29,049 bases of DNA, taken from positions 1-29,049 of IMG/VR virus record IMGVR_UViG_3300017991_001347. One strand, written 5' to 3'. Of the stretch, positions 1 to 29,049 are shown piece by piece (position 1 is the stretch's first letter; each line of letters begins with the position of its first letter). Origin of the DNA: a virus. The translations under genes were made by a program, and so were the position numbers. The notes below the pieces were generated by a model. The model saw only the letters and a program-made list of their open reading frames with translations. It searched no databases and was not told where the DNA came from.

Positions 1-113
1 AACGGGTAGTCGTCCGTCCCGGCGATGGCGTCCACGGCCCCGGCCCCGTCCGTCCCGCCACCGATCTGGATGTAGTCGGTGTCGGTGACCTTGAGGATGG
101 CGATCCCCATGAT
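1..113. repeat. Left copy of 113-bp terminal direct repeat (circular junction)
   Basis: These 113 bases are identical to 28937-29049. The repeat lies inside a coding frame, and joining position 28936 to position 1 restores that frame without a stop. The simplest reading is an assembler overlap at the closure of a circular or circularly permuted genome. A true packaged terminal repeat is less likely because it would split a gene at both ends. Confidence 0.95.
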
Positions 114-368
114 CTTGGAGAAGGTCACGCCCGCACCACGGGGGTCACCCGTGGCAGCGAGGAGACCAGCGTTCAGGTTGAGGTTGAGGTGGACACCGGC
201 CACGAGGGTCCGCTCGTCCGACCACGCCTCCGTACACTGGGCGGCGAGGGGTCCGGCGGGCCAGTCGTTGCTGGCCTCGAACAGGTGGCGGAGGAGGGCT
301 CCTCCGAGGTCCATCGGGTCGGCGTCGTTCGCCTGGATGTTCAGGCTGTACTTGGCGTTGACAGGCAT
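1..368 (-). CDS. Hypothetical virion/tail-region protein, N-terminal part (gene continues at 28936)
   Basis: This is the 5' part of a leftward gene whose 3' part lies at 28777-28936. Joined across the circle it encodes 175 aa, starting MPVNAKYSLN and ending IIFLGQQ. The ATG at 368-366 follows GAGG with a six-base spacer, inside the end of the preceding 57-aa gene, three bases after its stop. I recognise no domain. The protein looks soluble and beta-rich, with a glycine/aspartate-rich middle and no signal peptide or membrane segment. It lies between the major tail protein and the tail assembly chaperones, so a minor tail or virion-surface role is an inference from position only. The apparent lack of a stop in this copy is a window-edge artefact. 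Confidence 0.8.
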   Translation of the reverse strand, partial: MPVNAKYSLNIQANDADPMDLGGALLRHLFEASNDWPAGPLAAQCTEAWSDERTLVAGVHLNLNLNAGLLAATGDPRGAGVTFSKIMGIAILKVTDTDYIQIGGGTDGAGAVDAIAGTDDYP

Positions 369-371
369 CAG

Positions 372-545
372 TTACCTCGCGTTCTTGCGGGAGCGTTCCT
401 TCTCCCGGATGGCTTCGTTGATGATCCTCGCGGACGCCTCGGCGTCCTCCCGGTTCGAAGACTCCCCTTCGATGCGGCCCGTGCGGACCTCCACGATCTT
501 CCAGGGCTTGGGTCCGTCCCCTACCTTCTTGACCGTGACAGGCAT
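372..545 (-). CDS. Small hypothetical protein (57 aa) after the major tail protein
   Basis: This is a short leftward frame beginning MPVTVKKVGDGPKPW and ending KERSRKNAR, with TAA at 374-372. It starts 31 bases after the major tail protein stop, with AGGGA about six bases before ATG, and ends three bases before the next start. The N-terminus looks like a small beta-hairpin (WKIVEVRTGRIEGES). The C-terminus is a charged helix rich in Arg, Lys and Glu. The spacing and its fit between two real genes support expression. No family is recognised. A small DNA- or protein-binding accessory factor is possible but unsupported. Confidence 0.7.
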   Translation of the reverse strand: MPVTVKKVGDGPKPWKIVEVRTGRIEGESSNREDAEASARIINEAIREKERSRKNAR

Positions 546-576
546 CGAAAATCCCTAGTAATTCCCAGCGCCTACC

Positions 577-1119
577 CTAGATGACTCCAGGGAAGACCTC
601 ATAGTCCGTCCCGCTCAGGGAGATGGTGTTGGGGTCACCCTCTGCGAGGGAGCCGGTCACCACGTTGTACTGGAGCAGGATGATGTGGTCGCTGGCGTCA
701 CAGTGGGTCGTCCCGAGGATCTTCCACCGGAGACCGACGGCGAACACCTCGGCACAGCCAGCGGCGGCACCCAGGGTGGACTCCCAGTTGGCTCCCACGT
801 ACCCGGACTGCATCAGGATCTCCTCCAGGGTCGCGTAGGTCTTGTCGGAGAGGTCCCGCAGGTGGGCGGTGAAGCTCCAGGTCATGGGCTGGTCATCCCC
901 GTAGCGGACCTGAGGCGGGCTGGTGATCTGCCCACGGTCCAGGAACAGGGACACGGCGGGACCGGGGATGGAGAGGTTGAAGTCCCCAGCCTCGAAGGCC
1001 ACGTCGAGACTCTTGGCTCCCGCCTTGAGTGCTCCGGTGCCGGGGTCGAAGGCCCCACCCGAGAGGGCACCGAAGGTCAGGATGCCGTCTCTCTTTGTCT
1101 TTACGACGGTGCTGATCAT
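577..1119 (-). CDS. Putative major tail (tube) protein
   Basis: This 180-aa protein is the best candidate for the major tail tube subunit that polymerises around the tape measure. Support is positional and compositional. It follows the neck and terminator-type genes and precedes the chaperone and tape measure genes, as in HK97/lambda-type tail modules. It also has the expected length and a beta-rich make-up (for example GDFNLSIPGPAVSLFLDRGQ and WSFTAHLRDLSDKTYATLEEIL), which suits a tube beta-sandwich with one helix. The ATG at 1119 follows AGGAAG by six bases. The HNH gene lies directly upstream. No signature motif was identified, so the assignment rests on synteny. Confidence 0.7.
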   Translation of the reverse strand: MISTVVKTKRDGILTFGALSGGAFDPGTGALKAGAKSLDVAFEAGDFNLSIPGPAVSLFLDRGQITSPPQVRYGDDQPMTWSFTAHLRDLSDKTYATLEEILMQSGYVGANWESTLGAAAGCAEVFAVGLRWKILGTTHCDASDHIILLQYNVVTGSLAEGDPNTISLSGTDYEVFPGVI

Positions 1120-1132
1120 TTTCTACTTCCTT

Positions 1133-1777
1133 TCACACCTGCCCATTCAGGCGGTGCTCCTCCTTGTGGCACGGGACGCAAAGCGTGATGCCATTGTTGA
1201 CCGACAGGGCTAGCGCCGGGTGCTTCGACTTGGAGAACACATGGTGAGCCACCACCGACTTCCGCTTGTCCTTGACGAACCCGCAGATCTGACAGGTGGC
1301 ATGGTCCCTCTTGAGGACTTCATAGGCCCACCTCCCCAGCTCCTTCTGGGTCGGCTTGTTCGGGTTGGGAACAGTGCCGTACCTACGATGGTGCGCTAGG
1401 GAGATCTTCTTCCTCGTCTTCGCCGTCACGACATGACCCATCGACCTGGCAGACTGACCTGCCTTCCATTGGTCGGTGTGCTTCATCCCCAGGGCGGGCT
1501 TCTTCCCGGCCCGAGCCTTCCGCATCTTGGCCTTGGTCTCCTCGGAACGCTTGCGGCCCTTGTTGAGGGGTCCGGTCTTACGACCAGTCTCCGCAGCCAC
1601 CTTCTTCTGACGCTCCGAAGCAGGGTGCCCTGCCTGGGCACAAGACCCGCACTGGCGCTCGGCCACAACCTTGGTCGCCCGCTTCCTGTCGTAGACCCTC
1701 AACTTCCCGCAGGTTGGGCAAGGGAATGCCCAGCCCTCGGGGGTGAGTGTCCACAGGTGCAGGAGCGGGTGGGGCAT
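1133..1777 (-). CDS. HNH homing-type endonuclease with NUMOD3-like motif
   Basis: This 214-aa protein has an N-terminal zinc-ribbon-like cysteine set (C20, C23, C43, C46). A NUMOD3-like DNA-binding motif follows at about 72-93 (NKGRKRSEETKAKMRKARAG), and the C-terminus is an HNH nuclease. The nuclease has the metal-binding pairs CQIC (162-165) and CVPC (200-203), the catalytic-region His pair AHH (177-179), N195 and a closing H204/H208. Such proteins make site-specific breaks and spread by homing. It stands alone between the neck gene and the major tail gene with its own GGAAG site eight bases before ATG, so it is probably a free-standing mobile gene. No intron or intein boundary is apparent. 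Confidence 0.93.
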   Translation of the reverse strand: MPHPLLHLWTLTPEGWAFPCPTCGKLRVYDRKRATKVVAERQCGSCAQAGHPASERQKKVAAETGRKTGPLNKGRKRSEETKAKMRKARAGKKPALGMKHTDQWKAGQSARSMGHVVTAKTRKKISLAHHRRYGTVPNPNKPTQKELGRWAYEVLKRDHATCQICGFVKDKRKSVVAHHVFSKSKHPALALSVNNGITLCVPCHKEEHRLNGQV

Positions 1778-1794
1778 GTCGTGTGCTTCCTTTG

Positions 1795-2142
1795 CTACTC
1801 GCCTACGGCTTCCAGCCGTCGGGTGATGGCCTGCTCCAGCTCGTCGCCAAGAGCCTCCATCCGGTTCTCGAATGTCGCCACCGCTTCCGCAGCAGCGTCC
1901 CCTCCGTGAACGTACTCACTGTACGACACGGTGTTCTCGACGGAGGCACTCAGCCCCCTGGCGTGGCCCATCCACCCTTCACGGGATCTCCCCGTGGCAG
2001 AAGGCCAGTCCGCCTTGATCTCCTCGACGGCATCATCGACCGCCGCTTGCACCAGATCATCGAGCACATCCCCGGAGTCGATGTCCCTGGTGGCTTCCTC
2101 CAGGTCAGCGAGGAAGGCGTCTGCGTTGGACTCGACGCCCAT
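1795..2142 (-). CDS. HK97 gp10-like neck/tail-component protein
   Basis: This 115-aa protein (start MGVESNADAFL) has the typical layout of the HK97 gp10-like family. A helical N-terminus is followed by the SATGRSREGWMGHARG stretch, the VENTVSYSEYVHGGD segment, and a C-terminal helix with paired Glu/Arg. Family members sit at the head-tail joint and help complete the neck or tail end. I chose the start at 2142 because the stop of the upstream gene overlaps it by one base (TGATG), indicating coupled translation. An in-frame extension to 2208 would run antiphase through the upstream gene. The exact role within the neck is uncertain. Confidence 0.75.
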   Translation of the reverse strand: MGVESNADAFLADLEEATRDIDSGDVLDDLVQAAVDDAVEEIKADWPSATGRSREGWMGHARGLSASVENTVSYSEYVHGGDAAAEAVATFENRMEALGDELEQAITRRLEAVGE

Positions 2143-2603
2143 CAGGTCACCTCCCCGGCCAGCTCGAAGTCGAAGGCGATGCCGAACACCACGTCCGTGA
2201 ACAACCACTCGCGGGAGGGTCTCAGGACGGTTCGCCTCGTCTGGATGTACCGGACCCTCGTGTAGCAGAGGGGCTTGCGCTCCGTGGTCATCATCTGGAC
2301 GACCACGTTCGACTCGTCTACGAACGCGACCCGCTGGGTCGCCTGCTCGTCCTTGGGGTTGAGCCGATGAGCCATCCGGACGGTCGTCATCTGCTCCATC
2401 CGGATTCGCTTCCCCGCCTGGTCCCGGTAGTCCTCCGTGTTGTTCGTCTGCATCTCCACGGAGAACAGCCGGTTGAGCTTGGTGTTCGGAGCCACCTTCG
2501 GGTCGAGGATCTTCCTGGACAGGGACATCCCGTCGGGGACCGTCTTGATCTCCTCGGTCACAGCGACGAACAGGTCGTCGAAGGTGGTGTCGGACACGGC
2601 CAT
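2142..2603 (-). CDS. Putative tail terminator / tail completion protein
   Basis: This 153-aa protein begins MAVSDTTFDDLFVAVTEEI. Its mixed helix/strand pattern ends in a hydrophobic strand (WLFTDVVFGIAFDFELAG), which suits the alpha/beta fold of tail terminators that cap the tube at the head side. Its place between a probable adaptor and the gp10-like gene agrees with a connector role. A head-closure protein is the main alternative. GGAG lies eight bases before the ATG, and the start overlaps the upstream stop by one base (TGATG). No diagnostic motif was found, so the function is inferred from synteny and length. Confidence 0.5.
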   Translation of the reverse strand: MAVSDTTFDDLFVAVTEEIKTVPDGMSLSRKILDPKVAPNTKLNRLFSVEMQTNNTEDYRDQAGKRIRMEQMTTVRMAHRLNPKDEQATQRVAFVDESNVVVQMMTTERKPLCYTRVRYIQTRRTVLRPSREWLFTDVVFGIAFDFELAGEVT

Positions 2604-3391
2604 CAGACGGGCTCCCCTCCGGTCGTCCGGCTCCAGTAGGCCGGTGCCCCGAGCATGATGACCGGGGACACGTTCGCCTTGGGGTCTCCGCTCAGGCCGG
2701 TCTCGTCATCGTCGTAGCGGAACTTGATGCGCTTGAAGGAGTCCTCGTACTTCTTGAGGTACTTGTCCGCCACCTCCCCGTACTTGCCCCCGCTCGAGGA
2801 GCCCGAGGCCGAGCTGCTGTAGTCCAGGAAGACGTAGTGCAGCGTCAGGAACAGGTGGGAGGATCTCAGCGAGTAGCTCGACAGGATCAGGTACGGGCGG
2901 TTGCCCAGCTCCATCAGCCGCACCTGGATCTCGTCCCAGGCAGCGTCGATGTAGCCCTGGTAGCTCAGGGAGTCCTGGGCCTTCCAGTCGCGGATCTCCG
3001 TGTGCATCCGACCGAGGTCGTCATCCGAGATCACGGGACGGAGCCGACAGCGGACGAGGGCTGCTTCCCTCCGGAACTCCATGGGGTCGCCGTCGATGGT
3101 CAGCTCCCAGACCTCCATCCAGTCGTCGGCCAGGGTGAGGTCTTCCGTGTCTGCCGCCGGGATCTCGTACCAGGCGTAGTCGCCCACCACGGAGCACACG
3201 TAGGGTCCGAGGATGGGCGTGTCGTTCCCCTGGTCCGCCGAGTAGATGTTCAGCGTGCCAGCCGTCGGTACGACCTTGGAGCCCTCCAGGTACACGGGGA
3301 GGGCGACCACCTGCTTGACCCCACGCTCGATGTTGTCCGGCGTGGCGAAGCGGGGGGAGATGCGGGACCGCTGGTCAGGCGTGTAGGTCAT
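2603..3391 (-). CDS. Putative head-tail adaptor protein
   Basis: This 262-aa protein has two visible parts. Residues 1-120 are beta-rich. The rest is helical (GYIDAAWDEIQVRLMELG, then KYGEVADKYLKKYEDSFKRI), with a low-complexity serine/glycine linker at about 193-200. The helical part resembles adaptor proteins of the HK97 gp6 / SPP1 gp15 kind that bind the portal ring. The extra N-terminal domain makes it longer than typical members, which are around 100-180 aa. It begins with an ATGA overlap with the holin-like gene, and AAGGAG lies 11 bases upstream. The connector role is an inference from position and helix pattern. Confidence 0.5.
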   Translation of the reverse strand: MTYTPDQRSRISPRFATPDNIERGVKQVVALPVYLEGSKVVPTAGTLNIYSADQGNDTPILGPYVCSVVGDYAWYEIPAADTEDLTLADDWMEVWELTIDGDPMEFRREAALVRCRLRPVISDDDLGRMHTEIRDWKAQDSLSYQGYIDAAWDEIQVRLMELGNRPYLILSSYSLRSSHLFLTLHYVFLDYSSSASGSSSGGKYGEVADKYLKKYEDSFKRIKFRYDDDETGLSGDPKANVSPVIMLGAPAYWSRTTGGEPV

Positions 3392-3564
3392 GGCAGCACG
3401 TACTCCTTGAGCAGCAGGATGAACTGCCCGAGCACCCCGACGAGGGTCAGGATGATGAAGCGGTTCGCCCAGGACACCTGCTCCTGTAGCTGCTTGATGG
3501 AGTCCTGGAGGGCACCCCGGCGGGCGTCACAGAGCTTCTCGTTCACGGGCGAGTCGGGTGCCAT
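3388..3564 (-). CDS. XhlA/holin-like small membrane protein
   Basis: This 58-aa protein has an amphipathic N-terminal helix (DARRGALQDSIKQLQEQVSWANR) and one C-terminal membrane segment (FIILTLVGVLGQFILLL), ending KEYVLP. A short coiled helix followed by one membrane span is the pattern of XhlA-type hemolysin/holin accessory proteins. It is the only lysis candidate seen. I prefer the start at 3564 because AAGGGA stands about ten bases before it. An upstream in-frame ATG at 3585 would add seven residues but has a poorer site. Its stop overlaps the adaptor start by ATGA. It sits among head genes rather than beside an endolysin, so another membrane role is possible. Confidence 0.6.
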   Translation of the reverse strand: MAPDSPVNEKLCDARRGALQDSIKQLQEQVSWANRFIILTLVGVLGQFILLLKEYVLP

Positions 3565-3595
3565 CGCTGTCTTTCCCTTCGTCATGTCCCACGCC

Positions 3596-4804
3596 CTACG
3601 GCAGCGGGTACATCGGACCGGCCCACAGGTTCGAGATCTTGCCGGTGACGCTCTTGCCGTTCTCCACGAACAGCCTGACCCTGACCTTCATCGTCGGGCT
3701 CTCCACGTACCAGGGGTCGATGTTGAGCGTGGCTCCGGACTCGGCTCTGCTGGACCCATAGCAGGTCGCCTCGATGGTGTCTCCCCGAAGGAATCCACGG
3801 ATGGTGTTGTCAGAACCGCCTGTGGTGATGGCTCCATTACCCGAGACGACACTGATGGTGTTGGTCGCGTAGTGGTGTCCTCCGAACCCAAGGACGCCAC
3901 CACTCGATCCGCCGTAGACCGACCAGGAGTCGTTGACTGTCCCGTTGTTGTAGATCCCACCGAAGATCAACACGTTCCCGGACGCAGCCAGGGAGGTGAA
4001 CACCAGGGTCATCCCCACCTGCAAGCCCGTCAGGTACGTCAGGTCGTAGTAGTCGGAGCTGATGTCACCCCAGAAGATGATCTCCTTGTTGCCGGAGGCT
4101 GCGGTGATCTGGAACACCAGCTCATCCCCGTTGAACTCCAGGACATCCCAGTCCGACATGTTCCCGGAGACCTCGGTGCCTTCCCAGATCCCCTCCGTGC
4201 CAGGGCCGTCCGTCTTCCAGTCCTTCGTCCCCGTGCTGGGGAAGTCCCAGAAGACGATGTTCCCACCTCCGCCGCCACCACCAGGGGTGACCCAGCCGAG
4301 GGCTCCGCCGGAGACGCCGATGCACTGGCCCTCGGCACCGCCACCGATGGAGTGATCCGAGGAGCTGTCCAGGGCGTGGGACCTCGTGTGCTTCTTGTCC
4401 ACGGCGTCCTTGGCATCCGCCACGGCCACCTGATTGGCCCCACCGAAGTCGAGGTACTGGTCGGTGTTCTGCGTGTGCTTCTTGGTGACCGCATCCTTGG
4501 CGTTGGCGGCGGTGACCTCGTTCGCCCCTCCGGTATCGAGGGCCTGGTCGGTCCCCTGGGTGTGACGAGCCGCCGAGTTGGTGGCGATGTCCCCGTGGGC
4601 GAACGCTCCCAGGTGGGCGGTGTCTCCTGCCGCAGCGGTCCCGGCAGCGTCGGCCCCGACTCCCGCAGCGGTGTGGGGAGCCCCCGTTCCGATGGAGTGG
4701 TCGTGGGCGTCGTCCGCCTCGGCGGCGGTGACGATGTTCCCGACGCCATCGTTGAGACGCTCTGCCTCGTAGGCGCTCGGAACATTCTGATAGGAAACAG
4801 GCAT
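3596..4804 (-). CDS. Mosaic fibre-like virion protein C (402 aa)
   Basis: This 402-aa protein is probably part of the virion surface. Residues 80-139 hold two tandem repeats of about 29 residues, built on TDQ-LD-GGAN-V-A-AKDAV-KKH. A shared block (GQCIGV, ALGWVTP) at about 160-173, a glycine run, and a beta-rich C-terminal domain of about 220 residues follow. The repeat, the GQCIGV block and the ending (GPMYPLP) recur in the 399-aa neighbour at 4816-6015, so the two are paralogues. GAGGAG lies seven bases before the ATG. The place between capsid and connector genes suggests a head fibre, but a tail fibre encoded away from the tail module cannot be excluded. Confidence 0.7.
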   Translation of the reverse strand: MPVSYQNVPSAYEAERLNDGVGNIVTAAEADDAHDHSIGTGAPHTAAGVGADAAGTAAAGDTAHLGAFAHGDIATNSAARHTQGTDQALDTGGANEVTAANAKDAVTKKHTQNTDQYLDFGGANQVAVADAKDAVDKKHTRSHALDSSSDHSIGGGAEGQCIGVSGGALGWVTPGGGGGGGNIVFWDFPSTGTKDWKTDGPGTEGIWEGTEVSGNMSDWDVLEFNGDELVFQITAASGNKEIIFWGDISSDYYDLTYLTGLQVGMTLVFTSLAASGNVLIFGGIYNNGTVNDSWSVYGGSSGGVLGFGGHHYATNTISVVSGNGAITTGGSDNTIRGFLRGDTIEATCYGSSRAESGATLNIDPWYVESPTMKVRVRLFVENGKSVTGKISNLWAGPMYPLP

Positions 4805-4815
4805 CTTCTAGCTCC

Positions 4816-6015
4816 TCACACCGGGTACAGAGGCCCAACCTTGAAGTTGTACATCTCGCCCGTCATGGTTGCGCCGTTCGGCACTTCGAGGTGGATGCGT
4901 CCCCTTAGTGTCCCATTCCGTGGGTGCAGTCGGGATGTGGTCTGACCTCCGCCTACGAAGCTGTTGTCGGAAACCCTGTACCAGTAACCGGCTAGCCCAG
5001 TCGCCTCAGACACCCTCATCTCGCCCGTGCCGTTCCAGTTTGCTGCGGTCGAGAGTGCTGTGAATGATCCCACGCTGTTGTTGTACCTGCTAGCGAAGTA
5101 GAGGCGTTGGGCGGCAGGGTTCTCCATCTTGACGAACAACTGCTCGGCCCCGTCGTCATGCTCCAGGTAGATCTCGCAGGAACTCCCGACACCGAGGGAT
5201 GACAAGTTGATCGCTGCGGCCAGGTCGAACACCGGACCACCCGTCCGAAGATTCCGGTAGGCCGACAGGTCCACCACGAAGTCCGCTGACTTGGTCACCC
5301 CGCTGCTGTTGTTGAGCGAGAAGGAGAAGACCCCACCGCTGAACGCCAGCACGTCGAAGTCCGCCAGGTCTCCGGAGCCGGTCCAGTCGCCTGCCGTCCC
5401 CGCACCTTCGGTCTTCCAGTTGCGGTCCACGGGGAAGCCGTAGTCCTTGAACGTCGCACCGCCCGTGGACGGCGTGAGCCATCCCAGGGCGGGACCGGGG
5501 ACGACCCCGATGCACTGGCCAGGAGTCCCCGCTCCGACCGAGTGGTCGAGAGCTGAGTCCAGGTCGTGCTGCCGGTCGTGAGCCTTGTCGGCAGCGTTCT
5601 TCACGTCCGCTACCGTCACCTCGTTGGGGCCACCCAGGTCGAGATACTGGTCGGTGTTCTGGTCGTGGGCCTGGGCGTAGGCGGTTGCCCCCTCCAGGGC
5701 CGTCAGGGTGTTCCCAGCGCCGTCGTCGAGGGCCAGGGCGGTGGTAGCCGTGCCTCCGGAGTCGATGGCCTCCCACGCCCCGGAGACGCGCTTGTAGACG
5801 GTGGAGTCGGTTGCCCCATCCGTCCGTAGGAACAGGGAGCCATCGGGACGGGTGTGGGTCGGGACTCCGGTCCCGGACCCCACCGTGGGAGAGTCCGGGA
5901 CGTCCTTGACGAGGGTCCCCGTCGCCAGACAGACCTCCCCGAAGACCGCGAACGTCTTGAGGTTCACGGGCCGGGGGTCGTTGACCTCGGGGCCTGTCCG
6001 GTCGGGGATCGCCAT
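4816..6015 (-). CDS. Mosaic fibre-like virion protein B (399 aa)
   Basis: This 399-aa protein is built from parts shared with both neighbours. Residues 1-85 (DPRP-NL, FGEVCLATG, PTHTRPDGSLFLRTDG, VYKRVSGAW) match the N-terminus of the 651-aa protein at 6624-8579. Residues of about 116-185 (NTDQYLDLGG, ADVKNAADKAH, GQCIGV, LGWLTP) and the C-terminal GPLYPV match the 402-aa protein. The pattern suggests a common virion-anchoring head domain with exchangeable, beta-rich C-terminal domains. The ATG directly abuts the upstream TAG, so translation is probably coupled; only a weak GGTGA site is visible. Function is inferred from architecture, and receptor or surface glycan binding is possible. Confidence 0.7.
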   Translation of the reverse strand: MAIPDRTGPEVNDPRPVNLKTFAVFGEVCLATGTLVKDVPDSPTVGSGTGVPTHTRPDGSLFLRTDGATDSTVYKRVSGAWEAIDSGGTATTALALDDGAGNTLTALEGATAYAQAHDQNTDQYLDLGGPNEVTVADVKNAADKAHDRQHDLDSALDHSVGAGTPGQCIGVVPGPALGWLTPSTGGATFKDYGFPVDRNWKTEGAGTAGDWTGSGDLADFDVLAFSGGVFSFSLNNSSGVTKSADFVVDLSAYRNLRTGGPVFDLAAAINLSSLGVGSSCEIYLEHDDGAEQLFVKMENPAAQRLYFASRYNNSVGSFTALSTAANWNGTGEMRVSEATGLAGYWYRVSDNSFVGGGQTTSRLHPRNGTLRGRIHLEVPNGATMTGEMYNFKVGPLYPV

Positions 6016-6318
6016 CTAGTTCACCAGGAACGCGATGGAGATGTTGGCACCCGCCGCCTGCCGCTTGACGTCGATGGTCAGCTCGGAGTCCTTGCCCAGG
6101 GCCGTGTAGTACGAGCCGGTGGCTCCGATCAGCCGCTCCAGCTCGACCGCACCGCTCTTGCCGATGAACTTGATCTGGTAGGCGGTGGCGTTGCCCTCCT
6201 CCCAGATCTCGACGCTCGTGCCGCCCTTGATGACGACCCGATCCCCGGCACCCCAGTAGGCGGCGGTCGCGTCCTTCTTGTACGTCCCCTGTGCGGGGGT
6301 CAGCACCTTGTCAGCCAT
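6016..6318 (-). CDS. Small hypothetical virion protein (100 aa)
   Basis: This 100-aa protein begins MADKVLTPAQGTYKK. It looks like a compact all-beta domain (RVVIKGGTSVEIWEEG, AYQIKFIGKSGAVEL, SELTIDVKRQ, NISIAFLVN) without membrane segments. AAGGAG lies seven bases before the ATG, and its stop touches the start of the 399-aa fibre-like gene. Its first codons overlap the end of the coiled-coil gene upstream by eight bases. A capsid decoration or fibre-base protein would suit the size and location, but no family is recognised. Confidence 0.75.
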   Translation of the reverse strand: MADKVLTPAQGTYKKDATAAYWGAGDRVVIKGGTSVEIWEEGNATAYQIKFIGKSGAVELERLIGATGSYYTALGKDSELTIDVKRQAAGANISIAFLVN

Positions 6319-6619
6319 CCTCGTTCTCCTTGCCCCTGGCCATGGTCGGGGCGGTCTCGTATTGAGGGAGGACGGAGCGGAGGAGATCCTCGACCGCCTG
6401 GATCGCTCCCATGTGGGCGTCGATCTGCGAACGCATCTTGTCGGCCTCGTCGAGCAACTGCTGTCGCCTGACCCGAGCCGTCTGGAGGCTCTGCCGGTAT
6501 TCCGAGAGCTTGGCTTCCAGAGTTGCCGGTTGTAGGGACCCAGAGGTTTCGCCCTTGGAGGTCACAGGCACCACCCCCAGGCGACTCAGGTCAGGCTTCT
6601 TGGGCAGCGAGTCACTCAC
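6311..6619 (-). CDS. Small coiled-coil hypothetical protein (102 aa, GTG start)
   Basis: This 102-aa protein begins at GTG 6619, four bases after the stop of the 651-aa gene, with GGAGG nine bases upstream. Residues of about 35-85 form a long predicted coiled coil (LEAKLSEYRQSLQTARVRRQ and following). The termini look disordered (proline/lysine-rich start, ENEDG end). It might be an assembly chaperone for the adjacent fibre-like proteins or a minor structural spacer, but I recognise no family. The frame extends further upstream only antiphase through the 651-aa gene, which I rejected. Confidence 0.7.
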   Translation of the reverse strand: MSDSLPKKPDLSRLGVVPVTSKGETSGSLQPATLEAKLSEYRQSLQTARVRRQQLLDEADKMRSQIDAHMGAIQAVEDLLRSVLPQYETAPTMARGKENEDG

Positions 6620-6623
6620 TCGA

Positions 6624-8579
6624 CTACGCCTCCGCGTCGTAGATCCAGATCCAGCCGTCGGTGCCGTCGGGGCAGATGACCTTGAAGCTGGCCTTCTTGG
6701 ACCCCACCGTCCCGGCGTTGGCGTAGAAGAGCCCGCCGCTGGTGCTGGAGTGACCCTCGACGCTGAACAGGTACTCGACCTGAGCGTCACGGGTCGCCTG
6801 GTCCGCACCGTCCGTCACGAAGCGGTGGAGGCTGTGCTGGGTCGCACCCAGGACGCTGGACGTGCCGCCCAGGTAGATCTCGGACATCGCGCCCGCGACC
6901 GTCCCCTTGTTGATCGACCCGTCGTTCGGGACGATGAACCCGAACCGGCCACCCTGGGCCGCACCGGACACGTTGCCGCCAGCCTTCACCTCGAACGAGG
7001 CGTGGATGCCGTTGACCGTCCCGGCCACGTCCTGGTCGGACACGCAGTTGGAGCGGATGCCCTCGCCGGAGACCCCGTCACCGTCGAAGTCGGCCCGGAT
7101 GTAGAGGCCCCGGAAGTCGCCGGAGGTCGCCGTGGTCTGCACCCGGAACTCCAGCATGTTGGCCCCGACCACCGCCGTGGTCGCCGGGTCGCCGCTGGTG
7201 CCGATGCCTGCCAGCAGGGCGTTGGCCGGGTCTGCCCCACCCATCACGTCGAACACCACCAGGGTGCCCATCTGGATGGCCCTGGCGGTGTCCCCGATGA
7301 CCACGTCACCAGGCGTTCCACCAGCGGCTCCGACATCGATGAACACGTCGCCGGAGTCCACCGCAGCGGACCCCGAGCCGAGGACCACGTTGCCGGAGTC
7401 GGCGTCATCCGAGAACCCGGTCACCAGGCTCAGGATGCCGGTGTTGCCGGAGGTGCCCGCGTTGGAGTCCGCGTCACCCGTCTGGATGGTCAGGGCTCCG
7501 GTGTCCCCGCCCGTCCCTGCGGCGTCGTCGCAGTTGGTGTCGCCGGTCTGGATGGTCAGGGCTCCGGTGTTTCCGCCCGTGGCGGCTCCGGCCCCGTTGT
7601 CCACGATGGAGTCACCGGTCTGGATGACCATGGCCCCGGTGGCGGGGGAGCCTGCGGCATCCGTCAGGTGACGCTCACCGGTCGTGAAGTCCATCGCGGC
7701 GGTGTCGCCCGTGGCGGCTCCGGCGGTGATGTCCGTGGTCGTGATGTCGGTGGCGTCCCCGAAGTCGAAGTCCACCGTCCCGGCGATGTTGATCGCCCCG
7801 TTGCCCAGCACGTCCACGGCCAGGGCGTTGGCGGTGTCGATGTCGATGCCACCCACGCCGTTGATGATCACCTGCCCCGCCGTGGTCGTCTGGAGGGTCA
7901 GGGAGCCGTTGTCCACGCTCACGTTGGAGCCACCAGTGCCGTCGATGGAGAAGGCCCCACCCGCCAGCACGTCGAACGTGGTGTCGCAGTCGATGTCGAT
8001 GCCGCCGACCCCACCCTCGATGGTCAGACCAGCGGAGGCAGCGTTGCCGATGGCGATGTTGCGGGCGGCGGCTCCCGTGCCGATGTTCACGTTCTGGGCG
8101 ACCGCATCGGCTCCGATGCTGATGGCCCCGGCAGCGGACTCCACGGCCACGCCATCCTGACCATCGATCTCGATGACCCCGGTCGTGGTCGTGGACAGTT
8201 CGAGGCGGCACGAGTCGGCGGTCAGAACCCAGTCGTCGGTCCCGTTGTTGTAGCCGATGGTCGCGTCGTCATCGTCCCCGAAGTAGATGTCGTGATCGTC
8301 CGGGATGTGGATGTCCCCGCCGGTCGCCTCGACGGCCACCCAGGCCCCACCGGCCCTGGCGTAGACGGTCGTGTCCGCACCACCGTCGGTCCGGAGGAAC
8401 ACGGAGCCGTTGGGCCGGACGTGAGTCGGGGCACCAGCCCCCGTGCTCAGGGTCGGAGAGGTGGGGACACCGGAGACCTCCACGCCAGTGGCGAGGCAGA
8501 CCTCCGCGAACACCACGATGTTCTCCAGGTTGAGGGGACGAGGGTCGCTCGTCTTGGCTGCGGTTCGGTTCGGGATCAT
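6624..8579 (-). CDS. Mosaic fibre-like virion protein A (651 aa) with beta-repeat shaft
   Basis: Residues 1-85 form the head domain shared with the 399-aa protein (DPRPLNL, VCLATG, RPNGSVFLRTDGG). Residues of about 95-420 are glycine/aspartate/threonine-rich repeats such as IDIDCDTTFDVLAGGAFSID and several 20-24-residue units ending ALTIQTGD, which look like a beta-helical or beta-solenoid shaft. The C-terminal 200 residues are a different globular domain ending DGWIWIYDAEA. AGGAGG lies seven bases before the ATG. Shared head plus variable shaft and tip is a fibre architecture. Because it lies just after the capsid genes, a head fibre is plausible. No enzymatic motif was seen. Confidence 0.75.
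   Translation of the reverse strand: MIPNRTAAKTSDPRPLNLENIVVFAEVCLATGVEVSGVPTSPTLSTGAGAPTHVRPNGSVFLRTDGGADTTVYARAGGAWVAVEATGGDIHIPDDHDIYFGDDDDATIGYNNGTDDWVLTADSCRLELSTTTTGVIEIDGQDGVAVESAAGAISIGADAVAQNVNIGTGAAARNIAIGNAASAGLTIEGGVGGIDIDCDTTFDVLAGGAFSIDGTGGSNVSVDNGSLTLQTTTAGQVIINGVGGIDIDTANALAVDVLGNGAINIAGTVDFDFGDATDITTTDITAGAATGDTAAMDFTTGERHLTDAAGSPATGAMVIQTGDSIVDNGAGAATGGNTGALTIQTGDTNCDDAAGTGGDTGALTIQTGDADSNAGTSGNTGILSLVTGFSDDADSGNVVLGSGSAAVDSGDVFIDVGAAGGTPGDVVIGDTARAIQMGTLVVFDVMGGADPANALLAGIGTSGDPATTAVVGANMLEFRVQTTATSGDFRGLYIRADFDGDGVSGEGIRSNCVSDQDVAGTVNGIHASFEVKAGGNVSGAAQGGRFGFIVPNDGSINKGTVAGAMSEIYLGGTSSVLGATQHSLHRFVTDGADQATRDAQVEYLFSVEGHSSTSGGLFYANAGTVGSKKASFKVICPDGTDGWIWIYDAEA
7480..7640 (-). 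repeat. Tandem coding repeats within fibre-like protein A
   Basis: The DNA word TCTGGATGGTCAGGGCTCCG begins at 7481 and recurs at 7547, with a diverged copy from 7619. The spacings are 66 and 72 bases, that is 22 and 24 codons. The repeats encode G-AL-TIQTGD units with variable aspartate/glycine loops of different length. This indicates recent duplication in the shaft. Confidence 0.8.
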
Positions 8580-8650
8580 CTTCGGCCCTCCTTCGGGCGT
8601 CCCCTCTCGGGGAGGAAGATGGTTAGGTCCCTATCGGGGACTGAATCCTG
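8580..8650 (-). promoter_or_regulatory. Hairpin-rich leader before fibre-like protein A
   Basis: This 71-base gap holds three short perfect stems: GTCCC/GGGAC at 8627-8641, CCCC/GGGG around 8601-8613, and GCCC/GGGC around 8585-8597. The AGGAGG ribosome site follows immediately in the leftward direction. No U-tract follows any stem, so these look like mRNA processing or translation-control structures rather than a classical terminator. Confidence 0.45.
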
Positions 8651-8821
8651 TCAGCGTTGTCGCTGCTCCTTACGCTTCACGTCATCCAGGCGTCCGTCGT
8701 ACTCCAGCCGCCGGATGGTGTCCTTGGCGATCTTCTCGGCTTTGGCCTGGTCCGTGCCGTGCTTCACGAGCCGCTCCACGAACCGCTCCTTGCGCTCCCG
8801 GATGCCTTGCTTCTCACCCAT
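8651..8821 (-). CDS. Small basic helical hypothetical protein (56 aa)
   Basis: This 56-aa, highly charged helical protein begins MGEKQGIRERKERFV and ends KRKEQRQR. I chose the start at 8821 because it overlaps the upstream stop by one base (TGATG) and AAGGGAG lies seven bases before it. The longer frame to 8920 would run antiphase through the zinc-finger gene. A helical hairpin (KERFVERLVKHGTDQAKAEKIAKDTIRRLEY) is apparent. It could be a small virion or capsid-assembly accessory protein, but the function is unknown. Confidence 0.65.
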   Translation of the reverse strand: MGEKQGIRERKERFVERLVKHGTDQAKAEKIAKDTIRRLEYDGRLDDVKRKEQRQR

Positions 8822-9726
8822 CAGTTCGCTCCCTTCCGGAGAGCACTGTGGCCGGGGCAGTGGGCCTTGTGCCCGGCGTACTTCGACACGGTCTCGTACA
8901 CCTTGTCGCAGTAGGGGCACTGGAGCGTCCCGTCAGGGAGTTCGATGGGCGGGGTCGGCTCCTGCGGGGGGTGGAGGATGGAGGCCACTTCCTCGGCCTT
9001 GTCGATGGCCTTGATGGCGTCCTCCTGGCCCTTCTCGGCTGCGGCCTGGGCCATGGCCCTGGCCTCGTTGCGGGCCTGGTCGATGTCCTCGCCCCGCATC
9101 CCCGCCAGCTTCCTGGCTTCCCGCTCGTAGCGGACTCGGATGATCGGGTTGTTCGGGGACTCGAACATATCCTGTTCCAGCTTGTTGACCACCCGCTCCT
9201 GGGTCCGGGTCTTGCTCCGGCGGATCATCTCCCGCATCGGGGGCACGACCCCCGAGCTGACGACCTGCTCCAGGAAGCGTGCGTACCGCTGCTTGTCGAA
9301 GATCCACTCGACGAACTTCCCCTCCACCTCGGGCGTGTGGAAGATCGAGATGTAGTGGGGGAAGCCCTTCATCGTGGGGAAGCTCTGGAGGTAGTTGGCG
9401 AACTCTCCGAGCCGGGAGTCCCCCAGCTCGATGATGATCCAGCCACGCTCCATGTGGCGCTGCCGTGCGATCCCGAGGCCGCTGTAGCCCTTCTTGTTGA
9501 TCGTCACGCCATCCAGGCCGTTGTCGAGGTGCCAGCGTCCCAGGACGGGATGCCAGCCGTAGTCCTCGTCCCAGTCCCACCGGGCGGGGTGGGCCTTGTA
9601 TCGCCACTGGGCGTTGGGCCGGACGCTCTTGGGGAGCGTGTTCTGGCCCTCGGGGGTCGCGCTGGTCGAGACGAGCTGCCCGGCAAGTTGCTTGATCGAG
9701 TCGGGCTGGGTCGGGTTGAGCTTCAT
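8821..9726 (-). CDS. Virion-region protein with C-terminal C2H2-like zinc finger (301 aa)
   Basis: This 301-aa protein follows the capsid gene. The N-terminal 200 residues form an unrecognised mixed domain (WRYKAHPARWDWDEDYGW, GWIIIELGDSRLGEFANYL). Residues of about 205-260 are charged helices. The last 32 residues hold a zinc-finger-like set: C270, C273, then H286 with H289/C290 or H293 (CPYC…HKAHCPGH). Its place between the capsid and fibre-like genes suggests a virion or assembly protein. The finger may bind nucleic acid or another protein. GAGGA stands ten bases before the ATG. I recognise no protease or nuclease motif, so prohead protease is not supported. Confidence 0.7.
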   Translation of the reverse strand: MKLNPTQPDSIKQLAGQLVSTSATPEGQNTLPKSVRPNAQWRYKAHPARWDWDEDYGWHPVLGRWHLDNGLDGVTINKKGYSGLGIARQRHMERGWIIIELGDSRLGEFANYLQSFPTMKGFPHYISIFHTPEVEGKFVEWIFDKQRYARFLEQVVSSGVVPPMREMIRRSKTRTQERVVNKLEQDMFESPNNPIIRVRYEREARKLAGMRGEDIDQARNEARAMAQAAAEKGQEDAIKAIDKAEEVASILHPPQEPTPPIELPDGTLQCPYCDKVYETVSKYAGHKAHCPGHSALRKGAN

Positions 9727-9839
9727 GTTCTCCGTATCCTCTCGGGCCTGACCGATGTCCTCGTGGGGCGGTCAGGAGGTCCGTGGTTGAGGGCGGGGGC
9801 CACTACGACCCCCAGCCCTCTATCGGAACGCCGGGTCTA
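9727..9839 (-). terminator. Two strong hairpins after the capsid gene (possible attenuator)
   Basis: Immediately after the capsid stop (leftward) comes a stem of GAGGGC plus GGGGG pairing with CCCCC plus GCCCTC (9789-9799 with 9809-9820, one bulged A). A perfect 8-bp stem CCTGACCG/CGGTCAGG (9747-9754 with 9769-9776) follows. Neither has a U-tract, so this is not a classical intrinsic terminator. A partial terminator or 3'-end stabiliser lowering expression downstream of the capsid gene is plausible. Confidence 0.5.
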
Positions 9840-10757
9840 CTAGTGACCCGAACGGATCGTCACACCCCGGTCGTCGTCGTTGAGCCCGACGCCGACGAAG
9901 CCGTGACCGACGAACTTGGTGATGGCCGACTCGCTGGTCCGCTGGATCTCGACCCACATCATGTTCCCCGGAGGGCTCATCTGGAGGAACTGGTTGGTCG
10001 GGATGAGCGGCTGGATCCGGTTCACCGCGACCTCCAGGAGGGCGACGGCCCCGATGGTGTACAGGGCACCCCAGTCGTCCGTGCCGTCATCCTGGAGCAG
10101 GTTGGAGGTCCAGAAGTCGATGCCGTTCCAGGAGCCCTGGTAGCCCTGCATCTTCTTCGCGGCCAGGATCTCCCGGCTCTCGTCGGCCCACTGCATCGGG
10201 CCACCCTCACCACGGAGGCTGTTCCGGAAGTCCCCGAACTGCTTGCGGGTCAGGGCGCAGTTGAAGGGGCCGTCGTTGTTGAGGTCCTCGAGCTGGAACA
10301 GGGCGTCGTAGATGTCGTCCACGCTCAGGTCCACCGTGGTCGTCCCGGCGGTGGCGGAGAAGCCGTCCAGCTCCTGGCCGATCAGGTCGGTCGTCCGGCG
10401 GATGTACGCCTCGCCCAGGCCGTTGGCGATGTCCTGCGGGCCGGTGTTGCTGTTGGAGATCATGAACTCGTCGGTCGGGTCGTAGCGGAGGGTCTGCCTC
10501 GCGGCGGTCACCGTCACGGTGTCGTCCCCGAGGGCGGTCGGCAGGGTCGCGGTCGCCTCACCGGGAGCCGCCATCACGTCGTCCCACGCCGCCTGGGGCA
10601 CCTTGACCGCCAGCGTGCCCTGGCCGTCCGTGCTGGACAGACGGAGGCAGGTCGAGCGGAGGTCCGCCAGGTCGCGCAGCTTGAGGTACACGAACTGGTT
10701 CAGGACCGAGGTGATCCGAAGATCGGCGTTGTTGGTAAGGGAAATCTCGTTCGCCAT
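9840..10757 (-). CDS. Major capsid protein (HK97-fold type, inferred)
   Basis: This 305-aa protein starts MANEISLTNNADLR and forms the icosahedral shell. It follows a coiled-coil scaffold gene and portal gene. Its features resemble HK97-fold coats without a cleaved delta domain: an ordered N-arm, the CALTRKQFGDFRNSLRG segment followed by a loop, and the LYTIGAVALLEVAVNRIQPL strand/helix near the C-terminus. The ATG at 10757 has AGGAG with a seven-base spacer; an in-frame start at 10778 would lie inside the upstream hairpin and is rejected. No prohead protease gene is visible, in line with a separate, non-cleaving scaffold pathway. The assignment rests on order, length and motif impression. 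Confidence 0.85.
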   Translation of the reverse strand: MANEISLTNNADLRITSVLNQFVYLKLRDLADLRSTCLRLSSTDGQGTLAVKVPQAAWDDVMAAPGEATATLPTALGDDTVTVTAARQTLRYDPTDEFMISNSNTGPQDIANGLGEAYIRRTTDLIGQELDGFSATAGTTTVDLSVDDIYDALFQLEDLNNDGPFNCALTRKQFGDFRNSLRGEGGPMQWADESREILAAKKMQGYQGSWNGIDFWTSNLLQDDGTDDWGALYTIGAVALLEVAVNRIQPLIPTNQFLQMSPPGNMMWVEIQRTSESAITKFVGHGFVGVGLNDDDRGVTIRSGH

Positions 10758-10907
10758 CGTGAAACTCCTACCGCACACCTCGTGTGCGGACGTGGACGTT
10801 GGGTTGAACCAAGTCCCTTTCGAGTTTCACGACCAACGGGTCGAGGGACGACCTACCGGAAACACTACCTGGCGTCCTGCCGGGTCGTCAACACAAACCC
10901 ATGGGGA
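10758..10907 (-). promoter_or_regulatory. Structured leader between scaffold and capsid genes
   Basis: This 150-base gap contains a perfect 8-bp hairpin with a three-base loop (10771-10778 with 10782-10789), ending just before the capsid AGGAG site. A 7-bp long-range stem GACGACC/GGTCGTC (10847-10853 with 10883-10889) and a 14-base dyad over the scaffold stop codon (10903-10916) are also present. The arrangement would suit RNA processing or stabilisation that raises capsid expression over scaffold. No -35/-10 pair is convincing. Confidence 0.55.
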
Positions 10908-11534
10908 CTAGTTCCCACCAGGCCAGAGGTTCTTGACGATGTCCTGGGCGTTGGCGGCGAACTCATCCGGGTTCATGTTCCGGACCGTCATGGGGTCCAG
11001 CTCCGAACCAGCACCAGGGGTCATCGGATTCCCCGCGTTCGCGGGGTCTCCACGACTCGCACCAGCCACATCTGGAGTCACATCGGCTCCAGAGTTCCCG
11101 GCATCGGGTGTTTCTGTTCCATCCGGGGGAGTTTGAGATACGTTGTTCCCGGCTCCCAGGAACGGCTTGAGGTATTCCTTGTCCCGCTGGGACTCGAAGA
11201 ACTTGCTGAAGTCCTGCTCGTCCTGCTTGCCGTACTTGAGCTTCACGAGGTCGGCCACGTCATCGTCATGGACTCCGGCCTTGAGGAGCACCTTGTCCTG
11301 CTCCCACACGCCCCGCTCGCTCTCCAGGGAGGACTCCCGCTCCTGGAGCTGGGCCTTGAGCTTCTCGGTCTCCTGGCTCAGGGCCGAGTAGCTCTCCACC
11401 TTGCCCTTCATGTCCGAGACCTGCTGCTCCAGGGAGGACACCTGGGACCGGGCCTCGTCCCGCTGCCTGATGACCTCATCGAGGCGTGACTTCGGAATCA
11501 TCTGTTCGGTGTCGGTCCTGGTTTCGTCTGCCAT
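10908..11534 (-). CDS. Capsid scaffolding protein
   Basis: This 208-aa protein shows the standard scaffold layout. A long N-terminal coiled coil (about 15-75: RQRDEARSQVSSLEQQVSDM, then ETEKLKAQLQERESSLESER) is followed by a compact segment and a disordered Pro/Gly/Thr-rich stretch (about 128-180). A short C-terminal helix (PDEFAANAQDIVKNLW) is a typical coat-binding element. It resembles the phage GP20-type scaffold family. It lies between portal and capsid genes, as expected. AGGA lies eight bases before the ATG. The scaffold guides shell assembly and then leaves the prohead. No protease is fused to it. Confidence 0.88.
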   Translation of the reverse strand: MADETRTDTEQMIPKSRLDEVIRQRDEARSQVSSLEQQVSDMKGKVESYSALSQETEKLKAQLQERESSLESERGVWEQDKVLLKAGVHDDDVADLVKLKYGKQDEQDFSKFFESQRDKEYLKPFLGAGNNVSQTPPDGTETPDAGNSGADVTPDVAGASRGDPANAGNPMTPGAGSELDPMTVRNMNPDEFAANAQDIVKNLWPGGN

Positions 11535-11557
11535 CGTTCCAATCCTTTCCCCGTCGG

Positions 11558-11579
11558 CCCGCAGAATCGATTCTACGGG
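11558..11579. promoter_or_regulatory. 22-bp near-perfect palindrome before the scaffold gene
   Basis: CCCGCAGAATC is followed at once by GATTCTACGGG. The two 11-base halves are complementary except for one pair, and the centre is ATCGAT. It sits in the 67-base gap between the portal stop and the scaffold start. A palindrome without a loop suits a dimeric protein binding site; as RNA it would fold with a tight tetraloop. Confidence 0.55.
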
Positions 11580-11601
11580 GCGTCGGGAGTTTCAGACGGC
11601 C

Positions 11602-13173
11602 CTACCCCGCCTGGAGCTTCCGACGCTCCTCCTTGACCGTCAGGAGCGCCTTGAGTGCCTGTTCCCGGCTCACGCCGGGGTGAATCATCTGGTAGGCATC
11701 CACCTCGGACGCCAACCCCATCTCCTCGTAGGTCTTGAGCTGGTCCAGGGAGGACGCGATCTCCTGGGCCGTCTTGGGCAGGCCGGGGTACTCGATGCCC
11801 CACCCGGACTCGGGCCAGGCGAAGCTGCACAGGCCGGGAGTCCGGTTGACCATCGCAGCCATCTTCTCCAGCAGGTCGAGGTCTCCCCGGCGGAACTCGG
11901 GCTCGTACCTCCGCTGGGCCTCACGGACCGCTTCCCGCTTGAGGGAGATCGCGTACCCGCTCTCTGCCTCGCTCCGCTCGAAGTCGGACGGGCCGAGCCC
12001 GTAGTAGATCCCGATGCGGTGCTCGTAGTGGGTGACAGCCCTCCCCAGGGTGTCGGGGTCGATGGCCGGGGGCAACGTTCCCACGGCGGGATGGTCCCCG
12101 TCGCTCGCAAACTGCATCAGGGAGACGGGGTCGGTGATGACCGTCTCCCTCCGGTCGTGCAGGTTGGCACCGTCGTCGCCCACGCCACGCAGGAAGGCGT
12201 CGATGCTGTACTTCTTCTGCCAGGCAGCGTCCTTGACGTTGTGCAGCCAGTAGGTCCACAGGACGGCGACCGTCAGTGTTCCCTCGACGACCTCCAGCCC
12301 GGCCATCCCGTTCCACAGCTTCCCCGTCCGCTTGGCGTGGTAGAGGCTGTACGGCAGGTAGGGGTCGCCCGCCTTGCGGTGCTGGGATGGATCGTCCTGC
12401 GTCCATCGGTACGGGTACATCTCCCCGGACCGCTCCTCCCCCGTGACCAGGGCTGTGATGTCCTTCTGCCCTTCCTCGGTCGAGGCCGTGAGGATCCGGT
12501 ACGTCGGGTTCTCCTTGTCCCGCACGTCGTACTCGTCCCAGGTCCACATCTGCTCCGGCTCTCCCCGTGCGTTCTTGATCGTCCGGAGGCGAGCTTCCAC
12601 CAGGCGGTCGGGGATGTCGGGGTTGGTCGTCGGGGCGGAGGCCACGAGCATGTCGGGGGTCGCCATCCGGAGCAGGAGACCACTCTCCGTCGTGGAGGGA
12701 CGGAACAGGGACTCCTGGATGGCCAGGACGTTCATCTGATGCTCTCGGGCCATCGAGAACCATCCGGAGCGGCCCAGGATCTCGTAGACCTCCTCCATCT
12801 GATCGGCACTCAGCCCATCGTGATAGATGAGCTGACGGGTCGCATAGAGCACCGAGAGCTGCTCATCCATCGCCAGGAGGAGGTTCGTCGCCAGGTCGGG
12901 CTTGCCGATGGCCTCGATGCGGATGCTGTTGAAGTGCTCTTGGAGGTGCTGCATCAGGTCGGGGAGCCACAGGCCGGTCAGGAGCCGGATGCGCTTCCTC
13001 GCCTGATTCCTCCGCTGGTACTCGTCGGAGCCACCGGGGAGGGGTGGGATGCGGCTCGTCACCGAGTTGCTGGCGATCAAGCCTCCCTGGGTCGTGGGGT
13101 TCGAGGAAGCCATCGGGTCGAGGATGCCCTTGACCGAGACGTTCTGATTCGCGGGAGCCTTCTTGATCGCCAT
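11602..13173 (-). CDS. Portal protein
   Basis: This 523-aa protein forms the ring at the packaging vertex. Position after the terminase and before scaffold and capsid, the length, and the alternating helix/beta composition (VKGILDP start, NLLLAMDEQLSVLYATRQL, MYPYRWTQDDPSQHRKAGDP, then ITDPVSLMQFASDGD and GLGPSDFERSEAESGYAISLKREAVREAQRR) agree with SPP1/HK97-type portals. The SGYAISLKREA segment resembles the crown/stem helix region near the C-terminus of portals. AAGGAG lies six bases before the ATG, overlapping the stop of the small upstream gene. The last 60 residues are helical and charged (SREQALKALLTVKEERRKL). Confidence 0.88.
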   Translation of the reverse strand: MAIKKAPANQNVSVKGILDPMASSNPTTQGGLIASNSVTSRIPPLPGGSDEYQRRNQARKRIRLLTGLWLPDLMQHLQEHFNSIRIEAIGKPDLATNLLLAMDEQLSVLYATRQLIYHDGLSADQMEEVYEILGRSGWFSMAREHQMNVLAIQESLFRPSTTESGLLLRMATPDMLVASAPTTNPDIPDRLVEARLRTIKNARGEPEQMWTWDEYDVRDKENPTYRILTASTEEGQKDITALVTGEERSGEMYPYRWTQDDPSQHRKAGDPYLPYSLYHAKRTGKLWNGMAGLEVVEGTLTVAVLWTYWLHNVKDAAWQKKYSIDAFLRGVGDDGANLHDRRETVITDPVSLMQFASDGDHPAVGTLPPAIDPDTLGRAVTHYEHRIGIYYGLGPSDFERSEAESGYAISLKREAVREAQRRYEPEFRRGDLDLLEKMAAMVNRTPGLCSFAWPESGWGIEYPGLPKTAQEIASSLDQLKTYEEMGLASEVDAYQMIHPGVSREQALKALLTVKEERRKLQAG

Positions 13174-13176
13174 GCC

Positions 13177-13434
13177 TTACTCCTTGTCCGAGGCGTCCAG
13201 CAGACGCCGGATCTCCCATCGTAGTTGCTTGAGGGCCTTGCTGTACTCGATGGCGGGGATGGTGGCTCCCCGATGGTACGCCTGCTTCAGCGTCTTGATG
13301 GTCACCTTCTCCGGGTAGCACCACCAGATGATCCCGTCCTCATCCACGACAGGGGACGGGTGGGTCCCCAGACTCGCCAGGACGAACGCTGCGAGGTTCG
13401 TGTCCCTCGTCCGATAGCCTCGTTCGTGTGTCAC
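13177..13434 (-). CDS. Small hypothetical protein between terminase and portal (85 aa)
   Basis: This 85-aa protein starts at GTG 13434, which overlaps the terminase stop as GTGA, so it is translationally coupled. The pattern TRDTNLAAFVLASLG, an acidic loop, IIWWCYPEK, then a helix ending ALKQLRWEIRRLLDAS recalls the DUF5659-type small phage proteins often found beside terminase and portal genes. No catalytic motif is present. It might assist packaging or portal assembly, but the function is unknown. Confidence 0.75.
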   Translation of the reverse strand: MTHERGYRTRDTNLAAFVLASLGTHPSPVVDEDGIIWWCYPEKVTIKTLKQAYHRGATIPAIEYSKALKQLRWEIRRLLDASDKE

Positions 13435-14897
13435 CAGATCTCCACCCTCTGAGTCGGGGCCGTCCTCGTCGGGTCCAGCCAGCTCCCCAAGATGTACCGG
13501 ATCGCGTCCAGGACGTGCGTGTACTCCTTGTCCTGCCCGGAGTCCGTCCCCCTCCAGTGGGAGAACGCCTTGATGCTCTCCGTGCAGCGGGGGTGGATGG
13601 TCACGCGGTGATCTGCGAACCCGAAGTTGATCGCCTTCGTCCCTGTGAGGATCGACCCCTTGGCCTTGTGTGGGGACACGATCCTGAACGGGGCCTGGCG
13701 GACTTCCAGTAGGTCAGCGAACGCCTGCTCGAACAGACGGTTGAGGCTCTTGCCTCCGCTGGCCTTCCCTCCCGTGTTCACGTCCCCACGGGCTTCCTTG
13801 ACGGCGAGCAGGGAGATCCCGTGGCGGTTCAGCATCCGCTCGACGGCACGGGCGTCGGTCTCGGGGGTCGTCGCCCCTGGGCTGATGTACTCATCCAACA
13901 GGTAGGCGTGGTGCCGGTTGGTCCGCTTGTCCTTCCAGCGGGCCACGACCACGACCGCCTCGTGTCGGGCCTTCTCCCCGTGGTCGAAGCCCAGGACGAT
14001 GTCCACGTCCTCCATCGGGAGGTCCGGGGAGATGTTCGACCGGCTGAAGGCATCGTAGGCCCTCCCCGTCGTCACACCCCTCCAGGCGGCATGGATACGC
14101 TGGTCTCGCTCCCAGGAGGCCACGTTGGCGATCTGGGCGTCCACGTCCTCCTTGGACCTCCAGGGGACGTTCTCGTAGTTCAGCTCCAGGACCGTCTGGC
14201 TCCACAGGATGGAGGTCACCGGGTCTTGCTCGATGATCTCCTCGAGCCAGGTGAGGTCCTCCCCCACCGCCGTGAAGGCCATCAGGATCGGAGCTTGCTT
14301 GAGGGCGGCGGCACGGATGATGCCACCCCACCGGACCCGTCGTGGAGGCTCGTTGATGATCACTACGTCCGCCCAGATCCCCTCGAGGCTCGTCCCGTCC
14401 TGCTTCCCACTCCGGAAGATGACCTGGGCTCCGCCCCGGAGGAGGATGCCCCGGCGTCCCCGGACCATGTAGCCCCGGACCTCATCGTAGACGCAGTCGG
14501 GGTGGAGGACTCCGGGTGGCTCCAGCTCCCGTAGGACTCGGCAGACGTCGTCCGCGTAGGAGGACTCCAGGTCGTTGACCACGTACAGGACGCTGCACTT
14601 GGTGGTCGTGACTCCCCAGATGTCGTTGTGGGGGTGGGTCCCGGTCAGGAACGACCAGCACTCGGCTCCCAGGGCGTAGGACTTGCCGACCTTGTTCGCA
14701 GCACGGAGGAGCCGGTTCGGCTTGTCGAGGGACTCGTGGAACGCCCGCTGGCCGGAGGACATCCCTCCCGCCCAGTAGACGGCGAGGGGGTTCTCCTCCT
14801 CGATGCGGGCTAGGTCGTCGATCTCCGCGAGGAGGTCGGGCGGGAGCGATGTGAGATCGACCCCGCTCAGGATCTCCTCAATGGCGGGTTGGCTCAT
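13431..14897 (-). CDS. terL: Terminase large subunit (ATPase plus nuclease)
   Basis: This 488-aa packaging motor subunit has an N-terminal ATPase and a C-terminal RNase H-like nuclease. Counting from MSQP, the Walker A-like RAANKVGKS is at 65-73 and the Walker B DVVIINEP at 177-184, with catalytic E183. The nuclease acidic residues include D305 in LGFDHGE and D464 in HVLDAIRY, with D334/E336 also near. The ATG at 14897 overlaps the small subunit gene by 20 bases. A longer start at 14954 would add 19 antiphase-looking residues and is less likely. The ribosome site is weak, suggesting coupling to the small subunit. The packaging mode cannot be read from sequence alone. Confidence 0.95.
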   Translation of the reverse strand: MSQPAIEEILSGVDLTSLPPDLLAEIDDLARIEEENPLAVYWAGGMSSGQRAFHESLDKPNRLLRAANKVGKSYALGAECWSFLTGTHPHNDIWGVTTTKCSVLYVVNDLESSYADDVCRVLRELEPPGVLHPDCVYDEVRGYMVRGRRGILLRGGAQVIFRSGKQDGTSLEGIWADVVIINEPPRRVRWGGIIRAAALKQAPILMAFTAVGEDLTWLEEIIEQDPVTSILWSQTVLELNYENVPWRSKEDVDAQIANVASWERDQRIHAAWRGVTTGRAYDAFSRSNISPDLPMEDVDIVLGFDHGEKARHEAVVVVARWKDKRTNRHHAYLLDEYISPGATTPETDARAVERMLNRHGISLLAVKEARGDVNTGGKASGGKSLNRLFEQAFADLLEVRQAPFRIVSPHKAKGSILTGTKAINFGFADHRVTIHPRCTESIKAFSHWRGTDSGQDKEYTHVLDAIRYILGSWLDPTRTAPTQRVEIW

Positions 14898-15345
14898 CGG
14901 GCTCTGTGGAGTCTTCCGCGTCCAGGATGGCCGGGACGCTCTGATGGTCGGCAAGGCGTTCCAGGAGCCGCTGCCTCCGCTCCTCTAGCTCCCTGGCACC
15001 GATGGCCCGCTCGACGGCATCCCCGATCTGCTGGGCCGCTCCCGCTCGGATCGCGTTGGCGTGAGCCTTGATCGACAACCCCGCTGCCGTCATCTGCCGG
15101 TCGGGAGACTCCTTGCTGTCGGTCAACACACCCCGCAAGTGAGCCGCAGCAAGCTGGGCGTTGTCCTTCAAGTTGTCGATGAGTTCCTGCCTGCAAGCCT
15201 GCAGGATCTCACTGTTGTTTGGGTCTCGACGCCACCTGTAGATGGTGGATTCGTGGACTCCGATCTGGGCTGACACGGAGGCATCCGTGTGTCCCATGAC
15301 AACGAGCATCAGGGCTTTCATCCGGGTCGCTGGGCTGTGGGCCAC
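14878..15345 (-). CDS. Terminase small subunit (HTH DNA-binding)
   Basis: This 155-aa protein recognises the genome for packaging. It carries a helix-turn-helix at about 18-40 (GHTDASVSAQIGVHESTIYRW). A helical oligomerisation region follows (ELIDNLKDNAQLAAAHLRG, then IGDAVERAIGARELEERRQR), with an acidic tail. I placed the start at GTG 15345 because of the GAGAGG/GGAG purine run just before it. The open frame runs on to an ATG at 15483, but that would overlap the upstream gene by 56 bases with a proline/arginine-rich, antiphase-looking extension. It lies directly before the large subunit with a 20-base overlap. Confidence 0.88.
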   Translation of the reverse strand: MAHSPATRMKALMLVVMGHTDASVSAQIGVHESTIYRWRRDPNNSEILQACRQELIDNLKDNAQLAAAHLRGVLTDSKESPDRQMTAAGLSIKAHANAIRAGAAQQIGDAVERAIGARELEERRQRLLERLADHQSVPAILDAEDSTEPDEPTRH

Positions 15346-15427
15346 GTTCTCCGCCTCTCTCCGCCCCGTCCTCGCCCATCTGGGGTGGTGGGTCGGGGTC
15401 AGGGCTTGATCCCCGTCAGCGGGCGGC

Positions 15428-15805
15428 TCAGGCGTTCCTGCGACGGGTCTGGGAGACGTTCTCCCATGCCTGAGCCAGTGCATCGCTCAGGGCCTTCGGG
15501 TCGGCCTTCTTGATCGACATGGCCCCCTCCAGGGGGATGTACCCTGCCGTCATCGCGCTGGGGAGGGGATCGGCCTCGGTCTCGACCTTGGCCTCTTCCG
15601 CCATCGTGATCCCGAGGGCTGTGGCGACCTCGGTCGGGATGGTCGGGGGAGAGTCCCACTTCCGCACGGCCCACAGGATACCGGGACCCTTCTGCTCCCT
15701 CCCTGGGACGGTCTCGTCGGTCTCCCCGGCATCCAGCACGCGGATGGTGGACTCCCACTCGGATCCGCCGTCATCCGTCCAGGTCTCGATCCACTCTTTG
15801 CCCAT
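15428..15805 (-). CDS. First gene of the late operon, hypothetical acidic protein (125 aa)
   Basis: This 125-aa protein begins MGKEWIETWTDDGGSEWE. AAGGAG lies nine bases before the ATG at 15805, which decides against an in-frame TTG at 15829. The N-terminal half looks like a beta domain (STIRVLDAGE, PGILWAVRKWD). The second half holds a short helix (DPKALSDALAQAWENVSQ) and a basic end (TRRRNA). It is the first leftward gene after the control region, so it should be near the late promoter. No family is recognised; a packaging accessory or late regulator is possible. Confidence 0.75.
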   Translation of the reverse strand: MGKEWIETWTDDGGSEWESTIRVLDAGETDETVPGREQKGPGILWAVRKWDSPPTIPTEVATALGITMAEEAKVETEADPLPSAMTAGYIPLEGAMSIKKADPKALSDALAQAWENVSQTRRRNA

Positions 15806-15958
15806 GGTGATGTTCTCCTTGGCTCTCAAGCCTCAAACGAGTTGATGAGGGACGTGTGCTCCCCCTGAGTTGGCGAGGGAGAGATTACCATCCCACTTCG
15901 GCCTGCGGCTCGGGCTCTTATCTTAGGCGATTCCCCGGTCATATCGTATGTTTCTTTC
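15806..15958. promoter_or_regulatory. Divergent promoter region between late operon and rightward HTH gene
   Basis: This 153-base non-coding gap separates divergent genes. On the plus strand TATGTT at 15947-15952 stands six bases before the GTG at 15959, matching a TANNNT leaderless arrangement; the -35 (TTAGGC near 15923) is weak. On the minus strand TAAGAT, inside CGCCTAAGATAAGAG (about 15916-15930), is a possible late -10 without a good -35. The late promoter may therefore need an activator, for which the neighbouring HTH protein is an obvious candidate. Confidence 0.5.
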
Positions 15959-16519
15959 GTGGATCCTCGCCTGCTTGATTCGATGGTGGTCCCTCCTGTT
16001 CCGTGGATGGTCGGTCATGACCGAGATCCTGAGGTCGTGGTCGAGACCATCAAGCGGCTGATTCCACGCGTCCCTCCTCGGTATGGATCCTACCTGTCGG
16101 TCCTGGTCGCCACGGTCGGGACCTCCAACAGGGAGATTGCCCGGTATCTCGGGATCTCCTCCCCATCATGGATTGCTCGGAAGCAACACGCGATCAGGGC
16201 GGCACAGCTTGCAGCGTCCCTCCCGGACCTCCTTCCGGGGGAGGTCTTCATTCGGGTTTCTCAGGCAGGGCATCCGCCCTCTGATGCCCTCGTCGCATCC
16301 CTCTTCTGGGAACGGTGGGTCGGGACCGAGGTCGGTCGGGAACTCGGGATCGATCAGCGGAGGGTCTCCGAGGCCCTCACCAGGGTTGTTCGATCAGACC
16401 GTCCCCATGAGATCGCGGCTGCGATCTCCGCGATTCGATCCTGGAACGCCTGTGGCCCTCGTCGTCGGTCTCGTCAGCGGGCGAGGAGGAGAGCCCGTCT
16501 CGCGGCCTCCAAGCCTTGA
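15959..16519 (+). CDS. Double helix-turn-helix DNA-binding protein (186 aa), putative regulator
   Basis: This 186-aa protein shows two HTH-like segments. One is at about 55-80 (TSNREIARYLGISSPSWIARK); the other at about 119-145 (VGTEVGRELGIDQRRVSEAL). A strongly basic tail follows (RRRSRQRARRRARL, from 168). The layout resembles sigma-factor region 4-like or other tandem-HTH regulators, but no exact family is claimed. The GTG start is six bases after a TATGTT -10-like box and has no ribosome site, so the transcript may be leaderless. Later in-frame ATGs at 15983 and 16007 are alternatives. It is transcribed away from the late operon, so control of late genes is a reasonable inference. Confidence 0.7.
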   Translation: MDPRLLDSMVVPPVPWMVGHDRDPEVVVETIKRLIPRVPPRYGSYLSVLVATVGTSNREIARYLGISSPSWIARKQHAIRAAQLAASLPDLLPGEVFIRVSQAGHPPSDALVASLFWERWVGTEVGRELGIDQRRVSEALTRVVRSDRPHEIAAAISAIRSWNACGPRRRSRQRARRRARLAASKP

Positions 16520-16577
16520 GTGGGGCACGGGGGCGTCCATCAGGGTTCATGGCCGTCAGGATCGATCCTCGTGGCTC

Positions 16578-17075
16578 TCAGGTGTGTTCTCGCTCCGGTG
16601 GGGTCGCCATGATCTTCATGATCTTGCGGACGGCTTCGGGATGGACGACTCGGATAGGGAGGTCGGGTTCTCCTGTCAGCTTGATCAGGGGGGAGCGTTC
16701 ATCCTCGTAGTCAGCCATCAGGTGGCTTCGGATGATCTCCTTGTAGTGGGAGGTGATCCCTTCGGTGATTCCCTTCAGGTTGGCTTCCGGCCATTCCTCC
16801 TCCAGGGAGTCGAAGGTCTCGTTGGCACACCGTTGGGCCATCAGGGTGATCGTGTTCTCGATCAAGTCCCCTCGTTGGTATCCGGTCAGGACTCCGAGGC
16901 GGTCGAGGTCATACAGGGAGATCGGGTTCTCTCCGGTCATCCATCCCCGGATCGCTTCGGGCTCTTTGTCGAGCATCCAGGCGATGGACTCCACGTCCCA
17001 ATCAGGGTCGTCCTCGATGGACTCGGACACCATCGAAGCGATCTCCGCACTCAGGTCTAGCTTCACGTACTCCAC
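16578..17075 (-). CDS. XRE-like HTH protein (165 aa), possible immunity/replication repressor
   Basis: This 165-aa protein starts at GTG 17075, with AGGAG five bases before it. Residues of about 26-70 look like an XRE/lambda-type HTH (DVESIAWMLDKEPEAIRGWM, then SLYDLDRLGVLTGY). The remainder is a helical acidic domain without a LexA-type Ser/Lys peptidase signature. It is the only gene besides the late block on this strand and is transcribed away from the iteron region, so its upstream DNA contains the repeat arrays. A repressor of phage genes or of replication is the likely role. The convergent gene ends 58 bases away and no clear terminator lies between them. Confidence 0.65.
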   Translation of the reverse strand: MEYVKLDLSAEIASMVSESIEDDPDWDVESIAWMLDKEPEAIRGWMTGENPISLYDLDRLGVLTGYQRGDLIENTITLMAQRCANETFDSLEEEWPEANLKGITEGITSHYKEIIRSHLMADYEDERSPLIKLTGEPDLPIRVVHPEAVRKIMKIMATPPEREHT

Positions 17076-17121
17076 AGGTTCTCCTCTCTCGGGATCGAGG
17101 AAGTTTCGACCACGGTGATTC

Positions 17122-17167
17122 CCGTTCGTGGCGGCATGGCGGCTACGCCGCCTCCGCCCCGAAGTCG
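17122..17167 (+). repeat. Left arm of 44-46 bp imperfect inverted repeat
   Basis: Read in reverse complement, this arm matches 17385-17428 from CGACTTCGGGGCGG through GGCGGCATGGCG to CCGTTCG with a few differences. It contains an inner perfect hairpin, GGCGGC-TAC-GCCGCC at 17139-17153. Confidence 0.85.
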
Positions 17168-17242
17168 TTGGGTGTCCGAGAGACCGAGGCTTACCGGCTG
17201 AGAGACTCCGATGGCTTGTCCGGGCGGCTTCCCCAAGCCCTG

Positions 17243-17303
17243 GTTACCTCTCAAAGTAGTTACCTCTGAAGTGGTTACCTCTGAAGGTAGTTACCTATGT
17301 ACC
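17243..17303 (+). repeat. Iteron array A: four 15-16 bp direct repeats
   Basis: GTTACCTCT begins at 17243, 17259 and 17274, and a diverged GTTACCTAT begins at 17290. The full units continue with CAAAGTA, GAAGTG or GAAGGTA. Read on the other strand the core is AGGTAAC, close to the AGGTCAC core of array B, so the two arrays look like head-to-head copies of one binding motif. Confidence 0.85.
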
Positions 17304-17308
17304 CTCAA

Positions 17309-17380
17309 ACTGAGGTCACCCGATAACAGACTGAGGTCACCCCATAACAGAGTGAGGTCTCCCGATAACAGACTGAGGTC
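17309..17380 (+). repeat. Iteron array B: 21-bp direct repeats, three full plus one partial
   Basis: Units begin at 17309, 17330 and 17351, exactly 21 bases apart, with a truncated fourth at 17372. Each full unit has TGAGGTC, then three variable bases with a C tract, then ATAACAG at its end. A 21-bp period is two DNA turns, so bound proteins would line up on one face, as in classical iteron plasmid origins. Confidence 0.9.
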
Positions 17381-17384
17381 TTTT

Positions 17385-17428
17385 CGACTTCGGGGCGGGG
17401 GCGCGTAGCGCCATGCCGCCCCGAACGG
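17385..17428 (-). repeat. Right arm of imperfect inverted repeat
   Basis: This is the inverted partner of 17122-17167, lying about 217 bases away across both iteron arrays. Its inner hairpin is GGCGC-GTA-GCGCC (17400-17412). The stem differs from the left arm in length and sequence but stays perfectly paired. Confidence 0.85.
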
Positions 17429-17459
17429 AAACCCAACCTACGAATCATCTTCCACTCCG

Positions 17460-17494
17460 TTGACAGTTCCTTTTCATACGTCTACCGTGTGAGT
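17460..17494 (+). promoter_or_regulatory. Promoter of the replication operon, probable leaderless start
   Basis: A perfect -35 TTGACA (17460-17465) is followed by a 17-base spacer and TACCGT (17483-17488), fitting TANNNT. The ATG at 17495 comes six bases later, where transcription is expected to begin. No ribosome site is present, so the mRNA is probably leaderless. Confidence 0.75.
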
Positions 17495-17662
17495 ATGAGC
17501 AACGCACCGAAGAAAAATCTTCATCAGATTCGCATCCAGGTGACCCCTGCCCAGTTGGAGTGGCTGGACAGGAAGGCTGAAGAACTGGGGGACTCCAGGT
17601 CCTCGGTCATCCGGTCAGCGATCAGAATGCTGATCGAGAGTCAGGGGCCTGATAAGGACTGA
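17495..17662 (+). CDS. Ribbon-helix-helix protein (55 aa), putative CopG-like copy-control regulator
   Basis: This 55-aa protein begins MSNAPKKNLHQIRIQVTP. The beta strand HQIRIQVT (10-17), helix AQLEWLDRKAEELG and helix SRSSVIRSAIRMLIES follow the Arc/MetJ/CopG ribbon-helix-helix order, in which two subunits pair strands to enter the major groove. It is the first gene after the strong promoter and 59 bases before the initiator candidate. This matches the copG-rep order of rolling-circle plasmids such as pMV158, where CopG represses its own operon. The promoter overlap and adjacent repeats suggest autorepression, though the operator is not identified. It lacks a Shine-Dalgarno and likely uses a leaderless start. 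Confidence 0.82.
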   Translation: MSNAPKKNLHQIRIQVTPAQLEWLDRKAEELGDSRSSVIRSAIRMLIESQGPDKD

Positions 17663-17671
17663 GACGAAGAA

Positions 17672-17709
17672 GAGGGCCGGGGGTGCTTTGGCGGCTTACC
17701 CCGACCCTC
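17672..17709 (+). promoter_or_regulatory. Hairpin directly before the initiator ribosome site
   Basis: GAGGG-C-CGGGG (17672-17682) pairs with CCCCG-A-CCCTC (17699-17709), ten base pairs with one mismatch and a 16-base loop. The AAAGGAG ribosome site follows at once. It could set the level of initiator translation, as attenuator hairpins do in plasmid rep leaders. No U-tract follows. Confidence 0.65.
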
Positions 17710-17721
17710 AAAGGAGATCCT

Positions 17722-18612
17722 GTGAAAGATCCTACCCACAACAGTGGGGACGTCAAGCCCGCCGCACGCCATGCAGTCTACGGAGACGTCGTTCCGTTTG
17801 GGATCTATACCAACCCCCATCTCCCTATCCAGAGCAGGGTGCTCATGTTCGTCGCTGCTCGTCAGGGGCCTCCTGGTCGGGGTTGTTCGATCGGTCCTAC
17901 GAAGATGGCCCGGTGTTTCGGATGTAAGCCACACGCCTTGAGGGTCACCCTGGGGAGGATGACCAAGAGCGGAGCCCTGACCAGGGTGACCTGGGATGAG
18001 GGTCGCCGCTGGGGTTACCGCGTCGGCATCGAGATCCCCGATGACCCACTGGAGGCCATCAACGACATCTCCGGCCCCTGGAAGGAGGCTTGTCGGCCCG
18101 AGGAGCTGAACGAGGTCAGGGATCGCATCCAGGATCGGTTCAACTCCCACAAGGAGATGCCGGGCGTCTACAACTCCGTGGAGAAGGATGAGGTCGACAA
18201 CCTGCTCGCCAGGGATCACTGGCTTGCCCTGAATGACCTCTGGTTGGTCGAGGGGTTCAACACCCTCCTCGACCTGAGCAACAAGGACAGCGTGGGGTGG
18301 TGGCTGTCCCTGATCTCGAACGTGAGGATGAATCGATCTCCGTGGGCGGAAGGCTTGGACGGGGATCTCCTCCTACAGGTCGGCATGCTCAACGCCGCTG
18401 ACCACATCATGCGGAAGGTTCGAGACGGGGAGTGGCACCCCAAGAAGCCGTCCGGCCTCTTCTGCACGATCCTCCAGACCCTGGACAAGAGGGGCGACAC
18501 CCTCTCCCTCGTCGATTCCGACGACGTGGAAGAGGACATGAAGACCCTGGCGACAACCAACCAGACCGTCCGTCAGGTCTGGGATGGGATGCAGTGGAAG
18601 GAGATGGGATGA
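17722..18612 (+). CDS. Putative replication initiator with winged-helix N-terminus (296 aa)
   Basis: The GTG at 17722 has AAAGGAG with a five-base spacer; an upstream in-frame ATG at 17683 lies inside the hairpin and is rejected. Residues of about 25-105 look like a winged helix of the replisome-organiser/DnaD-N/RepA_N kind: NPHLPIQSRVLMFVAARQG, an HTH in IGPTKMARCFGCKPHALRVTL, the next helix GRMTKSGAL, and a beta wing (TRVTWDEGRRWGYRVGIEI). The C-terminal 190 residues are helical and unrecognised. Adjacent iterons, the RHH gene and absence of other replication genes make initiation the best guess. A transcriptional regulator is the main alternative. No helicase, primase or rolling-circle Tyr/HUH motif was seen. 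Confidence 0.65.
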   Translation: MKDPTHNSGDVKPAARHAVYGDVVPFGIYTNPHLPIQSRVLMFVAARQGPPGRGCSIGPTKMARCFGCKPHALRVTLGRMTKSGALTRVTWDEGRRWGYRVGIEIPDDPLEAINDISGPWKEACRPEELNEVRDRIQDRFNSHKEMPGVYNSVEKDEVDNLLARDHWLALNDLWLVEGFNTLLDLSNKDSVGWWLSLISNVRMNRSPWAEGLDGDLLLQVGMLNAADHIMRKVRDGEWHPKKPSGLFCTILQTLDKRGDTLSLVDSDDVEEDMKTLATTNQTVRQVWDGMQWKEMG

Positions 18613-18920
18613 CGAAACTGGAAGAGCTGATTCATACCGAGTCAGTCGGGGAGCCGTCCGTCGTAAGACCGAAGACCATCTCCATAGACCCGGACGCAAC
18701 CGTGGAGGACGTCATCAAGCTCCACGAAGAGGCCAAGTTGGACCTGGAGGCTGCGCTCAAGGAGCACGCGGAGACCAAGGCCCTCATCGCACCCCTACTT
18801 CGAATCATGGGGGACGCGAAGGTTCGGGCCATCAACGCAACCAGTAGGTGCCGCTCCTACGGGGATTGGATCGAGAAACGAAACCCATCAATAGGCAAAA
18901 AGAGAGGAACTGACCGATGA
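18609..18920 (+). CDS. Hypothetical protein (103 aa) in replication operon
   Basis: This 103-aa protein begins MTKLEELIHTESVGE. A helical central part (ATVEDVIKLHEEAKLDLEAAL, then KEHAETKALIAPLLRIMGDA) could form a coiled coil. It is followed by a basic C-terminus (DWIEKRNPSIGKKRGTDR). The start overlaps the initiator stop as ATGA. The frame continues upstream antiphase and is not used. It may be a partner or loader of the initiator by position, but no family is recognised. Confidence 0.75.
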   Translation: MTKLEELIHTESVGEPSVVRPKTISIDPDATVEDVIKLHEEAKLDLEAALKEHAETKALIAPLLRIMGDAKVRAINATSRCRSYGDWIEKRNPSIGKKRGTDR

Positions 18921-19300
18921 GACTCACCCTGACCCACAACCGCCGCGCCGTGGCCGACGTGTTCGTCCGCAAGGATGACATCGACAACGCGATCCGAGCC
19001 GCCTCAGGAGGCGACCTGGACGCCCTGGCGACCGTCTCCACCCCCTGGGGTGACCGCCCCGAGCAGGGACGCCCCATCACCAAGCACCGGGATGGGAGCA
19101 CCTCCCTGCCCATCCACAACCAGCACATCAAGATCGACGTGACCGCTACCGTGGTCGACGAGGACGGGGACGAGGAGGACGAGGACGCCGCCCTCCACGC
19201 TGAACTCGCCTCCCTGATCGAAGCCGTCCACGAGTACGGGAAGGCCACAGCCTCCCTCGAGCAGGCCCTCGATCGTGTCCTCAAGGAGATGAAGGGATGA
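18917..19300 (+). CDS. Hypothetical acidic protein (127 aa) in replication operon
   Basis: This 127-aa protein begins MRLTLTHNRRAVADVFVRKDD. A beta-like first half (DGSTSLPIHNQHIKIDVTAT) leads into an acidic run (VVDEDGDEEDEDAA) and a C-terminal helix (EYGKATASLEQALDRVLKEM). The acidic stretch might mimic DNA or bind a basic partner, but that is speculation. The ATGA overlap with the upstream gene and a second ATGA with the next gene show tight coupling. Confidence 0.75.
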   Translation: MRLTLTHNRRAVADVFVRKDDIDNAIRAASGGDLDALATVSTPWGDRPEQGRPITKHRDGSTSLPIHNQHIKIDVTATVVDEDGDEEDEDAALHAELASLIEAVHEYGKATASLEQALDRVLKEMKG

Positions 19301-19467
19301 GGAACGGGAATCCCCAGATGCTCTCCAAGGTAGAGACCCGCCTGACGGCTCACGAGGCCAAGGAGATCGAGGAGATCTGCCGGAGGCACAAGATCTCCGT
19401 AGATGAGTTCGTCCGCCGCCTCATCCGCCTCTGGCTCACCGAGTACCGGAAGGACCAGGAATCATGA
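19297..19467 (+). CDS. Second ribbon-helix-helix-like protein (56 aa)
   Basis: This 56-aa protein begins MRNGNPQMLSKVETRLTAHE. A short strand (KVETRLT) followed by EAKEIEEICRRHKIS and VDEFVRRLIRLWLTEYRK gives the strand-helix-helix order of the CopG/Arc class. An ATG at 19318 could be an alternative start. ATGA overlaps exist on both sides. A DNA-binding regulator acting with or against the first RHH protein is plausible; its target is unknown. Confidence 0.7.
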   Translation: MRNGNPQMLSKVETRLTAHEAKEIEEICRRHKISVDEFVRRLIRLWLTEYRKDQES

Positions 19468-19913
19468 ACCGCAACATCGCCCGCCAACGAGTCCTCGACA
19501 TCCTCCGTGCCCACCCCTCAGGCGTCCGTAGCGACCGTCTCGCGGACGAGGCGGGGACTCCCCGTACCCAGGCTCGGATCGGGGAGCTGCGCCGCTTAGG
19601 GTGGAGAATCGACACGACCTACGATGACGTCGGTCTCGCCCGCTACACCCTGGTGGGCAAGGGCGATGCCATCGCCAAGCCCTGTGCCGCGTTCAAGGTC
19701 CGCATCTACGAGGATGGGGGTCGTGTCTATCCCGAGGTCGTGCCCTACGCAGGGTCCTCCCTGTCCGGCTCGATGGGGGAGGATGACCGCTACAAGATCG
19801 AGGTCGCCCTCCGGCTGGCCATGGTCAACCACTTCGGGTGTGAGGATGACAGCGAGGACGAGGACGACGGGATGGTCCCTGTCGAGATCGACGAGTGGTT
19901 GCTCGAGGTATGA
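19464..19913 (+). CDS. Winged-helix DNA-binding protein (149 aa)
   Basis: This 149-aa protein has a winged-helix-type N-terminus at about 1-63: RQRVLDILRAHPSGVRSDRL, then the recognition-helix-like TPRTQARIGELRRLGWRI, then a wing (DTTYDDVGLARYTLVG). The second half is a separate domain (AFKVRIYEDGGRVYPEVVPY) with a helix and an acidic loop (DDSEDEDDG). It resembles phage HTH proteins that regulate or assist replication, but no family is certain. Its start and stop are both ATGA-coupled. Confidence 0.75.
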   Translation: MNRNIARQRVLDILRAHPSGVRSDRLADEAGTPRTQARIGELRRLGWRIDTTYDDVGLARYTLVGKGDAIAKPCAAFKVRIYEDGGRVYPEVVPYAGSSLSGSMGEDDRYKIEVALRLAMVNHFGCEDDSEDEDDGMVPVEIDEWLLEV

Positions 19914-20227
19914 GCGACGACCGGCCTCCCCGACGCTACGACCTGACGGATGTGTTCGTCCTTCCGGATGAGGCTGTCCTCCCACCCCAGGGAGCATCCA
20001 TGATTCGGAATCACGGCGAGTCCTGGTTCGGTGCGGCAACCCAAGGGGACCGACCGTGGACGATGTTCGTCCGAACCTTCTGGGTGTGTCCTGAGTGCGG
20101 GGCTACGTGGGCGGTCGATCACGATGCCACCTGGACGTACCCGAAGCTGATCAAGTGCCCGGTCGAAGCGTGTCCCGGTGAGATCGTGGTCGACTGCTTC
20201 CCGATCGTGGATACGTCATCCCGCTGA
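19910..20227 (+). CDS. Zinc-ribbon-like hypothetical protein (105 aa), last early gene
   Basis: This 105-aa protein begins MSDDRPPRRYDLTDVFVLP. It holds a probable four-cysteine zinc site: C60 and C63 (CPEC) with C83 and C88 (CPVEAC), separated by an aromatic-rich stretch. Such ribbons commonly bind nucleic acid or protein. The start is ATGA-coupled to the upstream gene. The last 12 bases overlap the end of the convergent hub-like gene, so no terminator fits between the operons. The function is unknown. Confidence 0.75.
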   Translation: MSDDRPPRRYDLTDVFVLPDEAVLPPQGASMIRNHGESWFGAATQGDRPWTMFVRTFWVCPECGATWAVDHDATWTYPKLIKCPVEACPGEIVVDCFPIVDTSSR

Positions 20228-21943
20228 CCCGATGTTGTGGGCCGGGATTCGCAGACCCACCTCCCACATCCTCCGGGTGGACCAGACGACCAGATCGATG
20301 AGGCAGGGCTTGGCATCCCACCCCCTGAGGGAGTCCGTGATCGTGACCACGTCTCCAGCCTCGAGCCCGGCAGCGATCTCGGCGTCTACGAGGTAGCTGA
20401 CCTCGTAGTACTGGACAGCCTGGGAGCGGGCGACCCACTGAGCGACGACGGCAGCGGTCGCTGCATCCCGGACGGTCTCCATGACCATCGACTCGGTGAC
20501 CGGCTGCTGGTACGCCTGGGCTCCCCTGATCAGGTGCAGGAGAGGGATGAACCCATCCTGGTCGATCAAGGTCGGGTCTCCCGTGACCACGAACCCCTCG
20601 GCGGCATCCCCCGAGTCGGCGTCCACGTTGTAGGAGAACTCCCAGGTGGTGACCACGTCATCGAGCCGGGTCGTCTCCACCTCGGAGACCCTGACGCAGT
20701 TGCCGTCATGGGACTCCGTACAGCGGAGATGCTCGACCGCATCGGTCGCATCGGCGGTGTAGTCCCAGAACACGAAGTGAAGCCCGCCAGGGCCGATCCT
20801 CGGGGAGATGGGGAGGATGGGCAGCAGGGCTTCCTGAATCCAGTCCCACGGCACGATGCGGTTGTCTGCGTCGGCCATCAGGTACGTGTCGAGCCGGAAG
20901 CCGTTGAGCCGCTGGGTCAGGGCTGCGACCCGTCCCTCGTCCCACCGGAGCCCGCTCTGCCTGAGCACGTACTGGAGGATCTCCCCAGCCCCCCTCCGGC
21001 CCTCTGGGGCGTTGGGGTCATCCGCGTACATGCCGTACTGGCGGGTCGGGGTTGCCGTCGAGACCTCCCACTCCGCCCAGTAGTCGTCGTCCACGCCCCA
21101 GCCGAGGGGGATTGGGAGGGACCACTTGGCGATGGCCACCTGGCGTCCCAGGCCATCCCGCTCGGTCGTCACAGGCATGACCTGATACGCCTCCTGGGAG
21201 GAGTTGATGATCCGGACGGAGGTGGCGATGACAGGGTGCCCCGCCACGAGCCACCAGACCTCGGCAGGCAGGCCGGACCCGTCGTAGACGACCAGGGCCG
21301 GGCTCCCGGCCACCTGGGGGTCCTGCTGGCCCGGAGAGCCGAAGATGTCTGGGTAGTACTCCCCGTAGACCCCGTTGGCCGGGGTGCCCCAGGTCGCCCC
21401 GTAACCCGAGTAGATGTCCCCGCTCAGGACTCGGGCTGTCGGCTCCGGGTACAGGGAGCGGTCGTTGCAGGGGTCTTCCTCCAGCGTGCCGATCAGCGGG
21501 GTGTCGTCCGTGTCGTAGGTCGGATCACGGAAGATGCCGACGAGGACCGTGAGTGCCCTGGTGGAGCCCTCAGGCCACCAACGCAGTGTTCCCGTCGCTG
21601 CCCCGAGGACGACCCCAGCGGCGACGAACTCGCTGACCTTCCACTGCGGGGAGAGATGGAGGGTCATCGAGATCGACCGGGAGTCGGGCATGTCGCTCAG
21701 AAGGGCGACGGGGTCCTCGACCTGCTCGTCGAACTCCAGCCCGCCGTAGTACCGCCAGGTGTGAGCATCCCCGACCTCGTCGGTGAGGGTCACGTCCAGC
21801 TCCTGGTCGGAGAGCCGGATGACCTGACCCCCGAGGTTCAGGTCGAGCAACCAGTGGAACGGCTTGCCCAGGACCTCGCCAGGGGAGAACCCCCACTGGA
21901 CGAACCGGCTGTCAGCCCCTCGTGGGAAGACCGGGACGGGCAT
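20216..21943 (-). CDS. Tail baseplate/hub-like protein (575 aa), last late gene
   Basis: This 575-aa protein begins MPVPVFPRGADSRFVQWGF. The N-terminal 130 residues are beta-rich. Residues of about 330-395 (EILQYVLRQSGLRWDEGRVA, then RLNGFRLDTYLMAD and WIQEALLPILPISP) recall the part of siphovirus tail-hub proteins that follows a receptor domain. The C-terminus is beta-rich (GDVVTITDSLRGWDAKPCLI). AGGAGG lies six bases before the ATG, two bases after the upstream stop. The position after the tape measure and the large tail protein suits a tail-tip component. The family is inferred, not confirmed. Confidence 0.6.
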   Translation of the reverse strand: MPVPVFPRGADSRFVQWGFSPGEVLGKPFHWLLDLNLGGQVIRLSDQELDVTLTDEVGDAHTWRYYGGLEFDEQVEDPVALLSDMPDSRSISMTLHLSPQWKVSEFVAAGVVLGAATGTLRWWPEGSTRALTVLVGIFRDPTYDTDDTPLIGTLEEDPCNDRSLYPEPTARVLSGDIYSGYGATWGTPANGVYGEYYPDIFGSPGQQDPQVAGSPALVVYDGSGLPAEVWWLVAGHPVIATSVRIINSSQEAYQVMPVTTERDGLGRQVAIAKWSLPIPLGWGVDDDYWAEWEVSTATPTRQYGMYADDPNAPEGRRGAGEILQYVLRQSGLRWDEGRVAALTQRLNGFRLDTYLMADADNRIVPWDWIQEALLPILPISPRIGPGGLHFVFWDYTADATDAVEHLRCTESHDGNCVRVSEVETTRLDDVVTTWEFSYNVDADSGDAAEGFVVTGDPTLIDQDGFIPLLHLIRGAQAYQQPVTESMVMETVRDAATAAVVAQWVARSQAVQYYEVSYLVDAEIAAGLEAGDVVTITDSLRGWDAKPCLIDLVVWSTRRMWEVGLRIPAHNIGSAG

Positions 21944-21944
21944 C

Positions 21945-24900
21945 CTAGACCTCCTCCTCGATCGTGAGGCGGCTCATCCGCTCCGTCTCGCTGTGCAGCT
22001 CGGTGCCGATGACGTTGTCCACGGAGGGGTCGGTGACGATCCTTCCGTAGTGCTGCCCCCGGTCGATGTTGAGCTGGATGCTGTACCGGGGGTCTCCCTG
22101 CGGCACGTAGCGGAGCAGGACGACCGGGAGGTTCGACCCGCCCGCCCTCTGGACGACCCCCATCATCGCCCGCGTCGTGTCGTGTGGGGTCGCCATCGGG
22201 GTCGTCGCGTTGTTCATCGAGTCCACGTAGTCGGGGCTCGGGTTGTCCACCTGGACAGGGCACATCGAGATCGCCGTGTTGGCCAGGGCGAAGGTGACGA
22301 ACCTGCGACGGGGACCGAGGATGCGACTCGTCCGGAGCCCATCCTGCCGGGTCGTGATGTCGATGTTCTCCTCCTCGGAGATCGTCCACTCGTTGTCGTA
22401 GGAGCGCCCGAACACGAAGGCCGGACCCACGTAGGCGACCCCGATCTGGTAGTAGCCGTCCGCCGTCTCATGGGCCGGGATGCGGAGCCGGATGTACTCG
22501 TACTGACCGTCCAGGGCGTTGGGGATCAGGATGCCGAAGTCCCGACGCCAGATCTCCGCTCCAGTCCCCGTGGTGGCGAGCCCTGCCACGGCATCCCGGT
22601 CGAGGATGACGGTCGGCACCTTGGTGGCGACATGGTTGCCGGAGCCGTCCGACTCCCAGGCTCCCTCACTGTTCCCGATGATCTTGACCGGCCTCGGGTT
22701 CTCCCCACCCACAGGCATGAGCATCGTGTCCCCGGCGTGGGCCTCGTGGAACAGGTAATTCCTGGCGTGGCAGGCGCTGTCCACGTCGGGACGGACCCGC
22801 TCCTCCCTCCGCTCGATGGAGAGGGTGTCGAACCCGTCGTAAGCCATGGCGTGCCCGAGGTTGACCCACCCCGCTCCGTTCCACCCATCGACGTAGAACT
22901 CGCGGAGGTTGGCGTTACGGACCCAGGCGAGCAGGGGGAAGTTGTCCTGCCAGATGGTCCCGGCACCGCTCCTCAGATCCCAGGTGATCTCCTGGACGTG
23001 GTTGTCCTCGTCGTTCCTCCACGGGTGAGACGGGCTCGGAGACAGCCGGGGGTCGAGGTGCCAGATCGGGTAGTCGTAGGTCGCCGTGATCGACTGGCTC
23101 TCCCCGATGCGGGTCGGCCCACTGGAGGCCCGGATACGGACCCCATCCTGGATCAGGTACGGGCCGATGGTCGGGTAGCTGTGGGAGTGAACGTCCCTGG
23201 GGTTCTCCCAGTCGTTCGCCGGTTCTTCATCCGACCGCTCCGTCCAGTAGGACGGGTAGGCACAGAACCCGATGTAGAACCAGTTGGAGTCGTGGGCCGT
23301 GGTGCCACCCCAGTGACCCCACTCGAAGCGGTCAGGACCGAAGCCAGCCCCGGCGTTGGAGACGTTGCCCGTCGGCCCCGGAGTCCACTCGCGGTGGTGG
23401 TCCTCAGACCGGGCGTACCAGCAGCGGAACTTGTCGCTCCCCGACTTGTCGAGGATGGCCCTGATCTTGAACCTCGTGCTCGTCCCCAGGGTGATGTCCC
23501 CGATGTCCGTCGCCCCGTTGTAGTCCCGGATGCGGATGCCGGTCGGACCGATCCTGATGTGAACCCTGTACTCGTAGGTCGCGGAGTCCCCGAGCTGCAT
23601 CGCCACGAGCACCTGATCGGAGGTCATCGAGCCGCCGCTGTCGAGGCGCATCTCGAACTCACAGAACATGCACTCGTTCGTGGTCGTGTCCAGGTTCACA
23701 TACCAGAACGGGTTCTGGCCGATGGCGCTGGCCATGTTGAGGTCGCACCCGAGGGTGATCGTCCCCGCGATACCGGACGAGGACCACCCCAGATCCGTAG
23801 GCCACGCCGTTGGCAGGTACAGCTTGCCGGAACTCCAGTTGCCGTCGTTGGAGTCCGCCAGGGTGGTGTAGTCCAGGTCGGTGAAGTTCTTGTTGTCCAG
23901 GATGGACGGCACCGTGTGGGTCGAGAAGCCGCCCAGGAACACGGCGGCGACAGACGGGCCCCCGTACTCGTTCCACTGCTCGACCCCCGACGTCCACCGA
24001 ACAACCCACAGGGCACGCCCCGCCGTGCAGTCACAGTCGAACTTGGTGAAGTAATCCCCATCCCCTTCCTGGTGGTCGTCCTGCCAGGTCCATGCACCCG
24101 ACTCCTCCCACGAGCGGCCCATGTCCAGGGAGCGGCACACGAGGTACGAGATCTGCTCCTGCCCCCGTGAGGGGATGGATGTCGAACCAGAATCCAGGGA
24201 GTCCACCACGATGGCGTAGAGGACACCATCCTCGTCGAACCAGAAGGTGAACCCGATCTCCAGCCAGGTCTGGGCACCCGTCTGCGGGTCGAACGTGTAG
24301 ATGACCGTGTTGTTGATGTTGCCGAAGGGTTGCCAGGCAGACCCGATGGAGCGGCAGACGTACTGGCTGAAGTCCGAGGGCTCCGGCTCCCCGATGACGT
24401 TGTAGCGGGTGAGGAAGCCCAGGATGAACCCACCGCTCGGGATGGGGAGCACCTTGGGGAAGCGGCTGGCCCGGATGCTGTCGGTGTCGCTGTAGTCCAT
24501 CAGGCCACCGACGAAGGTGAAGTTCTGCCCCAGGTCATCCGAGGCGTACTGGTAGAACTGGTGCAGCCGCTCCGTCCCGTTGTTCGTGGTCGTGTCCTCA
24601 GTGTCCTTGGCCTCGACGACCATCACCATCTGACCACCCTGGTATGCGACGGTGATCTGCTCCACGTCGGGGATCTCCCCGTAGGCATCCTCCAGGACGG
24701 TCTTCAGGACGCGGGTCGAGTAGATGATCCAGGTGTCCCCGTCGTCGTCCGAGTAGTAGGCGTCGATCTGGTCGCCGTCCTTGGTCTGCTGGTAGTAGAT
24801 GATGCGACCCGTCGGGAGCTGCACGAGCCCAGGACCACGGGCCGTCGAACCGGAGCCGAGAGGGCCATCCAGGGTGAGGCTCAGGGCCGTGAAGCTCTTG

Positions 24901-25373
24901 TCCACGGGGTCATAGCGGTAGAGGATCTTCGGCTGAATCGCGAGGTTCGGATTGATGCCCGCGATCAGGAGACACCCGCTCTGGAGCCGGATGATGGTCA
25001 GCTCCCGGTCGTCGATGATGGAGTTGCTGCACCGGACAGCTTCCCAGCCCGTGACCGAGGCATAGGGGTCCCACCCCATCCACTGCTCACGACTCCCGCC
25101 CACGTCCCTCCAGGCGAACCCAGCCTCCTCCGGCATCGCGTGTCCCGCCCGCTGGGTGCGGAACTCCAGGTAGCCGTCCTCACTCTGGGTGCCGCTGGCC
25201 TCCATGGTGAGGTGGGTCTGCTGGGCGGCGACCGGCACACCGGGGCGGGGATTCCGCTGGGTGTAGACGGAGGGGTTGGTCAGGACGGTCTTCGACCGGA
25301 GGTTCTCGAACGTCACACGGTCGTCCTGGACCGAGATCCCCTGCCAAAACTTCTTGTCGATGGGGTTACCCAT
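21945..25373 (-). CDS. Large tail protein with sialidase-like Asp-box motifs (1142 aa)
   Basis: This 1142-aa protein is the largest in the genome. Residues of about 110-480 show repeated Asp-box-like signatures of beta-propeller sialidases: SDDDGDTW (208-215), SDDLGQNF (278-285), RSIGSAW (341-347) and RSLDMGRSW (414-422), each followed by a strand. A propeller here would most likely bind or trim host surface glycans. Catalytic Arg/Glu residues of true sialidases could not be placed. The C-terminal half is beta-rich without repeats. It lies between the tape measure and hub-like genes, where tail-tip or receptor-binding proteins are found. The TMP stop is six bases upstream. Confidence 0.75.
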   Translation of the reverse strand: MGNPIDKKFWQGISVQDDRVTFENLRSKTVLTNPSVYTQRNPRPGVPVAAQQTHLTMEASGTQSEDGYLEFRTQRAGHAMPEEAGFAWRDVGGSREQWMGWDPYASVTGWEAVRCSNSIIDDRELTIIRLQSGCLLIAGINPNLAIQPKILYRYDPVDKSFTALSLTLDGPLGSGSTARGPGLVQLPTGRIIYYQQTKDGDQIDAYYSDDDGDTWIIYSTRVLKTVLEDAYGEIPDVEQITVAYQGGQMVMVVEAKDTEDTTTNNGTERLHQFYQYASDDLGQNFTFVGGLMDYSDTDSIRASRFPKVLPIPSGGFILGFLTRYNVIGEPEPSDFSQYVCRSIGSAWQPFGNINNTVIYTFDPQTGAQTWLEIGFTFWFDEDGVLYAIVVDSLDSGSTSIPSRGQEQISYLVCRSLDMGRSWEESGAWTWQDDHQEGDGDYFTKFDCDCTAGRALWVVRWTSGVEQWNEYGGPSVAAVFLGGFSTHTVPSILDNKNFTDLDYTTLADSNDGNWSSGKLYLPTAWPTDLGWSSSGIAGTITLGCDLNMASAIGQNPFWYVNLDTTTNECMFCEFEMRLDSGGSMTSDQVLVAMQLGDSATYEYRVHIRIGPTGIRIRDYNGATDIGDITLGTSTRFKIRAILDKSGSDKFRCWYARSEDHHREWTPGPTGNVSNAGAGFGPDRFEWGHWGGTTAHDSNWFYIGFCAYPSYWTERSDEEPANDWENPRDVHSHSYPTIGPYLIQDGVRIRASSGPTRIGESQSITATYDYPIWHLDPRLSPSPSHPWRNDEDNHVQEITWDLRSGAGTIWQDNFPLLAWVRNANLREFYVDGWNGAGWVNLGHAMAYDGFDTLSIERREERVRPDVDSACHARNYLFHEAHAGDTMLMPVGGENPRPVKIIGNSEGAWESDGSGNHVATKVPTVILDRDAVAGLATTGTGAEIWRRDFGILIPNALDGQYEYIRLRIPAHETADGYYQIGVAYVGPAFVFGRSYDNEWTISEEENIDITTRQDGLRTSRILGPRRRFVTFALANTAISMCPVQVDNPSPDYVDSMNNATTPMATPHDTTRAMMGVVQRAGGSNLPVVLLRYVPQGDPRYSIQLNIDRGQHYGRIVTDPSVDNVIGTELHSETERMSRLTIEEEV

Positions 25374-25379
25374 GGTTCA

Positions 25380-27221
25380 TCACCCTGCCTGGGCATAGGC
25401 CCGAGGCCGTGCCCGTCCTAGCACCTTCACACGGGTCGGCTGGACGCCACGGAACTGGTCGTACAGCGTGCCCCTGCGGTAGCGCAGGTTCTCCGTCATC
25501 ATCGCGTCCACGGCCCTGTTGTTGACCCGGAACACCGTCGTCACCTGAGCAGGAGCCATCCCTCCTGTCGCGTTCCGGCTGCGGTTCAGGTCGGCCACCA
25601 CGTCCATGCCCCCGAGCGATGCCACAGCGGCGGGGGTCAAGACCCCCTCGTTCGCTCGGGTCACCGTGAACCGTTCATCCGATGTGAGCCCCGTCCCTTG
25701 GTGGAGGCTGGGTGGCTGCTGGGCCGCGATGGCAGCGATCTGGATGGCTCCCTGCACGCCCGCAGCGATGGAGAAGGCCAGGGCCACCGGGTAGGGCACA
25801 CCAGGCGTCGCCAGGGCGTTGATCACGGCCAGGGCGGTGCTCACCAGTGCCTGGACGATGGACGCCGCCTTGGCCATCTCGAAGGCTTCCAGAGCGGCCT
25901 TCTTCTCCTCAGCACTGCCCTCCTGGGCAGCGGAGACCTTCTGGTCCGCAACCATGGCTGCGAGGTCTGCAAGGGAGCCGGAGATGCTCTCGCTGAACTC
26001 CAGCATCCCCATCTCGATCTGACGCTGGCGTTCCGCTGCCTCCTCGGCCAGCTTGACCTTCTCCTCCTGGAGGGCCTTGTATTCCTCCAGGAGGGTTTCG
26101 TTCTCCTCGCGTCGGCGCTCGGCCTCCTCCTCGGCCCTCTCCTCCTGGCGATCCTTCAGCTCCTCTGCCGTCTCCTCGTCGATGGCCAGGAGGGCATCGG
26201 CCAGGGCCATCTCCAGCTCTTCCCGCTGGTCGGCTGTGACCTTGACGGTCTGGAGGAGGTCGTAGACCTGGCTTTCGAGTTCGGACTTCCGGCGTTCCCC
26301 GGACTCGATGACCTTGGCATCCCCCTCCATCAACCCGAAAGCCACGTCCTCCGCCGTCTTCCACAGGGACATGAGCACGGCTTCGATCTTCGACGTGTTA
26401 TCGACGACCTTCTTGGTGCTCTTGTCCGACTTCCCGACCGTCTCGTCGAGGGCGGCGTTGGTCTCCAGGATCACGTCCTGCCACTCGCCCCATCGGTCGG
26501 CCACGTCCCCCAGGCCAGCCCAGCCCTCCTGTACGTCGGCGGCAGCGTCGGTGGCCTTCTTCCACTGGAAGGTCAGGGAGAAGAACAGGGTCTTGTTGAG
26601 GCCGATGAGCTGGTTGATCGCGGCCTTCATCCCTGTGTAGACGTAGTCGGCGGTCATGCCGAACGCCGACAGGGCGGGGATCAGATCCTCCCGGTAGATG
26701 CGAGCCAACATCTGACCCGCTGCCTCGGCATCCCCGCTCTCCTCCAGGGTCTCGAACAGAGCCTCGACCCCCGCTGCCGTGTCGGCCACGACGGGGATGA
26801 GGGGGCTCAGGACGGCGGTCCGGAAGCTCGACAGGGCATCGTTGGTCTGGAGCTGCTGGTTGAGGAGCAGCTTGGACGCCTCGACCTGTTCGTCCGTGGC
26901 GTCCGTGAGCCCCTCGACCTGACGCTTCGCCTCGTCCAGGGCTCCCTTGGTCAGGGCGGTGACGGCACCGGCCACGGCAGCGACAGCACCGGCAGCGAGT
27001 TCGGCAGAGGTCTTGAGCCCGGAGAAGGCGTCGTTGACCGGACCCATCGCCCGTTCGGCCTTCTCGAAGGCCGAAGGACCCTTCTTGCCCATCTCCTTGT
27101 CGATGTCGTTGCCGAGCCCCTTGACCTTGGCGTCGGTCTTGGAGACCTCGTTCTGGATGTCCTGGAGGGCATCAACGAGTTGGCTCGGGTCTCCCTCGAA
27201 CTCGAATCGGATATTTGCCAT
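25380..27221 (-). CDS. Tape measure protein
   Basis: This 613-aa protein sets tail length. It has a charged N-terminus (FEFEGDPSQLVDALQDIQNE), hydrophobic segments at about 75-92 (AAGAVAAVAGAVTALTKG) and near 455-510 (VQALVSTALAVINALATPG, YPVALAFSIAAGVQGAIQIA), and a long coiled coil in the middle (about 315-400, EETAEELKDRQEERAEEEAE and on). The place after the tail chaperone frameshift pair is diagnostic. At roughly 0.15 nm per residue, a tail near 90 nm is expected, short for a siphovirus. GGAGG lies nine bases before the ATG. No lytic domain is fused to it. Confidence 0.92.
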   Translation of the reverse strand: MANIRFEFEGDPSQLVDALQDIQNEVSKTDAKVKGLGNDIDKEMGKKGPSAFEKAERAMGPVNDAFSGLKTSAELAAGAVAAVAGAVTALTKGALDEAKRQVEGLTDATDEQVEASKLLLNQQLQTNDALSSFRTAVLSPLIPVVADTAAGVEALFETLEESGDAEAAGQMLARIYREDLIPALSAFGMTADYVYTGMKAAINQLIGLNKTLFFSLTFQWKKATDAAADVQEGWAGLGDVADRWGEWQDVILETNAALDETVGKSDKSTKKVVDNTSKIEAVLMSLWKTAEDVAFGLMEGDAKVIESGERRKSELESQVYDLLQTVKVTADQREELEMALADALLAIDEETAEELKDRQEERAEEEAERRREENETLLEEYKALQEEKVKLAEEAAERQRQIEMGMLEFSESISGSLADLAAMVADQKVSAAQEGSAEEKKAALEAFEMAKAASIVQALVSTALAVINALATPGVPYPVALAFSIAAGVQGAIQIAAIAAQQPPSLHQGTGLTSDERFTVTRANEGVLTPAAVASLGGMDVVADLNRSRNATGGMAPAQVTTVFRVNNRAVDAMMTENLRYRRGTLYDQFRGVQPTRVKVLGRARPRAYAQAG

Positions 27222-27225
27222 GGCG

Positions 27226-28073
27226 TCATGCCTCCGGGTCGAACAACCAGGACGCGGACTCTTCCGGCACGCCCTGAGCGACCATCCTCTGCTTGATGAC
27301 CTTCACCGGCATCGTCTTGGGACCGGGGGTCTGGTAGTGGCCGTCCCCGACCTTGGTCACCCCCGGAGGGAGCTGATCACTGGAGAGCTGGACCTTCCCC
27401 TTGCGGAGCAGATCCAGCGTGATCAGGTCGTGGAGGTTCGTCGGCTTGAGCAGGCCAACCCGGAGAGCCTCGTCCCTCGCGGACAAGATCCGATGGTAGG
27501 CGAGCAAGTCCATCTGCACCTCCTCCGGCTGGGTGTAGAAGCCCATCGGGTCACCACCCAAGAGGTGAAGGCCGATGTCCAGGGCGATCAGTTGGAATCG
27601 CCCGATGTCGGAGCGGAAAAATCCGCCCGATCCTTCACCTCCTTGACCCCGAGGAAGCTCGCCGTGACCCGCTTCATCACCTGAGGGAACAGCACCCTGA
27701 AGTCCGCCATCTCCCAGCCGACCTCGTACAGCTCTTCGAGGACGGCCTCACCGAAGTCGTAGATGGAGTCGAACCGCTTGGGGTTGGCCTCCAGGTCGTG
27801 GTCCCTGTCCATCCAGCAGTAGCCGACGGCAGCTCCGTTGAGACGCCACAGGTCGATGGCCTCGTCGAACTTGACCCCTTCGAGGTTGATCTCCTTGGCC
27901 TTGCCGTCCTTCTGGTAGTCCATCAGCCCCTTGTCGAGCATCTCCTGGAGGATGCGGGCCGAGTGGAGCGGGAAGGGGGTCCGGAAGGTGAACGTCCCCT
28001 TGCCAGGGATTTCGATCTCCCAGTAGAGGGGAGCGTCCTGTGGGATGTTCCGAGGCTCGGTGCGCTTCTTCAT
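27226..28073 (-). CDS. Tail assembly chaperone long form (G-T fusion by -1 frameshift)
   Basis: The frame at 27226-27561 is in the -1 phase relative to the chaperone gene at 27588-28073 and stays open through and beyond its stop. Slipping back one base at the T run around 27617-27621 would fuse 152 residues of the short form to about 130 new residues (FRSDIGRFQLIALDIGLHLL, then the frame with MGFYTQPEEVQM), giving about 282 aa. This is the lambda G/GT layout used by most long-tailed phages, where the T part recruits the tape measure protein. The T frame has an internal ATG but no good ribosome site. The stop is followed four bases later by the tape measure gene. Confidence 0.8.
27582..27624 (-). 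promoter_or_regulatory. Putative -1 frameshift signal: T5 slip run and downstream hairpin
   Basis: The mRNA reads GGATTTTTCC across 27624-27615. In the 0 frame, TTT sits in the P site with T before it, so the tRNA can re-pair after a one-base slip; the following TCC cannot fully re-pair, so the heptamer is not canonical. A perfect 7-bp stem GGGCGAT/ATCGCCC (27603-27597 with 27588-27582) with an 8-base loop starts about 11-13 bases downstream and includes the 0-frame stop. Confidence 0.7.
27588..28073 (-). CDS. Tail assembly chaperone short form (G)
   Basis: This 161-aa protein begins MKKRTEPRNIPQDAPLYWE and ends APTSGDSN. It has a strand pair (YWEIEIPGKGTFTF) followed by helices (HSARILQEMLDKGL, EAIDLWRLNGAAVGYCWM) and an acidic C-terminal segment. 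Length, place just before the tape measure gene and the frameshift to a second frame identify it as the chaperone family rather than a virion part. It should keep the tape measure soluble during tail building. AGGA lies eight bases before the ATG. No sequence signature beyond context was used. Confidence 0.82.
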   Translation of the reverse strand: MKKRTEPRNIPQDAPLYWEIEIPGKGTFTFRTPFPLHSARILQEMLDKGLMDYQKDGKAKEINLEGVKFDEAIDLWRLNGAAVGYCWMDRDHDLEANPKRFDSIYDFGEAVLEELYEVGWEMADFRVLFPQVMKRVTASFLGVKEVKDRADFSAPTSGDSN

Positions 28074-28090
28074 GGTCTTGATCCTGTCCT

Positions 28091-28130
28091 CCCGCCTCTC
28101 AGCGGGGGTGTGGTGGGGGCACCAGCCCCC
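28091..28130 (-). promoter_or_regulatory. Twin hairpins before the tail chaperone genes
   Basis: A perfect stem GGGGGC-ACCA-GCCCCC (28115-28130) overlaps the stop of the upstream gene, followed leftward by CCCGC/GCGGG (28091-28095 with 28102-28106). The chaperone ribosome site comes next. There is no U-tract, so this may be an RNA-stability or partial-termination element setting tail protein ratios. Confidence 0.5.
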
Positions 28131-28390
28131 TACTTCTTGGCCTTGGTCTTCCTCGGCTTGGGCCTGGCCTTCGGCTTGGCCGGGGCCTTGGCCTGGGCCT
28201 TCTTGGCCCCGGTCGCCTTCTTGGCCTTGGACTTGGCCTTGGGCTCACCCAGGGACTCCATGGCCTTGCCGAGCACCTCCGCCATGTTGCGGAGACGACG
28301 GACCTTCCGCATCTCCTCCGGCGTCTGTGCCGTGGACTCCAGGTCGGTGAACTTCTCCACCAGCTTGGCGATCTCGGGGAACGGCTTCAT
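28130..28390 (-). CDS. Small protein with histone-H1-like Lys/Ala/Pro-rich tail (86 aa)
   Basis: This 86-aa protein begins MKPFPEIAKLVEKFTDLES. The first 50 residues are a helical domain (TPEEMRKVRRLRNMAEVLGK). The last 35 are almost only Lys, Ala, Pro and Arg (KAKSKAKKATGAKKAQ and on), resembling histone H1 or bacterial HU-type tails that bind DNA without sequence preference. AGAGGA stands six bases before the ATG. It lies 13 bases after the neighbouring gene, which also has a basic tail. A role in tail assembly is suggested by position and nucleic-acid binding by composition; the function is not known. Confidence 0.75.
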   Translation of the reverse strand: MKPFPEIAKLVEKFTDLESTAQTPEEMRKVRRLRNMAEVLGKAMESLGEPKAKSKAKKATGAKKAQAKAPAKPKARPKPRKTKAKK

Positions 28391-28403
28391 CTCGAATCCT
28401 CTC

Positions 28404-28772
28404 TCACCCCTTCGCCTTCGCCTTGGCCTTCGGCTTCTTCTCCTGGCGCTGCTTCTGCTTCCGCCGCCGTTCGGCAGACGGCCCGTCAGGGGACGCAGGA
28501 GCCTCCTTGACGGGCTTCTCGGGCTCGGGGGGTGTTGGGGGACGCTTGGGAGCCTCACGCCTCTCAGCGGGGCGCTCAGGCTCCTGGGCGTCCATGTGGT
28601 CGCTCACCCGCTGGAGGATCTCCTCCACCAGAGGGAGCTGCTCGGTCCTGTCCGCCGTCAGGGCGTTGATGGCAGCGGCTCGTCGGATGCGGCGTCCCCG
28701 ACCGGGGAGCCAGATCCCGTGCCACTCCGTCAAGAGCCAGAGGCGGGCCTCCTCGCGTGTCAGGTCAGCCAT
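28404..28772 (-). CDS. Hypothetical protein with basic low-complexity C-terminus (122 aa)
   Basis: This 122-aa protein begins MADLTREEARLWLLTEWHG. Residues 1-65 form a helical domain (LVEEILQRVSDHM) that is probably folded. From about 66 it is Pro/Glu/Arg-rich and ends KKPKAKAKAKG. It is coupled to the upstream gene, whose stop lies four bases away. A longer frame to 28868 runs antiphase through that gene and is rejected. The N-terminus resembles a small tail-completion helix bundle, but no family is claimed. Confidence 0.7.
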   Translation of the reverse strand: MADLTREEARLWLLTEWHGIWLPGRGRRIRRAAAINALTADRTEQLPLVEEILQRVSDHMDAQEPERPAERREAPKRPPTPPEPEKPVKEAPASPDGPSAERRRKQKQRQEKKPKAKAKAKG

Positions 28773-28776
28773 CGGA

Positions 28777-29049
28777 CTACTGCTGGCCCAGGAAGATGAT
28801 CTTGAACGTCTGGTCGGTGGTGATGGCCTCGATGTGGAACACGGCGGCTCCCGCGTCGATGGTCGCACCCTCCGGGTTCATCCAGATCCAGACGCCGTTC
28901 TCCCCGACCACCTGGCCCATGTCGGAGTCGGCCACGAACGGGTAGTCGTCCGTCCCGGCGATGGCGTCCACGGCCCCGGCCCCGTCCGTCCCGCCACCGA
29001 TCTGGATGTAGTCGGTGTCGGTGACCTTGAGGATGGCGATCCCCATGAT
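28777..29049 (-). CDS. C-terminal part of the 175-aa junction-spanning protein (5' end at 368)
   Basis: This is the remainder of the gene described at 1-368. Bases 28937-29049 repeat the left end, so the unique part here is 28777-28936. The frame reads through to IIFLGQQ and TAG at 28779-28777. The segment GENGVWIWMNPEGATIDAGA suggests beta strands. The apparent 89-aa start at 29046 is an internal methionine. The gene ends four bases before the start of the 122-aa gene. Confidence 0.85.
   Translation of the reverse strand: MMGIAILKVTDTDYIQIGGGTDGAGAVDAIAGTDDYPFVADSDMGQVVGENGVWIWMNPEGATIDAGAAVFHIEAITTDQTFKIIFLGQQ
28937..29049. repeat. Right copy of 113-bp terminal direct repeat
   Basis: This copy is identical to 1-113. 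Removing it and joining 28936 to 1 gives a circle of about 28,936 bp. Confidence 0.95.

Follow-up and report, generated by a model that had tools for sequence, protein, structure and literature searches.

A candidate iteron-type replication origin with two opposed repeat arrays in an uncultivated siphovirus-like phage

The oriR of phage P1 and the origins of Rep_3-type iteron plasmids are based upon direct repeats of ~20 bp and AT-rich DNA, with the gene for a single initiator located adjacent to them. DnaA boxes are usual at iteron-controlled origins, but not universal. The lambda O-type origins similarly comprise a phage initiator, iterons and AT-rich DNA (PMC7466680). The temperate RepA mycobacteriophages Miko, Rachaly and Jeeves encode an initiator of 320–350 aa with an N-terminal helix-turn-helix and carry parABS, while origin repeats were not found by the authors (PMC7157519). 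In the Vibrio PLE satellites, related elements exchange the initiator along with its cognate iterons (PMC8263062).

The DNA analysed here (the window) comprises positions 1–29,049 of the IMG/VR virus record IMGVR_UViG_3300017991_001347, from an uncultivated phage. The first 113 bp are repeated exactly at the other end (1–113 = 28937–29049), giving a unit genome of 28,936 bp. The genome is therefore probably circular or terminally redundant, and the window probably the whole phage. The genes for terminase, portal, capsid and tail are oriented leftward, and a small early block runs rightward (about 17.5–20.2 kb), beginning with an RHH gene that is followed by a gene for a 296-aa protein. The large terminase (13434–14903) has no tblastn match at E 1e-5 in 50,697 GenBank phage records; IMG/VR yielded only ten relatives, and bacterial genomes yielded none with the TerL profile. 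By these sequence comparisons the phage belongs to an uncultivated, siphovirus-like lineage. The window proteins searched included no recognisable helicase, primase, polymerase or loader, and no integrase, partition ATPase or lysis gene was recognised among the majority of them that were compared with Pfam and PHROG. The tail genes include an HNH homing-endonuclease-like gene with a NUMOD3 motif (1136–1777). Elsewhere in the window (3596–8579) the neighbouring genes at 6624–8579, 4816–6015 and 3596–4804 have repeated stretches in common, and are probably tail-fibre-type paralogues.

Two repeat arrays (A and B) and a pair of inverted arms occupy the intergenic region that separates the RHH gene from the leftward 165-aa gene. 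The features of this region are itemized in Table 1, where L002 denotes a close relative of the phage. On balance the segment is more likely than not an iteron-type replication origin, with a probable further role in copy control or autoregulation.

Table 1. Location of the features in and around the candidate origin, numbered as in the window
Feature	Position	Strand	Description
Divergent gene	16578–17075	−	165 aa; 84% identical in L002
Left arm	17119–17167		Hairpin element, upstream of the leftward (presumably XRE-like) gene; L002 copy at 660–708
Block missing from L002	17176–17459		~283 bp, spanning both arrays and the right arm
Array A	17241–17299	−	Four iteron-like units, cores AGGTAAC, spacing 16/15/16 bp
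AT-rich peak	17243–17387		AT-richest 145 bp of the genome (53% versus a mean of 35%); candidate melting region
Array B	17309–17381	+	Three 21-bp units ACTGAGGTCACCCGATAACAG plus a part-unit
Right arm	17385–17431		Second copy of the hairpin element, in opposite orientation
Promoter of rightward operon	17460–17488	+	TTGACA-N17-TACCGT, read from sequence
RHH (CopG-type) gene	17495–17662	+	93% identical in L002
Candidate initiator gene	17722–18612	+	296 aa; second gene of the rightward operon; not at this position in L002

The cores of array A are located at 17243, 17259, 17274 and 17290, and the array has a TRF score of 76, compared with a maximum of 71 when the whole window was dinucleotide-shuffled 60 times. 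The units of array B begin at 17309, 17330 and 17351 with an exact period of 21 bp, followed by a part-unit of ~10 bp at 17372; its TRF score of 123 was reached in none of the 60 shuffles. Both the four units at 15–16 bp and the 21-bp period noted in the preliminary description are thus borne out. The arrays are indeed inverted relative to each other, as had been described, and the AGGT-AC core said to be shared between them on opposite strands is common to six of the eight units; the exceptions, AGGTCTC and AGGTCTT, are the final two of array B. Beyond the arrays, cores in the genome are only single and scattered. An open reading frame (17211–17408) crosses the arrays, with a flat GC content across the three codon positions (0.52/0.56/0.55; GC3 is about 0.7–0.9 in neighbouring genes). 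A coding frame through the arrays was rejected on this absence of a codon signal, which makes non-coding DNA the most likely reading. Array B has no match as a DNA pattern in IMG/VR, nor has the repeat region among phages, and a search of Rfam returned nothing.

Some traits of an iteron origin are found here. Direct repeats of ~15–22 bp lie in non-coding DNA at a level beyond chance, and coincide with the AT-richest DNA of the genome, a candidate melting region. They adjoin the promoter of the early operon, which carries the winged-helix-like 296-aa gene, and this linked gene, for a putative initiator that would bind the repeats, is absent together with the arrays in L002. There is no strict DnaA box (TTRTNCACA) in the whole genome. 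The GC-skew extremes are located at 7.4 and 25.0 kb with no switch at the arrays; the purine-skew minimum falls at 17,306, a position confounded by gene orientation.

L002 is the only close relative in IMG/VR, a 13,264-bp fragment with about 85% DNA identity to the window over 9 kb. Searches of IMG/VR with the XRE profile and with RHH found L002 plus one weak RHH match (L005). L002 keeps the 165-aa gene, which was called XRE-like on first reading and is presumably so (its protein has no family match), a 186-aa gene (79%), the RHH gene, the left arm and the promoter. The block containing the arrays is missing, with GTTGGGTGT joined directly to TTGACAGT and an uncertainty of 1–3 bp. Assembly collapse was rejected as the cause, as only 1–3 bp are common at the junction. 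As there is no outgroup, the comparison may be read either as loss of the block in L002 or as gain in the window. Similarity breaks off a second time shortly ahead of the 296-aa gene's start codon; in place of this gene L002 has an unrelated 122-aa ORF containing its own 21-bp repeat array (46–168, − strand; 5.9, i.e. about six, copies; TRF score 113), read as VDQSST repeats. This repeat differs from that of the window and has a palindromic core GTGGATNNNNNATCCAC; the array probably serves L002 as its origin. With regard to the probable tail-fibre-type paralogues (3596–8579), L002 also carries the N-terminal part of the 651-aa protein twice.

Two separate segments, the arrays and the candidate initiator gene, thus differ together, with the conserved RHH gene between them. 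The simplest reading of these sequences is that each phage has its own initiator–iteron pair. Since the two differ jointly while the RHH and XRE-like genes stay, the comparison fits an arrangement in which iterons and initiator gene form one exchangeable module around the conserved RHH gene. The RHH1, XRE-like and 186-aa proteins are unlikely to be the main ligand of arrays A and B because L002 keeps their genes without the arrays. The XRE-like repressor as sole ligand, which the preliminary description had set against an origin, is disfavoured on the same ground. The co-variation rests on one relative (n = 1), and the contig of that relative stops within the module, so that RHH2 and the 149-aa winged-helix protein, encoded further down the operon, could also be array ligands. 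More distant relatives (TerL 38–61%) have other replication genes. One of these, L006, has an initiator-like gene (1640–2509) with intragenic repeats of the CGTTACG type, followed by the gene for a DnaC/DnaI-type ATPase (loader; 2519–3304).

The conservation of the RHH gene also bears on the function of the arrays. Direct repeats adjoining an RHH gene, in a genome where an integrase was not recognised, might form a partition centromere at which the RHH protein acts as a ParR/omega-like binder in an extrachromosomal prophage. However, the RHH gene is conserved in L002 where the arrays are absent, and a ParA/ParM-type ATPase was not recognised among the genome's proteins searched. On these two grounds the RHH-bound centromere was rejected, and we regard it as highly improbable.

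The arrays lie between divergent genes, with the −35 box of the early promoter immediately downstream; this promoter is conserved in L002 as TTGACA-N17-TACTGT. In both phages the ATG of the RHH gene is about 7 nt past the conserved −10 box, so the transcript is probably leaderless; this may hint at an actinobacterial-type host. Given this position, the arrays might instead be an operator cluster, through which a regulator controls the divergent XRE and RHH promoters. Such divergent control would suit opposed arrays, and the early operon codes for three small DNA-binding-type proteins; possible regulators are the second RHH protein, the 149-aa winged-helix protein and, if it serves purely as a transcription factor, the 296-aa protein. 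Yet L002 has kept the genes on either side as well as the early promoter in the absence of the arrays, and the promoter therefore does not need them. An operator cluster would leave the genome with no other origin candidate, and both the coincidence of the arrays with the AT-richest stretch and the scattering of single cores elsewhere in the genome argue against it. We consider it a realistic but unlikely alternative to an origin.

The arms that enclose the arrays are 47 and 49 bp in length, rather than the 44–46 bp first given, and are 90% complementary over 49 columns. Their pairing scores 59.9 bits, whereas the best of 60 shuffles of the 2 kb around them reaches 35.6, and so the enclosure itself is real. 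Each arm folds alone into a hairpin: about 10 bp form the outer stem (roughly TTCGGGGCGG/CCGCCNCGAA) and 5–6 bp the inner stem, which a 3-nt loop closes. What had been described as a single large inverted repeat forming part of the origin is therefore better read as two opposed copies of a palindromic element, separable from the arrays. On the evidence of L002, which has one arm and no arrays, the enclosing repeat is not an integral part of the candidate origin.

There is very little sequence difference among the three arms (left, right and L002). One of the six inner pairs varies, being C–G, G–C or missing: both sides change between the left arm and that of L002, and the pair is unpaired in the right arm. 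The other inner pairs are invariant. This hints at a conserved hairpin, although with three sequences and one co-varying pair the covariation value is matched by 240 of 500 shuffles. In IMG/VR the hairpin core is matched only in L002. The arms could then be the functional unit, as structured hairpins of a primosome-loading or termination type with the arrays secondary, and the folding of each arm and the paired change are consistent with this. Against it, an arm is retained in L002 without arrays and so is not tied to them, the exact core is absent from 84,980 bacterial and archaeal genomes, and the arms lack a T-run and thus are not a classical terminator. This role for the arms is improbable.

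The inverted arms, together with a ~283-bp block that is present or absent between close relatives, are also what would be seen if the block were a MITE-like mobile insertion with the arms as terminal inverted repeats. The boundaries of the block differ from those of the arms, however, and there is neither a target-site duplication nor a second copy in the genome. A mobile element bounded by the arms was rejected since the left arm remains in the 'empty' site, and the chance that the block is such an insertion is very slight indeed.

An iteron-type origin requires us to consider the 296-aa protein. Its gene has a plausible ribosome site AAAGGAGATCCTGTG and a strong GC3 of 0.81. The first ~110 residues were read by eye as a winged helix, a weak assignment. 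There is no match at a useful level in Pfam, PHROG, NCBIfam or the PDB, and the sole profile hint is PaaX-like with E 0.048, below the cut-off. No relatives were found in IMG/VR, GenBank phages or plasmids, or in the records behind seven family members or weak hits. A Rep_3 domain (PF01051) was not found in a scan that had positive control genomes, and Phage_rep_O (PF04492), Phage_rep_org_N (PF09681) and HTH_36 (PF13730) gave no match; neither did RepA_N (PF06970), for which 0 control genomes were above the cut-off. Two AlphaFold predictions made without relatives have mean pLDDT values of 40 and 38 and are unusable. We infer that the protein is the initiator because of its position, because no other replication gene was recognised among the proteins searched, and from the comparison with L002. 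The proposal that the segment is an origin and/or copy-control site is thus strengthened by the absence of both arrays and gene from L002 and by the AT-rich peak. The proposed winged-helix initiator is still the best reading, and the part of that proposal concerning its fold gains nothing from family searches or the models.

A possible mechanism can be outlined, in which a small phage codes for one replication protein and the segment is its iteron-type origin. The 296-aa protein would bind eight cores of the GAGGT(A/C)AC type in both opposed arrays cooperatively, those of array B being presented on one helical face as 21 bp corresponds to two turns. The AT-rich arrays would then melt following binding, and the host replisome would be recruited to the opened DNA. 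Binding upstream of the −35 box could in addition repress or tune the RHH–initiator operon, and the hairpins are possible loading or transcription signals. Binding, melting, replisome recruitment and autoregulation at the arrays are all deduced. The different periods of arrays A and B would be unusual for one initiator. The most elaborate version, in which one initiator of an undescribed family acts on opposed iteron arrays of 15–16 and 21 bp, with hairpins that load the replisome bidirectionally, all in a swappable module, is unlikely and speculative.

By analogy, the segment would be of a known general kind, the iteron-type plasmid or phage origin. It differs from that kind in its opposed arrays of unlike period, hairpin arms, intervening RHH gene and unassignable initiator. 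As at P1 oriR and the Rep_3-type origins there are direct repeats of ~20 bp, AT-rich DNA and a single (here candidate) initiator gene. Unlike those origins there is no Rep_3 domain and no DnaA box, two opposed arrays of different period are present, and the RHH gene lies between origin and initiator. In lambda O-type origins the iterons are inside the initiator gene, whereas here they are intergenic and upstream of another gene, with no recognised helicase loader partner and no Phage_rep_O match. No sequence relation is detectable between the 296-aa protein and the initiators of the RepA mycobacteriophages. The joint exchange of initiator and iterons in the Vibrio PLE satellites is a precedent for the difference between the window and L002; the PLE initiators are of the RepA_N type, unlike the 296-aa protein, and the three semi-palindromic iterons of ~30 bp in PLE1 differ from the arrays found here.

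If this reading is correct, the locus would add an initiator without a recognisable family, together with its binding sites. It would also be a natural case of phages exchanging initiator and iterons around a conserved regulator, and could give a small cloning replicon for an uncultured group.
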